Below, piece by piece: positions 1 to 64,000 of a DNA stretch of 64,000 nt. The notes under the pieces are model-generated. The model was not told the DNA's origin and did no database searches. It was given only the letters and a program-made list of their open reading frames with translations. Origin of the DNA: Salipaludibacillus daqingensis (GTDB lineage: Bacteria; Bacillota; Bacilli; Bacillales; Salisediminibacteriaceae); contig NZ_JARZHF010000011.1 in the NCBI RefSeq assembly GCF_029891575.1, positions 1 through 64,000 on the forward strand. Direction: 5' to 3'. The translations under genes and the position numbers were made by a program. Each line of letters starts with the position of its first letter. The stretch's first letter is position 1.

Positions 1-61
1 ATGCCCCCCCATATTATCAACTCCCGATTATAATCATTATAAAATAAGTATACGACAAAGA

Positions 62-115
62 ACCCTATAAAACTTACGGATAAGTAGTTTTTTATCCGTG
101 TCTGTTTTATAGGGT
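62..115. repeat. Nested perfect inverted repeat (hairpin)
   Basis: ACCCTATAAAAC (62-73) is mirrored exactly by GTTTTATAGGGT (104-115). Inside it ACGGATAA (76-83) is mirrored by TTATCCGT (92-99). It could fold as a long two-part stem. There is no clear T-run on the + side and only a short one on the - side, so a terminator is possible but not shown. Confidence 0.5.
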
Positions 116-238
116 CCAGTTTAACCAGGGAAGGTGTTGTTTTCCATGAGGGTTGTAAGTTTCTAAGCTTTGATTCAAGTAATTTCCAGTAGATTTTTTA
201 TCTAAAAAAACAGCTTTTTTCAGATATGAAACGTTCAT

Positions 239-1858
239 TCACCGGCGTTTTTCGTGCATATACTTCATCCATTTTTTTAACTTCATATTAAATAGAATAT
301 AACCGATTCCTGAAAAGACAGAAATTCCTATCGAAAAACGAAAAATAAAGTCATGAGAAGTGTAGACACCTAATGCACCACCAATCATGCCTAACATGAA
401 TAAATGAAACAAATGTTGTTTATAGTTTTCGTAAATCGTAAATTGAAATTGTCTTTTCTGTTCTATTTCCTTGATAGATTCAAGCTTATCAGGCATTTTC
501 AAAAACTCTGCCGCAGAATGGAGAACTTTGAATACAGGTTGTGATTGCATCCAGTACCAAACATAGGACCACTTGTTATTCCCTTGATTACTTAACCAAT
601 CCATAAATACCGGTTTACTTATTTCAATCAGTTCCTCCTCAGGAACTAACCGGCGAATAATTCCCTCTATCGTGATAAAAGATCGACCTAAAAAAATAAA
701 TTTCGTTGGAATTTGAATCGGCAGCGCTTGGATCATATCATTTATTTCCAATTTCAAAGCAATCATATCCATGTTTTTTATATCAGTAGGACGAAAAGCC
801 ATCAATTCAGCTAATAACCTTTCCATCGTTCTCGAGTCAGCTTCAGGTAGAAGAAAGCCTAGTTGTGTTAAACATTCAACGGATTTACGATAATTTTTTG
901 CGAGAATACTTTCTATTAATCCTTGGAAATACGTCGCATCCTTTTTGGAAATGTCTGCTGTCATCCCGAAATCTAATAAGATTAATTGACCATTTTTTGA
1001 TACAAGGACGTTTCCAGGATGGGGATCAGCATGAAACGATCCAGGCTCAAGCCATTGAGGCAAAAACAACTGAAGCAGCCGCTGAGCCAATTCATGACGA
1101 CTTATTTCTAATTGATCCAATTCGGTGTCATCTGTCAGTCTTATTCCGTTTACCCATTCCATGACAAGCACCTTTGGTGTACTTAAATCCGAATACACAT
1201 CAGGAATGGTAACGATCTCATCATCTTTAAATCTATTTTTGAAAAAAAGCAATGTATCCTTTTCTTTCGCAAAATCTAGCTCTCGTTCAATCACTTGTTT
1301 CAAGTCTTTAAACAATACTTTTAAGTTAATAAACCCTTTCGGCATCGGAATGAAATGATGAGCGAACCAAATAATGATCCCTAACGTTCGAAAATCTGTT
1401 TGAACAATGGAATGAATATTTGGACGCAGCACTTTAATAGCAACCTCTGTTCCATCTTTTAAAACCCCTTTATACACTTCCCCTATTGATGCAGAAGCAA
1501 CGGCGTTTTTTTCAATCGAATAAAAATCTTCTTCGATCGGTCTGCCCCATTCTTCCTCTAAAATGGCTTCGATGTCTTCCCAGTCAGATGGAGGAACGTT
1601 ATCTGTAAGATCTTGAATTTGGTTAATAAATGCTTGAGGGAGTAAATCAGCACGGATGCTTAATATTTGTCCGATTTTAATTAACAGTCCTTCTAGTTCA
1701 AAGAGTGTTTTCCTGAACCTTCTACCTATTTTCTCCCATAATTTATCCCAATCCGCATCCGATTTTTTTCGAAACTTATACCAATAAATTTGAATGAAAA
1801 TAACAAATGCCATCCGAAGCACCTTGGACATGCGAATCAATTTGCTGCTTGTTTTCAT
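239..1858 (-). CDS. ABC1/UbiB (AarF-type) atypical kinase family protein
   Basis: Predicted protein of about 539 residues of the UbiB/ABC1 kinase-like family. Visible motifs in order are the KxGQ-type KIGQ near residue 60, a glycine/alanine-rich VASASIGEVYKG near 118, the lysine of AIKVLRP near 140, the catalytic HADPHPGNVL near 275 and the metal-binding LLDFGM near 294. Two hydrophobic segments close the C-terminus (about 485-530), as in membrane-associated family members. The family is linked to quinone or lipid homeostasis in many bacteria; the substrate here is unknown. I start at ATG 1858, behind GGGTGG; the frame stays open to 1924 but without a ribosome site. It is monocistronic as far as can be seen. 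Confidence 0.9.
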   Translation of the reverse strand: MKTSSKLIRMSKVLRMAFVIFIQIYWYKFRKKSDADWDKLWEKIGRRFRKTLFELEGLLIKIGQILSIRADLLPQAFINQIQDLTDNVPPSDWEDIEAILEEEWGRPIEEDFYSIEKNAVASASIGEVYKGVLKDGTEVAIKVLRPNIHSIVQTDFRTLGIIIWFAHHFIPMPKGFINLKVLFKDLKQVIERELDFAKEKDTLLFFKNRFKDDEIVTIPDVYSDLSTPKVLVMEWVNGIRLTDDTELDQLEISRHELAQRLLQLFLPQWLEPGSFHADPHPGNVLVSKNGQLILLDFGMTADISKKDATYFQGLIESILAKNYRKSVECLTQLGFLLPEADSRTMERLLAELMAFRPTDIKNMDMIALKLEINDMIQALPIQIPTKFIFLGRSFITIEGIIRRLVPEEELIEISKPVFMDWLSNQGNNKWSYVWYWMQSQPVFKVLHSAAEFLKMPDKLESIKEIEQKRQFQFTIYENYKQHLFHLFMLGMIGGALGVYTSHDFIFRFSIGISVFSGIGYILFNMKLKKWMKYMHEKRR

Positions 1859-2032
1859 AGAAATCCACCCATTTCTTTTTCGATTCACCTCGTATTTTAT
1901 GATAAATATTGTGCACAGATGCACAAAAAACGTTTACCTTGAAATTAATTCAACATAAACGATCAAAATTCCTTTAAAATTGATTTGAAACGTCTAATGA
2001 TAGAGCTCTCTGGAAATTCGTTCTCAAAGCAT

Positions 2033-2072
2033 AAAAAACCTCATCTACCGGAATTTCCACCGATAGATGAGG
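2033..2072 (-). terminator. Rho-independent terminator
   Basis: On the minus strand CCTCATCTA pairs with TAGATGAGG and is followed by a run of six T. It lies about 105 bp after the stop of the SurA-N lipoprotein gene and before the kinase gene. Confidence 0.75.
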
Positions 2073-2177
2073 CGTATCAAACATTTAATGATTTAAAGTG
2101 TGATTCTTTAACAAACATTCGTAAACGATCCGATTCAAGCTTGGTGCATAGTTATTGACGGACAAAGAGTTCCTATT

Positions 2178-2984
2178 TTACAAATGAATCGTTACGTCTG
2201 CATCTTCACGAAGATCATCAATTAGCATTTGAGATGCTTCGCCTTCTTTTTGCTGTCGAACTTGTTGTTCTAGCTCTGGTCTAATTTCGTCAAAAGATGG
2301 CATTTCTTCGTCTCCACCCATTTGTTCTTGCTGTTGTTCCATTTGTTCATAAGCTTGTTCAAGCTCTTCTTCTGTAGGTTCCATATCACCAGACTCACTA
2401 GCAATAAGCTGATCTACTTTCACTTGTAATTCAACTTGAGACATGATTTCTTCTTCATCCATGCCTTGTTCTTGTAGTGCAGCCATAAATTCATCAGCAG
2501 ATTCTAGTCCATTTTGTACTGCTATTTCGTCTAATGTTTCATTGATTTCTTCTTCAGAAGCATCATAACCTTGGTTATTTGCTTCCTGTACGAGAAGTTC
2601 TGTACTTACCATGTTATCAGCAACCAATTGCTTCAATTCATCTTGGTTAACTTCTTCTCCAGTCATCTGAGATTGCATGGTAGCTTGCTCAAATTGCCCT
2701 GTATAAGTAGCTTCAAATTCATCTTTAGGTATCTCTTCACCATTTACTTCTGCGACAACATCAGGAACACCTTCTAAATCAGGTTCAGGCATTTCTGGTT
2801 GTTCTGCAGTTTCTCCGCCTTCAAGCGCTGCTTCATTATTTCCCTCAGGTTCTTCCTCCTGATTATTTAGTCCCCCGTTATTCATTCCTTCATTATTACC
2901 TTCATTTGTCTCATTATTATCTCCACAAGCCGCAATTACAGTTAACGTTGCAAGAGATAAACTTAGTAGCCATGTTTTCTTCAA
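2178..2984 (-). CDS. SurA N-terminal-domain lipoprotein
   Basis: Secreted lipoprotein of about 268 residues. A signal peptide ends in the lipobox TVIAAC, giving an acylated Cys. A Glu/Asn-rich linker follows, then a SurA_N-type helical chaperone domain beginning at VPDVVAEVNGEEIPKDEF and extending to about residue 225. The parvulin (PPIase) domain that follows in SurA or PrsA is absent, so a holdase-like or folding role outside the membrane is more likely than isomerase activity; this is inference. The TTG at 2984 sits 7 nt after AAAGGGG and gives MKKTWLL; the ATG at 2990 is too close to the ribosome site. Composition is strongly acidic. Confidence 0.82.
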   Translation of the reverse strand: MKKTWLLSLSLATLTVIAACGDNNETNEGNNEGMNNGGLNNQEEEPEGNNEAALEGGETAEQPEMPEPDLEGVPDVVAEVNGEEIPKDEFEATYTGQFEQATMQSQMTGEEVNQDELKQLVADNMVSTELLVQEANNQGYDASEEEINETLDEIAVQNGLESADEFMAALQEQGMDEEEIMSQVELQVKVDQLIASESGDMEPTEEELEQAYEQMEQQQEQMGGDEEMPSFDEIRPELEQQVRQQKEGEASQMLIDDLREDADVTIHL

Positions 2985-3568
2985 TGTCATTCCCCTTTCT
3001 ATAATCAACTTGGTGGTTATTCTACCATATCGTAACTTGTTGTAAAACCATTACGAGATTCAAAGTAATCATCTAAGATAAACAACCTTTATGACTATAA
3101 AAATATGTATTCATTGTTTCACAAAAACAACAACGTAAAACACCATTTTATCAGTGTTTATAGGAGGTTTTACCATTTCAATCATTTAAATAAATTTAGT
3201 AAACAACATACATATTGTAAAAGTGTGTAACATCATATTTAATCATGAAATAACCTGATTTTATTATCTTAAAATATTGATAAGTGGCTCGTTAGCGAGT
3301 ACGGTTCTCGTGTGGCATTAGTTAACTTTCATTCCCTTGAAACCTTCAATTTCTTCCTTATCCCTTTCTAGAAAGAGAGGTTTTATAAGTTACGTAATGG
3401 TCCCTCTCATAGAAGACAATTATGCCCAATCTGCTCTCACTTTGCAGGTAATACTCTTTACATCCATTTTTTTCTTAATATGACTATAGTTGGGTAGAAA
3501 AACACATTTCCTCCCCTTAAAATGATAGGTATGTGACAAATCTATGACAAAAAGAGGTGGCAAGGATC
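2985..3568. other. Intergenic region between divergent lipoprotein genes
   Basis: AT-rich stretch that should hold the promoters of both flanking lipoprotein genes. The only structure seen is a degenerate copy of the dispersed repeat at about 3298-3317 (ACGGTTCTCGTGTGGCA). No ORF with a ribosome site was found. Confidence 0.5.
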
Positions 3569-4984
3569 ATGACATGGCGCGGTATATTTTACATAGGTAC
3601 AATGATTTTGTTGGTATCTGGTTGCTCTGAAGATGAAAATAACGTTGAGGCTACAAGCGCTGATAATCAGAATCATCAAGCTAATGAGAACAAATTGGAT
3701 CCCGAGAATGAGATCAATGAACCTAATGAAACAAGTGATTCAGAAGAGTTCAACAAGGTTGAAATGGATGTCAACGCGATTTTTACGAGAGAACCTGGAC
3801 GAATTACAAAGCAACTCCACGAAGAAGAAAAAAGTTTTGACATGAATCTATTTGAGGCAGCTATTGAGGAGGAGAAATTCAACGAATGGAGTGCTGAAAG
3901 GGCTTTTGCATTTATCATCGATGAAGTTGGCGCCGACTTAGACGAAGCTATTCATATTATAAAAGACTACGAAGTCATTTATGAAGACCTTGTCTTGCCT
4001 GACGGACGTCTTCTTCAGGAAATAGAAGATGATGAAATTGAAAAAGAGATGGACTCGGACGTAAATGTAGCAATCTTGATCGATGCCAGTGGAAGCATGG
4101 AAGCGTCCGTTGATGACGAGAGAAAAATGGACCTCGCTAAAGATTCTATCAATCACTTTACGGGGAATCTTCCATCTGAAGTGAACGTCATGCTTCAGGT
4201 CTATGGACATAAAGGAACAAACCAAACAGATGGCAAAGAAGAATCCTGTTCTGGAATTGAAAATGTGTATGGATTATCCCCTTTTGATAGTAACGCTTTT
4301 TCAGATGCATTGGATTCATTTGACGCCAACGGATACACACCATTAGCTGCCTCCATTGCTAAAGCTAAAGAAGATTTACTTGAGAAATCTAGTGAAGACG
4401 ACACAAATTATGTTTATGTGATAAGTGACGGGATTGAAACATGTGGTGGCGACCCTGTCGCAGAAGCCAAAGCGATGAAAGACTCTGGCATTGATATTGA
4501 ATTTTATATCGTTGGTTTTGATGTGGAAGATGATGAGCATGAACAGCTTGAACAAATTGCTGACGTGATGGATGGAACATATACATCTGTATATACGAAA
4601 CAAGAATTAAACGATGAAGTTACTGAGCAGTGGTCGGATCAAATTAGCATAACCTCATGGAGATTCTGGAGCGGGCTTAAAGGGGCAAATATCAATTTTG
4701 GCTCTGCGTTCAAAGGACTAGATGTTGATAAACTATATCGAAAAACTATAGAAATTCGTAACCAAGAGGACACTCGAATCTATCAATCCATTCAAGCTTT
4801 TCGTTCGCAAGACGAAGTTGATGACTCTGTTGTAGAAGAACTTGAATCCCTTCATGAAGAAAGAAAAGAACTTATTGCCGATCATATTGATGAAGTTTAT
4901 GAAAACAAACGCGACGAAGTGTCTGACGAAGCGGACCGAATGCGAGATTTAATTGAGGAAATTAGTAGCAAACACATAGATTAA
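3569..4984 (+). CDS. VWA-domain lipoprotein
   Basis: Lipoprotein of about 471 residues. The signal peptide ends in LLVSGC, followed by an Asn/Glu-rich linker. A von Willebrand factor A domain runs from about residue 165 to 360, with the MIDAS motif DASGSM and the downstream TPLAA and ISDGIE elements that complete a metal site. The C-terminal ~90 residues are charged and probably helical, possibly coiled coil. B. subtilis has smaller VWA lipoproteins (YwmC/YwmD), so a cell-surface adhesion or assembly role is plausible but unproven. ATG 3569 is 8 nt after AGAGGTGG; the upstream GTG 3557 overlaps that ribosome site. A dispersed repeat begins 15 bp after the stop. Confidence 0.85.
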   Translation: MTWRGIFYIGTMILLVSGCSEDENNVEATSADNQNHQANENKLDPENEINEPNETSDSEEFNKVEMDVNAIFTREPGRITKQLHEEEKSFDMNLFEAAIEEEKFNEWSAERAFAFIIDEVGADLDEAIHIIKDYEVIYEDLVLPDGRLLQEIEDDEIEKEMDSDVNVAILIDASGSMEASVDDERKMDLAKDSINHFTGNLPSEVNVMLQVYGHKGTNQTDGKEESCSGIENVYGLSPFDSNAFSDALDSFDANGYTPLAASIAKAKEDLLEKSSEDDTNYVYVISDGIETCGGDPVAEAKAMKDSGIDIEFYIVGFDVEDDEHEQLEQIADVMDGTYTSVYTKQELNDEVTEQWSDQISITSWRFWSGLKGANINFGSAFKGLDVDKLYRKTIEIRNQEDTRIYQSIQAFRSQDEVDDSVVEELESLHEERKELIADHIDEVYENKRDEVSDEADRMRDLIEEISSKHID

Positions 4985-4998
4985 ACTGATAGACTCAT

Positions 4999-5145
4999 TG
5001 CCACATGGGGACGGTTCTCGTGTGGCAAACATGCACTAAAATCAAGAATGACCAGCAAATTTAGCCTTGATTGATGGTTTTGATTTGTGATTTATTGTAT
5101 TCTACTGATGTATAAGAACCGTCCCCATTCACCACCCATTCACCA
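4999..5145. repeat. Dispersed repeat with GGGGACGGTTCT core, two-ended copy
   Basis: The left end TGCCACA...TGTGGCA is an inverted repeat around the core (5007-5018). The right end carries the inverse core AGAACCGTCCCC (about 5114-5125) and a duplicated CATTCACCAC-like tail. About 90 bp between the ends matches the copy at 5808-5966. Confidence 0.8.
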
Positions 5146-5146
5146 A

Positions 5147-5713
5147 TCATGCTGCTGTTCTTATCCCCTTAAGAAGATTAGCATCCACAAGTCGTTTTCT
5201 AACATTGATGCCAATCCAACTAGCTAGGAACGCTTTGATGAGTCCAACCGCTATAAATGGCACAGCACCGCCTAAGATCGCTTCTGACCAATCAAGAGCT
5301 AATATGTATTTTAATTGAACTGTCCCAAATAAAAGCGTGATAAACATGCCAACAGTATTCGCAATCATCGCCATCTTTAAATTAAATGACGTTTTTTCTA
5401 AAATAAGACCTGTTACATAGACAGTTAAAATAAAACCGATAATATATCCTCCTGTAGGTCCAAACAATACTTGGATACCTCCTTTTGCCTGAGCAAAAAC
5501 TGGCATTCCAAATGCACCAATAAGGACATAACAAGTAATCGCCACTGTTCCTAGTCTACTGCCAATAATTGTTGCTGTAAGACCAACAGCTAACGTTTGT
5601 CCAGTTATGGGTACAATAGGTATTGGGATGACCATTTGTGATAAAACAGCAGTAATTGCCGCAAACATTCCACATATAATAATTGCCCTCAATCTATTTC
5701 CATTTTCTATCAA
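5147..5713 (-). CDS. bioY: BioY biotin transporter S component
   Basis: Substrate-binding membrane subunit of an ECF-type biotin transporter, 188 residues, the usual family length. Six hydrophobic segments are visible. The BioY signatures include PITGQTLAVGL near residues 37-47 and the glycine-rich FGPTGGYIIGF near 84-94. It starts at TTG 5713, 8 nt after AGGGG. The gene stands alone between two copies of the dispersed repeat, with no energy-coupling genes nearby, so it would rely on the shared EcfAA'T module elsewhere. Control by BirA is strongly suggested by the operator at 5729-5764, directly upstream. Confidence 0.95.
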   Translation of the reverse strand: MIENGNRLRAIIICGMFAAITAVLSQMVIPIPIVPITGQTLAVGLTATIIGSRLGTVAITCYVLIGAFGMPVFAQAKGGIQVLFGPTGGYIIGFILTVYVTGLILEKTSFNLKMAMIANTVGMFITLLFGTVQLKYILALDWSEAILGGAVPFIAVGLIKAFLASWIGINVRKRLVDANLLKGIRTAA

Positions 5714-5728
5714 TGTTTATTCCCCTCT

Positions 5729-5764
5729 CTATTGTTAACTTATATTTATCAAAGTTAACAATAG
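5729..5764. promoter_or_regulatory. BirA biotin operator upstream of bioY
   Basis: A perfect 13-bp inverted repeat, CTATTGTTAACTT and AAGTTAACAATAG, is separated by 10 bp. It matches the TTGTTAAC/GTTAACAA architecture of BirA operators in Bacillus and lies 15 bp before the bioY start. Confidence 0.9.
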
Positions 5765-5807
5765 CATAAAATACAAATTTAGAAAAGTGTGAATTTGAAA
5801 CACCGAA

Positions 5808-5966
5808 TGCCACACGGGGACGGTTCTCGTGTGGCAAACATACAGTAAAATCAAAAGTATCCGGCAAACTTAGCCTTACTTAATACTAGTGATTTGTTAA
5901 TTATTGTATTCCAATGATGTATAAGAACCGTCCCCATTCACCATCCATTCACCATCCATTCACCAC
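5808..5966. repeat. Dispersed repeat with GGGGACGGTTCT core, two-ended copy
   Basis: TGCCACACG (5808-5816) and CGTGTGGCA (5828-5836) form a perfect 9-bp stem around the core. The far end has AGAACCGTCCCC followed by three tandem copies of a CATTCACCAT-like 11-mer ending at the stop of the SLC13 gene. It is homologous along its length to the copy at 4999-5145, on the other side of bioY. Confidence 0.85.
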
Positions 5967-5967
5967 T

Positions 5968-7758
5968 TTATATGAAGAACAAATAAATCATTGTGACGGA
6001 AACGAAGAGGAAAATCACACTCATAAGACTGCCTGCTTTTAAATAATCGGCATTTCTATATCCGCCGGGACTCATAATAAAGGCGTTTACCTGGTGAGTT
6101 GGCAAGATGAAAGAGTTAGATGCCGATACAGCTACTAATAAAGCCAGTCCTGTAGGATCGATACCAAAGGAATTCCCCATCATAATAACAAGTGGAACTA
6201 ATAAAACAGTTGCCGCTACGTTAGACATGAACAGTGAAAAGAACATGGAAATAATCCCGATGACAAGTAAAATGCCAAAGGTTCCCCATCCTCCAACAAG
6301 ATTAATAATTCCACCAGCGGTAAATTCCGCAGCACCACTATTTTCAAAAGCTGTCCCCATAGGAATTAAACCAGCTAAAAGAAAAACAGTTTTCCAATCG
6401 ATGGCAGGATAAATTTCCTCTTTCGGAATAACACCTAGAAGTATCATGAGCATTGCACCTGTGAAGAAACTAAGAGAAAGCTGAAAACCTAATAAGACAA
6501 GGCCAATGGCAACAGTAATTGATAACATGGCATGTTTCTTCTTGTCTGTTTTCGCCTCAGGATCAGGAGGATTAACCTCTGTTAGAACCGCAAAATCACG
6601 CGATGATTTCAATCTGATGATATCTTCCCATCGACCGAATACAATCATTTCCATACCAGATTCAAGAGGGACTTCTGCAAGATTTTGTTTTTCCCCTTCC
6701 CTCGTCACAAAAGCGATCGGTTCAAGCATATAATTTTTTCTAAATGCTATTTCTTCAAGTTTTTTTCCTACAAAACGAGATTTTGGCGGAATAATAATTT
6801 CTGCGAAACCGGCACGGTCTTCGTTTTCTAGATTAGAGAATGTTTCTAATGAATTTTTCACTTGTAGGTCATGATCCTTTGCAAAAATAGTCACATCCTC
6901 ATGACTACCAAGGACAGCGATTGTTTGATTACTTTGCAGACGCGATTTTCTCCAAGGACTATAGAGATGACTTCCTGATTCACTTAGTGCAAGGATGTTG
7001 ATCGCATATGTTGTCCATATCCCCAATTCTTCAATAGACTTTCCATTTAATGAACTATTTTCATGAATATCCATTTCAAAAATTTGCTCGGGCAATTCAT
7101 ACGTTTTTCGAATCTCTTCTGTTAAACTTGGCTTCGATTCGCCTGTAGCTTTAGGTAATACCCATTTACCTAACAAATAAAAGTATAGAACACCTGATGC
7201 AAGCAATGCGATACCAATTGGCGTAACCGCAAATAAATGAAACGGTTCATTTCCAGATTCAGCAAGCAAGTCATTTAAAATGATTAAAGGACCTGATGCA
7301 ACCATGGTGATCGTTCCACCGAGTATAGCGGCAAACCCCATTGGCATAATAATTTTTGAAGCAGGAATATTTGCATTTTTACCGATTTTTCGAAGCGCAG
7401 GTAAGAAAAGAGCTGCTGCCCCGATATTTTGCATAAAAGAAGAAATGATACCAACTGTTGCAGACGTTGTAGCCATCACATTTTTCTCTTTATTACCAAC
7501 ATGTTTTGTAATAAATGCAGCAACCACTGCCATAATTCCTGATCGATCAACACCGTAGCCGAGCAGCATAACGGCGATAACAGATATTACAGCATTTGAC
7601 GAAAATCCTGAAAATGCTTCAGTCACCGTAATAACACCGGTCCATGGGAGAATAACCATGATAAGGACGGCAACGAGTTCTGTACGAAGCTTTTCAGTCA
7701 CAAATAGCGTGATAGCTAAAAGTAAGACGGCATATGTTAGCATAATTTCTAGTGTCAT
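5968..7758 (-). CDS. SLC13/DASS-type permease with central TrkA-C domains
   Basis: Membrane transporter of about 596 residues. An N-terminal hydrophobic half (about 1-200) is followed by a soluble block (about 205-385) with two TrkA_C (RCK_C)-like modules, each built around IEELG...IAVLG and LEEIAFRKN...EMIVFG patterns. A second hydrophobic half then runs to the end. This layout is typical of the SLC13-like permeases annotated as sulfate, citrate or anion:Na+ symporters; the substrate cannot be read from sequence. The ATG at 7758 follows GAAAGGAG at good spacing; the frame opens further to 7782 without a site. It is monocistronic. Confidence 0.88.
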   Translation of the reverse strand: MTLEIMLTYAVLLLAITLFVTEKLRTELVAVLIMVILPWTGVITVTEAFSGFSSNAVISVIAVMLLGYGVDRSGIMAVVAAFITKHVGNKEKNVMATTSATVGIISSFMQNIGAAALFLPALRKIGKNANIPASKIIMPMGFAAILGGTITMVASGPLIILNDLLAESGNEPFHLFAVTPIGIALLASGVLYFYLLGKWVLPKATGESKPSLTEEIRKTYELPEQIFEMDIHENSSLNGKSIEELGIWTTYAINILALSESGSHLYSPWRKSRLQSNQTIAVLGSHEDVTIFAKDHDLQVKNSLETFSNLENEDRAGFAEIIIPPKSRFVGKKLEEIAFRKNYMLEPIAFVTREGEKQNLAEVPLESGMEMIVFGRWEDIIRLKSSRDFAVLTEVNPPDPEAKTDKKKHAMLSITVAIGLVLLGFQLSLSFFTGAMLMILLGVIPKEEIYPAIDWKTVFLLAGLIPMGTAFENSGAAEFTAGGIINLVGGWGTFGILLVIGIISMFFSLFMSNVAATVLLVPLVIMMGNSFGIDPTGLALLVAVSASNSFILPTHQVNAFIMSPGGYRNADYLKAGSLMSVIFLFVSVTMIYLFFI

Positions 7759-7914
7759 ATTGAGTAAGCTCCTTTCTGTCATTCAAACAACGGAAAAACA
7801 TTAACACTTCACATATATGAGCAATTAACATTATACCCCTTATGGTATATGAACAACGTCACAAATTCAACACTTTTGTTTATATTACTCTTTTTATTAC
7901 AACCTTTAAGGGAA

Positions 7915-8085
7915 ACATGGGCACGATTCTCGTGTTGCAAATACAAACATAAGTAGCTATAATCTTTCTTAATCCCGTCTTAAAGAATGCTTTATATTGT
8001 GGAACGTTAATCCACTCATAAATAAATTTTTTATCCCAATGATGCATGAGAACCGTCCCCATTCACCACCCATTCACCACCAACC
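7915..8085. repeat. Dispersed repeat, two-ended copy before the Nudix gene
   Basis: A degenerate left end (GGGCACGATTCTCGTGTTGCA) and a well-preserved right end, GATGCATGAG plus AACCGTCCCC, carry CATTCACCAC tails. The tail ends about 15 bp before the ribosome site of the Nudix gene. Confidence 0.75.
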
Positions 8086-8114
8086 ACCGACCAAAAAAAG
8101 TGAGGAGTGTTAGC

Positions 8115-8603
8115 GTGCGTTATTCGTTTTGCCCAAAATGTGGAGGAAGATTAATAGCGGAAGAAAATGAAAATAAACCACATTGTAAGAACTGCGGCTT
8201 TATTTTTTACCAAAATCCGATTGTTGGTGTTGCGGCAATTGTGATTTATGATCGGAAGATATTGCTCGGAAAAAGAAATATTAGCTATTCAAATAAATGG
8301 TGTATCCCATGCGGTTATGTCGAATACGATGAAGAAATTAGAGCTGCAGCGAGACGAGAATTTCTTGAGGAAACAGGATTACACATCAAAATAAAACGAA
8401 TCTATGACGTACATTCAAATTTTCATAACCCTGCTCAGCATACTGTCGGCACTTGGTTTTTAGCCGAGGCAATCGGGGGTGAACTTTCAGCAAATGACGA
8501 TTTGAGTGCCGTTGATTATTTTTCATTTGATAGATTACCTGAGCTCGCATTTGAAACAGATCAGCTAATTTTAGATAAACTAAGAAAAGAAAATTTTTTA
8601 TAA
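8115..8603 (+). CDS. Nudix hydrolase with N-terminal zinc ribbon
   Basis: About 162 residues. The N-terminus has a zinc ribbon, CPKCGG followed by CKNCG about 17 residues later. The Nudix box is complete and in register: G-YVEYD-E-EIRAAAR-REFLEETGL near residues 74-96, giving the metal-binding glutamates. Zinc-ribbon Nudix proteins of this shape include NADH pyrophosphatase-like and ADP-ribose-type enzymes that clean up nucleotide derivatives; the exact substrate is open. The GTG at 8115 lies 7 nt after AGGAG. The open frame extends upstream to 8046 only because it reads through the dispersed repeat, so that extension is false. Confidence 0.9.
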   Translation: MRYSFCPKCGGRLIAEENENKPHCKNCGFIFYQNPIVGVAAIVIYDRKILLGKRNISYSNKWCIPCGYVEYDEEIRAAARREFLEETGLHIKIKRIYDVHSNFHNPAQHTVGTWFLAEAIGGELSANDDLSAVDYFSFDRLPELAFETDQLILDKLRKENFL

Positions 8604-8661
8604 AAAACTCCATTAACTCCTTATAAATTCATCACACTAACGTTAAATCACTTAATAAATA

Positions 8662-8687
8662 AGACGCCTCCTTCATAGGAGACGTCC
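8662..8687. terminator. Possible hairpin terminator
   Basis: GACGCCTCC pairs with GGAGACGTC (one wobble) between the convergent Nudix and YusW-like genes. There is no long T-run on either side. Confidence 0.35.
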
Positions 8688-8799
8688 GTTAGTCATGACT
8701 CTATGCGAGGATTAATTTACAATCGCACATGAAAGTATCTTCAATTATTTTTTTTGCATTTTGGCCAATATCTGTGATCTGACTATCCTTACTGCCTAA

Positions 8800-9414
8800 C
8801 TATTCGTTATCATTGTTTTCTTCATCATCTTGTTGCTCGTCGTTGCCTTCACCTTCGTCTTGGCTCCATGTCCACTCCGTTTCATTTTCTTGTTCTGTGA
8901 AATTGATTGTCAGATCGAATTCTTGAATATCTGATTCACGGAAGTCGAATGTCGTCAGTTCAGATAAAATTTCATCTTGTTCACTAGCTGCATTCACACG
9001 GAAATCAGCAAGATAGATTTCCATTTCATCTACTGCTGCTTGTCCTTCAAGATCCAAATCATCTCCAGAAACAGATGCTTCATCATCAGATGGTGAATAC
9101 ATAAAGTTCCATTCCGTGTCATCAACTAAAGTGACATTCAATTCGAAATGATCAAAGTCTTGATCCATCACTGCCTCTGTCTCTTCATCGGAATTCATAT
9201 CTGCTGAACCATTATTGTCCATACCATTATCTGTATCATTATTTAAATCTGAATCCATCCCATTATTGTTATTCTCATCTTCATTCTCTGCTAAGTTTGC
9301 TTCTGGTTCTTCCTCTACTTGCTCATTATTTGTTTCATTATTATTTTCTTCTACATCACCGCAAGCACTTAACGCGATTGCTAACGATGCGATACTAATT
9401 GCAAATTTTTTCAT
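8800..9414 (-). CDS. YusW-like acidic lipoprotein
   Basis: Secreted lipoprotein of 204 residues. The signal peptide MKKFAISIASLAIALSAC ends in a lipobox. A long Asn/Asp/Glu-rich low-complexity linker (about 20-85) follows, then a compact domain from FDHFELNVTLVDDTEW to ITFTE-like strands that resembles the YusW family (predicted beta-rich, unknown function), then a second acidic tail. The extreme acidity resembles the SurA-N lipoprotein at 2178-2984. ATG 9414 follows a GGGG site by 8 nt. Family assignment is by pattern only. Confidence 0.7.
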   Translation of the reverse strand: MKKFAISIASLAIALSACGDVEENNNETNNEQVEEEPEANLAENEDENNNNGMDSDLNNDTDNGMDNNGSADMNSDEETEAVMDQDFDHFELNVTLVDDTEWNFMYSPSDDEASVSGDDLDLEGQAAVDEMEIYLADFRVNAASEQDEILSELTTFDFRESDIQEFDLTINFTEQENETEWTWSQDEGEGNDEQQDDEENNDNE

Positions 9415-9723
9415 AGTTATTACCCCGTTTCTTCATTCTGTTAATATTCTAAGATAGATTTATAGATACAGTTTAAGGCAGCTATTGAAGGTATCCCCTT
9501 TTAAATGCCTTCTATAACTCCTTCATAAGTCTTAATTTCAACAATAGCAAATCTATGATAAAAGTAACCGTTATTTTAAAAAAATAATGGTTCTCTTATC
9601 ATTCCATGCTTTTACAGAGCTTTAATAATCGAAATGTCATGAGAAAAAGTATCAGGTTTATCTGTAAAAAATGTTCACCATTTGATGATAATGCCCATAG
9701 GATACTGTGGAGGTGGATAAATA
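9415..9723. other. Intergenic region with a sporulation-type promoter at its right end
   Basis: AT-rich spacer between divergent genes. Apart from the sigma-K-like motif at 9677-9704 and a short run AATGGTTCTCTTATCATT that may be a decayed dispersed repeat, I see nothing. Confidence 0.4.
9677..9704 (+). promoter_or_regulatory. Sigma-K-like promoter motif before the spore-island operon
   Basis: AC (9677-9678), 17 bp, then CATAGGATA (9696-9704) fits the AC-N16/17-CATAnnnTA pattern of late mother-cell promoters. The implied start would fall at the ribosome site, only about 14 nt before the ATG, so the true promoter may be elsewhere. Confidence 0.4.
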
Positions 9724-10113
9724 ATGAGTATGCCAAATGTACCGAAACAACCTTATCGTCCTGACTTGGATCAAACAGTCATTGATCTTCTTGAATCCAT
9801 TGCCCTTGAAGAAATAGCATTATCTCACTTACTAAATGCTGAAGCTGAAAAGATCCAGACTTATCTGTGTAAATTTCTTAAATGTGAACACACAAATCAC
9901 AAGGAACTCATTTCCTTTAACAAAACGGTGAATAGTACATTAAGTACGATTGTCATGAAAGAATTTTTATTGCTACGTAAATTAGAAACAACGTTACAGA
10001 TCACCGATGACAAGGAAAAACCTGAAAAAGATAAAAAGCCTAAACCACCAAAGAAAAAATGTCCGCCACCTTGTCCGCCTGGTTGCAATTGTGAACATTG
10101 CAAAGAGGCATAA
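9724..10113 (+). CDS. Small Firmicutes protein with Pro/Lys/Cys-rich tail (putative spore protein)
   Basis: 129 residues. The N-terminal ~95 residues form a helical domain with the recurrent Firmicutes pattern SIALEEIALSHLLNAEAEKIQ, also present in the small gene at 10767-11069. The tail is unusual: KPKPPKKKCPPPCPPGCNC, with five cysteines, many prolines and lysines. I do not know a biochemical function. The neighbours (four YheC/YheD ATP-grasp genes) and the sigma-K-like motif suggest a coat-associated protein, and the Lys/Cys-rich tail could be a cross-linking or ligation acceptor; that is inference. The stop is 4 bp before the next start, so the two genes are co-transcribed. Confidence 0.75.
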   Translation: MSMPNVPKQPYRPDLDQTVIDLLESIALEEIALSHLLNAEAEKIQTYLCKFLKCEHTNHKELISFNKTVNSTLSTIVMKEFLLLRKLETTLQITDDKEKPEKDKKPKPPKKKCPPPCPPGCNCEHCKEA

Positions 10114-10117
10114 TATC

Positions 10118-10669
10118 ATGAATGCGTTACAAAATAACTGTCCAACGAGAGAACTTCTGTTGAAGTCAATCGAGGAACTTGAAACGTCCATTGTCCATTA
10201 TTTCGAGGTATCAGAAAAACTTATTCATGCAGCGCAATCAATTGGAAGCGACCAAAATAAAGCAGACAAACAGAAACTTATGAAAATTGTTCTCTGCTTA
10301 AACGCTTTTTTCCGTCATTTAAGAGAACTACAAAACTTGCTTTCACAAAAAAGAACGGTGATTATCTTTAACCTTTCTCAAGACCATCCCGTTGATGAAT
10401 TCGAAACTGACAAATTAAAGGAAAAAAATTTACTAAACCAACAAAAACTTATCACTTATGTACAAAGAAATCTTGATGTCATTTTCAACGAATTTCCGTT
10501 CCATCAAGAAATGCAGTTACTTACAGACCAACTAGAACAATTACTTGAATACTACAAACATAAAAAACAAACGATATATCTCTATGAAGAACAAACTTGC
10601 CCGGAACCAGCCCCACCTTTATTAAACATTCGTTCTGTTACAAATAAATCTAGAAAGAAAAAACAGTAA
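10118..10669 (+). CDS. Hypothetical helical protein, spore island
   Basis: 183 residues, no family recognised. Predicted strongly helical with Leu/Gln/Glu-rich stretches, and a basic end (TNKSRKKKQ). The N-terminus starts MNALQNNCPTRELLLKSIEEL. ATG 10118 follows AAAGAGG and lies 4 bp after the upstream gene's stop; the longer open frame back to 10007 overlaps that gene and is false. It probably acts with its operon partner in the same sporulation context. Confidence 0.75.
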   Translation: MNALQNNCPTRELLLKSIEELETSIVHYFEVSEKLIHAAQSIGSDQNKADKQKLMKIVLCLNAFFRHLRELQNLLSQKRTVIIFNLSQDHPVDEFETDKLKEKNLLNQQKLITYVQRNLDVIFNEFPFHQEMQLLTDQLEQLLEYYKHKKQTIYLYEEQTCPEPAPPLLNIRSVTNKSRKKKQ

Positions 10670-10686
10670 TATACGACCGCACTTTT

Positions 10687-10718
10687 GCATGAAAGGGAAA
10701 TGATCTTTCCCTTCATGC
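10687..10718. repeat. Inverted repeat between convergent spore-island genes
   Basis: GCATGAAAGGGAAA is mirrored by TTTCCCTTCATGC with a 5-nt loop. It has no T-run, so it is only a candidate bidirectional terminator. Confidence 0.4.
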
Positions 10719-10766
10719 ACAGGTTGCGATATACATACAGCGCATAGAAAATTTCATAGCTTTTAT

Positions 10767-11069
10767 CTACATTTCATCGGTGATTTCTTCTTCAATGAAA
10801 TCAAGCGTATCTTCAAGCTTGAATTGAAGTAGCATTTCTTTTTTAATCACATTTCGCAACATTCTTTCTACACTTCGATTCGTATCTAATAAATCTTCTA
10901 TTGTTGTGTCCTCATTTTTAATGACCCAAGAAAGCTTCTCCGCTTCTGTATTTATAATATGAGCTAGTGCCATTTCCTCCAACGCAATAGAAACTAAAAT
11001 AAGATTGATAACGTCTTCTCGTTCTAGATCAATAAATGGTGAATAATCAGGTAATTCCGGCATCCCCAT
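10767..11069 (-). CDS. Small protein related to the 9724-10113 product (putative spore protein)
   Basis: 100 residues. It carries the same core as the 9724 product, here SIALEEMALAHIINTEAEKL followed by SVERMLRNVIKKEMLLQFKLE, but lacks the Pro/Lys/Cys tail. Both begin M-x-MP. Function unknown; similar small proteins are widespread in spore-forming Firmicutes. ATG 11069 lies 8 nt after GGGAGG. A CATACGTTA motif upstream (11103-11111) looks like a sigma-E/sigma-K -10 element. It lies immediately downstream of the four ATP-grasp genes on the same strand, separated by a 130-bp gap. Confidence 0.75.
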   Translation of the reverse strand: MGMPELPDYSPFIDLEREDVINLILVSIALEEMALAHIINTEAEKLSWVIKNEDTTIEDLLDTNRSVERMLRNVIKKEMLLQFKLEDTLDFIEEEITDEM

Positions 11070-11102
11070 TATAAATGCCTCCCTTCAAATTAGAGTCATT
11101 TA

Positions 11103-11111
11103 TAACGTATG
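11103..11111 (-). promoter_or_regulatory. Sigma-E/K-like -10 element
   Basis: CATACGTTA on the minus strand, about 34 bp before the start of the gene at 10767-11069. It fits CATAnnnTA; no convincing -35 was found. Confidence 0.35.
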
Positions 11112-11199
11112 GGAACAACTAGCTATTTGCATGGGCGAATCACACCGGATTACAAAATAAATAAATCAATTTACCGTCACATTCATCAGTCAGCTAAAC

Positions 11200-12249
11200 T
11201 CATGATGCTATTCTTCTTTTATGAAACCAAACGGCGTGTTCAAAAAGGATCCGATAATGCTTACTGTTGAACTTGCTTCTATAAGGTCTAAAATTAGCTT
11301 CAATCAACAAAATATTATTATTTTTATCTACGGCAACATCCAGCCCAAGATCTATCATTTGAGGGTATTTCACTTCCATAACCTTGGCTACTTGTTTACA
11401 TGTTTGTTTTATTTCTTTTTTCGTCGCGTCATTAATTAACGGCTTCAAGTTAAATTTAAGCTTTCCACCTTGATCCTTATTCGTTACATTTAAACATTTA
11501 TCAGCCATTCTTGCGTACATCCCTGTAACTTGCCAACGACCTCGTTTATTTTTTTGCGTAAAAACTCTGAAATCAAACTTTTTCCCTTTATACTTTTTAC
11601 TGTCTATCGTTTCTTGCACAATAAATCTTTTTGGCTTCGGAAATCTAGAAGTGAAGTAAGGCTTGAGTGCTTTTTCAGAAATATCGGTGATTGTTTCTTT
11701 TGCACGGTTAATATGCGTCATTCGATAACCTCTGTTTGTTTTTTCTAAAACATAAATGTTTTTCCCTTTGCTACTATGTTTTGGTTTAATGTAAAGTTTA
11801 TGATAACGCTCCAACATTTTCGTCAATCTAGCATAGGATAACGTTGCTGTGGCGGGTAATAAAGCTTTCGTTTCATCCGCTGATGCTAAATAATCATGAA
11901 TCTTATATTTACCTCTGGCAGCATTCGTCATGACATTAAAGAACATCACATCATTCTTTTTTGTGAAATGATTTATATTTTTTATGCTGTCTTTTTTCTG
12001 TAGATAAGAATATCCTCGGTACAAATTCACTTGTGGGACTTGGACTAATTCATTTTTCCGTTTACCACTTGTATGGTAGTAAACGACTCCGTTGACTGTT
12101 CTTTTTTTTATCGACATACTCGTTATACTGTAAAAACAAATGTTCACATTATTTTCATCTGCTATATCTTCATAAAATCTTACGATAGGACCAGGTTTTC
12201 CTTTCTTAGCTTGCCTTATTAATTTGGAAGACAAAATAACCCCAATCAT
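11200..12249 (-). CDS. YheC/YheD-family ATP-grasp protein (1)
   Basis: 349 residues. The N-terminal ~100 residues follow the YheC/D pattern (MIGVILSSKL..., with VNLYRGYSY). An ATP-grasp fold follows, with the nucleotide-binding KPKHSSKGKNIYV near 155, FDFRVFTQ near 225 and the metal-ligand segment GLDVAVDKNNNILLIEAN near 302-319. YheC and YheD of B. subtilis are endospore coat-associated, and ATP-grasp enzymes typically ligate a carboxylate to an amine. The target here is unknown. ATG 12249 follows AAAGGAG. It is the last of four ATP-grasp genes on this strand, 71 bp from the one before it. Confidence 0.88.
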   Translation of the reverse strand: MIGVILSSKLIRQAKKGKPGPIVRFYEDIADENNVNICFYSITSMSIKKRTVNGVVYYHTSGKRKNELVQVPQVNLYRGYSYLQKKDSIKNINHFTKKNDVMFFNVMTNAARGKYKIHDYLASADETKALLPATATLSYARLTKMLERYHKLYIKPKHSSKGKNIYVLEKTNRGYRMTHINRAKETITDISEKALKPYFTSRFPKPKRFIVQETIDSKKYKGKKFDFRVFTQKNKRGRWQVTGMYARMADKCLNVTNKDQGGKLKFNLKPLINDATKKEIKQTCKQVAKVMEVKYPQMIDLGLDVAVDKNNNILLIEANFRPYRSKFNSKHYRILFEHAVWFHKRRIAS

Positions 12250-12320
12250 ATGATTGACTCCTTTCCCTTCATCAGCAATTCATGCCGCATAAATCATTCA
12301 AGAGTGAAAGGAAGACATCG

Positions 12321-13058
12321 TTACTTCTTTCCTTTCATCTCCATAATTCGATTAATCTGAGTTGGATCCTTCAAACTCCTAAAGCCCCCTAAAAGAGGCC
12401 ATCGATTCAATTCAAAAATGTAAAAAGCACCTTGTTGGTCCATACCAATATCTACACCAAATATTTTTTGTTCCGGAAAGCACTTCCCTAACGTTTCTGC
12501 TGCTGCTAGAGAAATTTGCTTTATGTCTTCCTCCACTGCCCCTTTCATTTCTTGTTGCATATCTACTTTTTTCAAAACCTCATCTAGTGTCAAGGCAGTG
12601 CCTTCACGACGACGATTAGTAACTTTGTACCCATCGCCTCCTTTACGAGCAAGAATACCAGTAATTTGCCAAGGCTTTTTTTTCGATTTTCTTTGGACAA
12701 TGATTCTAAAATCAAATGGTCTGCCATCTATTCTCGCTAGAGCTACTTCACGTTGGATAATAAACTTCCTATCACCAACTACTTTTTTCAAATAATGATA
12801 AAGTTGTTCTTGTGTTTGAAACGTCTTTTGTTTTTTATTAATATATACGCAATAATCAGGCTCCATTATTTCCACAAAATAAATACTATTACCTTGTTTA
12901 CCATTATTTGGTTTTACTACGATGGAATGATACTTCGTTAACATTTTCGTGAAATTTTCTTTACTCCACATCACGGTATCAGGGAGATATGGTCGTAATA
13001 ACGTATTTCTTTTCAGAGCTAAGTACATTTTATATTTATTTCTTCCCCATAGTCTCAC
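12321..13058 (-). CDS. YheC/YheD-family ATP-grasp protein (2), short form
   Basis: 245 residues. It lacks most of the N-terminal YheC/D domain and is essentially the ATP-grasp catalytic region: KPNNGKQGNSIYFVE near 50, FDFRIIVQRK near 118 and GVDIGMDQQGAFYIFELNRWP near 200-220. The Asn of the last motif normally helps hold Mg2+. It starts at GTG 13058, 6 bp after the stop of the next gene, whose end supplies the ribosome site AAAGGG; translational coupling is likely. The short form may be a stand-alone ligase or work with a partner that supplies the missing domain. Confidence 0.85.
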   Translation of the reverse strand: MRLWGRNKYKMYLALKRNTLLRPYLPDTVMWSKENFTKMLTKYHSIVVKPNNGKQGNSIYFVEIMEPDYCVYINKKQKTFQTQEQLYHYLKKVVGDRKFIIQREVALARIDGRPFDFRIIVQRKSKKKPWQITGILARKGGDGYKVTNRRREGTALTLDEVLKKVDMQQEMKGAVEEDIKQISLAAAETLGKCFPEQKIFGVDIGMDQQGAFYIFELNRWPLLGGFRSLKDPTQINRIMEMKGKK

Positions 13059-13064
13059 TCTCCC

Positions 13065-14285
13065 TCACCCTTTCTCCTTCAATTTTTCCCATTTTTCTTT
13101 CGACCATCGTTTGAAATCTTCCCATTTTTTTAAATCCGTTGCCATTATTTCTGATGATTGTTCCTTTTTCTCTTCTTCCTTTTTATTTACTAAATATTTT
13201 GAGTATGAAAGGATATTAATCATGACGTGATGAATTGCATGCTCACCAAAAGCTTTTTGGAGGGATACTTTTGCACTTTGGGAATTACATTCTATAAATT
13301 TAATTTCAAGATCTTTCGTTAATGCAAAGTCAATGCCGATCTCTGCAAAAACACCATATTTCCTCTCTGTATCTTCATAAACCATATATAAAAAATCCTC
13401 AATTTCCTGCTTTAATGCTACTTTTTTTTCCTTTGAAAACTTCAATAAATCAAATAATTTTTCTAATTTATAGGCATCTGAATGAATCGTCACAGGTGAG
13501 TTTTTCTTGCTCATTCTTGCACTAATTCCAGTAATATCAATTTCACCTTTCTTATTTCTTTGTAATTCTGCTCGTAAATCTAACCTTCTACCATCTAGCT
13601 CTAATAGATCGATCCCTTCTTGAACCATAAAATTTTTACCTTTATAAAACTTGTTAATAAAAGGAATCATGTCATCCATCGTTTTAAATCTCTTCGTTCG
13701 AATTCTTTGTTTCGAGTGGTTATAATATTTACATTTGTATAAATTATCGCGAACAATTTCAACACGAACAACTTGCTCTCCTTTTCTACCCGTAACCCCC
13801 TTCATGTAGACGTTCTGATGCTTTTTCAACATGTTAAATAAATGATCTGGTCGTCGATATAAAATCGTTTCCATCAAATAAGGTTTCAACCGTTTAACCT
13901 TGCCAAAATAATCGTATATTTCCCAATTTCCTAGCGGGACGGGATTTAACATGATGGTATCTCTCTTATGACATTGGTCTAGAAACGTATGGTAATGTTC
14001 TCTAAATTTTCTCGATGGCCCCCCGCGTCTATAAAGAACATCCGGATATGGAAACGATCCTGTCTTCCATGTTTTTTCTATAAAATCATAATAATAGCCT
14101 GTAATGGATTCCTCTATTAAATCGATATTTTTCACAGGAAAAAAATACACATTAAAATATACTTCTTTATTCGCTTCTGCTAACTGAACTAACCGATAAT
14201 GGGGTTGATTTTTTGACATTTCTCTCCAAGCTCTACTAGAAATTAAAACCCCAAAATAACCTGATAAATCCTTTTGTGAGATCAA
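13065..14285 (-). CDS. YheC/YheD-family ATP-grasp protein (3)
   Basis: 406 residues. The N-terminal domain carries FGVLISSRAW and the conserved PDVLYRRGGPSRKF segment. The ATP-grasp region shows YMKGVTGRKGEQVVRVE near 160, LDLRAELQRN near 230 and EIGIDFALTKDLEIKFIECN near 320. A charged coiled tail (KKEEEKKEQSS...EKWEKLKEKG) is unique among the four. It starts at TTG 14285 behind AAAGGATG. It is followed within 6 bp by ATP-grasp gene 2. The role is probably in spore coat maturation, by family and context; the substrate is unknown. Confidence 0.86.
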   Translation of the reverse strand: MISQKDLSGYFGVLISSRAWREMSKNQPHYRLVQLAEANKEVYFNVYFFPVKNIDLIEESITGYYYDFIEKTWKTGSFPYPDVLYRRGGPSRKFREHYHTFLDQCHKRDTIMLNPVPLGNWEIYDYFGKVKRLKPYLMETILYRRPDHLFNMLKKHQNVYMKGVTGRKGEQVVRVEIVRDNLYKCKYYNHSKQRIRTKRFKTMDDMIPFINKFYKGKNFMVQEGIDLLELDGRRLDLRAELQRNKKGEIDITGISARMSKKNSPVTIHSDAYKLEKLFDLLKFSKEKKVALKQEIEDFLYMVYEDTERKYGVFAEIGIDFALTKDLEIKFIECNSQSAKVSLQKAFGEHAIHHVMINILSYSKYLVNKKEEEKKEQSSEIMATDLKKWEDFKRWSKEKWEKLKEKG

Positions 14286-14458
14286 GATTTCTCATCCTTT
14301 CTTTTCCATTTTACTGATAGTGTATTAATAAAGAGTGCGTCAGTAACGGCTTAGAACACGATTGAGAAGAATTTCGTTTAAATCAAACGTTGTCCTATAG
14401 TTATCTCTCATTCATTTAAACCACTTCACCATGAAATAACAGGATAGTAGATGAATAC

Positions 14459-14488
14459 GCAAAAAAGGCCCCGAATAAAAATGGGACC
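14459..14488 (-). terminator. Rho-independent terminator after ATP-grasp gene 4
   Basis: On the minus strand GGTCCC pairs with GGGGCC (wobble pairs allowed) around a 10-nt loop, followed by six T, just after the stop at 14493. It would separate gene 4 from genes 3-1. Confidence 0.6.
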
Positions 14489-14492
14489 ATAA

Positions 14493-15836
14493 TCAACGAA
14501 TACCTTTTATTTTTTTACCTTTCCTCGGTTCAGGGAAGCCTGCTATACTCATTGCATACTTAAATGGAGTACCTTTTACCTTCCCAGCTAAGCTAGGATC
14601 TTCAACAGGATACACATTTCTTAAGTTCATTTCCAGAATCCACACATGTCGTTTTTTATCGACGACAAAGTCGATCGTAATATCCCCATAATGCCCAATT
14701 TCATCTACTTTTCGACAAGCTCGTTTACAGATTCGAATAATTTTTCGTTCTTGAGCGATGGCTTCTTCTTTACTTAACTTAAAAATCTGTTGCAACGCTT
14801 TTCTTCCATTCAACCAATAATCCAAACATCTCAAATTCGTAATAATACTTCCTTTATTAGATACTCGAGCTGTCATACCTGAAGACTTCCATTTATGATA
14901 TTGATTTTTTTGCATGTAAATGCGAAAATCAACATGTCTTGATTGATATCTTGTAGGTACACCTTGTTGAATCATGTACTGTCTTGAGCCGTTTATCCTC
15001 TTTTGCAAAAGTGAATACTCTTTAAGACGATGAACAGACTTTCTAGTGTTAACATCATCCTTTATATGAATTTTTGACTTACTTTTTTTCAAATTTATTA
15101 TTTTTTTCCCTTCTGATCCTCTAATAGGTTTTACGTAGATGATAGGATATTCACGAAGCATTTTATTTATTTGCTTCAGCTTTTCCAACTTTTTTGTTTC
15201 AGGAAGATGTTTTTTGAGATAAGAGTCAGGCGATAACCACTCCCACATTTCCCATTTGTTGAAAAAATACGAGTTAAACATTTTATCATTGGTCGATTCC
15301 ATCAAGAACTGATTCGTTTTTTTCGATAAAGGTACACGTTTGAACACGGCACCTGGAGAGGAAAACGTTGCTTTTTTCCATTTTAATTGATGATCATTTG
15401 TCACATTCGGTTGAAAATAGTATCCTCGTATTTTCTGTTTTTTCATATCAATCCCCTCTTCAGAGCAAACACAAATCATCCCTCTTTTCGGCACATATTG
15501 TTCTATTCGACGTTGTAAGTTATAAAGTCTTTTGTCTAATCTTTCATCATTATTCGCAGCAACCCACAATATCATCGGCCCTATATGCAATGAATTTTTA
15601 GCCACCTTGAACTCATAAGTGAGATCTTCTGGAATAAACACATTACCTTTCCATTTATCTGACAAGCAAACTTTATTATTTGAAAGCTTTTTCTTAAATT
15701 TAACTGTCAGTTTTTTGTTAAAAGAGCCAAAATGAAAGGTAATCTTATTGGAGAAAAGTTTATATTTACGCCGAAAGCTTAAAGGTAAATATATATCCAC
15801 ACCTTCCCTTGCGTTAACCCACTTTATTTTCAGCAT
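14493..15836 (-). CDS. YheC/YheD-family ATP-grasp protein (4), long form
   Basis: 447 residues, the full-length YheD-like layout. The N-terminal ~110 residues are beta-rich (YLPLSFRRKYKLFSNKITFHFG). A linker domain with GMICVCSEEGIDMKK... and FKRVPLSKKT follows, then the ATP-grasp fold with YVKPIRGSEGKKIIN near 240, VDFRIYMQKNQ near 300 and DITIDFVVDKKRHVWILEMN near 390. ATG 15836 follows AGAGGTGAG. The upstream CATATAATA (15862-15870) resembles a sigma-K -10. A terminator follows, so it is probably transcribed separately from genes 3-1. Confidence 0.88.
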   Translation of the reverse strand: MLKIKWVNAREGVDIYLPLSFRRKYKLFSNKITFHFGSFNKKLTVKFKKKLSNNKVCLSDKWKGNVFIPEDLTYEFKVAKNSLHIGPMILWVAANNDERLDKRLYNLQRRIEQYVPKRGMICVCSEEGIDMKKQKIRGYYFQPNVTNDHQLKWKKATFSSPGAVFKRVPLSKKTNQFLMESTNDKMFNSYFFNKWEMWEWLSPDSYLKKHLPETKKLEKLKQINKMLREYPIIYVKPIRGSEGKKIINLKKSKSKIHIKDDVNTRKSVHRLKEYSLLQKRINGSRQYMIQQGVPTRYQSRHVDFRIYMQKNQYHKWKSSGMTARVSNKGSIITNLRCLDYWLNGRKALQQIFKLSKEEAIAQERKIIRICKRACRKVDEIGHYGDITIDFVVDKKRHVWILEMNLRNVYPVEDPSLAGKVKGTPFKYAMSIAGFPEPRKGKKIKGIR

Positions 15837-15861
15837 ACTCTCTCACCTCTAATTTTTTTAT

Positions 15862-15870
15862 TATTATATG
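15862..15870 (-). promoter_or_regulatory. Sigma-K-like -10 element before ATP-grasp gene 4
   Basis: CATATAATA on the minus strand, 26 bp before the start codon, with an AC 18 bp further upstream that lies in the edge of a dispersed repeat. Confidence 0.3.
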
Positions 15871-15885
15871 ATAACGTTCCAAGAT

Positions 15886-16155
15886 GGAGTGGGTGGGGAA
15901 TGGGTGGGGAATGGGGACGGTTCTTATGCGGCAGACAATCCTTATCGCATAAAGAAAACTCTTTCCACACCAAAAACACCCGACATAATACGTTGTCGAG
16001 TGCTTCATAATTGAATGTGGAATGAGTGGGGAATGGGGACGGTTCTCGTTCGGCAAAATCCGCAAAGACCTTCTAACAAATGTCACGTTTCTCTTATGTT
16101 TCGTCGAGTAATAATGAGACATGAGAACCGTCCCCACTTATCACCCACTTATCAG
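15886..16155. repeat. Complex of three dispersed-repeat ends
   Basis: Two forward cores (about 15913 and 16034) each have a GTGGGGAATGGG-type tandem tail. One inverse core (about 16123-16134) ends in duplicated CACTTATCAC. The last tail overlaps the stop codon of the M20 peptidase gene. Open frames through this block (e.g. 15814-16137) are artefacts. Confidence 0.8.
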
Positions 16156-17402
16156 TTCTTTTTCTCTAATAGAGGTTGACTAACACCTTTCATACCGACA
16201 AGTCCTAAAACGGTTAGGAAAACTTGTTGCGCGCCATAATAAGAGTCCGTCGGATCAAAATACTCGTTGAGGGTATGGACTCCTCCAAATTCGCCACCTC
16301 CACCTAATGTAACAGCTGGAATGCCTAGGCTAATCGGAACATTAGAATCGGTACTACTAGAATCAGCTAGCTTGGGTTCAAAACCGACCGATTCTGTTGA
16401 AGCTAATGCTGCTTGCACAATTTGTGTATCCGAACGTTGCGTTCCTGCAGGTCGATCTCCCACAAGTTTTATTTCCACCTTAATCATGGCTTCGCTATTC
16501 CAACGTTTGTTTTCCTCAACTGCCGCTTCATCGATGATTGCTAAGACATCATTTTCTAATTTTTTTAGCTCATCTTGAGATGTCGATCGCAAATCGATAA
16601 CCATATTCGCTTCTGCTGCTATTGTATTAACGGAAGTTCCTCCCGAAATAGTTCCAACAGTAAACGTTGTTTTTGGATCATCAGGAGTCTCCAATTTAGA
16701 AATGATGCCTACCGCTCTGCCACATGCATGAATCGCACTTGGTAAACCAAATTCTCCAAAGCTATGGCCTCCAGGACCGCGATAAGTCACAGAATAACGT
16801 CTACTTCCTGTACCTAAATAGGTTACTCTCGATGGCGATCCAGGTTCAATAGAAATAAACCCATCAATATCGTGATGATTCGAAAAGAAAGCTTTCACAC
16901 CATATAAGTCACCTAATCCTTCTTCGCCTACTGTTGCTCCAAATAAAATATCCCCCTCCGTTTCTATCTGATACTCTTGAAATGTCTTTAACACAGTAAG
17001 CACAACCGCTAAACCTCTTCCATCATCAGCGATCCCTGGTGCATAAACTTTCCCATCACTGAATTGCGCTTTTACATCCGTTCCTTCAGGAAATACCGTA
17101 TCCAAATGGGCGCAGACTACAAGTTTCGGTCCTGGTCCTTTGCCCCGTCTTACCCCAAACACATTGCCAACTTCATCCGTATGTATATCTTCTAATCCCA
17201 ATTGTTCCAACCTTTTCTTATAGTCCAATCCTTTCACTTGTTCTTGAAATGTCGGTGCTGGAATCTCCGTCAGTTCTATTTGTTCCTTTAACGTTTGCTC
17301 ATTTTCTTTTTCAATAAAGGTAAGACTCTCTTTCACAAGCGGATTAACCATCAATGACTTATAAACTTCTCTAACGTTACTATCACAAATCAAATCGCTC
17401 AT
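16152..17402 (-). CDS. M20-family metallopeptidase (peptidase T-like)
   Basis: 416 residues. Zinc-site residues of the M20 family are visible: H99 in CAHLDTV, the ADDGRG aspartate near 126, the catalytic and bridging glutamates of GEEG near 160-161, the SIEPG acidic ligand near 190, and the C-terminal His of VHTLNEY near 380. The dimerisation domain lies between (about 200-310, with GGHSFG). This suggests a cytosolic aminopeptidase or amidohydrolase acting on small peptides or N-acyl amino acids. ATG 17402 follows GAGGAGGG. The upstream repeat at 17441-17480 sits within the leader region, so the promoter must be beyond it or inside it. Confidence 0.9.
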   Translation of the reverse strand: MSDLICDSNVREVYKSLMVNPLVKESLTFIEKENEQTLKEQIELTEIPAPTFQEQVKGLDYKKRLEQLGLEDIHTDEVGNVFGVRRGKGPGPKLVVCAHLDTVFPEGTDVKAQFSDGKVYAPGIADDGRGLAVVLTVLKTFQEYQIETEGDILFGATVGEEGLGDLYGVKAFFSNHHDIDGFISIEPGSPSRVTYLGTGSRRYSVTYRGPGGHSFGEFGLPSAIHACGRAVGIISKLETPDDPKTTFTVGTISGGTSVNTIAAEANMVIDLRSTSQDELKKLENDVLAIIDEAAVEENKRWNSEAMIKVEIKLVGDRPAGTQRSDTQIVQAALASTESVGFEPKLADSSSTDSNVPISLGIPAVTLGGGGEFGGVHTLNEYFDPTDSYYGAQQVFLTVLGLVGMKGVSQPLLEKKN

Positions 17403-17440
17403 TTAATCCCTCCTCAAGGTGAGTGATGAAAGGTAAATGG

Positions 17441-17480
17441 TGTGATGAATGTGATGAATGGGGACGGTTCTCATGCGGCA
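17441..17480. repeat. Dispersed repeat, single end
   Basis: GTGATGAAT is duplicated, followed by GGGGACGGTTCTCATGCGGCA. Confidence 0.75.
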
Positions 17481-17712
17481 AAAATAAGGTCACCATCTAT
17501 TCATAAATTCATTTACCTCTCTTTATAGTGTATCAAATATTCTTTAACGAATGGTTTTCGATTAGACTGCTGTCATTTAGTAAAAGAGATGTACGTAGAG
17601 TACAGGTAAAAATCGAGGGAGAGTGATCGTTATTCATTTATGTGCTCTATCGATATGTATTCTTATATACAATCTTCCATTCTCCCTCATCATTTTTTCT
17701 AAATACAAATGA

Positions 17713-17741
17713 AAACGAACCGCGCTTAGCACGGTTCGTTT
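17713..17741 (-). terminator. Terminator after the CYP152 gene
   Basis: AAACGAACCG pairs with CGGTTCGTTT on the minus strand, followed by a T-rich stretch, 20 bp after the P450 stop. Confidence 0.75.
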
Positions 17742-17761
17742 ATAGACAGCAAAATGGGTAG

Positions 17762-19024
17762 TTACATTTTCGTTCGCTTCACATCTCTTATTTTTAGTTT
17801 ACTTTTTGGTATCGCTGGTATTTCTGTCATGCTATATGAGAAATCTTGCTCAGGAACGGAATAGCTCATGTGGTTTACGAGATAATCGAGACTATCTTTC
17901 AGAATATCAATCGTTATCCATTCGCCGGCACAGCGGTGTCCGATATCAAACTCGCCACCACCTTGTGGTATGAAATCAAAAGGACTACCATCCCATGCAG
18001 CAAAGCGTTCCGGTTCAAAATCGTTAGGGTTTTCCCAGTCATCCGGGTGGTGATTTGTTCCATACAAATCAAGCAAAGTAAGCGTGTCTTTTTCAAATTC
18101 ATAGCCACTCCATGTGAACGTTTTTCTTACTTTTGCCGCCGTGAATGGGAAGAACGGATAAAAACGCCGTACCTCCTGACTAAACCATTGAAGTCGGTTA
18201 TCATCACCTGTTTTCAATTCTTTAGCCTTCTCTGGATATTGGTGTACGGCTAACGCCGTAAATGCTATATAGACGGAAATAGCAACAATTGGACGTAGTA
18301 AATTTAACAATTCAACAGCTACTACATGTTCATCCAATAATTTTTCTTCATGATCTTTATGCCATGAAAAAGCATATAAAGCCCTGTTTGTATCAACGAT
18401 CCGCTTCTCATCACGAACTTCTTTTACCAATTCTTTCATCCAGTCTTCGGCTTTCGAACGAGCGCGCCAACCTTTAAAATGGCTTAGACTTACATCTGCA
18501 GGTGTTTCAAACATCGTACTTAGTTGCTCCGCTCGGTGAGCCACTTCATCCTCTTTTAATGGTATACCAGTCCACTCGCAAGCAACCTTCGTTAATATCT
18601 TTTTCACTTCTTCATATAAAACGATCTCTTCTTCGGTTTCCCAATTTGTTGCAGCTTCTGCCCAGTATTTTTTCGTTAACGCACGAATTTCTGCTAAATC
18701 ATCTCTAGACATTAAAGACATAAACATGGCTTTTCGATGTCGGTGTGCTTCCCCATCTAATGCTTGCACACCGCCTTCACCGAACAATGTTTTTTGAACA
18801 GGTTTTGGAGCCGCTCCTTCTCTTTTAAACTTTTCATTATCGTAAAACACTTTTGCCGCTTCACTACCGGATAAACAAATCGCCTTTTCTCCTAGTAGCC
18901 TTGTTTCAAAGACATTCGATTCCATCGTGTCACGTCGATTGATAATGAACTCATAACCTTCCTTTAATAGCTTAAAACTATGATCGAGACCTTCCTCTTT
19001 AGGCATTTTTTTATACATACTCAT
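17762..19024 (-). CDS. cypC: CYP152-family fatty-acid peroxygenase (cytochrome P450)
   Basis: About 420 residues. P450 landmarks are the ExxR helix as EVRRFYPFFP, the PERF-type ERFAAWDG, and the heme-ligand loop GHRCAGEW with its Cys. The I-helix reads LLRPIVAISVYIAF, with the Arg-Pro pair that replaces the acid-alcohol pair in CYP152 enzymes and binds the fatty-acid carboxylate. CYP152 members (B. subtilis CypC/YbdT) use H2O2 directly to hydroxylate or decarboxylate fatty acids and need no reductase; none is present nearby. ATG 19024 is 6 nt after GGAGG; ATGs at 19027 and 19018 are alternatives. Confidence 0.93.
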   Translation of the reverse strand: MSMYKKMPKEEGLDHSFKLLKEGYEFIINRRDTMESNVFETRLLGEKAICLSGSEAAKVFYDNEKFKREGAAPKPVQKTLFGEGGVQALDGEAHRHRKAMFMSLMSRDDLAEIRALTKKYWAEAATNWETEEEIVLYEEVKKILTKVACEWTGIPLKEDEVAHRAEQLSTMFETPADVSLSHFKGWRARSKAEDWMKELVKEVRDEKRIVDTNRALYAFSWHKDHEEKLLDEHVVAVELLNLLRPIVAISVYIAFTALAVHQYPEKAKELKTGDDNRLQWFSQEVRRFYPFFPFTAAKVRKTFTWSGYEFEKDTLTLLDLYGTNHHPDDWENPNDFEPERFAAWDGSPFDFIPQGGGEFDIGHRCAGEWITIDILKDSLDYLVNHMSYSVPEQDFSYSMTEIPAIPKSKLKIRDVKRTKM

Positions 19025-19125
19025 CATAACCCTCCATCGTTTCATTAGTAACGTTTATCACTACTAAGTATTCCTCTCAAAAAACAACTATTAAACCACT
19101 TTTTAGTAATAATGGATGGAGAGTA

Positions 19126-19162
19126 GTGGTGGGTGGTGAATGGGGACGGTTCTCATGCGGCA
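19126..19162. repeat. Dispersed repeat, single end
   Basis: GTGGTGGGTGGTGAAT tandem tail, then GGGGACGGTTCTCATGCGGCA. It faces the inverse copy at 19576-19657 across the zinc-finger gene. Confidence 0.75.
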
Positions 19163-19375
19163 ATTACCTTAAGATGCAGCATGACGCCCGCGTTTCACGA
19201 AAATTTTTAATATCACTATTCAAAAGATTCCTATCATCATACAAGCCATTTATGCTTCATATAATAGAATAACTAGGATAGAAACAAATTTTCATGAAAC
19301 TTCTATCATGTTAAATCTCACGAACGTGTTTTATGAAAGGCACCTAGAAAAAGATAATGAGAGGAGGAATGCAAT

Positions 19376-19516
19376 ATACAGTGCCAATTTTGTATGAAGT
19401 TTGCATCTGCACTTTGTGGAAATTGCGGACGACCAGTGTGTTCATCTTGTTATATCAAAGATAATGAAAGAGTCTACTGTAATCAACAGTGCGCCAAAAA
19501 GCATAGATCCACTTAA
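19376..19516 (+). CDS. 46-residue zinc-finger protein, apparent ATA start
   Basis: The frame reads IQCQFCMKFASALCGNC... and ends at TAA 19514-19516. It carries four Cys pairs (CxxC at 3/6, 14/17 and 22/25, then CxxxC at 35/39), as in small treble-clef or B-box-like zinc-binding proteins that bind two zinc ions. The frame has no ATG, GTG or TTG at the right place: an excellent ribosome site GAGGAGG (19361-19367) is followed after 8 nt by ATA CAG TGC, where relatives would be expected to have M-x-C. The ATG at 19369 is out of frame and overlaps the site. Either AUA is used, or the gene is silenced by an ATG-to-ATA change. Confidence 0.6.
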   Translation: MQCQFCMKFASALCGNCGRPVCSSCYIKDNERVYCNQQCAKKHRST

Positions 19517-19575
19517 AAGGCGAAACTTTCTCGTGCCAAATCTCTTCACTTAGGAAGAGGGCACCTTGAATTAAC

Positions 19576-19657
19576 TGGGACAGATCTTCTGCGGCAAACC
19601 GTAAAATGCCGCATGAGAACCGTCCCCGTGTTTCACCCGTGTTTCACCCGCGTTTCA
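19576..19657. repeat. Dispersed repeat with triple tail
   Basis: A degenerate left end (GGGACAGATCTTCTGCGGCA), then TGCCGCATGAG plus AACCGTCCCC, then GTGTTTCACCC repeated three times (last copy GCGTTTCAC). It abuts the stop of the gene at 19655. Confidence 0.75.
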
Positions 19658-20347
19658 CTCCTGATCTAGTTTTTTAACGATTTCTTTAGCGAAGTGACCT
19701 ATTTGCCCTTTGGAATAGGCACGAATGACTTCTGGCATAATCGATCGTAAAGTTTGATCTTCAAACAAATCAGAAAATCCTTGTTCGATCATTTTTTGTT
19801 CCATTTCTCTCGCAGCTTTGATGGCATGGTAGGTAGCTAATTTGTTGACTTCTTCTACAACAGACTCCTCTTCTGCCATCACCTGCCCAAGATAAGAGAA
19901 TCGTGAATAGACTTCACGGTAAGCTGGATTTTTCAAAACACCCTCGTCAGTTATGAAAAGGCCTTCTCCATATTTTTTTAAACTCTCAGAGTGACCGACA
20001 AACTTCATTCCTACCCATGTTCGTTCTGGAAATTCTAATTGCAACGTTTCCGTTGGCATCGCTGTAGCCACATTAATCAGGGTCGTATTTTGTAACGTGA
20101 GGCCATTTGCTTCATAGTCCGTTATAAAAGGAATTATTTGATTGGCAGGCAGTGCCATAATCAAATAATCCAAAGAAGCTAACTCTTCTTTATGTAATGA
20201 CTTCGTGTGACGATAGGTTTCCGTTATCCCTTCTGCTTTTTGTAAATCCGGATGATAAACTCCCGTTTCCAACTGATAGTGATCAAATTGAGTAAGGATC
20301 GCATTTCCTAATTTCCCAATACCAACAATCCCCCATTTTTGCCTCAT
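19655..20347 (-). CDS. NAD(P)-binding protein, ProC-like
   Basis: 230 residues. The N-terminal Rossmann motif GIVGIGKLGNAIL resembles pyrroline-5-carboxylate reductase (F420/ProC-like N domain), followed by DYLIMALPANQI. The C-terminal half (from about 120) is helical but lacks the clear ProC dimerisation signature, and the protein is shorter than the usual ~270 residues, so it is probably a divergent paralogue and not the housekeeping ProC. ATG 20347 is 9 nt after AGGAGG; GTG 20350 is an alternative. The stop lies inside a dispersed-repeat tail. Confidence 0.75.
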   Translation of the reverse strand: MRQKWGIVGIGKLGNAILTQFDHYQLETGVYHPDLQKAEGITETYRHTKSLHKEELASLDYLIMALPANQIIPFITDYEANGLTLQNTTLINVATAMPTETLQLEFPERTWVGMKFVGHSESLKKYGEGLFITDEGVLKNPAYREVYSRFSYLGQVMAEEESVVEEVNKLATYHAIKAAREMEQKMIEQGFSDLFEDQTLRSIMPEVIRAYSKGQIGHFAKEIVKKLDQE

Positions 20348-20433
20348 CACCCATCACCTCCTTTCTAAAAAAATCAGTCACCTTTCTAACCTTAACATTT
20401 GACAACGTCATTCTTAGCATTAGAACCAACTCC

Positions 20434-20832
20434 CTATTTTTCATCGGTTAAATCGGTATAAAACAAATGAGAGGTGCACTTACAATCGGACGAGCCAAAT
20501 CCTTTCACAGGGATCCGCCCGTTATATTCTTTCATTAGTCTATGAAAAAGATGGCATTCTCCCTCATCACCTGGATACGTTTGAATCTCAACAATGTCAA
20601 CAAAAGGTCGCAGGTAATCAAAATGCCAGCGAAATTTTTTATCTTGTTTGATATGCCTTTCTATTCTAGATTGTATATTTCTTTTTGCACTACCAACATA
20701 AACATAAACCCCATTTTGAAACGAAAAAGACCCTAACTTTCCTATAGTGACATCGTTTGTATCCAAAGTCATGATCGCCTTTATTGCATAAAGTGTATCA
20801 TTTCCCCCATTTTTTATATGTTTAATCAACAC
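20434..20832 (-). CDS. GIY-YIG-like (DUF123) protein
   Basis: About 132 residues. The central GSFSFQNGVYVYVGSA matches the GIY-YIG type motif, followed by RNIQSRIERHI with the expected Arg, and a C-terminal CxC (DCKCTSHLFY). This is the stand-alone DUF123 group, thought to be nucleases; function in Bacillaceae is unclear. GTG 20832 is 6 nt after GGGGAGG; the longer frame to 20847 starts inside the ribosome site. It runs on the same strand as the ProC-like gene, 86 bp upstream of it. Confidence 0.8.
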   Translation of the reverse strand: MLIKHIKNGGNDTLYAIKAIMTLDTNDVTIGKLGSFSFQNGVYVYVGSAKRNIQSRIERHIKQDKKFRWHFDYLRPFVDIVEIQTYPGDEGECHLFHRLMKEYNGRIPVKGFGSSDCKCTSHLFYTDLTDEK

Positions 20833-21065
20833 TTCAAACCTCCCCACTTTCGTAAAAATTCTGTCTCCCCTATTTTACATGAATACGAAATGACACAAAC
20901 AATAGAAAATTATTTTTCCGAATCTACTATCTATTTTTGGAATAAAGTTGCATTTTAATGATAGAGATGTTCTACCACAAAAGGTATAATAAGAAAAACG
21001 CAGCAACGTTCTCGCAGCGTTCGTGTTATAAAACAAGTAGATTATCAGTGAAAGGTGGGAGCTCG

Positions 21066-21428
21066 ATGATTTCATTCTTAATTACGTTTCAACGAATGGT
21101 CCGTGCAATCATACGCGGATTAAAGGAACCTGAATTTCAAGTTCTTTTAACATTGACATTCTTCACATTACTATCTGGAACTATATTTTACAGTACTGTG
21201 GAAAATTTAAGAGTACTAGACGCCCTTTACTTCAGTGTAACTACTCTCTCCACTGTTGGGTATGGTGATTTTTCTCCTCAAACTGATTTTGGGAAAGTGT
21301 TTACAATCATATATATCTTTGTAGGCGTAGGAATGATCGTAGCTTTCGTGTCTAAAATCTTCGAATACGTTCAACTAAATAAAGTCGAATCAAAAAATAA
21401 AATGAAAACAAGACAAAAGGATAGGTGA
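21066..21428 (+). CDS. Two-helix potassium channel protein
   Basis: 120 residues. Two transmembrane helices (about 20-40 and 75-100) flank a pore loop with the K+ selectivity filter TTLSTVGYGDFSP. There is no RCK/TrkA-N regulatory domain and the charged tail is short (KNKMKTRQKDR), so this is a minimal Ion_trans_2 subunit that would act as a tetramer in the membrane. ATG 21066 follows GGTGGGAG. The open frame before it (from 20958) has no ribosome site. Confidence 0.9.
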   Translation: MISFLITFQRMVRAIIRGLKEPEFQVLLTLTFFTLLSGTIFYSTVENLRVLDALYFSVTTLSTVGYGDFSPQTDFGKVFTIIYIFVGVGMIVAFVSKIFEYVQLNKVESKNKMKTRQKDR

Positions 21429-21684
21429 AAAAGATTCGAGCCCTTCATACCACTTAACCTAATCAGATTACCATCTTCCCTTAAATTCGATGCATACAGA
21501 GGTGGTGTTTTAGGCACCACTCTCTTTCGTAAAACACCAGCTAACAGATTATAATAAAGAAAGTGTTCCACAATGGACTTATACCATTATACCTATGATT
21601 TTTTGTTGAATTCCGATAACTAAACGATTATTTTACTGTTTAGATAAATATCCAGCGGATTTTTGTGCACTCTTATGACCACTA

Positions 21685-21719
21685 ATGCCTTACGAGAACC
21701 GTCCCCATTCAACACCCCA
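21685..21719. repeat. Dispersed repeat, single end
   Basis: TGCCTTACGAGAACCGTCCCC followed by ATTCAACACCCC. Confidence 0.7.
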
Positions 21720-21773
21720 CAAATTACCAATAGTATTTTGAGGCAAAATGTTTGACTTTTTTGAAAAAATAAC

Positions 21774-21802
21774 TTTACTTTTCTTTCGACTTCGTATATG
21801 AT
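21774..21802 (+). promoter_or_regulatory. Sigma-A-type promoter
   Basis: TTTACT (21774-21779), 17 bp, TATGAT (21797-21802), about 43 bp before the decayed ORF at 21845. Confidence 0.6.
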
Positions 21803-21844
21803 AATTTTGAAAGAAAAATTTAACAGAAAGCGAGGTCGAATGAA

Positions 21845-22052
21845 ATGAAAAAAGGAAAAGTTTTACATAAGCCAATTGAATATATTTTTATGATCGACCT
21901 CAGCAGAAATAGTTGAATTTTTATATGCTAAATGATGAGTAATTCTGTATATACTGCCACTGGTCGGTCATTGGACTGATTTGTGGTTTTTTTATTGCGA
22001 TCTTTTAGGTATACTTATCGCCTATTTATACAGGGATAAAGTATCTTTTTAA
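21845..22052 (+). pseudogene. Decayed small membrane-protein gene
   Basis: ATG 21845, behind GCGAGG, reads MKKGKVLHKPIEYIFMIDL... for 23 codons and stops. After a +1 shift the frame reads TSAEIVEFLYAK, two consecutive TGA codons, then a hydrophobic stretch LYILPLVGHWTDLWFFYCD...YRDKVSF ending at 22052. A sigma-A promoter lies upstream and a perfect terminator begins immediately downstream, so a transcript of about 270 nt is expected. I read this as a gene of about 65-70 codons with at least two lesions; the C-terminal part faintly recalls VanZ-like proteins. Alternatively the short RNA itself matters. Confidence 0.5.
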
Positions 22053-22083
22053 AAGCCACAGGAGCGTCCTGTGGCTTTTTTGT
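22051..22083 (+). terminator. Strong Rho-independent terminator
   Basis: AAAAGCCACAGGA, loop GCG, TCCTGTGGCTTTTTT: a 13-bp perfect stem with T-run. Confidence 0.92.
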
Positions 22084-22254
22084 TGCGATTAAAAGGGTGG
22101 CTTCTTATCCTTTTGGCTTTATGAAATCCTGTTGATTCTGTTGATTAATCACACTCGCTTTCTGCGGGAATCTCATAGATTTTTTTAAGATCAACATCGA
22201 ACGAAAACAGAGCCATCCTTTTATATAAATATGACATTATAAGGAGGTGATAGT

Positions 22255-22401
22255 ATGACTGTCCCATTTTTCACTTATACGATTACGATTGAAAAACAGA
22301 AAAGAGGTAAGAGAACAAAAGCAAAAGATCCTAGATACGAAGAACAGACACCAGATCAAGAATGGTTTATGGAAAAAATGACGTATCTATCAAAATTCTA
22401 A
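22255..22401 (+). CDS. yrzI: YrzI-family small protein (1)
   Basis: 48 residues, beginning MTVPFFTYTITIEKQKRGKR. The pattern of a short hydrophobic N-terminus followed by TITI-x-K and a very basic stretch is that of the YrzI family ('Bacillus tandem small' proteins, often found in tandem copies). ATG 22255 follows AAGGAGGTGATAGT. It is first in a five-ORF operon ending at the terminator 22913-22957. In B. subtilis, from memory, the yrzI operon encodes toxic peptides and is degraded by the ribosome-associated endonuclease Rae1. Confidence 0.8.
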   Translation: MTVPFFTYTITIEKQKRGKRTKAKDPRYEEQTPDQEWFMEKMTYLSKF

Positions 22402-22428
22402 GAAGTCCATTAATAAAGGAGGTTTATG

Positions 22429-22473
22429 ATGTTAAACGTTAGTTACTTAGAAGAGCAAGTTGATTCGGATTAA
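22429..22473 (+). CDS. 14-codon mini-ORF in the yrzI operon
   Basis: ATG ATG followed by LNVSYLEEQVDSD and TAA, with a strong ribosome site AAAGGAGG at the right distance. It lies 27 bp after the first yrzI copy and 30 bp before the second. The peptide is acidic, opposite in charge to the YrzI peptides. The position matches the very short peptides described in the B. subtilis yrzI operon. Translation is inferred from the ribosome site only. Confidence 0.6.
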   Translation: MLNVSYLEEQVDSD

Positions 22474-22503
22474 CAGAGCCCCTTAAGGAAGGGAGGTAAT
22501 CAT

Positions 22504-22638
22504 ATGAGATTTAATGTAAACCAATTCGCTATTGTTATTATAAAACAATCAAAAGAAGAAAAATTTAAACGCGAAAGACGACAACAAGAGATTAAACGGC
22601 GTATGGATAAGCTAAAGTTAGAGCATTTCCACTATTAA
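22504..22638 (+). CDS. yrzI: YrzI-family small protein (2)
   Basis: 44 residues: MRFNVNQFAIVIIKQSKEEK, then a run of Arg/Lys (FKRERRQQEIKRRMDKLK). Same layout as copies 1 and 3, with FAIVIIKQ in the place of FTYTITIEKQ. Ribosome site GGGAGG, 7 nt before ATG 22504. Strongly basic and probably amphipathic; a membrane or RNA contact is possible. Confidence 0.8.
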   Translation: MRFNVNQFAIVIIKQSKEEKFKRERRQQEIKRRMDKLKLEHFHY

Positions 22639-22676
22639 AAAACGGATTAAAAAAATGATAGAAAGGATGATAAATG

Positions 22677-22733
22677 ATGATCAATACAATTAAATTTATG
22701 GAATGGTTAAATACGGAGAGAGATAGCGCTTAG
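22677..22733 (+). CDS. 18-codon mini-ORF in the yrzI operon
   Basis: MINTIKFMEWLNTERDSA, preceded by an additional in-frame ATG (22674) and by the site GAAAGGATGATAA. Like the 14-codon ORF it starts ATGATG and sits between two yrzI copies. Its length is close to the 17-codon S1025 ORF that I recall as the Rae1 cleavage target in B. subtilis. Confidence 0.55.
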   Translation: MINTIKFMEWLNTERDSA

Positions 22734-22772
22734 CGAAAATATTGGAACATAGCAAGGAAGGAGAAATCTTAA

Positions 22773-22907
22773 TTGAAACTAAATATGATATTTTTTACAG
22801 TAATTATTAAAAAACGTCCTACAAAAGAACGTATGCACGAAGAATTGCGTAACCAGAAAATCCAACGACAATTAGATGATGTCAAAACAAATTATATGCG
22901 TTACTAA
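22773..22907 (+). CDS. yrzI: YrzI-family small protein (3)
   Basis: 44 residues: MKLNMIFFTVIIKKRPTKER, then a basic and polar helix ending NYMRY. It starts at TTG 22773, 9 nt after GGAAGGAG. Same family layout as copies 1 and 2 (FFTVIIKKR). The operon terminator begins 6 bp after the stop. Confidence 0.8.
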   Translation: MKLNMIFFTVIIKKRPTKERMHEELRNQKIQRQLDDVKTNYMRY

Positions 22908-22912
22908 AAGTG

Positions 22913-22957
22913 AAAACACTGGATCAGGAAATTCTCATGATCCAGTGTTTTTCTTTT
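22913..22957 (+). terminator. Terminator of the yrzI operon
   Basis: AAAACACTGGATCA pairs with TGATCCAGTGTTTT, followed by TTTCTTTT. Confidence 0.92.
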
Positions 22958-22961
22958 GTTG

Positions 22962-23143
22962 GTGCGTGAGAATCTGATTATGTGCGTGAGAACAGATTTT
23001 TATGGTGACAAAGTACCTATCTTCGGAGAAACAGGACTTCTATGGAGAAAACTTGTCTGTCTATCGTGAAAAAGAGGGCCGCTATGGATAAAAATTGGAC
23101 CTCTAGGGTGGAAAAACACTGTTCTATGGTGAAATTAGAATCA
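22962..23143. repeat. Degenerate tandem array, period about 21 bp
   Basis: Units beginning CTATGG/CTATCG/CTAGGG start at exactly 23040, 23061, 23082, 23103 and 23124, each followed by TGAAAA-like sequence. Earlier units at 23021, 23000, 22982 and 22962 are spaced 18-21 bp. Stops occur in the frames, so it is not coding despite the multiple-of-three period. Confidence 0.75.
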
Positions 23144-23228
23144 TTATTACTAAATCAGCCTCACGATTCGATCAAATATCCCTAAATTGCCACACGAAAA
23201 AAACGAAATCACTGTGCAATGGTCAAAA

Positions 23229-23340
23229 AACCCGTTCAATACGAAATTTTGATGCATGAGAACCGTCCCCATTCGGCACTCGGCTCAGCATTGATGCATG
23301 AGAACCGTCCCCATTCGCCCCCGTTCGGCATCCCACCCGG
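23229..23340. repeat. Double dispersed repeat, left flank of tetR/ABC cassette
   Basis: AAACCCGTTC...AAATTTTGATGCATGAG, AACCGTCCCC, then a second GATGCATGAG copy about 44 bp on. Nearly the same roughly 95-bp sequence recurs in the same orientation at 25941-26046. Confidence 0.8.
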
Positions 23341-23344
23341 TACC

Positions 23345-23905
23345 TTACATTAATTTCTTCATAACACCGTCATTGGAGATTTCTGTTATTAACTCTATTA
23401 ATTTTTCAATAGATGGAGCATTTTCCTGGCTAAACCAATAGCTTAGAATGCCTATCATCGCTGACAGAGCATATTCCAATGTAAAGTCTAATTCAACGTC
23501 GTCTTTTGCTCCCTGTGCAACAAGCGTTTCTTTTATCATCGGCTTCATGCACGCTTTCATTTTGCCTTGAAAGGCTGGATCTCCGTGATCTCCTAGAAGT
23601 ACCATAAGATACTTGCTGTGCTGTGAATAAAGACTGATAAGAACTTCAAACGGGAATGGATCGTCTGATGAAGATAGCTGCTGCATAGGCAACTCTTGTA
23701 GCTGTGAAATTAATTCGTTTTCCAATTGCTCTAACACATCATAGACATCGGTAAAGTACTCGTAAAATGTAGACCGATTATATCCCGCTCTCATAGTAAT
23801 TTCCTTAATTGTGATTTTATCTATTCGCTTAGTGCAATATAGTTCCCAGAAGGCATCCATTAAATTTTGTTTTGTTTGTACAGTCATTTTTGAATTTTTT
23901 TTCAT
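23345..23905 (-). CDS. TetR/AcrR-family regulator
   Basis: 186 residues. The N-terminal helix-turn-helix reads TIKEITMRAGYNRSTFYEYFTD (about residues 25-46), standard for TetR; the C-terminal ~130 residues are the ligand-binding helical part. ATG 23905 is 7 nt after AGGAGG; the frame upstream to 23941 overlaps an operator half-site. It is divergent from the ABC transporter genes and almost certainly represses them and itself through the half-sites in the 140-bp gap. The ligand is unknown, probably a drug or membrane-active compound exported by the transporter. Confidence 0.9.
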   Translation of the reverse strand: MKKNSKMTVQTKQNLMDAFWELYCTKRIDKITIKEITMRAGYNRSTFYEYFTDVYDVLEQLENELISQLQELPMQQLSSSDDPFPFEVLISLYSQHSKYLMVLLGDHGDPAFQGKMKACMKPMIKETLVAQGAKDDVELDFTLEYALSAMIGILSYWFSQENAPSIEKLIELITEISNDGVMKKLM

Positions 23906-23930
23906 GTTTTCTCCTCCTACTGGATGTCTA

Positions 23931-24015
23931 TTATCCGACATTTGAAGTAATATTGTCGGTTGATAAAGGCGTTAGTCCGTCATACACTTATATCATACGA
24001 CATGTTGTCGGATAA
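23931..24015. promoter_or_regulatory. TetR operators and divergent promoter
   Basis: Four half-sites with the core CGACA/TGTCG: TTATCCGACA (23931-23940), TGTCGGTTGATAA (23954-23966), ATACGACA (23995-24002) and TGTCGGATAA (24006-24015); the first and last are exact complements. A sigma-A promoter toward the ABC genes, TTGATA (23960-23965), 17 bp, TACACT (23983-23988), lies between the two palindromes. Confidence 0.75.
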
Positions 24016-24044
24016 ATAAAGAAGGACTGGTGGGGTGATTTTAA

Positions 24045-24950
24045 ATGACAGCAATAAAAATTCAACATCTTACAAAGGATTACGGAAACAATAAGGGTAT
24101 TTTTGATATTTCATTTCAAATTGAAGAAGGTGAGGTATTTGGCTTTGTAGGTCCTAACGGTGCGGGGAAAACAACGACAATCCGCCATTTAATGGGATTT
24201 ATTAAATCACAAAGTGGAAAGTCTACTATTTTAAATTTAGATTCATGGAATCAATCGAAAGAGATTCAAAAGCATCTTGGTTATTTACCTGCAGAGATTG
24301 CTTTTCCAGCAAACATGACTGGTACACAAATCATTCAGCATGTTGCTAACATGAGGGGTGTCCGTGATATGACGATTGCCCAACAATTAATAGAGATGTT
24401 CGACTTAGATCCATCAGCACTTATTAAGCGTATGTCCAAAGGGATGAAACAAAAGGTTGGGATTGTTTGTGCGTTTATGCATGATCCACAAATTCTCATT
24501 CTTGACGAACCGACAACAGGCCTTGATCCGCTTATGCAATCGGTATTTGTAAAGCTTATTCACCAAGAAAAACAAAAGGGAAAAAGTATCCTTATGTCTT
24601 CTCACCTATTTGAAGAAATTGAAGGGACATGCGATCGTATCGCCATGATAAAGCAAGGGAGATTAATCTCTGTCATGAACTCTCAAGACTTTAAGCATTT
24701 TGATAAAACCACATATAAGATAACGTTTGGAGACCTTCAGAACTTTCATGCAATTCAGAAGGAAGGGTTTACTTTTAGGGATATTCATGAGGAAGATTTA
24801 TCGATCATGTTAGACATAGAAGATCTTCAAATCAACGAGCTCATTGATGCTCTGTCGAAAAGAGATGTGACATCCATTCGTGAAATAAAGTACTCACTAG
24901 AAGAATATTTTATGAATTTTTATAAAGAAGGGAATCATGACCATGTTTAA
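24045..24950 (+). CDS. ABC transporter ATP-binding protein
   Basis: 301 residues. Walker A is GPNGAGKTTT near 37-46, the signature is MSKGMKQK near 130, Walker B is ILILDEPTTGLDP near 150-165, and the H-loop is SSHLFEE. The C-terminal ~80 residues form the extension seen in CcmA/BcrA-type ATPases. It energises the permease encoded by the next gene, which overlaps it by 14 bp. ATG 24045 follows GGTGGGGTGA. Expression is probably controlled by the divergent TetR. Confidence 0.93.
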   Translation: MTAIKIQHLTKDYGNNKGIFDISFQIEEGEVFGFVGPNGAGKTTTIRHLMGFIKSQSGKSTILNLDSWNQSKEIQKHLGYLPAEIAFPANMTGTQIIQHVANMRGVRDMTIAQQLIEMFDLDPSALIKRMSKGMKQKVGIVCAFMHDPQILILDEPTTGLDPLMQSVFVKLIHQEKQKGKSILMSSHLFEEIEGTCDRIAMIKQGRLISVMNSQDFKHFDKTTYKITFGDLQNFHAIQKEGFTFRDIHEEDLSIMLDIEDLQINELIDALSKRDVTSIREIKYSLEEYFMNFYKEGNHDHV

Positions 24951-25725
24951 TAAAACCTTATTTATCCACTTAATAAAAACGAATCTGAAAATATTCTTAA
25001 TTATTGCAGGATCACTTTCCTTATTAATCGGGATTGTTATGAGCATTTTCACTCCAGAAACGATGCATGAAATTGCAAAGACAAACATGGATGCTCCTGT
25101 TAATCCATTAGGTGATATAACGACCCTAATTTCCTTTGTGGCGAATCAATATTTCGGGAATTTCGCCCTCATCTTTGGCATTATTTATTCCATTATTATT
25201 GGAAATAAGCTAATAGCGGATCAAGTAGATAAAGGTAGCATGGCCTATCACCTGTCCACTCCAATCACGAGGACACAGTACACTTTTACAAGTGCCATCT
25301 ATTTTGTTTCCTCCCTATTGCTCATGTTCGGGTTGGTGTTTGTTGTAGGTTACGGAGTGGCTGAGTTCGTTCAGCCTGGTGAGTTACCTGTAAAGGAATT
25401 CTTTGCCCTTACGCTAGGTTCTTTATTATTGCATTTGACATTCAGTGGAATCACTTTTCTTGCATCCTGTTTATTCAACCGTTCAAGTAATTCTCTCGCC
25501 CTTGGTGCAGGACTATCGGTGTTCTTCTATGCTACAAATATGCTTTCTGGAATGAGTGACAGCTTAGAATTTCTTAAAAACGTAACTATTATAACTTTCT
25601 TTGACTCCAATGCTATTATTCAAAATGAGAGCTATGGGGGTCAATTAATCCTTCTTGTTGGATTAACTGTTGTCCTATATTTTATTGGAATAACTATCTT
25701 TAAGCGTAAAGACCTACCTTTGTAA
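24937..25725 (+). CDS. ABC transporter permease
   Basis: 262 residues, six predicted transmembrane segments, ABC-2-like. A loop with DQVDKGSMAYHLSTPITR between helices 2 and 3 is typical of the family. It overlaps the ATPase gene by 14 bp, so translation is coupled; ATG 24943 is an alternative start. Together they form an exporter of the bacitracin/fluoroquinolone-resistance type; the substrate is not deducible. Confidence 0.88.
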   Translation: MTMFNKTLFIHLIKTNLKIFLIIAGSLSLLIGIVMSIFTPETMHEIAKTNMDAPVNPLGDITTLISFVANQYFGNFALIFGIIYSIIIGNKLIADQVDKGSMAYHLSTPITRTQYTFTSAIYFVSSLLLMFGLVFVVGYGVAEFVQPGELPVKEFFALTLGSLLLHLTFSGITFLASCLFNRSSNSLALGAGLSVFFYATNMLSGMSDSLEFLKNVTIITFFDSNAIIQNESYGGQLILLVGLTVVLYFIGITIFKRKDLPL

Positions 25726-25821
25726 TATCTGTCGAAAGATTTGAACGGGTCAATACTTGTATTTTGTAATTTATTTGGAATAATTTTTAACATCATTAAC
25801 CATTTATTTTTTATAAATCAC

Positions 25822-25863
25822 AAAAATGCCTAGCAAATGAACATACTCATTTGCTAGGCATTT
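25822..25863 (-). terminator. Long-stem terminator between convergent genes
   Basis: A perfect 17-bp stem, AAATGCCTAGCAAATGA with TCATTTGCTAGGCATTT, loop 6. Five T follow on the minus strand, so it fits the DUF3895 gene best; it may also serve the ABC operon. Confidence 0.8.
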
Positions 25864-25940
25864 AAAGCTATATTTATCATGTTTACGATAAAAACAGAAC
25901 TTGTTAGATTCATCATCACTCTTACATGTTCTTTTAAATC

Positions 25941-26046
25941 AAAACCCGTTCGGCACCAAATTTTGATGCATGAGAACCGTCCCCGTTCGGCATTCGGCTA
26001 AGCATTGATGCATGAGAACCGTCCCCGTTCGGCACACGTTCGGTAC
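25941..26046. repeat. Double dispersed repeat, right flank of tetR/ABC cassette
   Basis: Direct, near-identical copy of the block at 23229-23340, with GTTCGGCA tails. It ends at the stop of the DUF3895 gene. Confidence 0.8.
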
Positions 26047-26047
26047 T

Positions 26048-27028
26048 CTATACCAACTGATAATACCGATCATCAAGATCTCGTGCTCCAATATGGGCTG
26101 CTTTGCCTCTACTGACAAGCAAATCTAAGTAAAAGCAAACAGGCACATAGATTTTCGGACGCTCTGAAAAGTAATACCTATCGTTAGGAGCGCGGTTGTT
26201 TTTAATGAGCAATTCACAGATTACTCTCGCACTCGTTACGCCTTCCTCTAAATATTTAATCACTGCATCCCGATATTCGTTCGGAAGCACATACGCTTGC
26301 AAGTCTTTTTCATTTTTCGGTGATGGCATCTCTTCTTCACTAAATAAATTGAGTGGATCAGGTTCTTGCGCCTCGTAAAAGCGATCCATATGAGAAAGGT
26401 TTCTTTTTGTTTCATCTACCTCATCATCATCTCTTCGAGGGATGTCATAGCCTCTATCAATGGAGGCTATTTGTTGTTTTAACCGATGTATTTGGCGGTC
26501 TAACAACGGAACATTTGCAGCTAAATGTTTTTCTATATCATTCGGATACGTGAAATCCTCAGGGATAAATGGAATCACATCCTCTAATTTCCAGTGTTGC
26601 TGAAGTTTCAGGAGTAGCTCATCCATCTCATAATCAATCTTCAAGAAACCACTTTTAATATCTTTGACGATCTCAGCAGGCAACCCTGTGTGCTCTTCAA
26701 AATGATTGATGCCAAATGTTCGGATTTCATTCGTAACATTGTGTTTGACAATATACTGATACCGAAGAGGTCGCCCACATTCGCACGGCGTTTCCTCATT
26801 CACAAACCCATTATCAATATAATCTATCAATATCCATCCTTCTAGTAAATGTTCAATTTCTGCACTATCTGTGTCCTCTGGTAGAACAATCCCTTTATCT
26901 TTGGCCATCAAATTAGCAAATATCGTTTTCTTCCCACGTCTCACATGATGGTTAAGAAATTCCTTCTGCTCTTCCGTAACACTATTTAAATAGCTATCTC
27001 TTTCATCCTTCGTTAATATATCCTTCAT
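26048..27028 (-). CDS. DUF3895-type hypothetical protein
   Basis: About 326 residues, no signal peptide or membrane segment. A pair CEC in ETPCECGRPLRYQY near 82-88 suggests a small metal-binding or structural turn; a helical middle and an acidic linker (RRDDDEVDETKRN) follow. The C-terminal part (VLPNEYRDAVIKYLEEG... to ARDLDDRYYQLV) resembles the DUF3895 domain of Bacillus proteins. Function unknown. ATG 27028 is 7 nt after AGAGGTG. Monocistronic between repeat copies on both sides. Confidence 0.65.
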   Translation of the reverse strand: MKDILTKDERDSYLNSVTEEQKEFLNHHVRRGKKTIFANLMAKDKGIVLPEDTDSAEIEHLLEGWILIDYIDNGFVNEETPCECGRPLRYQYIVKHNVTNEIRTFGINHFEEHTGLPAEIVKDIKSGFLKIDYEMDELLLKLQQHWKLEDVIPFIPEDFTYPNDIEKHLAANVPLLDRQIHRLKQQIASIDRGYDIPRRDDDEVDETKRNLSHMDRFYEAQEPDPLNLFSEEEMPSPKNEKDLQAYVLPNEYRDAVIKYLEEGVTSARVICELLIKNNRAPNDRYYFSERPKIYVPVCFYLDLLVSRGKAAHIGARDLDDRYYQLV

Positions 27029-27053
27029 ATCCATTCACCTCTATGTAATGAAA

Positions 27054-27079
27054 AATGGGGACGGTTCTTGTGCGGCATT
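27054..27079. repeat. Dispersed repeat, single end
   Basis: AATGGGGACGGTTCTTGTGCGGCA, about 26 bp before the start of the DUF3895 gene. Confidence 0.7.
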
Positions 27080-27251
27080 CCTACATTTAAACCGTGAAAC
27101 ACAATCCCTCACCGTTCTCTTCTCTAGCATCTATTTAATAAGTAGACTCTCCCAATTATAATCCTCTCACAGTTACAACGTCACGAACTATATGAAATTA
27201 TCGATATATTCTTCTAATGAAAAACATTGCCTCCAAGTGTTATTATCGCAG

Positions 27252-27386
27252 TCAATCCGCTTTGATCGCACCGTCATCAATCGTAGCATGGCCAACCGTG
27301 ACGCCATTGACGTCTGTTATTTTATTACGAAGCCCCGGTTTCAGTTTACCAATTTTCACGCCATAATCTCTTATTCTTTTTTGCAA
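27252..27386 (-). pseudogene. N-terminal fragment of a P1-family (DmpA-type) aminopeptidase
   Basis: From TTG 27386, behind GAGGGGG, the frame reads MQKRIRDYGVKIGKLKPGLR, then NKITDVNGVTVGHATIDDGA and a stop at codon 45. This is the conserved N-terminus of P1/DmpA L-aminopeptidase/D-esterases, which are normally over 300 residues and self-process at an internal Ser. The next expected motif, GVTAILPH, is missing and nothing downstream continues the protein. It is a truncated remnant. Confidence 0.75.
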
Positions 27387-27473
27387 ATTATCTTGCCCCC
27401 TCACTATTCCCTCCACATTAATTAAATGATATCACAAACTACACCAACGTAAAAAAGCGCCTATTCCAACATC

Positions 27474-27508
27474 AAAAAGAAACGCTTGGATAGCAATCAT
27501 CCAAGCGT
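27474..27508 (-). terminator. Terminator after the DinG-like helicase gene
   Basis: ACGCTTGGAT pairs with ATCCAAGCGT on the minus strand, followed by TTTCTTTTT. Confidence 0.85.
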
Positions 27509-27553
27509 CCTCATTAAAAACCACATAACTCGTACACGATCGTCTCGTTCGAT

Positions 27554-29491
27554 CTATTTCGTTATCGTCATTCCCCATTTTATTTCGACAGGAAGTACTT
27601 GTTGAATTTCTTTTTCATAAACATCTTTTTGCCATTGATCGAACCAAATGTTGATTGTTCCATTGTCTTGACTCGTTCGGATCAAGCGACCAATCCCTTG
27701 TCGTAAACGAAGAATCATGTATGGAGTGTCTACCTCTTCTAAAGGATTGTCCGTATGTTTTCGCTTCGCCTCAAATACTGGGTCATGAGGTGGAAATGGT
27801 AAAGATGCGATAATGACTTGTGACAATGACTCACCTGGAACGTCTAACCCTTCCCATAAGTTATAAGAACAAAAGACGGAAGATTGATCTTGTTGGAATT
27901 TCTTCACCAAGCCACTAATCTCCTGATCTCCTTCATAAAATACCGGGAAATCCCAAGAGTTCTGGTCGGCCCAATTGCGGAAGCGATCCATTTCCTCTTT
28001 TGACGAAAATAACACTAACGATTCCCCACTGCTCTTTTTCAGTTGGTTTGCAACACCTTGCCATTTTTCCGATTCCGTTTCCTGAACGTGACCATAGATT
28101 TTCATTTGCTCGTCGTAATCAAATGGCGATTGAACAACAAAGGACTCATATTTTTCAATGCCTAAACTATCGGCGATATAGCTGAAATCACCTGCTTGAG
28201 ACAACGTTGCTGATGAAAAAATGAACGGGATATTTTGAGAGAACACGTCATTTTTTAGAACATCTTCCACTAAACGAGGCATAATCACAAAGGAGCTTTG
28301 CGACTCGTTCTCTTCTAGCCAAAAGACACCTTGATTGCCTTGTAATAAAACGCCTAACCCATAAGAGAAAAACTCTAAATACTCTTCAATGATTTTCACG
28401 TGGTAATCATCTATCGTAAACATTTCCGTGTCAAAAACGAGTTGTTCTAGTAATAAGTGAACTTTATCGTTTATGTTGGAAGCAAGGTCCATCATTTTTT
28501 TAGACCTCGGTACTTCTTTTCGATTTGATCCTTCTACTAAAGAAGCTGAATCGGTTATTAAATCAAACCACTCATCGTGAAGAGCTAAAATATCTTCGAT
28601 GAGGACTAACGATTCTTCTCGGACATCTTGACTCATGTATTCCGTCAGCACGGTAGATAACGTTGTCGACTCAAACCGGTACGTCAACGCTTTCTGCGCC
28701 GCAAATTCTAACAAATGCCCTTCATCAAACACGACACAACTAGCTTCCGGTAACAAAGGTAATTGGCCTTCTCGTTGTCGGGATTCTTTCGTCCATACAT
28801 GTTCCGCGTAAAAATCATGCGAACAAATAATCAAATCGGACGACTGTCGATAATAATCACGGTTTAACGTTTGACCACATCGATGACGCCAATCACAAGT
28901 GGAACATTGTTGAAGAGGATCCCAAGAAACTTTTTCCCACGCATCATTTGGTACCCAAGGATATTCTTTTCGATCTCCGTAACGCTCAAATGATTGCATA
29001 GAAGAACCTTGGTCATAAACAAAATCAGGAATGTTATCATGAACTTGCAAAATATCTTCATCTTCTGTTTTATGTGCTAGCGGATCTAGTTTTTTCATGC
29101 ATACATACTGTTCACGTGATTTAGCTAATCGAACATCCAGAGAGATGCCAAGCGCTCGTTCTAACTTTTTAATATCTCCCTCTTCTTTCACAAGCTGTTC
29201 AATTAACGTCTCATCAGCACAAGAAATAATCGCTGGTTTGCGGTGATAACGGGCATAACAAATAGCATAGAGCAAATAGACAAACGTTTTACCTGTACCA
29301 ACTCCCGCTTCCGCAAACATCGTTGATTTATTTTTAAAAGCCTGTTCAAGCTGAAAAGCCATATATATTTGTTCATCTCGAAGTTCATACCCTTGCTCAG
29401 GTAAAATGTCGTAAAAGACATCCCCCACATAATCCCCGAGTTTTTGAAAGAAATTTTCTGTTTTTGAAATCGTAAATGGAAGTTTCGCCAT
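27554..29491 (-). CDS. ypvA: DinG/XPD-like ATP-dependent DNA helicase (YpvA-type)
   Basis: 645 residues, superfamily 2 helicase. Walker A is AEAGVGTGKTFVY near 60; four cysteines likely to hold a 4Fe-4S cluster are seen in QYVCMKK and CSTCDWRHRC; the DEAH box is VFDEGHLLEF near 255; helicase VI is LRQGIGRLIRT near 605. DinG relatives unwind 5' to 3' and resolve R-loops or other structures. Length and layout fit B. subtilis YpvA, without the N-terminal exonuclease of the longer DinG. ATG 29491 follows AAAGGGG; the open frame to 29554 is a translated dispersed repeat (29516-29539). Confidence 0.88.
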   Translation of the reverse strand: MAKLPFTISKTENFFQKLGDYVGDVFYDILPEQGYELRDEQIYMAFQLEQAFKNKSTMFAEAGVGTGKTFVYLLYAICYARYHRKPAIISCADETLIEQLVKEEGDIKKLERALGISLDVRLAKSREQYVCMKKLDPLAHKTEDEDILQVHDNIPDFVYDQGSSMQSFERYGDRKEYPWVPNDAWEKVSWDPLQQCSTCDWRHRCGQTLNRDYYRQSSDLIICSHDFYAEHVWTKESRQREGQLPLLPEASCVVFDEGHLLEFAAQKALTYRFESTTLSTVLTEYMSQDVREESLVLIEDILALHDEWFDLITDSASLVEGSNRKEVPRSKKMMDLASNINDKVHLLLEQLVFDTEMFTIDDYHVKIIEEYLEFFSYGLGVLLQGNQGVFWLEENESQSSFVIMPRLVEDVLKNDVFSQNIPFIFSSATLSQAGDFSYIADSLGIEKYESFVVQSPFDYDEQMKIYGHVQETESEKWQGVANQLKKSSGESLVLFSSKEEMDRFRNWADQNSWDFPVFYEGDQEISGLVKKFQQDQSSVFCSYNLWEGLDVPGESLSQVIIASLPFPPHDPVFEAKRKHTDNPLEEVDTPYMILRLRQGIGRLIRTSQDNGTINIWFDQWQKDVYEKEIQQVLPVEIKWGMTITK

Positions 29492-29515
29492 GAAGAAAGT
29501 AACCCCTTTTGGTTG

Positions 29516-29539
29516 ATGGAGACGGTTCTCGTGTTGCAA
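29516..29539. repeat. Dispersed repeat, single end
   Basis: GGAGACGGTTCTCGTGTTGCA, 25 bp before the helicase start. Confidence 0.65.
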
Positions 29540-29786
29540 AAAAATGATCAACAACTGAAATAAATGACCGTCCGCTCAATTTTTGAAAAAGACATCTGAA
29601 GGAACAAATCATATACTAAAAGTTGCCTGAAGTAAAGGGAAATATAATGGTGAAAATATAGAAATCAATGACGAGTGCTCATGATAATTTTCTTACATTA
29701 AAAAACTGCCCATTTTTTTTAACTCCATGTTGATTTATCTTCCTGTCGTCTCCCACTCCGTTACGCATGAAAAAAGCCGTTATCGT

Positions 29787-30479
29787 TTAACTCGATTTCT
29801 TTTCGTACTTCACCACATATAAGCCTCTATCTTTGCTCCACTCCGCGTAAAGGACTTCTTTAAAAGTGGCAACGTTTTGCATCGCTAATTGCGCTTGTAA
29901 CCAATGTTCATCAAATCCAATTTCCGTTAAATTGTCCGGAACAACTTCCCCATCTAAAATCAAACCAGTCGGTAAATGAACAGGTTTAGGTGGCATATTG
30001 AAATCACTCGTTTTAGGCAGGTCATATTCTGATTTAGGCAAAACACTAATTTTACCATTAGATTCCATGATGACATATTCTACTTCTTGCAAAGAAAAGT
30101 AGCCTTCTTGCCTGATTAGACTTTGTAAACTATTCATATCTAATTTGGCTTTTTTTAAGGCATCTCTTTCAATCTTCCCTTCACGTATAACAATATTCGG
30201 CTCCCCTACAAGCAGTTTTCTCGTTTTCATAAACTTTTCCGTCAACATCTCTACCGTATAAATAATCGCTCCCCAAGTTAGTATCGCCACTGCTATTTGA
30301 CTAATTTTCACTTGGTCGTCGAATACACCATTCCCTACTAGTTCCCCTAAAATAATCGCCGATATAAAATCAAAAGGAGTAATTTGTGCAAACTGGGTTT
30401 TCCCTAACAGTCGTATAACGATAAATAATAAGACAAAACCAAAAACTAACTCCGATATAATGGATAAATATTGATTCAT
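29787..30479 (-). CDS. DUF421 (YetF-like) membrane protein
   Basis: 230 residues. Three N-terminal transmembrane helices contain RLLGKTQFAQITPFDF near 23-38, the hallmark of the DUF421/YetF group, and ILGELVGN. A cytoplasmic domain (about 85-225) follows. Members include YetF, YdfS and YkjA; some affect spore germination or lysis, but the biochemical role is unknown. ATG 30479 follows AAAGGATGAG. Monocistronic. Confidence 0.88.
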   Translation of the reverse strand: MNQYLSIISELVFGFVLLFIVIRLLGKTQFAQITPFDFISAIILGELVGNGVFDDQVKISQIAVAILTWGAIIYTVEMLTEKFMKTRKLLVGEPNIVIREGKIERDALKKAKLDMNSLQSLIRQEGYFSLQEVEYVIMESNGKISVLPKSEYDLPKTSDFNMPPKPVHLPTGLILDGEVVPDNLTEIGFDEHWLQAQLAMQNVATFKEVLYAEWSKDRGLYVVKYEKKSS

Positions 30480-30723
30480 TTTTTCTCATCCTTTACTATG
30501 AATCTTCATCCACATTATCGTCTACTTACACTTATTTATACCTCATTGGCAAGACGTATAAATGCCATAAACAGCTATATCTTAATCTCATTATTTAAAA
30601 TAGGCTCCATTCTTAACTAAATCTTCCTGCTCCTAAGTCTTCTCACTCCCAAAAAGTTAGTCTTTTGTGGCATAATATGACAGGAGTACCTTTACTAGAT
30701 TTTTAAAGCGGGGAGAGAGAGTT

Positions 30724-31674
30724 GTGAAAAAAATAATTACGATCCTAATCAGTTTCCTTGTTTTAGCAGTTATTGCTTTAACATTTGCGGGAGATTATTT
30801 CTATAATGAAGCCGTGAAGCGCGGTACAGCAACAGAACTTCACAGAGAAGACGAAGCGATCCCAGTGATGGTGGATCGCGAAAATGAACGGCTGATTGAG
30901 GAAGCAACAGAATGGTATGAGAACCAGACGTTTGAAACGTTAACAATGACTTCTTATGACGATCTTTTACTAGAAGGTCATTTCCTAGAACAGGAAAACT
31001 CTGCTGATAAAACGGTACTACTCGCTCATGGCTTTCGAAATGAGAGAGAAAATATGGCTGACTTTGTGCAATTTTATTATGACCAAGGTTTTGATGTATT
31101 CATTCCCGATTTAAGAGGACATGGAGAAAGCGAAGGTGACTATATCGGTTTCGGCTGGCATGATCGTCTTGATTTAAAACAATGGACAGAACAACTCATA
31201 GAGGAAAAAAACAGCAGCAGTATATTTCTTCACGGCGTTTCGATGGGTGCCGCTACCGTTTTAATGACCAGTGGCGAAGAACTCCCTTCACAAGTAAACG
31301 GCATTATTGCTGACAGTGGTTATACATCCGCAGAAGATATCTTAACCTATCAGCTCGAACATTTATATAACCTCCCTTCCTTTCCTATTATGCAAGTCAC
31401 AAGTGGACTGACTCAGGCAAGAGCTGGATTTGGCTTCACTGAAGCATCTGCCGTGGACCAAGTTGCCAAAAATAACGTGCCTTTGTTTATCATTCATGGA
31501 GAAGCAGATGAACTCGTACCTGAATCTATGTCCCATCAACTATATGACGCAGCGAGCGGTGATAAAACGTTATGGACAGTTCCGGAAGCTGGTCACGTCA
31601 AAGCCTATACCGTTGCAACGACAGAATACCAACAACGATTAACCGATTTCATTGAAGAAAATATCGAGGAATAA
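30724..31674 (+). CDS. Membrane-anchored alpha/beta hydrolase
   Basis: 316 residues. One N-terminal transmembrane or signal-anchor helix (IITILISFLVLAVIALTFAG) is followed by an alpha/beta-hydrolase fold. The oxyanion region is LLAHGFRNERENM near 98, the nucleophile elbow GVSMGAA near 172-178, the acid in HGEADELVP near 259-267, and the catalytic His in EAGHVKAY near 290. Similar in shape to B. subtilis YqkD. Probably an extracytoplasmic serine esterase of unknown substrate. GTG 30724 follows GGGGAGAGA. A good terminator follows. Confidence 0.88.
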   Translation: MKKIITILISFLVLAVIALTFAGDYFYNEAVKRGTATELHREDEAIPVMVDRENERLIEEATEWYENQTFETLTMTSYDDLLLEGHFLEQENSADKTVLLAHGFRNERENMADFVQFYYDQGFDVFIPDLRGHGESEGDYIGFGWHDRLDLKQWTEQLIEEKNSSSIFLHGVSMGAATVLMTSGEELPSQVNGIIADSGYTSAEDILTYQLEHLYNLPSFPIMQVTSGLTQARAGFGFTEASAVDQVAKNNVPLFIIHGEADELVPESMSHQLYDAASGDKTLWTVPEAGHVKAYTVATTEYQQRLTDFIEENIEE

Positions 31675-31719
31675 CATAACAAAAAACGTTCATTTTTTCG
31701 ATAAAATATCGGCATCATA

Positions 31720-31757
31720 AGCCCAATCTCAATAAGAGAAAATTGGGCTTTTTTTCT
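31720..31757 (+). terminator. Terminator after the alpha/beta hydrolase gene
   Basis: AGCCCAAT and ATTGGGCT around a 14-nt loop, followed by seven T. Confidence 0.85.
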
Positions 31758-31819
31758 ATTATTATCGCACCGACAGAAAAGCGAAAACGAATCAAAAGCT
31801 GTGAATTGTGCCTCTTCCT

Positions 31820-31990
31820 TTAATACTCCTCATATATATCGTCCGCATTCTTGAATCGAATGTCTTCAGAATTCGCTTTTGCCAACTTATCACTACGATC
31901 TTCCCTATTCCCTGGAAGCCTTCCTTCTGGAACCATCTCTTGATTATCTTTAAATACCGTTTTTTGCTGTTTTTTATCATTATTATTCAT
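31820..31990 (-). CDS. 56-residue hydrophilic protein, unrecognised
   Basis: ATG 31990, about 6 nt after GGAGGG, reads MNNNDKKQQKTVFKDNQEMV and ends in NADDIYEEY at 31820. Highly charged, no hydrophobic segment, probably disordered. The size and style resemble small sporulation or general-stress peptides of Bacillaceae, but I cannot assign a family. It is too short for many ORF filters; a longer frame on the same strand (31792-31980) lacks a ribosome site. Confidence 0.6.
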   Translation of the reverse strand: MNNNDKKQQKTVFKDNQEMVPEGRLPGNREDRSDKLAKANSEDIRFKNADDIYEEY

Positions 31991-32106
31991 CTTAGCCCTC
32001 CAACATTATAAGTCTTTGAATCGTTAAGGTAACCAAATAATCGTGGTTTCATCCAACCATTCTTCGGACAAATGCCCATTTTAAATCACTAAATAGGAAT
32101 CGACGT

Positions 32107-32133
32107 ACAAAATCCAAACATAGGCATAGGATA
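32107..32133 (+). promoter_or_regulatory. Sigma-K-like promoter of the ferritin-cupin gene
   Basis: AC (32107-32108), 16 bp, CATAGGATA (32125-32133). Start codon 33 bp downstream. The -10 is identical to that at 9696-9704. Confidence 0.65.
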
Positions 32134-32165
32134 ATGTTGTAATCCAAAGGAAGGGAATGACTGAG

Positions 32166-33083
32166 ATGTATTATGCTCCAATAACGTATCCAAACCCTTA
32201 TTACCCTCATGTAAACACCCCAGTTTATAACACAAACGGGATGTCGCGAAACAGCCAAGGTAGCGACAAACAATTAATTGAAGATATTCTCGATGGCATT
32301 AAACGAGAAGCATCATCCATTGATCTATATCGCCAATTAGCCGATGCCGCGCCTAACGAAAGCCATAAGAATGACATTCTTCATGCTTTAGAAAACAAAA
32401 GAGGCCATTTAAATCAATTTACCAATCTATATTTCTCACTTACTGGAAAACAACCTGAGTACGAAACCGAAACAGAAACTTTTGATAGCTATAGTGAAGG
32501 GTTAGAAAAGGCCTACCAAGCAGATATGGAAGGATATGAAGAATTTCAACGTAGTGGTTTATCTACTCCATATCCTCAAGTTCAACACGCCTTTTTAATC
32601 GCTTCCAATGCGCAAAGAGAGATTGCTTCAAGGTTGGAATATTTAAATGCGGATGCTTCAAACGAGCAAACACATGGAGACTATGGGTCACAATCTTTTG
32701 TCGTTAACATGGAAGATGTTACGAAACAAAACGATAACTACCGCAGGGCTTTATGGACAGGTGAACATTTGCAATTGACGTTAATGAGTATCGAAGTTGG
32801 CGGCGACATCGGTTTAGAAGTGCATCCTAATCTTGATCAATTTCTACGTTTAGAACAAGGGCAAGGACTCGTGCAAATGGGTGACAGTGAAGATGATGTA
32901 GATTTTGAAGAACATGTCTATGCAGATTATGCGATCTTTGTTCCTGCCGGAAGGTGGCACAATCTAACGAATACAGGAAATGAACCTATCAAACTCTACT
33001 CTATCTATGCCCCACCTGAACATCCATTTGGTACCGTTCATGAAACAAAAGCGATTGCCATGGAAGCAGAAGAACACCACTAA
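32166..33083 (+). CDS. Ferritin-like/cupin fusion protein
   Basis: About 305 residues with two domains. Residues ~30-170 are a helical ferritin-like bundle (KREASSIDLYRQLADAAPNE, LENKRGHLNQF) related to the protein at 41756-42667. Residues ~180-300 are a single cupin barrel with EVHPNLDQFLRLEQG and PAGRWHNLTN, carrying histidines in both cupin motifs. The acid/His ligands in the helical part look incomplete, so oxidase activity is uncertain. The Tyr/Pro-rich N-terminus and the sigma-K-like promoter suggest a late mother-cell (coat) protein. ATG 32166 lies 9-10 nt after AAGGAAGGG. Confidence 0.8.
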   Translation: MYYAPITYPNPYYPHVNTPVYNTNGMSRNSQGSDKQLIEDILDGIKREASSIDLYRQLADAAPNESHKNDILHALENKRGHLNQFTNLYFSLTGKQPEYETETETFDSYSEGLEKAYQADMEGYEEFQRSGLSTPYPQVQHAFLIASNAQREIASRLEYLNADASNEQTHGDYGSQSFVVNMEDVTKQNDNYRRALWTGEHLQLTLMSIEVGGDIGLEVHPNLDQFLRLEQGQGLVQMGDSEDDVDFEEHVYADYAIFVPAGRWHNLTNTGNEPIKLYSIYAPPEHPFGTVHETKAIAMEAEEHH

Positions 33084-33238
33084 AAGGCGCTATCTATCTC
33101 GCTTACTGCCTTTCATCTTCAACGCTATCTCGCTTCGGGCACTATATGCTTTCTTTACTTCCCGAAAACGTCGCGGGAAAATATATAAAAAGTGCTGTAT
33201 GAAAAAGTAAAGTTTATAGTGAATCGCATAATTAAAGA

Positions 33239-33292
33239 AAGGTTCCAATCCCCTATGCAGTAGAAAAGCATTTGGGCTTGGAACCTTCTTTT
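33239..33292. terminator. Bidirectional terminator
   Basis: AAGGTTCCAA and TTGGAACCTT with an inner ATGC/GCAT element lie between convergent genes; CTTTT follows on + and CTTTAATT on -. Confidence 0.7.
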
Positions 33293-33310
33293 CACTAAAC
33301 TACCTAATCA

Positions 33311-34690
33311 TTACTTCTCGAGGATAGCAACAATCTCCACGTGAACCGTATGTGGGAATAAATCGACAGGTTGAACGACCTTTAAGGTGTAACCAAACGG
33401 TTCTAATTCTTTAATATCTTCTGCAAAACTTTCTGGATTACACGATACATAGACGATGCGATTTGGCACAGCACGTCCAATTCTTCTCATCACTTTCCCA
33501 CCTGCACCAGAACGCGGTGGATCAAGCATAAGGAGGTCAGGTTTGCCAAAACTCTCTAACATTTGATCAATTCCTTTTCTAGCATCTTTTGCTAAAAAAG
33601 TCGTGTTCAAAAGACCATTGTCTTGTGCATTACGTTTCGCTGATTCGATGGAACTTTCCACGATTTCAATACCTGCAAGTTTTTTTACTTTGCTGGCAAA
33701 TGGCAGGGAAAACGTGCCTACACCACAGAATAAATCAATCATCTTTTCCGAGTATCTCGGTTGAGATAACTCTAGAGCCAGTTCCACTAATTTTTCGGCT
33801 TGAGCTGGATTCGTTTGGAAAAATGTATCGAACCAAAGACGAAAACGGTACCCGGCCATTTCATCATAAATATAATCTCGTCCAGCTAAAAGATGAATTT
33901 TTTCAGCCTGCGCTCGATCAGCCCAATCGGTGTTTTCAAGCCATAACAAGCTTTTTACGTTAGGAAAACGTCCGATCCTCTCGACTAAATCATCAACAGC
34001 TGTTTGAAGACGGCCGTCAGGTGATTCCGTTGCAACAATAGCGAGCATGATTTCTCCTGTTGCAAAAGACTGTCTCACCATTAAGTGTCTTAGTAACCCT
34101 TCATGCATATCTTTAATGTAACCTGGTAACTGATGATCTTTCACCCACTGAGAGACAGCCATCGTAGCTTCTACCATGCCTTCTCCTGCTATCAAGCACG
34201 TTTCTAAAGGGATAATTTTTCGCCAATTCCCTTGTTCATGAAGGCCAAGATCTCCCTCTTCCGAAAACGTAAATTCCATCTTATTTCGATAACGCCAAGG
34301 CTCTTCCATCCCAATCGTTTCTTTCACGAGAGTTGGATCAAAACCTTGTTCCTCTAGTAGTTGTTTTACATGGTCTGTCTTATAATGTAACTGCCCATCA
34401 TAAGACCAATGCTGCCAAACACACCCTCCACATTTATCAAAATGAGGGCATGGCGCTTCTACTCTTTCTAAACTAGATTCTATGATTTCGTCAGCGACTG
34501 CTTTTCTTCTTTTACGTTCCGGCTGATCTACCGTCACTTTTACTTTTTCTCCTGGTAGCGTCCGTGGGATCGTCAGTTTTAACTTTTTTTCATTTCCTAA
34601 TTCATTTTTCCGCCACGTAGCCGCTCGGCCTGAACCTCTATTATCTAAATGGTTAACTTCCACAACCATTGTTTCTCCATTAACACTCAA
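33311..34690 (-). CDS. rlmD: 23S rRNA (uracil-5-)-methyltransferase, RlmD/RumA family
   Basis: 459 residues. An N-terminal TRAM domain (about 1-65) is followed by the iron-sulfur cysteines CPHFDKCGGCVWQH with a later LETC, then a SAM-dependent methyltransferase domain with DLFCGVGTFSLPF near 313, LDPPRSGAG near 390 and the catalytic-loop VSCNPESFAEDI near 420. Methylates U1939 and/or U747 of 23S rRNA; in B. subtilis one enzyme (RlmCD) does both, and a second paralogue exists, so the exact target is uncertain. It starts at TTG 34690, 8 nt after AGGAGG. Confidence 0.92.
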   Translation of the reverse strand: MSVNGETMVVEVNHLDNRGSGRAATWRKNELGNEKKLKLTIPRTLPGEKVKVTVDQPERKRRKAVADEIIESSLERVEAPCPHFDKCGGCVWQHWSYDGQLHYKTDHVKQLLEEQGFDPTLVKETIGMEEPWRYRNKMEFTFSEEGDLGLHEQGNWRKIIPLETCLIAGEGMVEATMAVSQWVKDHQLPGYIKDMHEGLLRHLMVRQSFATGEIMLAIVATESPDGRLQTAVDDLVERIGRFPNVKSLLWLENTDWADRAQAEKIHLLAGRDYIYDEMAGYRFRLWFDTFFQTNPAQAEKLVELALELSQPRYSEKMIDLFCGVGTFSLPFASKVKKLAGIEIVESSIESAKRNAQDNGLLNTTFLAKDARKGIDQMLESFGKPDLLMLDPPRSGAGGKVMRRIGRAVPNRIVYVSCNPESFAEDIKELEPFGYTLKVVQPVDLFPHTVHVEIVAILEK

Positions 34691-35516
34691 TGCATGTTCC
34701 TCCTTCGATAGGTGTAACTCTTTTACATTGTTTTTAAAGTTCCTGTTTTTAATAAATGAAAAGTAGTTTGTGAGTCAGAATTTCTTTCTCTATTATAAGG
34801 CACGAGTAAAGAATTTGGAATCCATTATCTTAAGTAGATATTAATTAAATGTAACCATATGTACTCTTTGCAAATCAAAAAATAGAACCCTCTCATATTG
34901 AACTACCCCCTCCCTCTAAAGCACTTGAGGAAGGAGTCTTCTCGCCTAAGAACGATAAATAGTTCTGTGAAACACTTGCGAAATTATTAGACTCACCAAA
35001 CGATTTTCCCTTTTTAGATAAAGTCAGCATCCATAGAGAAACTGAATCGATGGCAAAAACAATTTTATAAGTACTATTTATTAAGAAATGAAAAAGGGTT
35101 ATTCCGTAATGAGCCTTCAAAGCAAGAAGAGAACTCCTTAAAATTAAGGGTTCCTACTTTGACGTTCCAAAAGGTTAGTGTTAAACGTTTAATCAAGCGT
35201 TTTACTTCACTAATCTTTTCCATACAACGGATGATCAAGGACCATGGCAGATGCATACGATCGTAACATCGGGTTATGATTTTTGGAGTCCCCCTATAGG
35301 GATTACGATTTTGTAACTGATTGTAGCGATAAAAAGAACTAACAAGGTGCAGGCCAAACCATTTTAGAATTTACGGAATCTACTACTTCGTACAGTTTGA
35401 GGAGCAAGGTAATCGCTTTCATAAAATCAAAATGGACAAGTCTTTGAATCAGCGATGTCTATGTTTTCCATTACTTCGCTTTCCTTCTCAAATGAAAGCA
35501 TCAAGTCAGTTCTTAA
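34691..35516. other. Gene-poor, eroded region
   Basis: 826 bp with no ORF that has both a ribosome site and family resemblance. An IS605-type right-end hairpin lies at 34900-34946. Short open frames on both strands, such as 34893-35120 (-), 35074-35256 (-) and a + frame reading GAGQTILEFTES near 35350, look like debris. Confidence 0.45.
34900..34946 (-). mobile_element. IS200/IS605-type right-end hairpin remnant
   Basis: On the minus strand GGCGAGAAGACTCC is followed by a stem (CTCCTTCCTC with GAGGGAGGGG) and GGTAGTTCA. This is the sequence style at the right end of IS605-group elements, which overlaps the guide (omega) RNA of tnpB. No TnpB or TnpA coding sequence remains next to it. Confidence 0.5.
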
Positions 35517-35996
35517 TCATTTATAAGTTTCGCTGGTCTGTTTGAACTCTTTCTCCTGCCACAGTTGATACAGATAGATGATAAGCGCAAAACCGATCAT
35601 CATAGCAACAATAACTATTGTAGACATAGTCGAATCACTCGAAACAAGTCCGACCCGTTGCAATACCGGGTAAACGATGTACATAAATCCCCCATCCAAA
35701 AGTATATTGACAATCAAGTACATCCAAAATTTCCCGAAAGTAAAGTGGAATATCCAGATAACTATAACCAAATATGGTCCATAGACCCAAGGAACTGGGA
35801 CGACTTTATCCCACCCGAAAAGACTAGAATTTGCCTCATTCCACCATCCGTAATGGTAAGCCGCTTGATAAGATAAGGTATGAATAACGGTCATAAATAG
35901 AGCGACCGGCATATACCTGCGCACAGTATCCATTTTCAAAAAAAACAAAGACGCCCAAGGCAATATCAAGAGTAACCAGAGAATAATCTGTTTCAT
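35517..35996 (-). CDS. Small integral membrane protein (CBO0543-like)
   Basis: 159 residues with about five transmembrane segments and short loops; WW in YHYGWWNEAN near 50 and LLDGGFMYIVYP near 98. The pattern resembles the CBO0543 family of uncharacterised Firmicutes membrane proteins. No enzymatic motif. ATG 35996 is 9 nt after AGGGGAG. Monocistronic, next to the eroded region. Confidence 0.65.
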   Translation of the reverse strand: MKQIILWLLLILPWASLFFLKMDTVRRYMPVALFMTVIHTLSYQAAYHYGWWNEANSSLFGWDKVVPVPWVYGPYLVIVIWIFHFTFGKFWMYLIVNILLDGGFMYIVYPVLQRVGLVSSDSTMSTIVIVAMMIGFALIIYLYQLWQEKEFKQTSETYK

Positions 35997-36379
35997 GTAA
36001 TTAATCTCCCCTCATTAATTTATGTGTAGTGTTACTCTCGGATCATATATTTATTCGATACATCCGATAAAAGTAACTGAAACACCTACTTGGTTAAGCA
36101 GAAGAACATCCCTACTAATACAAGAATCACTTTCATAATTAATCTATTTAAATAAGCACAAAACTCAGAATAATATTTTCTTCCGTTTTTTTAATTATTA
36201 CTTGTTGTAAGGATGTATATGTGCATTTCCTTTGGACTCCACCTTATATGACAAAACATATGAGACACATTCTTTTTCAAAAAATGTGTCTTACCCTTGA
36301 TGTAATAAACGCTGGATCATCCGATATGAGCAAATCTGATATAATAAAGCTAGTGTTAAAAAAGGTAGGAGTGATTTTC
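35997..36379. other. Intergenic region with extended -10 promoter
   Basis: Divergent promoter region. TGATATAAT (36337-36345) is an extended -10 about 35 bp before the ATG at 36380. The open frame running upstream to 36221 has no ribosome site. Confidence 0.45.
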
Positions 36380-36598
36380 ATGGCCCAATCGAATGCCAAA
36401 AAGCAGCGAAACAAGTTAGTACGCGAAGGAAGGAGAAATCCTGAACGGGATCGAAGTCCGTATATTTTTATCAATATGAATTCAAAAACAACAAAAACGA
36501 AAAAAGATTATATGAATCAGAAGAAATATAAAAAACCTTCTTTCCTAGATGACAGCGGAAAAGAAGGTTTTTATATTTTGTACAGTTTGAACTTGTAA
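36380..36598 (+). CDS. Small basic conserved Bacillaceae-type protein
   Basis: 72 residues, MAQSNAKKQRNKLVREGRRN followed by NPERDRSPY. Basic, without hydrophobic segments until the last ten residues; resembles small ribosome- or nucleic-acid-associated proteins of Bacillus but I do not recognise the name. ATG 36380 is about 6 nt after AGGAG. Odd feature: a terminator-like hairpin (36534-36572) lies inside the coding sequence, so the last ~10 codons (GFYILYSLNL) may be a late extension. Confidence 0.7.
   Translation: MAQSNAKKQRNKLVREGRRNPERDRSPYIFINMNSKTTKTKKDYMNQKKYKKPSFLDDSGKEGFYILYSLNL
36534..36572 (+). terminator. Terminator-like hairpin inside the end of a coding sequence
   Basis: AACCTTCTTTCC pairs with GGAAAAGAAGGTT (one bulge), followed by TTTTTAT, 26 bp before the stop codon of the 36380 gene. 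Confidence 0.65.
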
Positions 36599-36665
36599 TT
36601 CATTGATTAGGTGACATCCCTATCTCACCTAGGCATTCACAACTAAACTAATTCTCAACCTTTCA

Positions 36666-37442
36666 TCAAAACCTCCTCTCCTCCCCGCATTCTAATACGA
36701 CCACATCCGTTTGCTCATAATCCTCTAACAATTCTTTCAAATCATTGTCTTTATCCATCATTTTACTGATGACAGGAAACGCTTCTAATAAATGATCCAA
36801 AACATTCGGTCGAACTGCCTTTTCTTTCGAAGTAAACGTATGACTAGGAATGACGATTCCAACATTCAATAAATGCTTCACCGCATATGCTGCTTCTCTA
36901 GGTCCCATCGTCATATGGCCACCAGACGATAAAATCGCAACTGTTGGTTCATAAAGGTCTTGAATCAATTCCATATCCAACATGATATTCGTATCCCCAG
37001 AATGGTAGATGGTCTGGTCCTTATCGAATTCGAAGACATACCCCGCAGATTCCCCTGCATAGATCGGTGCCCCTTCCGTCTCCCCATACGAAGAAGAATG
37101 TCTCGCCTGCACCATCGTCACATTCACATCACTAAAAGGCACACAACCTCCCAAATTGATAGGCATGATATTTTTCATTCCTTTTTGCATCAAAATAAGC
37201 GCCAATTCGTATGATGCAACGACCATCACTTCAGGATTCGCTTCCTTTAATTTATCCAACCCACTCGTATGATCAAAATGCCCGTGAGTAAGAAATACAC
37301 AGTCAATCGTTTTCAAATAAGACTCTCTCGTGTATTCCTCTGGACACCCTGGATTCATATCAAAAAATGGATCAATCAAATATTTATTCCCCGCTGCACT
37401 TGTAAAGACATACATCGCATGACCTAGCCGAAGAATTTTCAT
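36666..37442 (-). CDS. Metallo-beta-lactamase-fold hydrolase (UlaG/UPF0173-like)
   Basis: 258 residues. The metal-binding motif THGHFDHTSG near 52-60 is followed by a mid-domain His in ARHSSSYGE near 115, the Asp/His of YHSGDTN near 147-153 and the late His of PSHTF near 200: a complete binuclear-site set. Family members cleave phosphodiesters or lactones; the substrate is not deducible. ATG 37442 is 8 nt after AGGAG; the upstream GTG 37451 lies in the ribosome site. Confidence 0.85.
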   Translation of the reverse strand: MKILRLGHAMYVFTSAAGNKYLIDPFFDMNPGCPEEYTRESYLKTIDCVFLTHGHFDHTSGLDKLKEANPEVMVVASYELALILMQKGMKNIMPINLGGCVPFSDVNVTMVQARHSSSYGETEGAPIYAGESAGYVFEFDKDQTIYHSGDTNIMLDMELIQDLYEPTVAILSSGGHMTMGPREAAYAVKHLLNVGIVIPSHTFTSKEKAVRPNVLDHLLEAFPVISKMMDKDNDLKELLEDYEQTDVVVLECGEERRF

Positions 37443-37815
37443 TTCTTTCACTCCTGTTTTAGTATTTATGACTCTGTTTCACTCTATGCTTTGCCTCCAA
37501 GCTCCTTTCCATTTTTAGTTAAAGATCGCAACTTCGTTTTCATAATATTCCGTTAAATTCAGTCGTACAGTTATCACTGGAGAAATTCTTGATCCATTCT
37601 TTGAAAACAATGGTCCTTCATTTCTAACACATTCTTTTGATACTTACCTTCGTTTGACTCCATCGTCATCTCGATTCTCATTTACCATTATCTATCTAGA
37701 ACTTCTAGAAGCATCCTATTAATACCTTTATTAAAGAAATAAAGCCCAAGCTAGTCACAAAAAAGTTTACTAGCTTGGGCTTTATTGACATTCAAATGTC
37801 TGTAATAAAAGAAAT
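37443..37815. other. Intergenic region
   Basis: Holds the strong hairpin at 37738-37786; no other signal was seen. Confidence 0.35.
37738..37786. terminator. Long perfect-stem hairpin terminator
   Basis: An 18-bp stem, AATAAAGCCCAAGCTAGT with ACTAGCTTGGGCTTTATT, 13-nt loop. Orientation cannot be decided; it suits the GGDEF/SEC-C unit on the minus strand. Confidence 0.7.
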
Positions 37816-37920
37816 TCAACCAGCACAGCATTTTTTATATTTTTTCCACTTTTGCATGAACACGGGTCATTTCGACCGATTTTCGGAGAGAGTGATGGTT
37901 TCTTGAGTCGCCTTACTCAT
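37816..37920 (-). pseudogene. SEC-C motif protein remnant
   Basis: From ATG 37920 one frame reads MSKATQETITLSE; a second frame reads SPKIGRNDPCSCKSGK; a third, after a one-base slip in the A-run, reads YKKCCAG and stops at 37816. Joined, this is the SEC-C zinc-binding motif (IGRNDPCxCxSGKKYKKCC) at the C-terminus of SecA-like and other proteins. Two frame breaks indicate a decayed small gene, 8 bp after the GGDEF gene stop. Confidence 0.65.
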
Positions 37921-37928
37921 AGTTGTTT

Positions 37929-38975
37929 TTATCCATAAACAATTTGATTTCTCCCCTTATCTTTTGCTGTATAAAGTAATTTATCGACTTTTTCAACTAA
38001 CTGGTCTGGATTTTCGCCATTTTGTTTACAGCTTCCAAAACTCATCGTTACCGAAAAAGCTTCTCCTTCACAGTAAAAAACATGGTTGGAAATCGATTCT
38101 TTCATTTCAAGAATTAACTTGTTCACTTCCTCTTGGTCATTATTATATAAGATGATGGCAAATTCTTCTCCTCCATATCGAAAAACGTTCCCTTGTTTTT
38201 CTGGAATAATAGATTGTAGAATTGTTCCAATTTGACGTAATACGTTATCTCCAGATACATGTCCGTACTTATCATTTATTAACTTAAACCTATCTATGTC
38301 AGTAAGTACAATGTAAAAATCTTTATCGTTTTCTAAATCCTTCCGTAAATGTTCCTGAAAAGAACGGTGATTTAATAAATTCGTGAGATAATCCTGGTTT
38401 GCAGCTTTCTCGAACATGTTTTTTTCTGAATGTTGCCTTCTTTCTCTTGAAACAATAATTCCCCCTATGAAACCCATGAGAAACAAAAATACAACCTGAA
38501 CAATATAACTAATAAAACTAGTAAGTGAGAAGATATCACCCTGTAAGAAAAAAACGATAGAGTATAACAAAATAAACAGAAAAGCAGCTATCATACCACC
38601 TATTAATTTCCAATAAACTGCCACATGTAAAATGATTAAATATGCTAATGGAAACAACGGACTTTCGATGCCACCAGTTAGTGGGACAAGAGCAGAAAAG
38701 GCAATAAAGTCAAAGAATGGTCCACCTTTAGTCATTAACGTATACATTCTCGATCCTTCTGTTGATTTATGTAAATAATAATCTGAAATACCCATATAGA
38801 ACAGCCCAAAAACAACCAACGATATAAATAGGTAAAGTTTGATGAGACTTGGATTTTCAATATATTGAACAAAGAAGACTACGACGGACAATAGTAAGAA
38901 AAACCAGCGCAAAGAGGAAAAAATAATTTCAAGTGCATGATCTGAGTGGTAAGCATCCTTAAATAACGTTCTCAT
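37929..38975 (-). CDS. Membrane-bound diguanylate cyclase (GGDEF)
   Basis: About 348 residues. Six hydrophobic segments occupy residues ~15-175, followed by a GGDEF domain (about 190-345). The active site is GGEEF in RYGGEEFAII, with the magnesium-binding DIDRFKLINDKYGH upstream, so synthesis of c-di-GMP is expected. No RxxD inhibitory site was located with confidence. ATG 38975 is chosen; GTG 38984 is possible. Confidence 0.9.
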   Translation of the reverse strand: MRTLFKDAYHSDHALEIIFSSLRWFFLLLSVVVFFVQYIENPSLIKLYLFISLVVFGLFYMGISDYYLHKSTEGSRMYTLMTKGGPFFDFIAFSALVPLTGGIESPLFPLAYLIILHVAVYWKLIGGMIAAFLFILLYSIVFFLQGDIFSLTSFISYIVQVVFLFLMGFIGGIIVSRERRQHSEKNMFEKAANQDYLTNLLNHRSFQEHLRKDLENDKDFYIVLTDIDRFKLINDKYGHVSGDNVLRQIGTILQSIIPEKQGNVFRYGGEEFAIILYNNDQEEVNKLILEMKESISNHVFYCEGEAFSVTMSFGSCKQNGENPDQLVEKVDKLLYTAKDKGRNQIVYG

Positions 38976-39069
38976 TGTCTCCACATCCTATTAAAATAGT
39001 GGTCTTCTTCCCTTTATTATAATGTAAAAAATAGATTAATATAATATTATTTGGAATTATTTATTAAAT

Positions 39070-39160
39070 GTTAAATGGGGACGGTTCTCATTCCCCATTG
39101 TAATTAAATGGAAGTGAAATGTATACCATTCATAGGTTGATATTAAGAAAATTCACTTAA
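39070..39160. repeat. Dispersed repeat, extended form
   Basis: AATGGGG and CCCCATT form a 7-bp stem around ACGGTTCTCATT. The following TGTAATTAAATGGAAGTGAA stretch is shared with the copies at 43221 and 43489. Confidence 0.7.
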
Positions 39161-39354
39161 ATAAGGTTTTAAGATTATGATAAATTAAATTTCTACGATT
39201 AAAGGGAGGAATACTCGATAGAAGAGAAGAATGTCCCATGAGACAGAAGATGTATGTAATGATTACCCCTAAACCTTAGTGGGGTCTTGGTTTCCGAATA
39301 GAGACAGCAATTGATCAAACCAGATAATAAAACTACTTAGGTTTTCCATACAGA

Positions 39355-39387
39355 AAACCCTGTTGTGACAAAATCACAACAGGGTTT
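39355..39387 (-). terminator. Terminator of the catalase gene
   Basis: A 14-bp perfect stem, AAACCCTGTTGTGA with TCACAACAGGGTTT, about 43 bp after the katE stop; T-rich on the minus side. Confidence 0.85.
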
Positions 39388-39429
39388 CTCATTAGTAAGG
39401 GCTTTTGTAAGAGCCTTTTCATCATTCTA

Positions 39430-41472
39430 TTAAACTTCACGATCCCAGTGTCGATGAGCAGAAATTGCCTCAATGAATCGCTCAGCAAATCCCTTTCCAT
39501 CATCATAAATAACACCTGGGCTATTTTCCATATTGTCTTTAAACAACATCTTCCCTTCATGTGTAGCACCTATTGGTTTGAAGTGTGAAAATGCCTCATC
39601 GATAAAGTAAGTCGCTTTCTTCTGGAAAGAAGTGGGCTGTTCACTACCACTAACTGCATATACAGCATCAAACAACACAGAATCAGCCGTTAGAAACGTA
39701 TGATTAACTTCTAACTCTGTTCCATCATTCCCATTTACTTTGCCTAATTTATCACTTAATAACTCTGACTGAACGCCTTTTTCTTTCAAAGCATCTAAAA
39801 TGGTTCTTACTTCATCTCCTTGGAAACCACTGGAAATGATCACTGCAACTTTACGAGTTTCCGGCTTTTTCTTCGTATTTTCCTGACTTAACGCAGGGGA
39901 AAATTTCGTAACTACACTATCTTCCCCTTGCGGAGAATTGGCTCCAATCGCCTCTGCAAATGCTGTAGACAATTCCTTGCTTACCTTGCCGAACATATCA
40001 ACTACTTGTTGCTGTATAAATTCACTCTCCACTTTCCCAAGTTCAAAACTGAACGCATTAATGATGTGGTCTTTTTCCGGTTTACTCATGCTATTCCAGA
40101 ATAAAGTAGCTTGAGAAAAGTGGTCTTTAAAACTATCACTTCGTGCACGCACTTTGTGACCTTCCACTTTTTCTTGATAATGTGTAAATCCACCTTCACT
40201 TTCACTTGCTGGCTCCGGTGTGTTTGCGGCAAGTGAATTTTTATGATAGCTAACAGGACCTTTGTTAATCGTTTGACGGCCGTATCCATCACGCTGGTTA
40301 TTATGGAAAGGACAAACAGGGCGATTAATCGGCAACTCGTGAAAATTAGGACCACCAAGACGAATTAATTGCGTATCCGTATAAGAAAACAACCGTCCTT
40401 GTAGTAACGGATCATTGGAAAAATCAATACCTGGCACGACACTCCCTGGATGAAAGGCCACTTGTTCCGTTTCAGCAAATACATTATCAACATTACGATT
40501 GAGCGTCATTTTTCCAATTAGTTTTACCGGCACATCCTCTTCCGGCCAAAGCTTTGTAGGATCTAGGATATCAAAATCAAATTTAAATTCGTCTTCTTCC
40601 GAAAGGATCTGTACACCTAACTCATATTCTGGATATTCACCGTTTTCGATAGATTCCCATAAGTCTCGCCGATGAAAGTCTGGATCCTTTCCATTGATTT
40701 TTTGTGCCTCATCCCATACGACTGAATGCGTTCCAAGCACAGGTTTCCAATGGAACTTCACAAAATGAGCCTTCCCTTCCTCATTAACAAAACGGAAAGT
40801 ATGAACACCAAATCCTTCCATCATTCGAAAACTTCTCGGTATCGCTCGGTCAGACATCGCCCACATCACCATATGAGCCGATTCCTGATTGTTTGCTATG
40901 AAATCCCAAAAAGTGTCATGTGCTGATGCTGCTTGAGGTATTTCGTTATGTGGTTCCGGCTTTAATGCATGTACCAGATCTGGAAATTTAATTGCATCTT
41001 GAATGAAAAATACCGGAATATTATTTCCTACTAAATCGTAGTTTCCTTCTTCTGTGTAAAATTTTGTAGAGAATCCTCTAGCATCCCTTGCCAACTCTCC
41101 AGATCCACGTGAACCTGCGACAGTCGAAAAACGGACAAAAACAGGTGTTATTTTGGAGGGATCTTGTAGAAATCCAGCTTTCGTGTACTTCTTCATTGAC
41201 TCGTATACTTGAAATTCGCCGTGGGCTGCGAAACCGCGTGCATGAACAATGCGTTCAGGGATACGCTCATGATCAAAATGAGTCATTTTCTCACGGAAAT
41301 GAAAATCTTCCATAAGCGTTGGCCCGCGTTCATCTGCTTTCAAGGAAAATTCATCTTCAGACACTTTTAAACCTTGATTGGTTGTTAGCTTTTTTCCTCG
41401 ATCGTCTGTTGTAAACTTTTCCAACTGTTCCTTTTTGCTATTCCCGTCATTATTTTTATATTCCTCCGACAT
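39430..41472 (-). CDS. katE: Large-subunit (clade 2) catalase
   Basis: 680 residues, the size of clade 2 (KatE/HPII-type) catalases. Catalytic His77 is in RIVHARGFAAHG, the active-site Asn in VGNNIPVFFIQD near 150, and the proximal heme Tyr in LFSYTDTQLIRLG near 360. The C-terminal ~150 residues (VAVIISSGFQGDEV onward) are the flavodoxin/DJ-1-like domain characteristic of this clade. Cytosolic H2O2 detoxification. ATG 41472 follows GGAAGG. A sigma-B promoter (41510-41535) upstream predicts general-stress induction, as for B. subtilis katE. Confidence 0.95.
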   Translation of the reverse strand: MSEEYKNNDGNSKKEQLEKFTTDDRGKKLTTNQGLKVSEDEFSLKADERGPTLMEDFHFREKMTHFDHERIPERIVHARGFAAHGEFQVYESMKKYTKAGFLQDPSKITPVFVRFSTVAGSRGSGELARDARGFSTKFYTEEGNYDLVGNNIPVFFIQDAIKFPDLVHALKPEPHNEIPQAASAHDTFWDFIANNQESAHMVMWAMSDRAIPRSFRMMEGFGVHTFRFVNEEGKAHFVKFHWKPVLGTHSVVWDEAQKINGKDPDFHRRDLWESIENGEYPEYELGVQILSEEDEFKFDFDILDPTKLWPEEDVPVKLIGKMTLNRNVDNVFAETEQVAFHPGSVVPGIDFSNDPLLQGRLFSYTDTQLIRLGGPNFHELPINRPVCPFHNNQRDGYGRQTINKGPVSYHKNSLAANTPEPASESEGGFTHYQEKVEGHKVRARSDSFKDHFSQATLFWNSMSKPEKDHIINAFSFELGKVESEFIQQQVVDMFGKVSKELSTAFAEAIGANSPQGEDSVVTKFSPALSQENTKKKPETRKVAVIISSGFQGDEVRTILDALKEKGVQSELLSDKLGKVNGNDGTELEVNHTFLTADSVLFDAVYAVSGSEQPTSFQKKATYFIDEAFSHFKPIGATHEGKMLFKDNMENSPGVIYDDGKGFAERFIEAISAHRHWDREV

Positions 41473-41509
41473 TAAAACCTTCCTTTCATAAAAACAATAT
41501 ATGTAATTA

Positions 41510-41535
41510 TTACCCAGCTGAATTTGTGATTAAAC
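41510..41535 (-). promoter_or_regulatory. Sigma-B promoter of katE
   Basis: On the minus strand GTTTAA (41535-41530), 14 bp, GGGTAA (41515-41510), close to the sigma-B consensus GTTTaa-N12-15-GGGtat and 38 bp before the start codon. Confidence 0.75.
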
Positions 41536-41542
41536 AAACTCG

Positions 41543-41580
41543 TGTTAAATGGGGACGGTTCTCATGTATCATTGGAATGA
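41543..41580. repeat. Dispersed repeat, single end
   Basis: TTAAATGGGGACGGTTCTCA followed by TGTATCATTGGAATGAT, placed just upstream of the katE -35 element. Confidence 0.7.
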
Positions 41581-41696
41581 TATGGGAATTTACGATAAAA
41601 ATCTTTTAAGAACAAAACGAGTACTGACGTTTTCAACTTTCTTCTGCTTAATCGTTATTTGTATAAAAAGTACCCAATGAATAAAATAGTCCATGC

Positions 41697-41725
41697 ACTT
41701 TAACCTACTTTGGATACATATGATA
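41697..41725 (+). promoter_or_regulatory. Sigma-K/E-like promoter motif
   Basis: CATATGATA (41717-41725) fits CATAnnnTA; an AC lies 18 bp upstream. The start codon is 31 bp downstream. Confidence 0.4.
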
Positions 41726-41755
41726 ACTTGACTGCTAAACTGAAGGAGGACAATC

Positions 41756-42667
41756 ATGTACTCAAATCAACCATTTGATGTGCCGTATAATTATCATTTT
41801 TATCGGACGGCGTCGGATAGTCAACTATTGAATGATATCCAAAAAGCTATGAATGCTGAGTATAGTGCTGTTACTTGTTATGATAAATTAGCCAACCTTG
41901 CACCATCACCAGAGGAAAGGAGCACCATACTTGAAATACAAACAGATGATAAAAGACATCTTGAGGAATTCAGTAAAATTTATACAAATTTATCAGGGAG
42001 TCAGCCATCTTATCAAATGACTGAAGAATGCCCAGAAAAATATAGAGAAGGTATTGAATTTGCCTTTAAAGATGAACAAGAAGCAGTCGATTTTTATTTA
42101 GACATCTCGGATAAAGCACAGGATATGACCATTAAAGATAGATTTCGGCGTGCAGCATTAGATGAACAAAATCACGCTGTTTGGTTTTTATTTTTTTTAA
42201 CAGAACATTCAAATGTAGCTAATCACCACCGACAAATGGAAAGTTATGGTGCTGAAGGAGCTTTAAGTGCTTCAACACTATCCTTACCTCAAATGTTGAC
42301 GTATGCCCTTCAGGACGAATACTTGGCCCAAGCAAGATATAACAACATAATCGAAACATTTGGCAACATAAGAACGTTTGTACAAATTAGAGATGCAGAA
42401 ATGAGACATATACGTGCATTATTACCACTTTTCGATCGTTATCAAGTACCATTACCAAATGATATTTCTCAATCCTTTGTTTCAACTCCAGAAAATATTA
42501 AGGCAGCCTATGCTGAAGGCGTTCAAGGAGAAATAGAAAACATAGCTATGTACGATCGATTTTTATCCGTAAGTATCCCTAATGATGTAAGAGTTGTCTT
42601 TACCCAACTACGAAATGCCTCTATAAACCATTTAGCAGCATTTGAAAGAGGGCTTGCTAGAAATTAA
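41756..42667 (+). CDS. Ferritin-like protein with three helical modules
   Basis: 303 residues. Module A (about 20-90: MNAEYSAVTCYDKLANLAPS, TDDKRHLEEF) matches the helical part of the ferritin-cupin protein at 32166. Module B (about 100-155) has DEQEAVDFYLD and DEQNHAVWF. Module C (about 180-300) has QDEYLAQARYNNI and AEMRHIRAL, like DUF2202 rubrerythrin-type domains. The paired E and ExxH motifs in B and C could bind di-iron. The Tyr/Asn-rich N-terminus and a sigma-K-like -10 suggest a coat or late-sporulation role. Ribosome site AAGGAGG, 7 nt before ATG 41756. Confidence 0.8.
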   Translation: MYSNQPFDVPYNYHFYRTASDSQLLNDIQKAMNAEYSAVTCYDKLANLAPSPEERSTILEIQTDDKRHLEEFSKIYTNLSGSQPSYQMTEECPEKYREGIEFAFKDEQEAVDFYLDISDKAQDMTIKDRFRRAALDEQNHAVWFLFFLTEHSNVANHHRQMESYGAEGALSASTLSLPQMLTYALQDEYLAQARYNNIIETFGNIRTFVQIRDAEMRHIRALLPLFDRYQVPLPNDISQSFVSTPENIKAAYAEGVQGEIENIAMYDRFLSVSIPNDVRVVFTQLRNASINHLAAFERGLARN

Positions 42668-42882
42668 TTTAATTCTCAGATTCTGGGGCGATTACGTCGT
42701 CCCTAATCGATATTAAGCCACCAGGACATAGTAGCGGACTCATCTAGTTGCGATTCAATTAGTGCTAACAAGATCTATGAATCTAATAAAACAATAATTA
42801 GAGAAAGAAAAAACTTAAACCTCCCCCTATTCCTAACTATTTTTTAGATATGTTGGTGTTTATTTTTTAAATTATCTCACCA

Positions 42883-43113
42883 TTACAACGGATTTATGTT
42901 TTCAGTCCCTAATAGAAATGGTAGTAATACCACTACAGTACCTATAATTATTAAGATTGTTCCAAAAATTTTAGCAAACAAACCTTGGTGTTCACCAAAA
43001 ACAGTCCATGAATTAAAATTTATTAGAAATAGTGCTTTTTTCTTAATTACCAAATAACCCATCCCTATGATAATAATTCCAATTACTATAGATAAAATAA
43101 TTTCTAATTGCAT
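42883..43113 (-). CDS. Small two-helix membrane protein
   Basis: 76 residues. Helix 1 is IILSIVIGIIIIGMGYLVI, then a polar loop (NFNSWTVFGEHQGLFAK), helix 2 is IFGTILIIIGTVVVLLPFLLG. No family recognised with confidence; small proteins of this shape include DUF3784-like and immunity-like proteins. ATG 43113 is about 5 nt after GGTGGAG. Monocistronic. Confidence 0.65.
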   Translation of the reverse strand: MQLEIILSIVIGIIIIGMGYLVIKKKALFLINFNSWTVFGEHQGLFAKIFGTILIIIGTVVVLLPFLLGTENINPL

Positions 43114-43220
43114 TAAATCTCCACCTTTTATAACTTATTTTTCTATCTCTATTTGATTTACGAACAAAACACTTATAAGTTCCACTAATTCAATATTTTT
43201 ACATATACAATGTCTGAAAT

Positions 43221-43330
43221 GGGTGTGTGAAATGAGGACGGTTCTCACGCATCAATGTAACTAAATGGAAATAAAATATAGGAATCTTCTAAAGAGTGAT
43301 CAGTCCATTCATTCTAAAAAAATATCAGGA
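43221..43330. repeat. Dispersed repeat, extended form
   Basis: GAGGACGGTTCTCACGCATC, then AATGTAACTAAATGGAAATA, then GAATC...GATCAGTCCATTCATTC, parallel to 43489-43580. Confidence 0.65.
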
Positions 43331-43488
43331 ATCGAATTATATCCCATAGGTGGAGTGGTGTTTTTTGTTAGTCATATATTCGGACTTTCAAAATAAATTA
43401 TTAATACAATAATAAAAACACATAAGATTTTCACCGTGAAAAATCCAATGCGTTATGGAGTTCCGTGTCTTGTTTACTACTCTTAGAA

Positions 43489-43580
43489 AATAATGACGGT
43501 TCACATGCTCCAATATAATGGAAAGGAAATAAAAGTTAGAAATCATTCCCAGGTTGATCTGACCAAATATAAACTGGAAT
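43489..43580. repeat. Dispersed repeat, extended and decayed
   Basis: AATGACGGTTCACATGCTCC, then AATATAATGGAAAGGAAAT and AGAAATCATTCCCAGGTTGATC, alignable to 43221-43330 and 39070-39160. Confidence 0.6.
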
Positions 43581-43966
43581 CGTGATTTACTCATTCTCCT
43601 TCTTCTAGAATAATGTTGATTGTTGGCTTGGCTGTCGCTAGAACCGGAAAGGATTCTAAAACAAGTTCCAAGTTCCTCATAAAATACGTTGACGATCAAA
43701 TGATAATAAAGTCTGATATTATATAAACCCTCCATCTTGGTAAAATCCGAACGCTCCACCATCAAAACATGCAAACAAATATAGGCATCAATGAAACATA
43801 AGATGCCTAAACTAAATATGAAAATAGTGATGTTTCAAATTTTTGTAAAATCATTGGAGCTTATCCCATCCATTTATTTAATCATAATATTCGCGCGGTA
43901 TTTCATATATTCACATATCAGCACATATTTCTGGAACTGTAAGATACAGTTCCAATGATTCTCCAG

Positions 43967-44995
43967 TTAATAACCTCCAATAAATGATTCTTTATGTTTA
44001 TTTGCTAATTCATCACGGTCCAGCGCCCTCGGTGGTTCTTCTAGCCAGCCATACTTAATCATCATTTTAGTCCCATCATCAGCAAACTTTAAGATTTCAC
44101 CTATCAGCCTACTGTACATGACTCCAATGTCTCTTCTTGGACTCGCTGATATACTGGCACCGTAATACCCAACACTAAGTGACGTTAAGAGTGTAACGTA
44201 AAATAACATTTTTTTGTCAGAAAATGTGTATGTCGTTGAATCTGTCACTTCAGCACCCCACGTCGCAGGACTTGGCAGATCATGTTCATTTAAATAATTT
44301 CCAAATATCTCACAATGCTTTTGTGCTATTTCTTTTCCTCTTAAAATATAGTCAGTGACATCACTCTTATTTGCAACTTGACTATACCCAATCATAGTGG
44401 CTGATCCTAGTGCATTTCGTTGGAAGTTGGCATATAAATTCGTAATTTCAGTTCCCAATAATGGTCTTTTATCCCCGAAGTACCCCGCAAGAAAACTTTT
44501 CTTTTTTACAAAATCAACGTTTTCAGGTGTTGGAAGATAGGGCGACTTACTATATAAACCCTTAGATAACATGACTTCATTCGTTTGTCTTATAATCTCA
44601 TCTGATTCCCTTAAACAATTACTAAAAAAATGATAAACATCATCTCTTACTGCAAAAGGTAATGCTGTACTATATGCACACAGACCAGTTTTACCTAGAA
44701 TATTTGTAGCAATTAAAGCATAGCTATCAGAAAATAACCTCGGAGCACGAACATCTACATCTTCATTCAACTTGAAGCCATATGGAACGGGATAATTTTC
44801 TTTTTTTAGTATGTCTGTTATTTTTTTAATATGCGATTTTGATATTTCTAAAGCATGTAGGATCAAAGGTTTTATTTCTTCATCCTCAGCATTGTGTAAT
44901 TCGTGTTCTAAATGACAAATGGCACCAGTATCATTCATATACGTATTCCACAAATAGGTTAATTCAGCAGAAGTTAATCTCAATTTTCCAACCAT
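43967..44995 (-). CDS. DUF3231 family protein
   Basis: 342 residues made of two similar helical halves (about 1-165 and 180-340), each starting with LTSAELTYLWNTY- or LLGTEITNLYANF-type helices and containing a central ALPFAVRDD / TLLTSLSVGYYGASI stretch. This internal duplication is characteristic of DUF3231, a Bacillaceae family of unknown function often encoded in several copies. No signal peptide. ATG 44995 follows GGAGGAGG at about 12 nt. Confidence 0.8.
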   Translation of the reverse strand: MVGKLRLTSAELTYLWNTYMNDTGAICHLEHELHNAEDEEIKPLILHALEISKSHIKKITDILKKENYPVPYGFKLNEDVDVRAPRLFSDSYALIATNILGKTGLCAYSTALPFAVRDDVYHFFSNCLRESDEIIRQTNEVMLSKGLYSKSPYLPTPENVDFVKKKSFLAGYFGDKRPLLGTEITNLYANFQRNALGSATMIGYSQVANKSDVTDYILRGKEIAQKHCEIFGNYLNEHDLPSPATWGAEVTDSTTYTFSDKKMLFYVTLLTSLSVGYYGASISASPRRDIGVMYSRLIGEILKFADDGTKMMIKYGWLEEPPRALDRDELANKHKESFIGGY

Positions 44996-45304
44996 TTCCG
45001 TTCTCTTCCTCCTCCAATAGAATTTAACTTAAGGATAACTTTTCCTAAATTCACACGATATATTCGTGCTTAATTGTAATGTTATACTTCGACAAAATAG
45101 CGTATAAATGTTAAAAAAGAGACGAACAAACAATTGAACATTTTAACCCAAAACTCCTTCACTCCATCAGTAATCAAGAACGAATTTTTTGATGAATATA
45201 AAGATTAAGAATCATGACTCTCATCCCATTATTACCTCAATTATATGCTGGTACACAAATGAACTCCCCCAAAGTTTCCTATTGAAGGAGTTCGCATTTA
45301 TTCG
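44996..45304. other. Intergenic region
   Basis: AT-rich; holds the weak hairpin at 45261-45293. No ORF with a ribosome site. Confidence 0.35.
45261..45293 (-). terminator. Weak terminator after dctM
   Basis: GAACTCC pairs with GGAGTTC 12 bp after the dctM stop, followed by ATTTGTG; poor T-run. Confidence 0.4.
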
Positions 45305-46588
45305 TCAATTAATGAACCAATCTAGAGGCACAAGAATAATGCCTGGAAATAGTATTAACAAAATTAAAATCACAATATGTGCCAGTAGGAATGGCCAGAC
45401 TCCTTTTACAATATCGACCATCCCAATTTTACCAACACCACACGCTACGTTTAGAACAGTTCCAACCGGAGGTGTAAGTAAACCAATACTATTAGCAAGG
45501 ATAAAAATAACTCCGAAATACACAGGGTGAATCCCTGCTTCAGCCACAACCGGCATAAGCAATGGTGTTAAAATCAAAATCATTGGTGTCAAATCCATTA
45601 CAGTCCCAATAACAATAACAATGATTACGATTAAAACAAGCAACAAAAGCTGTTGATTAATAAATGGACCAAGAAATTCCGTAATGACACGTGGGATATT
45701 TGCTACGGTAATCAACCAAGCGCAATACAATGCTGCAGCTGCAAGAAATAACACAATACTTGTCATCTTTGCTGCTACTAAAAATGCTGAAAATAGATGC
45801 TTCAGTTTCAATTCTCGATAGATAAAAAAACCTACGAAAAATGCATACGCAACAGCAATAACTGCAGCTTCTGTAGGTGTAAAAATTCCTCCGCGAAGCC
45901 CGACAACAATAATCATCGGGAGCACAAGGGCCCATACAGCGTGTCTAGAAGAAATAAGCATTTCTTTCAATGGTTTTTTTGGAAACTTTTCAACCGATGT
46001 ATCCTTTCTCATAACCAACCACCAGGCAATAGTTAATCCAACAGCCATTAAAATACCTGGAATAATCCCAGCCATAAACAATTGCGAAATCGAAACACCA
46101 CCTGTAACGCCAAATAAAATCATTGAGACGCTTGGAGGAATCATGGGAGCAATAATTCCACCAGCTGCGATTAAGCCTGCTGAACGGTTCCGATCATATC
46201 CAGCCTTTGCCATCATCGGAATAAGAATAGCACCAAGTGCAGCAACATCGGCAACTGCTGAACCTGATAACCCTGCAAATAATAGACAAGCAAGGATTGC
46301 CACATAACCAAGTCCACCTCTCACATGACCAAGAAGTGTCATGCTGAAATCAATAATTCTTTTTGAGAGACCGCCTCTATTCATCAATTCTCCTGCGAGA
46401 ATGAAAAACGGTACAGCCATGAGGGGGAAATTATTGACTCCGTTTATTAAATTCTGTGATACAAGCTGTGTACTGAATAAATCCATATACATCATTAATG
46501 CAATCCCACTTATTAATAAAGAAAAAGCAATAGGTACCCCTAATAATATAAACAGCATTAATGTAACCAGAAAAATTAGAAGTGTCAT
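45305..46588 (-). CDS. dctM: TRAP transporter large permease, DctM family
   Basis: About 427 residues with 11-12 transmembrane segments. Family motifs include VPIAFSLLISG, MAVPFFILAGELMNRGG near 50-65 and SGSAVADVAALGAILIPMM near 105-125. It forms the ion-driven channel of a tripartite periplasmic-type transporter (extracytoplasmic in this Gram-positive). ATG 46588 is 6 nt after AGGTGGGGG and 21 bp after the DctQ stop. Last gene of the operon. Confidence 0.93.
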   Translation of the reverse strand: MTLLIFLVTLMLFILLGVPIAFSLLISGIALMMYMDLFSTQLVSQNLINGVNNFPLMAVPFFILAGELMNRGGLSKRIIDFSMTLLGHVRGGLGYVAILACLLFAGLSGSAVADVAALGAILIPMMAKAGYDRNRSAGLIAAGGIIAPMIPPSVSMILFGVTGGVSISQLFMAGIIPGILMAVGLTIAWWLVMRKDTSVEKFPKKPLKEMLISSRHAVWALVLPMIIVVGLRGGIFTPTEAAVIAVAYAFFVGFFIYRELKLKHLFSAFLVAAKMTSIVLFLAAAALYCAWLITVANIPRVITEFLGPFINQQLLLLVLIVIIVIVIGTVMDLTPMILILTPLLMPVVAEAGIHPVYFGVIFILANSIGLLTPPVGTVLNVACGVGKIGMVDIVKGVWPFLLAHIVILILLILFPGIILVPLDWFIN

Positions 46589-46609
46589 ATTATCCCCCAC
46601 CTTTTACGT

Positions 46610-47125
46610 CTAATCATCATTCAAATCCCTCGCCATCACAGTCTCGACCTCTTCCTTCTTAATAAATAAACGATAGAGGTTGTATAGAATGATAATTCCC
46701 ATACCGAGGCTTCCGACAATTCCAGCGGAATGAATAATCCACATTGGAATACCCGCTGCAGGAGAATAGGTTTCAATATTCGTCAATGCTGTTTTGATAC
46801 TTCCATCAAAAATTAAATAAAGGACGAATAGCATGATAATGCAACTCACTGTATAGACAGCTTTTTTCATTCTAGGCTTAAACTTCTTAAATAGCACATC
46901 AACATTTAAATGTGCATTTTCCTTAAATGCTAGAACGGATCCAAGAAAAATTAGCCAGATCATCAAAAATCGAGATATCTCCCCTGACCAAGTAATTCCC
47001 GAATTGAAAACATACCTTAAAACAACATTGCCAAATACGAGAACAAACATCACTAAAACGATTATGGCAATCAAAACCTTAATGATGTTCTCAATAGAAC
47101 TGAATATATTAATTACATACTTCAT
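46610..47125 (-). CDS. dctQ: TRAP transporter small permease, DctQ family
   Basis: 171 residues, four transmembrane helices, with NVVLRYVFNSGITWSGEISRFLMIWLIFLG near 28-58, the usual DctQ signature around the second helix (RY-x-F...W-x-EE-like, here GEISR). It joins DctM in the membrane. ATG 47125 follows AGGAGATG. Confidence 0.92.
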   Translation of the reverse strand: MKYVINIFSSIENIIKVLIAIIVLVMFVLVFGNVVLRYVFNSGITWSGEISRFLMIWLIFLGSVLAFKENAHLNVDVLFKKFKPRMKKAVYTVSCIIMLFVLYLIFDGSIKTALTNIETYSPAAGIPMWIIHSAGIVGSLGMGIIILYNLYRLFIKKEEVETVMARDLNDD

Positions 47126-47199
47126 GTAATCATCTCCTAATTTAAGAAGGGAAGCATTATCATGGAAGGTAAATAACCACCATTTTGCTTCTATAAATT

Positions 47200-47222
47200 G
47201 GAGGAAGAAGGATTTCTCCTCC
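47200..47222. promoter_or_regulatory. Intercistronic hairpin between dctP and dctQ
   Basis: GGAGGA pairs with TCCTCC with partial inner pairing and no T-run. Such hairpins can protect the upstream dctP message and allow more binding protein than permease. Confidence 0.4.
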
Positions 47223-47288
47223 CTCCTCTCCTCATCGATGATATTTTTTCAATATTAAGATAATAATAGGTTGAAGTCTTTTATTCAT

Positions 47289-48377
47289 TTAATTTTCAAT
47301 GGCATTCAATACATCGTCAATAAGGTCTGGTCCGATCTCGTCACGGTACTGTTCATAAATTGGTGCAAGTGCATCAACAAATCCTTGTCGTGCTTCTGGT
47401 GTTAGTTCAGTCATCTGCATGTTTTCTGCCATCACTCTATGAGACTCTTCATTATCTTCTTTCGCCAACTCACGCTGGTAATCACGGGCTTCATCTGATG
47501 CTTCACGCAATGCCTGTTGCTCGTCCTCTGTCAGTTCATCCCAAAAACTACTACTAATGAGCATGACACTTGGGCTGTATATGTGTCCTGTATCTGTAAA
47601 GTACTCCTGCACATCGTAGAACTGGTTATAACGCATATTAGGATAAGTACCCTCCTGTCCATCTACAACACCTGACTCTAACGCAGAAAATAATTCTGTG
47701 AATGACATCGGTGTTGGGTTTGCCCCCAGTTGCTCCCAGGCATCAAGGTGTAACGGTACTTCCATCAAACGAATATCCAAGCCTTTAACATCTTCAACAT
47801 TCTTCACTTCACGCACATTATTTGTAAGGTAGCGGAACCCATTATCCCAATAGCCAAGACCTACCATATCAATATCTGATAAATCTTCCAATAATTCTTC
47901 CCCTATGGGTCCATCCAATACCTCAAAAGCCGTTTCTTCATCTTCGAACAAGAACGGCAGATCAAATACGGCGAAACGCGGAGATAATGAGGAAATTGGA
48001 CCTGTCGAAATATTCGTTGCTTCAATTGTTCCTGCTCTTAAGCCTTCTAACACTTCCATGTCACCGCCAAGGACACCGTCTGTGTAGTTTTCTACAACGA
48101 TCGAGCCATTAGTTTTTTCTTCTACCAGTTCCCCAAAACGATCGGCACCTAGACTGATTGGTTGATCTGCTGCTGCAACACTTGCAAATTTAATAACTTT
48201 GGCGTCTTCTGAACGCTCCTCTGTCGCTTCCTCTGATTCATTATTGTTATCATTGTTGTTCGTTGAAGCAGAAGCATTTCCAGTTGACGATTCCGTATCT
48301 TCACCATATTCTCCACAGGCAACTAAAGCGACAACAACTGCAACAATCATGATTGAAAGAATCCATTTCTTTTTCAA
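47289..48377 (-). CDS. dctP: TRAP transporter solute-binding lipoprotein, DctP family
   Basis: About 362 residues. The lipoprotein signal ends in ALVACG, followed by a Ser/Asn/Glu linker and a DctP fold starting at KVIKFASVAAADQPISLGAD. The conserved Arg region GLDIRLMEVPLHLDAWEQLGANPTPM near 195-220 contacts the carboxylate of the ligand in this family, and ALESGVVDGQEGTYPN near 230-245 lines the cleft. The ligand is probably an organic acid or sugar acid. TTG 48377 is 8 nt after AAGGGG. A LacI-type operator lies 80 bp upstream. Confidence 0.92.
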   Translation of the reverse strand: MKKKWILSIMIVAVVVALVACGEYGEDTESSTGNASASTNNNDNNNESEEATEERSEDAKVIKFASVAAADQPISLGADRFGELVEEKTNGSIVVENYTDGVLGGDMEVLEGLRAGTIEATNISTGPISSLSPRFAVFDLPFLFEDEETAFEVLDGPIGEELLEDLSDIDMVGLGYWDNGFRYLTNNVREVKNVEDVKGLDIRLMEVPLHLDAWEQLGANPTPMSFTELFSALESGVVDGQEGTYPNMRYNQFYDVQEYFTDTGHIYSPSVMLISSSFWDELTEDEQQALREASDEARDYQRELAKEDNEESHRVMAENMQMTELTPEARQGFVDALAPIYEQYRDEIGPDLIDDVLNAIEN

Positions 48378-48457
48378 TTTAAACACCCCTTAGATTTAGT
48401 AGACTCGAAAAAATGCAAAACGAACAAACAACAATGACAACAAAAGATATAATTTAT

Positions 48458-48483
48458 CATTTGTAAAAACGTTTTTACAAATG
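48458..48483. promoter_or_regulatory. Perfect 26-bp LacI-type operator before dctP
   Basis: The half-site CATTTGTAAAAAC is followed directly by its exact reverse complement. Its central AACGTT matches the operators near 51314-51336, 51388-51412 and 51414-51436. Confidence 0.8.
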
Positions 48484-48501
48484 TAAAAAATAAAAACTAA
48501 C

Positions 48502-49470
48502 CTAAATCATTTTCTCTTTCATAAAGATAGTCACATCCTCTGGATGAGGAAAAGAACTCGAAGTTCCTCTTTTCGTAACAGATAGTGCGGCAGAAGCTGA
48601 TGCAGAATTTATAGCTTGATTGATGGAATATCCGCATAAAATAGCTGCTGCAAATACACCGTTAAAGCAATCTCCGGCACCTGAAGTATCCACCGGGTGT
48701 ACGTTATAGGAAGGATAATGGACTGCTCCATGGTCATGAACATGCATGACACCTTCTGCTCCCATCGTAACAACGATATTGGAGACACCTTTTGCCAGTA
48801 AGCTTCGGGCTGCTTCTTCAATTAATGTATGATTGTCCAATGCTTCATACCCAGTAAGATTAGATAACTCAGTAATATTCGGAGTCAAATAATCAATTAT
48901 CGGCATCAAATCCTGACGAATGGCAAAAGCTGGTGCAGGGTTTACCACTAATGTGGCTTTTGATTCCGAAACTAGTTGAATTACTTCTTCAATCGTTTCC
49001 ATCGGAATCTCAAATTGAACAAGTATAAGATCTGCTTCCTGAATGACTTGTTTACTAGATCTAATGTTATCCGGTGTCAAAAAATAATTGGCTCCTGGTG
49101 AAACGACAATACTGTTTTCACCTGCATCGTCCACCAAAATTTGTGCAGTGCCAGTACCTACAGAATCATCTCTTTTCAAATAATCAATTTGTATACCAAG
49201 ACTCGAAAAATGACGAACCACATCATCTCCAAATGAATCTTTGCCTACCTTTCCAATAAAATAAATCTCTGCGTCAATGAACGTGTTTTCCTTCAAAAAA
49301 TAACTGGCTGCAATAACTTGATTTGCACCTTTCCCTCCTGGACTTGTGAAAAATCCGTTTCCAAGAACTGTTTCTCCAGGTTTCGGGAGATAAGCCATCG
49401 TGCTGATCATATCTAGATTGTAGCTCCCAATCACGAGTATCTTTTTTTGTTTTTTCACTGCTTCACTCAT
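48502..49470 (-). CDS. rbsK: Ribokinase-like PfkB-family sugar kinase
   Basis: 322 residues. PfkB signature 1, GGKGANQVIAA, near 43-53; signature 2, DTSGAGDCFNGVFAA, near 262-276, with the catalytic Asp and anion hole; NPAPA near 170 as in ribokinases. Phosphorylates ribose or a related sugar with ATP in the cytosol. ATG 49470 is 3 bp after the previous stop with GGAG upstream, so translation is coupled. In this operon the true substrate may be a sugar released by the neighbouring enzyme. Confidence 0.85.
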   Translation of the reverse strand: MSEAVKKQKKILVIGSYNLDMISTMAYLPKPGETVLGNGFFTSPGGKGANQVIAASYFLKENTFIDAEIYFIGKVGKDSFGDDVVRHFSSLGIQIDYLKRDDSVGTGTAQILVDDAGENSIVVSPGANYFLTPDNIRSSKQVIQEADLILVQFEIPMETIEEVIQLVSESKATLVVNPAPAFAIRQDLMPIIDYLTPNITELSNLTGYEALDNHTLIEEAARSLLAKGVSNIVVTMGAEGVMHVHDHGAVHYPSYNVHPVDTSGAGDCFNGVFAAAILCGYSINQAINSASASAALSVTKRGTSSSFPHPEDVTIFMKEKMI

Positions 49471-49473
49471 GAT

Positions 49474-50217
49474 TTATTCTCCTGATAACCATTTAACGAC
49501 ATTCCCCCAAAACGTGTTGTAGTGTTTCCAGTTTATAAATTCAGGTGGACCCCAGTGAGGTGCTAAATCACTCGCAAAAGAAAATGTTCGACCTTTTCCA
49601 ACTTCTTTAACAGCAATAAAGGCATATTTATTATGCTCTGCCAACACTTCAGCATCCTCATCCCCATACACCTTGTTATAGCCAAGAAAATGTGGCCACT
49701 CTTCATCAATACCTTTAAATATCGGATGATCAGAATTGTTGATCTGAACATGCAGTCCTTCCGGAGCTTCATATCGGTCATCGTAAGGCATCATCGTAAC
49801 TGGAAGAATATCTTCCACTGATGTATCTTTATAGCGTGCCTTCGCGTCAATTCCTTGAAATGTTAAGTAACCTCCTATCATAGCAAAGCCCCCACCTTGC
49901 TCTACGTATTGTTTAATAAGATCAAGCCTGTTTACAGCCACTTCTGATTTCGCAAAAGTTTGATTGCTTAACAATAATGAGTTGCTCCCAATATCGCTCA
50001 GAAATACAGCATCATAGGCCTGTAATTCCTCCAGCTTTACTGGAAAATGGTCCGGAGTTAAATGTCCGGGAAGAAAATCCATCTCAATACCGGCTACTTT
50101 CATTGCTTCTGCAAACCATTGAATCCCCTCTTCATACTCAGTGTTCGTAAAAGAATCAAACCCTTTCGTATGAATGATGTGTTTTACCCATGACTCCCCA
50201 CAAAAAAGAATTTTCAT
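49474..50217 (-). CDS. Glutamine amidotransferase-like protein (class I GATase fold)
   Basis: 247 residues. A Rossmann-like fold with AYDAVFLSDIGSNSLLL near 70 and GGGFAMIGGYLTFQG near 108-122; the nucleophile position seems to be GG rather than the usual Cys, so amidotransfer is unlikely. The family (often called cytoplasmic or GATase1-like, DUF1355-type) occurs next to sugar-utilisation genes. The C-terminal ends NTFWGNVVKWLSG. Role unknown; placed between the LacI regulator and the kinase. ATG 50217 follows GAGGAGG. Confidence 0.75.
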   Translation of the reverse strand: MKILFCGESWVKHIIHTKGFDSFTNTEYEEGIQWFAEAMKVAGIEMDFLPGHLTPDHFPVKLEELQAYDAVFLSDIGSNSLLLSNQTFAKSEVAVNRLDLIKQYVEQGGGFAMIGGYLTFQGIDAKARYKDTSVEDILPVTMMPYDDRYEAPEGLHVQINNSDHPIFKGIDEEWPHFLGYNKVYGDEDAEVLAEHNKYAFIAVKEVGKGRTFSFASDLAPHWGPPEFINWKHYNTFWGNVVKWLSGE

Positions 50218-50252
50218 GATATACTTCCTCCTCTTCTATAACAAGTAGCGCA

Positions 50253-51278
50253 TTATTTTGTCGAGCTGATATGTTTACTCTGATTTAAATTTTTTACTGA
50301 TTCTCTGACTTTCAGATTAACGCTCAGATTTACTTTTTTAGGGTTAAGAGGCTTACTTGTATTGGCTTCTACCTGATCGATCAACATATCTGCTGCATTT
50401 GTTCCCATTTCATATGTTGGTCGGTCAATAACAGTGACGGATGGTCTGTTAAATTGTGCAAGGTCATGGTCGTCAAACCCAACAAGGGAAATGTCTTCTC
50501 CTATCTTTAAATCCAGATCGCGAATAGCTTTAATTGCCCCAATACAAATCAAATTGTTGCATGCAAGAATGGCAGAAGGGGGATGGTCAGACTGTAATAA
50601 TTCCTTGGTCGACTGATAACCATTTTCCTCAAACCAATTCCCTGGCTTCACATACTTTTCATGAACATCGATGTTATGCATGCTCATCGCCTGTTTGAAT
50701 CCCCAAAACCTTTCTCTTCCATCATTGAAATCCATGATGCCATTTATGATTGCTATATCTGTGTGACCATTCTCAATCAAATGCTCCGTCAATTGATAAG
50801 TGCCACCCATATTGTCAATCACAACCCCATCTTTTCCAGAATTTTCAATATAACGGTCAACTAAAATCGTTGGTTTTTCGATACTCTGGTAGAATTCGCT
50901 ATTCTTATGTGAACCAACTAGAATAATCCCATCAACGTACTTGTTAAGTATGCCATCATAGTAGTCCTTCTCCTCCTTTTCGTTATCATTCGTCAATAGA
51001 ATTAATGTAACGTATCCACGACTCTTGGCGATTTCTTCGGTTCCTTTAACAACAGCGGCATAGAAGGGATTTAGAATTTCCGGAACAACGACAGCAATTA
51101 TTTTTGTTTTCTTTTTGACCATGGAAACGGCCAAGTTATTAGGGACGTAATTCAGTTCTTTCACTTTTTCTAGAACTTGACGCCTAGTTTCCGGGTTCAC
51201 ACGGTCTTTTCCATTCAATACTCTGGAAACGGTCGAAACGGAAACCCCGGCAATTCGTGCAACATCTTTAATTGTCAT
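50253..51278 (-). CDS. LacI-family transcriptional regulator
   Basis: About 341 residues. The helix-turn-helix TIKDVARIAGVSVSTVSRVLNG is at the N-terminus (2-22), followed by the hinge and a periplasmic-binding-protein-like effector domain (about 60-330) with DNMGGTYQLTEHLIENGH and LVGFDDHDLAQF. First gene of the operon; probably a repressor that binds the AACGTT palindromes at its own promoter and before dctP. ATG 51278 is about 9 nt after GTGAGG; upstream ATGs are less well placed. Confidence 0.92.
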   Translation of the reverse strand: MTIKDVARIAGVSVSTVSRVLNGKDRVNPETRRQVLEKVKELNYVPNNLAVSMVKKKTKIIAVVVPEILNPFYAAVVKGTEEIAKSRGYVTLILLTNDNEKEEKDYYDGILNKYVDGIILVGSHKNSEFYQSIEKPTILVDRYIENSGKDGVVIDNMGGTYQLTEHLIENGHTDIAIINGIMDFNDGRERFWGFKQAMSMHNIDVHEKYVKPGNWFEENGYQSTKELLQSDHPPSAILACNNLICIGAIKAIRDLDLKIGEDISLVGFDDHDLAQFNRPSVTVIDRPTYEMGTNAADMLIDQVEANTSKPLNPKKVNLSVNLKVRESVKNLNQSKHISSTK

Positions 51279-51313
51279 TTCCATTTGCCTCACACCCATT
51301 TACTTGTAAATAT

Positions 51314-51336
51314 TTTATAATAACGTTTTTACAAAA
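51314..51336. promoter_or_regulatory. LacI-type operator, promoter-proximal
   Basis: TTTATAATAACGTTTTTACA centred on CG at 51324-51325, between the promoter and the regulator start. Confidence 0.6.
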
Positions 51337-51387
51337 TGTAGTAAATTCAATAATGAAAAGAAAAATATCCTTTAATAAATTGAATAA

Positions 51388-51445
51388 TTTTTGTAATAAC
51401 GTTTTTATATATTTTGATAATAACGGTTACATTCTGAATTGTCAA
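51388..51445 (-). promoter_or_regulatory. Operon promoter with two LacI-type operators
   Basis: On the minus strand TTGACA (51445-51440), 17 bp, TATTAT (51422-51417): a near-perfect sigma-A promoter. One AACG-centred site (centre about 51424) overlaps the spacer and -10; another (centre 51400-51401, TTTGTAATAACGTTTTTATA) lies at the start point. Confidence 0.8.
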
Positions 51446-51491
51446 ACTATTTTTTAGTTTTAATTTGATTAATTTAATAGAAAATTTGACA

Positions 51492-52025
51492 TCATGACAG
51501 AATGATTGAGCCATATAGTAGAGAAATCAAAATAACAATCGCCGGATGAAGTTTTACTTTTTCAAGTAACAGAAAGCTCCCTATCATAAGGATCAATGAA
51601 TGAAGCCACCCGCTTGATGAAAACGAACTTGTAAAAAACTGCATGGCCAGAATGGCAAGTAGAACGGCCACCGTTGGTTTGACCATTGCAGAAATACGCT
51701 TTACTTTCGGAGAATCTTTATATCGGTATATCAAACGTAAAAGCCCAATCATGACAATCAGGGAAGGTGCTACCGTCGCAAATAACGCAATCACCAATCC
51801 CGGAATACCTGCAACCCCAAAACCAATAATCCCTGCCATTTTCGTTGCAATTGGTCCAGGAAGTGAATTTCCAATCGCCAGTAATTCACCGAATTCCTCA
51901 ACGGAAAGCCAGCCATATCGGGTCACGACCTCATATTCAATCAATGGAATGGTTGCGGGTCCTCCGCCGTAACCGACAATTCCTGGAATGAAAAAAGCCA
52001 GAAATACTTCCCAATAATGTCCCAT
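51492..52025 (-). CDS. ywrA: Chromate-transporter (CHR) half protein, YwrA-like
   Basis: 177 residues, a single CHR domain with about five or six hydrophobic stretches: FIPGIVGYGGGPATIPLIEYEVV near 13-35 and LAIGNSLPGPIATKMAGIIGFGVAG near 49-72. Short CHR proteins work as pairs; this is the second half of the pair. B. subtilis ywrB/ywrA (chr3N/chr3C) have the same arrangement and confer chromate resistance. ATG 52025 follows GGAGGAG; 39 bp after ywrB. Confidence 0.88.
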   Translation of the reverse strand: MGHYWEVFLAFFIPGIVGYGGGPATIPLIEYEVVTRYGWLSVEEFGELLAIGNSLPGPIATKMAGIIGFGVAGIPGLVIALFATVAPSLIVMIGLLRLIYRYKDSPKVKRISAMVKPTVAVLLAILAMQFFTSSFSSSGWLHSLILMIGSFLLLEKVKLHPAIVILISLLYGSIILS

Positions 52026-52064
52026 TCAATCTCCTCCATTTCATTCTAATCATTTCCATCAACT

Positions 52065-52601
52065 TCATTTTTTTATCAGTGCATAAGCGATTAATGTACC
52101 AATGATGATTGCAGGGTGCAGGTCAAAAATAACAAAAGTGATGATGCTAACTACGGATATAATTACCGCACTTTTCCACCCCAATGATTTAGTAGATTGA
52201 CGATAGAAGGAATAAGCAAGTGTAAACAGCATCACTCCGACAACTGGTGCTACCGCTTCTGTCATACCATTAATCCAAGAAACCTCCCGAAACGTGGATA
52301 ATAAGCTGACAAGAATGACCATGAGAAACACAGTTGGGATCACACTGGCACCGATGGCTACAAGCAACCCAGGAATCCCTGATACGTGATACCCAATATA
52401 TCCTGCCATTTTCGTAATAATAGGTCCAGGTAACGTATTCCCTAATGCAAGCACATCGCTGAATTCTTCATCATTCATCCATTTGTACGTGACCACAGCT
52501 TCCTGCTGCACTAATGGAATGGATGACGGACCCCCCCCATAACCCAAGATTCCTGCTCGAAAAAAACCTAAAAATAATTCTCTGAGTTTTTGTAAATTCA
52601 T
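52065..52601 (-). CDS. ywrB: Chromate-transporter (CHR) half protein, YwrB-like
   Basis: 178 residues, single CHR domain: GFFRAGILGYGGGPSSIPLVQQEAV near 12-36 and ALGNTLPGPIITKMAGYIGYHVSG near 50-72. It pairs with the downstream half gene. ATG 52601 is 6 nt after GGAGG. Divergent from the Lrp-type regulator gene, which is likely to control it. Confidence 0.88.
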   Translation of the reverse strand: MNLQKLRELFLGFFRAGILGYGGGPSSIPLVQQEAVVTYKWMNDEEFSDVLALGNTLPGPIITKMAGYIGYHVSGIPGLLVAIGASVIPTVFLMVILVSLLSTFREVSWINGMTEAVAPVVGVMLFTLAYSFYRQSTKSLGWKSAVIISVVSIITFVIFDLHPAIIIGTLIAYALIKK

Positions 52602-52663
52602 ATTAAACCTCCAGTTCCGTTCTCTCCTCAATCAGTCAGTGCAGACAATTATTACAATGGAAG

Positions 52664-52693
52664 TGGACTTTCTCCTTCCATTATCTTTATAAT
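52664..52693 (+). promoter_or_regulatory. Possible sigma-A promoter of the Lrp-type gene
   Basis: TGGACT (52664-52669), 18 bp, TATAAT (52688-52693). Confidence 0.5.
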
Positions 52694-52726
52694 GAATATA
52701 AATCCAAAATTGAGTGGTGTATAATA

Positions 52727-53176
52727 ATGAAATTAAATGATACAGACCGACAAATGTTAACAATCCTAAGTGAACAAGGGCGAATTTCATATGTTGACTT
52801 AGCCAAAGAAATTGGCTTATCCCGAGTTGCCGTCCGAGAACGAATTAATCAAATGGTTGATGCAGGTATCATTGAAAAATTCAGTGTCGTTATCAATTCA
52901 GAAAAAGTTGGTAAAAACGTTTCCGCTTTTTTTGAAGTCGATTGCGAGCCTACATACCTTGTTTCAGTCGCAGAAACGCTGTCCGAAAACCCTAAAGTCG
53001 CAAGCTGTTACCAGATGACTGGGCCCAGCACTTTGCACATGCACGTATTAGTTGAAGATTCAAACGAGCTAGAGCAATTCATCAATGAAGAATTATACGC
53101 TCTTGAAGGAATCACCCGTGTGGAAAGTCATATCCTCCTGAGAAGATTCAAAAGCCGTACTGGATTAAAGCTTTAA
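52727..53176 (+). CDS. ywrC: Lrp/AsnC-family regulator, YwrC-like
   Basis: 149 residues. The N-terminal winged helix is DLAKEIGLSRVAVRERINQMVDAG (about 23-46), and the C-terminal ~75 residues are the RAM ligand-binding fold. In B. subtilis ywrC lies with the chr genes and, as I recall, represses them (ChrS). Here it is divergent from ywrBA, which suits autoregulation from the shared 125-bp gap. The ribosome site is weak (GAGTGGTG). Confidence 0.88.
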   Translation: MKLNDTDRQMLTILSEQGRISYVDLAKEIGLSRVAVRERINQMVDAGIIEKFSVVINSEKVGKNVSAFFEVDCEPTYLVSVAETLSENPKVASCYQMTGPSTLHMHVLVEDSNELEQFINEELYALEGITRVESHILLRRFKSRTGLKL

Positions 53177-53183
53177 AACAAAC

Positions 53184-53212
53184 GGAGGGTATCCCCAAAC
53201 CTTCCTTTTTTT
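53184..53212 (+). terminator. Terminator of the Lrp-type gene
   Basis: GGAGGGT pairs with ACCTTCC (one wobble), followed by seven T. Confidence 0.75.
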
Positions 53213-53243
53213 CATTCATCTCCATGGATAAACAGGAGCTGTT

Positions 53244-54866
53244 TTACCAGGCAGCCACTTCCCCATCCGTTCGCGGTTCAGTCCCACCACAAAGAACACC
53301 CGTCTTAGGATCCCTCCATATAATCTGTCCTCTGCCAAACTCATCATGATTGTTCGCCCGAATAATCTGATGCCCCTTTTTTTCAAGAGCATAGGAAACA
53401 TCTGCAGGAAAAGTTGGATCCACTTTTACTGTTTTTCCTTTCTCCCATAACCAACGGGGCGTATCCAGTGCTGACTGAGGATTGAGGTTGAAATCAATCG
53501 TATTCATCACAACTTGTAAATGACCTTGTGGCTGCATAAATCCGCCCATGACACCAAAAGGACCGACAGCCTCTTGCCCTTTCGTCAAAAATCCTGGAAT
53601 GATAGTATGATAGGTTTTCTTTTTAGGCATTAAAACATTGGCATCTTCCTCATTTAAGGAGAAATTATGCCCTCTGTTTTGCAAGCTGATCCCGGTACCT
53701 GGTACTACCACACCTGAACCAAACCCCATATAGTTGCTCTGAATATATGAAACCATATTCCCATCTTCATCAGCTGTAGCAAGGTAGACCGTGCCCCCTT
53801 TTACGGGATCGCCAAATTCGGGCATCATCGCTTCCTTTCCAATTTTCTGTCTTCTTTCATCCGCATATGCCTCTGATAATAGTTGATTCGTTGAGACTGA
53901 CATAGCATTCTCCTGTGTTACGTAATGCAAGCCGTCACTAAATGCAAGCTTCATGGCTTCGATCTGCTTGTGATACGTATCCACTTTTCCTAAATCATGT
54001 TGTTGAATTTCAAACCCTTTCATGATATTTAATCCCATTAATGCAATAATCCCCTGACCGTTCGGAGGAATTTCCCACACATCGTATCCCCGATAATGAC
54101 TGCCGATCGGCTTCACCCAATCAGGCTTAAAATCGCCGAGATCTTCTTTTGAAAGATATCCACCATTCTCCTCAATAAAACGATGGATGTTATTTGCTAG
54201 TTTCCCTCTATAAAACGATTCTGCCTCCGTATTACCGATTTCTTCTAAAGTTTTCGCGTGATCAGGTGAACGCCAGATTTCTCCCACTTTAGGAGCCCTT
54301 CCGTTAGGTGCAAAGACTTTAAACCACTCTTCAAACACTCCTTCTTGTCCGACAGTCGCATCATATTCCTTGTAAGCCATCTCCCAAAAATGATGAAGAG
54401 TTGGCGAAACCGGGAATCCCTCTTTCGCATAGTTAATTGCTGGTGCCAAAACCTCACGAAGTTTCAACTTACCAAAAGTTGATGATAATTCAGCCCAAGC
54501 TCCTGGAGTCCCTGGAACAGTTACTGGAATTAATCCGTACTTAGGCATTTCCTTATATCCCTTTTCTCTTAAGATTGCTGCGGAAATACTCCCTGGAGAT
54601 CTGCCACTGGCGTTCAACCCATGCAGCTTATCTTTGGTCCACACCAATGCAAACGCATCGGAACCAATGCCATTTGAAGTTGGTTCCACAACTGTCAGGC
54701 AAGCCGCTGTAGCAATGGCAGCGTCGATCGCATTTCCTCCCCTTTTCATGATATCAAGGCCTGCTTGTGCAGCTAAAGGTTGTGATGTAGCAACCATTCC
54801 TTTTTTGGAAAAAACTGTGTTTCGCTGTGACCGATAAGGATAATACAGTGCTTGATCAAAATTCAA
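53244..54866 (-). CDS. ywrD: Gamma-glutamyltransferase-family protein, YwrD-like
   Basis: About 540 residues, without a secretion signal. The Ntn-hydrolase architecture is visible: large-subunit start MVATSQPLAAQAGLDIMKRGGNAIDAA, and the autoprocessing threonine in VKGGTVYLATADEDGN near 365, followed by the small subunit with GFGSGVVVPGTGI. Cytosolic, unlike secreted GGT, so glutathione turnover is not assured. Its position beside ywrABC repeats the B. subtilis ywrABCD order. TTG 54866 is about 8 nt after AAGGAG. Confidence 0.9.
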   Translation of the reverse strand: MNFDQALYYPYRSQRNTVFSKKGMVATSQPLAAQAGLDIMKRGGNAIDAAIATAACLTVVEPTSNGIGSDAFALVWTKDKLHGLNASGRSPGSISAAILREKGYKEMPKYGLIPVTVPGTPGAWAELSSTFGKLKLREVLAPAINYAKEGFPVSPTLHHFWEMAYKEYDATVGQEGVFEEWFKVFAPNGRAPKVGEIWRSPDHAKTLEEIGNTEAESFYRGKLANNIHRFIEENGGYLSKEDLGDFKPDWVKPIGSHYRGYDVWEIPPNGQGIIALMGLNIMKGFEIQQHDLGKVDTYHKQIEAMKLAFSDGLHYVTQENAMSVSTNQLLSEAYADERRQKIGKEAMMPEFGDPVKGGTVYLATADEDGNMVSYIQSNYMGFGSGVVVPGTGISLQNRGHNFSLNEEDANVLMPKKKTYHTIIPGFLTKGQEAVGPFGVMGGFMQPQGHLQVVMNTIDFNLNPQSALDTPRWLWEKGKTVKVDPTFPADVSYALEKKGHQIIRANNHDEFGRGQIIWRDPKTGVLCGGTEPRTDGEVAAW

Positions 54867-55208
54867 TGTCCTCACTCCTTCAAGTAGTAAATTAATTTAA
54901 TACTATCACAAAAAGAAATTAATAAAAGTGTTTTTTTATCATAAAGAAATCATTTTACATTTTTATATTTCTTTTAGAATATAATTAAAGTCTATATGAT
55001 ACTATTTGTTTATTAAAGGTTTGTTTTTTAAACATAACAAAAGACCTTCCATTTCGTCCTATGAAGGCCTTGATATACAATAATATGATTTTAATTGAAA
55101 GATCTTCTAAACAGCTCCACTTCATTTTTAAAGATGAATGCAATCTATCATTCACGTAATGATTACATATATGTAACGACCTTGTTTCTACCATTTTTTC
55201 TCTTTTAT
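54867..55208. other. Intergenic region
   Basis: AT-rich upstream region of the YwrD-like gene; the hairpin-like AGACCTTC...GAAGGCCTT near 55041-55071 is the only structure seen. The frame 54985-55194 (-) has no ribosome site. Confidence 0.35.
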
Positions 55209-55521
55209 CTACCCCAATGCTTTCATATGTGACATCGATTTTCTATTTAGAGGAAAGAGTAAGTCACATATCTCTTTTACTTTATTGAAATAATTGTTAC
55301 CGTAATCAAGAATAATCAAATCACATGCTTGATCGGCATCATTAAAAATAAAAACCTCTTTTGATCACTATCAATTTCATCCTTTTGATCTAGATTGGAC
55401 TGGCAGTGTAATTCATTCACTGTTAAATGATCCATCGCTAATAGTCCGCATTCTATTCAGCTGGTTGCTATATATCACAATGTTGAGATTATTTTGTTCC
55501 GCGTCGATACATACGTATCCA
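55209..55521 (-). pseudogene. Eroded coding sequence, unrecognised
   Basis: Coding-like segments occur in different minus frames: GYVCIDAEQNNLNIVIYSNQ near the 5' end, LDQKDEIDSDQKRFLFLMM in the middle, and DADQACDLIILDYGNNYFNK ending at a TAG at 55209-55211. No start or ribosome site. It could be a frameshifted remnant; I cannot assign a family. Confidence 0.35.
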
Positions 55522-55606
55522 ACCTAGGTCTATTCTCTTCAAAATTTTCGTATACAACACTACTCTTAATTACTCTTATTATCATTTTAATACCTAACAT
55601 CATTTC

Positions 55607-56713
55607 TTATTTTGACTTATATAATTCCATCACTTCAGAAACCGCTCGCTCTGCTGACTGAAGGGCTCCTTCAAGATGTCCTCCGTGTTCAGAAGAGGTT
55701 TCTGTCCCAGCAAAAATGAGTTTTTTATCCCACTCACTAGCATTCGTTGGTTGGCCATAGTTTGGAAATGCGGTAAGTGGTTTGGAGTCATCGTCAACCG
55801 CCGTTTCTGGATCGCTCGACCAATCTTTGTAAAGGATGGTGATTGGTTTTTCAGCGGACGGGCCAAAAAGCCGAGTTAATTGGACGATAACAAGTTGGAG
55901 AACTCTTTCCTCCCCCAGTTCTTGACGGACTTTTGCAGGTAATCCGAAGAACCCAAAGAGCGCACCGCAGCCTGAACCGGGTGATGCATCATGGATCTCC
56001 TGCAACGGACCGTCCCAACTCACCGCTTGACCAGAAAGTCCATCTTCTCGCCAAAAGGGACGATGATAAATGGCAACCGCTTTAGCTTGTCCTGCCATCC
56101 ATGTAGGCTTGTCTACCAAGCTCGTGATTAGCTCGCTAGGAAGAGATGGTGAAAATGCTAACCTACTTGCCGCGATTCGAGGCGGTAATGCTAAGATTAC
56201 AGCGCTAGCGCGTATCCTTTTCTTTTTTCCATCCGCGAGTTTTGCTCCAAGAGTGATCGTTCCATCTTCCTTCTTAGCTATTTCCGTCACACTTGTGCCT
56301 AATTCAACTATCCCCTCTGGAAGGGTTGCAGCTACCGCATCAATCAATGACGCAACACCACCTTTGAGCCGAACCGACTTTTCCACAGCTCCTTCTGGTA
56401 AGACGTGCCGCTCTATCGGTTCATGTGGAGATCGCTCGAGAAGGATAGCTCCTTCGGTGTGCTGTTCGAATGTCTCTAAACCGAGTTCATGGACAAGATT
56501 AGCGATAACGGGCTCATGTTGCGGCCAAAACCACGTTGGTCCAAGATCAAATTTACCAAGGTCATGCCTGTTTTCGACCTCCTTACTTAAAACTCTACCT
56601 CCCAATCGTTCTCGTGCCTCGAGAACTTTACAATCGATACCTTGAGAAATAAGCATAGATGCCGCACGAAGACCGCTTAAACCGGCCCCAACAATAATAA
56701 TCGGATCATTCAT
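55607..56713 (-). CDS. FAD-dependent amine oxidase-like protein
   Basis: 368 residues. The FAD dinucleotide motif IIIVGAGLSGLRAASML is at 5-21, with VLEARERLGGRV following, and the C-terminal FAD-contacting LIFAGTETSSEHGGHLEGALQSAERA. These are signatures of flavin-containing amine oxidases, though the protein is shorter than typical monoamine oxidases (~450) and no covalent-flavin Cys is seen. Substrate unknown. ATG 56713 is 6 nt after GGAGG; the open frame continues to 56782 without a site. Confidence 0.88.
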   Translation of the reverse strand: MNDPIIIVGAGLSGLRAASMLISQGIDCKVLEARERLGGRVLSKEVENRHDLGKFDLGPTWFWPQHEPVIANLVHELGLETFEQHTEGAILLERSPHEPIERHVLPEGAVEKSVRLKGGVASLIDAVAATLPEGIVELGTSVTEIAKKEDGTITLGAKLADGKKKRIRASAVILALPPRIAASRLAFSPSLPSELITSLVDKPTWMAGQAKAVAIYHRPFWREDGLSGQAVSWDGPLQEIHDASPGSGCGALFGFFGLPAKVRQELGEERVLQLVIVQLTRLFGPSAEKPITILYKDWSSDPETAVDDDSKPLTAFPNYGQPTNASEWDKKLIFAGTETSSEHGGHLEGALQSAERAVSEVMELYKSK

Positions 56714-56850
56714 ATTTTTACCTCCAGTGAAACTCATTAACTTCCTTTTTAGCAAAAAACTTAGTGCTTTCATAATTATCAAGGATAGTGATCAGTTAAA
56801 TCGAGCACCTATCTCTAAATAAAACAACAATGAGAAAAACTATCCCCACT

Positions 56851-58050
56851 TCATTTTCCAGAAAGCATTTGTTTTAAAACGTTCCCAAGCTTCTGAATTC
56901 CTTCATCTATTTCCTTTGGGTTCTCATAACTAAAGGAAAGACGGAGAAATGCTTTACCATCTTGCTGATTTAAGAAGAAGTATTGACCAGGTACATAAGA
57001 GACACCGTCAGAGAGCGCTTCCGTTAACAATTCCGACGTATCGATCCCTTCCGTTTTGACCCATACAAAATAACCACCTTCTGGGACGTACCAGGAAACC
57101 GACGGTGGGAGGTATTGTTCCAGTGCCGAAAGTAACGCATCACATTTAATTTTGTACGCTTCTCTTAACGATTTAAGCCGTTTCTCCATATCAGTATTCT
57201 CTAGAAACGAAGCCATTGTCGCTTGAGCAAACGGATGACCTAAATCTTTCTTAAACCAGGATAATGCAGTAATAAATTCAGGTGACGCCGCTACCCATCC
57301 AATCCGCATTCCTGTTGCGACAACTTTAGATAAAGAACCAACATACAGAACACGATCTTCCTGATCCATTGCTTTTAAAGGTATCGATGGCTTATCAAAG
57401 TATAATTCTCGGTAAGCATCATCCTCGACAATAAGAAAATCATATTTGTCGGCAAGCTTCAATACATGCTTGCGACGCTCCGTTGACATCGTTGTTCCTG
57501 TTGGATTTTGAAACGTTGGGATCGTGTACAAAAACTGCGGAAGGGTGACTCCTTTCCTTTTCCTCTCCTCTAGCATTTCTTCTAACATTTCTGTGTCGAG
57601 TCCATGTTCATCCACTGGAACAGTAACAAAATGCGATGTATAGTTTTGAAAGATTTCTAACGCTTCCATATAGGTTGGCGATTCTATCGCAATGACTGTG
57701 CTCTCATCCATAAGAATGCGAGCAATTAGATCAATTGCCTGACACGCGCCAGACGTGATTAAAAGCTCGTCACGAGAAGCTTGAATGTCATGTTCTTGCA
57801 GCCTTTCTTGAATCTGCTCCTTTAGTTTCGCCACTTTAGGACTTCCAATATAATGCAACGGTAAGTCATTCTCTTCTTCAAGTAAGCTGGCAACGGCATC
57901 TTTCAGCTGTTCAACAGGTACGAGAGAGGGTGCTGGAAAACCAGAACTTAGACGAATACACTTATCTGGAAGCTTTGGCATCCATTCCCCTGGAGGGTCA
58001 TTTTTAAGTGCAGATTTTATGTTTTCGGAAAAATAAGATTCAGCATTCAC
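56851..58050 (-). CDS. PLP-dependent aminotransferase (class I/II, LysN/MocR-catalytic type)
   Basis: About 399 residues. PLP-site features: SGACQAIDLIAR near 105, YTIPTFQNPTG near 185, EDDAYRELYF near 213 and the Schiff-base lysine in VGSLSKVVATGMRIGW near 245. It corresponds to the aminotransferase part of MocR regulators or 2-aminoadipate-type enzymes, with no helix-turn-helix domain. The amino donor is unknown. GTG 58050 is 9 nt after AAAGGA; ATG 58059 is closer to the site but too close. It lies upstream of the amine oxidase on the same strand (137-bp gap). Confidence 0.88.
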   Translation of the reverse strand: MNAESYFSENIKSALKNDPPGEWMPKLPDKCIRLSSGFPAPSLVPVEQLKDAVASLLEEENDLPLHYIGSPKVAKLKEQIQERLQEHDIQASRDELLITSGACQAIDLIARILMDESTVIAIESPTYMEALEIFQNYTSHFVTVPVDEHGLDTEMLEEMLEERKRKGVTLPQFLYTIPTFQNPTGTTMSTERRKHVLKLADKYDFLIVEDDAYRELYFDKPSIPLKAMDQEDRVLYVGSLSKVVATGMRIGWVAASPEFITALSWFKKDLGHPFAQATMASFLENTDMEKRLKSLREAYKIKCDALLSALEQYLPPSVSWYVPEGGYFVWVKTEGIDTSELLTEALSDGVSYVPGQYFFLNQQDGKAFLRLSFSYENPKEIDEGIQKLGNVLKQMLSGK

Positions 58051-58078
58051 TTCTATCATTCCTTTCCGTTCATTCGAC

Positions 58079-58122
58079 TAACCAAGGGGACTAACCAAGG
58101 GGACGGTTCCTTCGGTTAACCC
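58079..58122. repeat. Dispersed repeat with variant arms
   Basis: CTAACCAAGGGGA is repeated twice, then CGGTTCCTTCGGTTAACC; TAACCAAGG can pair with CCTTCGGTTA around the core. Confidence 0.6.
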
Positions 58123-58274
58123 AGTTACATGATTACCTATAACCACCTATTATTAGATTAGTAACAACAAACATCCACATGGAAAGAGAGTACTTCATTG
58201 CCTAGGTGAAACCGAATATGGTTATGAGGTAGAGTGAAAATTTTGCATTTGTCACTAATTGAAATATCTTTTGT

Positions 58275-58301
58275 CAACCACTAGAACCGTCCCTGTGGTT
58301 G
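58275..58301. repeat. Dispersed repeat with variant arms
   Basis: CAACCAC and GTGGTTG form a perfect stem around TAGAACCGTCCCT, directly after the methyltransferase gene. Confidence 0.7.
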
Positions 58302-58303
58302 AA

Positions 58304-58984
58304 TTATAATTTCTTTAACATAACTAACCACATAAATGTCAGTGATTGTTGTAATTCTTTCGGTAAACGGGAAACCATATCTTCGGGGACACCGCGTTTG
58401 TAAACCCCTTTCCCATCAATGATTTCCCAGCCGTTTTCTTGTGCTAGCTGTTCGAATTCCCAAGGCATCATCGTATTGCATATGACAGATTCCCCGTAAA
58501 GTCGGTTATAACTGTTCGCTCGCGGTCCTGCTGTTGGCCCGAGTATTCCTAAGCACATGAAATGACCTTTTTTTAAAATTCTGTGCATCTCATCTAACGC
58601 TTTTAGAGGATGTTCTGTCCACTCAATCGAATTAATGACCATTAACCCGGAGAAGGTGTCGTCTTCAAACGGCAAGTTTGTTAAATCACCTTGGATAAAG
58701 GTGACACGCTTATTTCTACCTTCTCCTTTTGCTGTTTCAATCATTTCTTTCGATAAATCTATCCCCGTCACGCGATATCCTGCCTGGTCTAACTTATACG
58801 AGCCATATCCATCTCCACAACCTAAATCAGCGATGATACTGCCTTTAGGGATATGCTTTTCGATAAAGGGAACAATCTTCTTTCTGCTACCTGTTTCCCA
58901 CATTCCTTGACTGCTTTGATTCCAAAAATCAGCCTTGTCATCCCATAGATTTTCCGCTTCTTGATGCCAATCAAAAGAACTCAT
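58304..58984 (-). CDS. Class I SAM-dependent methyltransferase
   Basis: 226 residues. Motif I is IIADLGCGDGYGSYKL near 50-65, motif II GIDLSKEM near 75, and the post-II acidic FIQGDLTNLPFEDDTF near 95-110, with VINSIEWTEHP in the active-site region. Methyltransf_11/25 type, similar to B. subtilis YodH. The small-molecule or protein substrate is unknown. ATG 58984 follows GTGGGAG. Monocistronic. Confidence 0.88.
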   Translation of the reverse strand: MSSFDWHQEAENLWDDKADFWNQSSQGMWETGSRKKIVPFIEKHIPKGSIIADLGCGDGYGSYKLDQAGYRVTGIDLSKEMIETAKGEGRNKRVTFIQGDLTNLPFEDDTFSGLMVINSIEWTEHPLKALDEMHRILKKGHFMCLGILGPTAGPRANSYNRLYGESVICNTMMPWEFEQLAQENGWEIIDGKGVYKRGVPEDMVSRLPKELQQSLTFMWLVMLKKL

Positions 58985-59225
58985 TCTCCCACTTCCTTCA
59001 TAAAGATCTCTATCTAGTTTAACATGGCAACCGGGGGGATCGCGGTGAAGAGCAATTCTCCAGTCTCATAAACTGCCTCTGTAATAAGTCAAATGGTGTT
59101 ATCATGCATTTTAATATCGGTAAATTGATTTTTTCAGCAGTCCCAAACCGTCCCTCTTGTTTTATTTTTATAGATCCCTTCTTTTACATATGCTAGAATT
59201 TTACATATAGAAAGGTTTTGACTTT

Positions 59226-59315
59226 ATGAAATGTGAGAAATATTTATTAGTTCTTTCTAATGAAGGAATAGAAATTCTAATCAACGACTGGGAAGAAGTG
59301 ATTGATTATTTTTAA
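59226..59315 (+). CDS. Possible 29-residue ORF upstream of a lipoprotein gene
   Basis: MKCEKYLLVLSNEGIEILIN followed by DWEEVIDYF, behind AAAGG at about 10 nt, 21 bp before the lipoprotein start. Acidic. It could be a leader peptide or chance frame. Confidence 0.35.
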   Translation: MKCEKYLLVLSNEGIEILINDWEEVIDYF

Positions 59316-59336
59316 GAAAGAGAGGTGGATTAACTC

Positions 59337-60113
59337 ATGCAAAAGTTATGGGCGTGGTTCATACTTATTGCTTTCCTAACAGTAGGGTGCCAAGGGGTTG
59401 AATCTGAGGAATCATTTGAAGAAGACGTAAGAGGTCAGACATTAACATTGGACATATCTAGTGGATTCTTCACCTTATTCGTGAAAGATTCCTCCAGTGA
59501 TCACCTTAATCTACGTAACTTCCAAAATATAGATAGTGATTATGAAGTAGAATTGTATGCCATTTCTTTAACAGAAGACACAGAGATTTACCATCCGGAA
59601 TTTGATACACCTCAGAAATATGCAGATCTCCCCGAAGATCTTATTTATTACGGGGATACAATTGGCGTCTCTTTTGAAGAAGATTTCACCTCTTTGATGC
59701 AAAATAAGAACTCTGATTATTCGGATTTGTATGTCTTTAACCCTGCCTATACTGCAGAAGAAATTCATATACAGCCAATGTCGCTAGAAGATGTTAAACA
59801 CCTACATACTCCTAGGGAAGCAAACGTATCGATCACAGTTTTGCAAGAAGATTTCCAGCTAACAAACGTTGAAAATGAGTTAAGAAATGAATTAGATTCC
59901 TTAAGAGAAAGGAGAGAAATAGATTTGTCAGCAAGGGATTATGATATCTTCGCACACAGTTTTCATAGTAGTTATTTACGTTTAGAGGAACTTGATTTCA
60001 GCTCACTTCCTACATACTTAATTGTCGCAAAAGATGGAGAAATGACGACAACTAGTGAAACCGAAGATGTGATTCAGTGGCTACAAGAATTCAGTAAGAA
60101 ACAGCAGGACTAA
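59337..60113 (+). CDS. Hypothetical lipoprotein
   Basis: 258 residues. The signal peptide MQKLWAWFILIAFLTVGC has a lipobox (TVGC); the mature chain is acidic with predicted beta strands (LTLDISSGFFTLFVKD) and, near the end, LPTYLIVAKDGEMTTTSE, which recalls the strand-turn of thioredoxin-like folds without a CxxC. No family recognised. ATG 59337 follows AGAGAGGTGG. Confidence 0.75.
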   Translation: MQKLWAWFILIAFLTVGCQGVESEESFEEDVRGQTLTLDISSGFFTLFVKDSSSDHLNLRNFQNIDSDYEVELYAISLTEDTEIYHPEFDTPQKYADLPEDLIYYGDTIGVSFEEDFTSLMQNKNSDYSDLYVFNPAYTAEEIHIQPMSLEDVKHLHTPREANVSITVLQEDFQLTNVENELRNELDSLRERREIDLSARDYDIFAHSFHSSYLRLEELDFSSLPTYLIVAKDGEMTTTSETEDVIQWLQEFSKKQQD

Positions 60114-60123
60114 CGATTTTCAT

Positions 60124-60161
60124 AGAAAAAAGAAAGACGCCTTAACACTAGTTGTGGCGTC
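60124..60161 (-). terminator. Terminator after the 52-residue membrane peptide gene
   Basis: GACGCC and GGCGTC with inner pairing, followed on the minus strand by TTTCTTTTTT. Confidence 0.8.
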
Positions 60162-60186
60162 AAATTATATAATATAATTCTTACGG

Positions 60187-60345
60187 TTACTCCTTGTTAG
60201 ATATCTCATTTAAAGTATTCGATATTTTAGTAAGTAATACTATAATATGAACAAAAAAGCCAATTACAAGACCAACTAAAGGAGCCAATGTTCCAACAAA
60301 CGAAACTGTTAATAAAGTAGCAAATATGTATACAAGTGCTATCAT
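60187..60345 (-). CDS. 52-residue membrane peptide, unrecognised
   Basis: ATG 60345 follows GGGGGA by 4 nt and reads MIALVYIFATLLTVSFVGTL, then APLVGLVIGFFVHIIVLLTK and a polar end (ISNTLNEISNKE). Two hydrophobic stretches, probably a hairpin in the membrane. An in-frame ATG at 60363 gives 58 residues. It has its own ribosome site and a strong terminator at 60124-60161, which support a real gene. Function unknown; a toxin- or regulator-like membrane peptide is one possibility. Confidence 0.65.
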   Translation of the reverse strand: MIALVYIFATLLTVSFVGTLAPLVGLVIGFFVHIIVLLTKISNTLNEISNKE

Positions 60346-60655
60346 AATTTCCCCCAAGTTCATTTTTTACTATTTTATTGTATTCCTCTTATTCAGCTCT
60401 ACATCCCCCGATAGAATCACATCAAGTGCGATCGTTCATTCCACTTTCACACTCAACTTACTTTAAATGCTGAAGTGGTTTTATTATCCTAAGAAATACA
60501 GATTGAAACTATTTTAACTTGCATCATTAAGTATATATATCCATGATTATCTGTAAGAAAAAAACAATAATTTAATATAAACCTATGTATCTTTTCATTT
60601 GCATGATTTCAGAAACATGTTAAGACAAGTTTTGACTGTTAGAATGGTCCATCCT
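60346..60655. other. Intergenic region
   Basis: AT-rich, upstream of the membrane peptide gene and downstream of the acetyltransferase gene. No structure noticed. Confidence 0.3.
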
Positions 60656-61210
60656 TTAATTCCTATTCAATTCTTCCCATTCTTCCCGCAACATTCCCAT
60701 TTTAATTGCATCAAAATACTCACCATTTATAATTCTTGCTTTTCTTATTCGTGCTTCCTCTTTCATTCCAAGCCTTTTAGCTACCTTCATCATTCTTTTA
60801 TTGCCAGACCAAGTCGACATGCCTATTCTATGTAAGTCAGTTTCCGTAAAAAGGTAGTCAATCCATCGTTTATAAGCTTCGGAGCCATATCCACCATTCC
60901 AGAAATTATTATCGTAAATAACAATACCAGTTTCAATCCAGTTCGTGTTCATATCTACCCAATATGAACCAACGTACCCTATGACTTTCCCATCACCTTT
61001 TAAAACGAGCGAAGCAGGAATACATGAAAATATTTCTTCATCCCATTGTTTATGGTATTCTTCCCTCGTTATTTTCTTTTCGAAAATATAAGGACCGTTC
61101 CACTTCTTTGCTTCTTGTTCCTCTTCTTCATATTTCCAAAAATATAATTCATCAATATCATCCTCAGTTGCCTCTTTTAATACAACTTTATTTCCAATAA
61201 TTATATCCAT
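60656..61210 (-). CDS. GNAT-family N-acetyltransferase
   Basis: 184 residues, RimJ/RimL-like. GNAT motifs: LKEATEDDIDELYFWKYEE at the N-terminus, VIGYVGSYWVD (motif D/A start) near 75, NGGYGSEAYKRWIDYLF (acetyl-CoA pyrophosphate loop, G-x-GxG/A type) near 105-121 and HRIGMSTWSGNKRMMKVAKRLGMKEEARIR near 128-157. Transfers acetyl from acetyl-CoA to an amine; target unknown. ATG 61210 is 12 nt after AGGAG. Confidence 0.88.
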   Translation of the reverse strand: MDIIIGNKVVLKEATEDDIDELYFWKYEEEEQEAKKWNGPYIFEKKITREEYHKQWDEEIFSCIPASLVLKGDGKVIGYVGSYWVDMNTNWIETGIVIYDNNFWNGGYGSEAYKRWIDYLFTETDLHRIGMSTWSGNKRMMKVAKRLGMKEEARIRKARIINGEYFDAIKMGMLREEWEELNRN

Positions 61211-61614
61211 AATAAAAATTTTCTCCTCTTGTACGGTTTTATTTAAGTTACTTCTTCACAAAATTTGAATATTTTATCCGTTTATTTTAACATAAATATC
61301 CAAATAAAACTTAATAAGTATGATAAGGAAAATCATTGGTATATCAAAAAACTACATCGAAAGTTTGTTTTTCACTCTCGCTTTAGGGGGCGATACCAAG
61401 CCTCCGTTTTGTTCGTGTATACTTGTTTGGAGCTATATAATAAAACCGTAAAAAACACATTTAAGTTTACAGTATTGAGAGAAAACTGTCATTATCTTGC
61501 CTTTCTCTAAGAGTTTGACCTTGTATCTGAATTACGTGCAGGTCTTAAATCAAAGAAAAAACACCTAGTCCCCCCCTGCAATACTTCTCTGTACAGGAAC
61601 TAGGTAGCCTTCTG
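61211..61614. other. Intergenic region
   Basis: Contains the Rpn-fragment terminator (61554-61605). The + frame 61265-61510 has no ribosome site and no family resemblance. Confidence 0.35.
61554..61605 (-). terminator. Terminator after the Rpn fragment
   Basis: ACCTAGT pairs with ACTAGGT (extended by CCTG/CAGG), followed by TGTTTTTT on the minus strand. Confidence 0.7.
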
Positions 61615-62153
61615 TTATTCACTCACTTCCATGAACAGTTTCTTTATTTCTGCCGTTGACTTAGCACGATATAATTTCCGCTTCAACTGACTAAGGCGTT
61701 CCAAATCATCAATTGAAGACACCACATCGGAAAGATCTCCAACTTCTTCGCCAATGCGATCTTCTAATAAATGATAAATGTCTTCATGACTCTGCAAAAG
61801 TCTTCCTTCTAGCCTCCCTTCTTTTCTTCCTTCTTGTATCCCTTCTTGCTGACCTTGTTGCTTGCCTTCTTTTATAAATTCTTCCCTTAAACTCATAATA
61901 ACCTCACTCCCTTCAGGATAAGTTTGTTCGATTCGTTCACTAAACTCATTGACTTCATTTTTCGTCAAGTCTTTTCGTACGTTAAAAATATAATGTATCA
62001 ATATTTGAAAGTATGCTGTTCTCGTCTCACGGTCTTCAAGTTCTTGGAGAGCTAAGACCGAACGTTCAAGTGTTTTCATTAACCCTCTTTCTCTTTATAG
62101 CTTTTCCAAATCTCAACCATATAACTAAGAAGCTGTTCTTTCTGTTTTCTCAA
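61615..62153 (-). pseudogene. Rpn-family (PD-(D/E)XK transposase-related) nuclease, truncated
   Basis: The 154-codon frame from ATG 62079 reads MKTLERSVLALQELEDRETR and ends in the Rpn-type GRKEGRLEGRL repeats and a helical tail. Intact Rpn/YhgA-like proteins are about 290-330 residues; the N-terminal catalytic half is missing. Just upstream, TTG 62153 opens a 24-codon frame with QLLSYMVEIWKSYKEKEG, which matches an internal Rpn segment and overlaps the next start as TAATG. This looks like a deleted, frameshifted remnant, although the 154-codon ORF has a site (AGAGGG) and may still be translated. Confidence 0.65.
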
Positions 62154-62203
62154 TCACTAGAACTTCACTTTGGTCTGGTAAAGGGAGATAAGTGGTAGGT
62201 AGT

Positions 62204-63367
62204 TCAATCATACTCGTTCCAATTCCATAAACTTACCTCATCCACTTGTAAAGCTTCGACCCATGCCTCTTCTTGTAAGGTCAAAACTTCCTTTGTTGGT
62301 CCTGTTATGACAGCGCCATAATGAAAGAAGCCGTTGTTTTCTAAGTAAGAGATTCTTTCTGAAAGCTTCAACCCTCCAGAAACGAGATTATTCGCTTTCG
62401 TTTCATGATCTTCTAAAAAAAATAACGTTTTCATGAATTGCTCATGAAGGACTTCTCCCTCCCCTACCGTGTAATCTGGTGACGAACGTGTTTCCGATAC
62501 AGTCCTACTACCAAATAACCCTTGTTCCTGCTCTCTTGAATCCAAAATCATGTCATCTTCGTGCCAAATCGGAAAACTAGGAAAACCTATTGGGTTATCG
62601 ACGATCCCTTGATTCCATTCTTCTGTTGCTTCTACACCCGTATCAACGGCTAACCAAGTCAAATCCATCTCCATGTTCTCGAATCTCTCAAATACATCTT
62701 CCGTTTCTAATAGTTCTTCAAAGGAAACATACGCAGAAACAACCGTTCCTTCAGGTAGTTTATCTAACTTATTCCATTCGCTAGCACTGTCGAGATCAAA
62801 CTCGCCGTCCGGATAAGCAAAAACAGCTCTGTTTTGAGTTCTCTCTCCTGAATATTCTCGTTCTGGATGACTCATCATTGAGAATAGAAAATTCACTTCC
62901 ATTTCTCCGACTTTCACCGTTTCATGTCCTACATTTTTTTGCAAATCTCTTGTTGCCTTTAAACCAAAAAAAGGTGTCGTATTGGTGCTCGTTCCACCAA
63001 AAGTTTGATGAGGATCCGTAATGGTTAAGGTATGATCGATCACATTTCTAAAAACATCCACGCGATCTGGAGTTCCCCACGAATAGTAGACTGAGGTAAG
63101 AATAGAGGAAACTATTGTCAAAGCAAGAATCATCGTAATAGCGAAGAATGCCGTTTGTAACCTTGCTTTCCATTTGCTTCGCTTTAAGATTTTCTGCTGT
63201 TTCTTTTCGTTGATTTTAGAACCGTTTGATCCAGGTGATTCGTTTTCTTCCAAATGTTCCTGATACATTTCAAGTTTTTCTAATTCTTGTTCGAATGCAT
63301 CAAGCTCAGCATCTGATAGTTCCCCTTTTTCATAAGCTGCAAGTTTTCTTTTAAATTCATCGCTCAT
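62204..63367 (-). CDS. Anti-sigma factor with Sigma_reg N/C domains
   Basis: 387 residues. The N-terminal cytoplasmic part (about 1-65, MSDEFKRKLAAYEKGELSDAE) binds the sigma factor; a single transmembrane helix follows (about 72-95, FFAITMILALTIVSSILTSVYY). The extracytoplasmic part (about 100-387) contains the Sigma_reg_N/C-type sensor region, including YVSFEELLE and HYGAVITGPTKEVLTL. It overlaps the sigma gene by 11 bp, so the two are translationally coupled. Probably holds the sigma factor inactive until an envelope signal is sensed. Confidence 0.88.
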   Translation of the reverse strand: MSDEFKRKLAAYEKGELSDAELDAFEQELEKLEMYQEHLEENESPGSNGSKINEKKQQKILKRSKWKARLQTAFFAITMILALTIVSSILTSVYYSWGTPDRVDVFRNVIDHTLTITDPHQTFGGTSTNTTPFFGLKATRDLQKNVGHETVKVGEMEVNFLFSMMSHPEREYSGERTQNRAVFAYPDGEFDLDSASEWNKLDKLPEGTVVSAYVSFEELLETEDVFERFENMEMDLTWLAVDTGVEATEEWNQGIVDNPIGFPSFPIWHEDDMILDSREQEQGLFGSRTVSETRSSPDYTVGEGEVLHEQFMKTLFFLEDHETKANNLVSGGLKLSERISYLENNGFFHYGAVITGPTKEVLTLQEEAWVEALQVDEVSLWNWNEYD

Positions 63368-63851
63368 TTTCTCCCGCCTTTCTTATCGCTTGTCTGCCAC
63401 GGAACAATAATACTTTGAAATGTGTGACAGGGACATTCATTACTTGTGCTGCTTCCTTGTATGATAACTCATGAAAATCATGTAAAAGCACGGCATATCG
63501 CTGCTTCTCTGATAATCCAGATAACATATGGATGACTGCATGAATTTCTTCTTGAACAACGTATAATTCTTCTGGATCCTTTCTCTTATCAAAATACTGC
63601 ATAAAAAAGTTCTTTTCTTTCACTATCATTCTTTTGTGTTTACGGTAATGATCAATAAATGCGTGATGTGCAACGGTAAAAAGCCATGTTTTAATATTTT
63701 CTCCTTCATAATTCTCCACAAATAAATGAGCACGAAAAAAAGTTTCTTGCACTAAATCCTCTGCGGTGTGATGGTCATGACAAAGGGAAAGGAGAAAACG
63801 GTAAATATCATGGAAATAATCATTATAAATGCTGTCAATATTTTCTCTCAT
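63357..63851 (-). CDS. ECF RNA polymerase sigma factor (SigX-like)
   Basis: 164 residues, the compact ECF size. Region 2: HDIYRFLLSLCHDHHTAEDLVQETFFRAH (about 14-42) with the DLVQETF core; region 4: LSGLSEKQRYAVLLHDFHELSYKEAAQVMNVPVTHFKVLLFRGRQ (about 109-153) with a helix-turn-helix. ATG 63851 follows GGGAGGAG. The promoter at 63874-63899 resembles ECF targets, which implies autoregulation. It pairs with the downstream anti-sigma gene. Confidence 0.92.
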   Translation of the reverse strand: MRENIDSIYNDYFHDIYRFLLSLCHDHHTAEDLVQETFFRAHLFVENYEGENIKTWLFTVAHHAFIDHYRKHKRMIVKEKNFFMQYFDKRKDPEELYVVQEEIHAVIHMLSGLSEKQRYAVLLHDFHELSYKEAAQVMNVPVTHFKVLLFRGRQAIRKAGENER

Positions 63852-63873
63852 TTTCTCCTCCCTTCATTAATAA

Positions 63874-63899
63874 CACGGATAAGATTGAAAAATGTAACA
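63874..63899 (-). promoter_or_regulatory. ECF-type autoregulatory promoter
   Basis: On the minus strand TGTTAC (63899-63894), 16 bp, CGTG (63877-63874), similar to the TGaAAC-N16/17-CGTC pattern of Bacillus ECF promoters, 23 bp before the sigma start. Confidence 0.6.
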
Positions 63900-64000
63900 C
63901 GAGATTAGAAAAAAATTAATTTATTTTATCATTAGCTACTCCTGATTGAGTTTTATGATTCTATACAAACTAATTATACAGACACAGAGGTAGATTCTGT

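Follow-up and report, generated by a model that had tools for sequence, protein, structure and literature searches.

We analysed a window of 64,000 nucleotides from Salipaludibacillus daqingensis, in which seven genes form an island of two opposed groups: the 9724 and 10118 genes lie on the plus strand, while the 10767 gene and four ligase genes lie on the minus strand. The features are listed below with coordinates, strand and description, the three small genes being termed A, B and C.

9677–9703, plus strand: candidate sigma-K-like promoter of the B–C unit (AC-N17-CATAGGAT, 47 nt 5' of the ATG)
9724–10113, plus strand: B, A-ENA-domain protein with a Lys/Pro/Cys tail, putative fibre anchor (phmmer match to 9ihh_A; tail count)
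10118–10669, plus strand: C, helical protein of 183 aa with a PEPAPPL motif near the C-terminus, putative accessory protein (relative in locus L013)
10678–10728, no strand assigned: hairpin separating C from A, two genes that converge on it; probably a bidirectional terminator (folding)
10767–11069, minus strand: A, predicted A-ENA-type fibre subunit of 100 aa with an acidic C-terminus (phmmer and model match to 9ihh_A)
11200–12249, minus strand: YheC/D-type ATP-grasp ligase, 349 aa (PF14398, E 2.6e-54; catalytic residues kept)
12321–13058, minus strand: YheC/D-type ATP-grasp ligase of 245 aa that lacks the N-terminal domain (PF14398, E 5.6e-57)
13065–14285, minus strand: YheC/D-type ATP-grasp ligase, 406 aa, with a long C-terminal helix and a TTG start (PF14398, E 2.6e-58)
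14493–15836, minus strand: YheC/D-type ATP-grasp ligase, 447 aa (PF14398, E 2e-58)

The hairpin at about 10678–10728 has a folding energy of -26.4 kcal/mol and a z-score of -6.2, and none of 200 shuffled sequences folded as well. It was overlooked by a gap-free repeat finder and revealed by folding. On the minus strand 6 nt separate the start of the 245-aa ligase gene from the next upstream gene. A sequence-only reading of this DNA had already pointed to a third helical protein at one end of the island. This protein is real, but its listed open reading frame (10007, 220 aa) begins too early; translation probably starts at ATG 10118, 4 nt past the 9724 gene. A relative (phmmer E 1.3e-21) occupies the same position in Salipaludibacillus aurantiacus (L013). 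C-like genes in other A–B loci were recognized by similar position and a weak profile match, and beyond the A–B loci compared we know of no relatives of C.

The two related small proteins described in the same reading are A (100 aa) and B (129 aa), which are 39% identical. Both are related to the A-ENA spore fibre, which bears out their proposed relevance for the spore. A shares 52% identity with the subunit of PDB 9ihh, nearly end to end (phmmer E 8.1e-22 to 9ihh_A), and B shares 41% (E 2.2e-13), each matching 9ihh_A across the whole domain in sequence comparison. The entry, entitled "Ex vivo spore-silk A-ENA fibers", was released on 2026-03-04. The predicted structure of A aligns to 9ihh_A with TM-scores of 0.75/0.80, and this was the sole PDB match with E <0.001. 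Judged by homology, the small proteins are thus of a known kind with a homologue of solved fibre structure, and the best reading of the region from 9.7 to 11.1 kb, from sequence and model, is that of an A-ENA-type endospore-appendage locus. Given this kinship, A and B resemble components of a spore hair more than mere substrates of an enzyme; even so, the ligases may modify such A-ENA-like components.

Pfam and NCBIfam searches with A, B and C gave no family above cut-off; weak matches below it (Octopine_DH, PapB, GalU, DUF6267 and others) were dismissed as chance. Motif strings of the A-ENA domain were absent from the literature searched, and the papers matching 'A-ENA' and 'spore silk' among those listed were unrelated by title. 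The A-ENA domain is often N-terminal in longer, partly collagen-like proteins: collagen repeats are present in 37 of 83 long family proteins, and the Pfam Collagen domain in five of eight hand-chosen ones. For the published ENA types, an extract of PMC11952670 describes a collagen-like tip at the fibre end.

The Lys/Pro/Cys-rich tail noticed earlier is indeed present in the 9724 product, the last 41 residues of B comprising 10 Lys, 9 Pro and 5 Cys. By analogy with a known fibre anchor discussed below, we infer that B may attach the fibre to the coat via this tail. As most B proteins of Paenibacillaceae are without a Cys tail, the anchor role is perhaps not general. Tails with at least three Cys were found in 6 of 10 B proteins at YheCD loci versus 10 of 41 at loci without YheCD (p 0.054). 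A Lys-rich tail of the KKxCPP type was observed only in six B genes (window, L013, L015, L120, L124 and L159), all of them at YheCD loci. These six genes are close relatives of one another.

The four non-identical ATP-grasp reading frames in a row were likewise described correctly. All four products exceed the cut-off of PF14398 (ATPgrasp_YheCD) by far, with 185–198 bits against 26.8 and E-values from 2.6e-54 to 2e-58, while the 349-, 245- and 447-aa ligases are only 21–22% identical to the 406-aa one. Eight ATP-grasp residues (K162, G169, Q222, D236, R238, D319, E332 and N334) are invariant in an alignment of 13 paralogues; with no catalytic residue lost, the four ligases look functional. The whole genome contains eight PF14398 genes, and the short ligase form also occurs in L120, L121, L122, L124 and L129. 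Because one ligase, compared as a single sequence with the PDB, gave no match up to E 1, a structure model was used for fold comparison. The model of the 406-aa ligase (pLDDT 95.7) has peptide ligases as closest folds, and its closest PDB folds are carboxylate-amine ligases acting on amino acids, peptides or proteins. Its neighbours include graspetide ligases, yet none of the seven island proteins scored above any NCBIfam cut-off. Amidoligases are reportedly the subject of a study by Iyer et al. from 2009.

For a ligase tree, 199 rows were reduced to 165 by similarity and, with the canonical clusters thinned, to 122. In this tree, which has many weak branches (44 of 119 inner branches below 80 support) and no named B. 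subtilis sequence among its rows, the window ligases stand apart from the clades that hold the canonical four-gene YheC/D clusters of related genomes. Knowledge from B. subtilis may therefore not transfer to them. A-adjacent single-domain ligases appear in two separate groups, in addition to both domains of a fused ligase.

Sporulation signals were searched for upstream of the island genes and their relatives. Six of the seven B loci compared carry the sigma-K-like pattern, at positions from -46 to -49. Counted by class, it precedes 17/51 B genes, 30/132 short and 16/79 long A-domain genes and 20/118 YheCD genes, but only 52/1494 other genes. In the window the pattern starts 54 nt 5' of the start of the 447-aa ligase gene; upstream of the A gene only a -10-like element was found and the full pattern is absent. 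In the class draw Spo0A_C was detected in 34 of 35 A3-positive genomes compared with 172 of 214 others.

We consider it probable, at roughly 70%, that the island is an A-ENA-type appendage locus, with A as subunit, B as anchor and C as accessory protein, combined with a lineage-specific tetrad of mother-cell spore-envelope ligases. This reading draws directly on the homology of A and B to A-ENA, the intact ligase sites, the sigma-K-like B promoter with the enrichment of its pattern, and the linkage within the family. A would polymerise as the predicted fibre subunit of a spore appendage formed in S. daqingensis, B would tether the fibre to the coat through its Cys/Pro/Lys tail, and C would serve as accessory protein. 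The four carboxylate-amine ligases (11.2–15.8 kb) would be produced by the mother cell and act on the spore envelope, where A-ENA would be one candidate substrate among several.

The ligases might modify the fibre itself: they could extend the acidic C-terminus of A with amino acids, in the manner of RimK and tubulin-ligase-type enzymes, or link it through isopeptide bonds to lysines in the tail of B, and so tether or harden the fibre in these lineages. We regard this as unlikely, even though part of the distribution is in its favour. An A-ENA locus is present in 6 of 35 genomes of the window's family, and YheCD is adjacent in all six among the matches listed, spanning five genomic contexts. 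Separate ligase groups adjoin A in L015, L054, L203 and in the Paenibacillus loci L023, L030 and L032, and the nearest model folds are RiPP ligases, ArgX/LysX, RimK and TTL. The joint occurrence across genomes that a dedicated system of YheCD and small proteins implies was thus seen in the family but not class-wide: YheCD lies within about 10 kb at 0 of 26 best-hit A-ENA loci, counted with an A3 model that was built from B proteins and may score genomes with only distant A-ENA genes as negative. The draw covered 26 of the 34 other A3-positive genomes (G045, G060, G068, G100, G114, G128, G149 and G229 were left out, and G009 was drawn from relatives, outside the draw); 40 compared regions were picked by hand, and L180, L187, L195 and L201 are shorter than the others. 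In G077 the best-hit locus is without YheCD, but a fused YheCD lies 72–86 nt from two A genes at L203, the second A-ENA locus of this genome. A PF14398 gene is absent from 6 of 27 A-ENA-positive genomes, and the orthologous tetrad is found in G019 and almost in full in G004, two genomes with no A3 match, so that a general enzyme-substrate pair is not supported. The acidic tails give a similarly mixed picture. In an exploratory test with a threshold chosen post hoc, at least six acidic residues among the last 12 were found in 10/10 A proteins located at most 1 kb from YheCD versus 7/96 others; with two loci added, the counts are 11/13 and 9/112. This fits a RimK/TTL-like modification of the tail but is no proof. 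The YheCD-adjacent A protein of L199 has a non-acidic tail, the seven non-adjacent acidic-tailed proteins all belong to Paenibacillus, and a tree-aware control contained one supported pair.

We give about even odds to a linkage in which the two gene sets only share a spore-gene neighbourhood or were transferred together as an island, with the ligases targeting another part of the spore envelope such as a polysaccharide that carries peptides or a different coat protein. YheCD expansions without nearby A-ENA are common in relatives (L122/L123, L129, L131/L132, L142, L143), and another YheCD of this genome resides in a capsule-like locus that also encodes four RimK-like ATP-grasp/acylphosphatase proteins plus an Asp/Glu racemase. 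The adjacency is, however, kept in the five family contexts as well as in separate lineages, and a random point of the genome has a YheCD gene no more than 10 kb away with a chance of about 1.8%, a hand estimate from gene coordinates. The sequence-only reading itself had proposed the Lys/Cys tail or the Glu-rich core of B as ligase acceptor, which now appears very improbable. The KKxCPP tail coincides with YheCD loci in all six cases, but these genes are closely related, four B genes at YheCD loci (L023, L030, L032, L199) have no such tail, and another 10 B genes have Cys-rich tails at loci where YheCD is missing; the S-ENA anchor described below offers the better reading. The conserved Glu-rich core belongs to the A-ENA fold, in a family that is mostly without YheCD.

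The fibres known as endospore appendages are very resistant, and their anchoring and hardening are under active study. To our knowledge YheC/D enzymes have no known substrate so far. If the ligases act on A-ENA, it would be the first one; ENA assembly would then include an enzymatic step, giving a spore hair that is covalently tethered or hardened. The appendage locus with its ligases would also provide a small testable system for fibre anchoring and hardening and for YheD function, as the gene sets are linked across differing surroundings in one family. A-ENA-type genes are widespread in Bacilli and present in Clostridia, and are known here only from the 2026 PDB entry.

Compared with known systems, the ligases share the Pfam family PF14398 with YheC and YheD of Bacillus subtilis, and spore-phase expression is likely; by comparison the window ligases are divergent paralogues. 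YheD surrounds the spore in B. subtilis and is a spore-envelope protein whose function is reported as undetermined (PMC7911427). The top structural neighbours of the ligase model include RimK, ArgX/LysX, tubulin tyrosine ligase (TTL) and graspetide (RiPP) ligases, at only 8–14% identity among the matches listed. With the A-ENA fibre subunit of 9ihh, A shares domain length and a start-to-start alignment; compared with this subunit alone, the island has in addition a Cys-tailed paralogue, the C protein and ATP-grasp ligases encoded alongside. The A-ENA-type fold consists of two long helices in our model, whereas S-ENA subunits are beta-sheet proteins according to an extract of PMC12921279. The same extract describes the S-ENA anchor Ena1C as a Cys/Pro-tailed relative of the fibre subunit, as B is of A, and the gene arrangement is alike: a fibre subunit gene accompanied by an opposed gene for a Cys/Pro-extended structural relative, the extension being C-terminal in B and N-terminal in Ena1C.

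The island consists of seven genes in two opposed groups, with B and C on the plus strand and A and four ATP-grasp genes on the minus strand:

9724-10113, plus strand: B, small protein of 129 aa
10118-10669, plus strand: C, helical protein of 183 aa, starting four bases after B
10767-11069, minus strand: A, small protein of 100 aa, related to B
minus strand: four YheC/YheD-type (YheCD) ATP-grasp genes of 349, 245, 406 and 447 aa

The features named by the sequence-only reading are real. A PEPAPPLxxI-type motif at the C-terminus of C, possibly a docking peptide, is kept at the loci L013 (Salipaludibacillus aurantiacus), L120, L124 and L159, although much of the protein otherwise diverges.

The best explanation for the small proteins is an appendage locus of the A-ENA type, and the PDB already has an entry of this kind. 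The sole strong PDB match to a profile of 85 family members is 9ihh_A (‘Ex vivo spore-silk A-ENA fibers’, E 1.5e-30), which is also matched by the single sequences of A (E 8.1e-22, 52% identity) and B (E 2.2e-13, 41% identity). The model of A (pLDDT 93) shows two long helices and matches only 9ihh_A in the PDB under E 0.001 (TM 0.75/0.80). The family is large, relatives being encoded in at least 544 of at least 599 pattern-matched stretches of the genome collection. In many members the A-ENA domain is followed by further domains. At least 12 G-x-x repeats are present in 37/83 long members; in a hand-chosen set of eight long members Pfam Collagen was found in five, and BclA_C was over the cut-off in one and below it in another. 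Such a continuation of the A-ENA domain into a collagen-like part fits published ENA types, whose ends are described as carrying a collagen-like tip fibril; a Paenibacillaceae type is noted as an exception (PMC11952670). A third A-ENA-domain protein of the same genome (L010 1069-1809, contig C3, 246 aa) has a long C-terminal part, and its gene lies near a gene assigned by eye as smpB-like.

The earlier suggestion that the island belongs to the spore agrees with the fiber match and with the sporulation signals. We counted a strict sigma-K-like pattern within 100 nt upstream of genes over the compared loci. It precedes 30/132 short A-domain genes, 17/51 B genes, 16/79 long A-domain genes and 20/118 YheCD genes, against 52/1494 other genes and 1.5–2.0% in shuffled sequences. 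In the window the pattern starts 47 nt upstream of the B start codon, and it is found at -46 to -49 in six of the seven B loci compared, two of which are nearly identical; the strict pattern is absent before B in L014. Upstream of A in the window there is a -10-like element alone and no full pattern. In a class-wide draw Spo0A_C is present in 34/35 genomes positive for A3, a profile model built from B proteins, vs 172/214 others.

All four ligases match PF14398 (E 2.6e-54 to 2e-58), and the genome (4.58 Mb, 27 contigs) holds eight such genes, four of them in the island. Loss of catalytic residues is not observed: across 13 aligned paralogues K162, G169, Q222, D236, R238, D319, E332 and N334 do not vary, and the D, E and N that close this series occupy the metal-binding positions of ATP-grasp enzymes. 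All four ligases look active. The 245-aa ligase has no N-terminal domain; the same short form recurs in L120, L121, L122, L124 and L129 and is therefore no assembly error. The predicted structure of the 406-aa ligase (pLDDT 95.7) has as nearest PDB folds a RiPP-associated ATP-grasp ligase (7mgv), D-Ala ligases, PsnB and other graspetide ligases, ArgX/LysX, RimK and tubulin tyrosine ligase. These are carboxylate-amine ligases acting on amino acids, peptides or proteins, in line with the class of chemistry proposed at the outset. In B. subtilis YheD is reported to surround the spore (PMC7911427), a location that the divergent paralogues of the window may share.

Fused double YheC/D ligases adjoin A-ENA genes in at least two bacterial families (L054 7184-10042, L159 7185-9911, L199 6127-8643, L203 1503-4337), and their N- and C-terminal ATP-grasp domains group separately in the ligase tree. 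On contig C6 of the same genome (L137 1395-10247) a capsule-like locus encodes four proteins that combine RimK-like ATP-grasp with acylphosphatase domains. An Asp/Glu racemase and, lying between the four, a YheC/D ligase are also encoded there, and the locus is possibly a peptide-polymer pathway.

Elsewhere in the window, the 12-mer GGGGACGGTTCT occurs in 19 copies on both strands from 5007 to 41562 (0 expected from shuffles), and a longer 21-base form in 13 copies with up to 3 mismatches; three copies adjoining the ligase cluster (15913-16135) belong to this dispersed repeat. Three ORFs (32157-33083, 41756-42667, 43967-44995) are by-eye candidates for ferritin-like spore or stress proteins.

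The expected co-occurrence of the small proteins with YheC/D genes holds within the window's family but not across the class. A3 detects A-ENA genes in 6/35 genomes of the family, and a YheCD gene adjoins them in all six. When flanking genes in the fetched stretches are taken as shared at 45% identity and 60% coverage, the six loci represent five contexts, since such genes are common only to L120 and L121; the sets thus stayed together in changed surroundings. YheCD lies in the fetched stretch at 7/78 loci closest to the query but at 0/26 class-wide best-hit A-ENA loci, although G077, one of these 26 genomes, carries a fused YheCD next to a different A-ENA locus. Any PF14398 gene is absent from 6/27 A-ENA-positive genomes. 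Conversely, the whole ligase tetrad is present in G019 (L129), and at least three of the four ligase types plus a further 361-aa ligase in G004 (L122), neither genome having an A3 match; a genome with only distant A-ENA genes may also score as A3-negative. The linkage thus exists but is confined to certain lineages, and either gene set can do without the other. Among the literature matches listed, judged by titles and abstract starts, none joins an A-ENA-type locus with ATP-grasp ligases.

RimK and tubulin-modifying ligases use acidic C-termini as acceptors. At least six acidic residues in the last 12 were counted in 10/10 A proteins within 1 kb of YheCD vs 7/96 others (Fisher 6e-10, threshold set post hoc), the seven all being from Paenibacillus. 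Adding the rows of L199 and L203 under a looser tail-length limit gives 11/13 adjacent vs 9/112 others; the YheCD-adjacent A of L199 has just three acidic residues in its tail. In a tree-based control a single independent pair was supported, and common descent may therefore account for the association.

The last 41 residues of B contain 10 Lys, 9 Pro and 5 Cys. Tails of B with at least three Cys occur in 6/10 genes from loci with YheCD vs 10/41 from loci without (p 0.054). Many Paenibacillaceae B proteins have acidic tails instead, so an anchor role of B may hold only in some lineages. For another spore fiber type, S-ENA, the anchor Ena1C is described as resembling the fiber subunit, with opposite gene orientation and a linker in which Cys and Pro are conserved (PMC12921279). 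By analogy B is likely a fiber anchor: like Ena1C, it is a relative of the fiber subunit with a Cys- and Pro-bearing extension.
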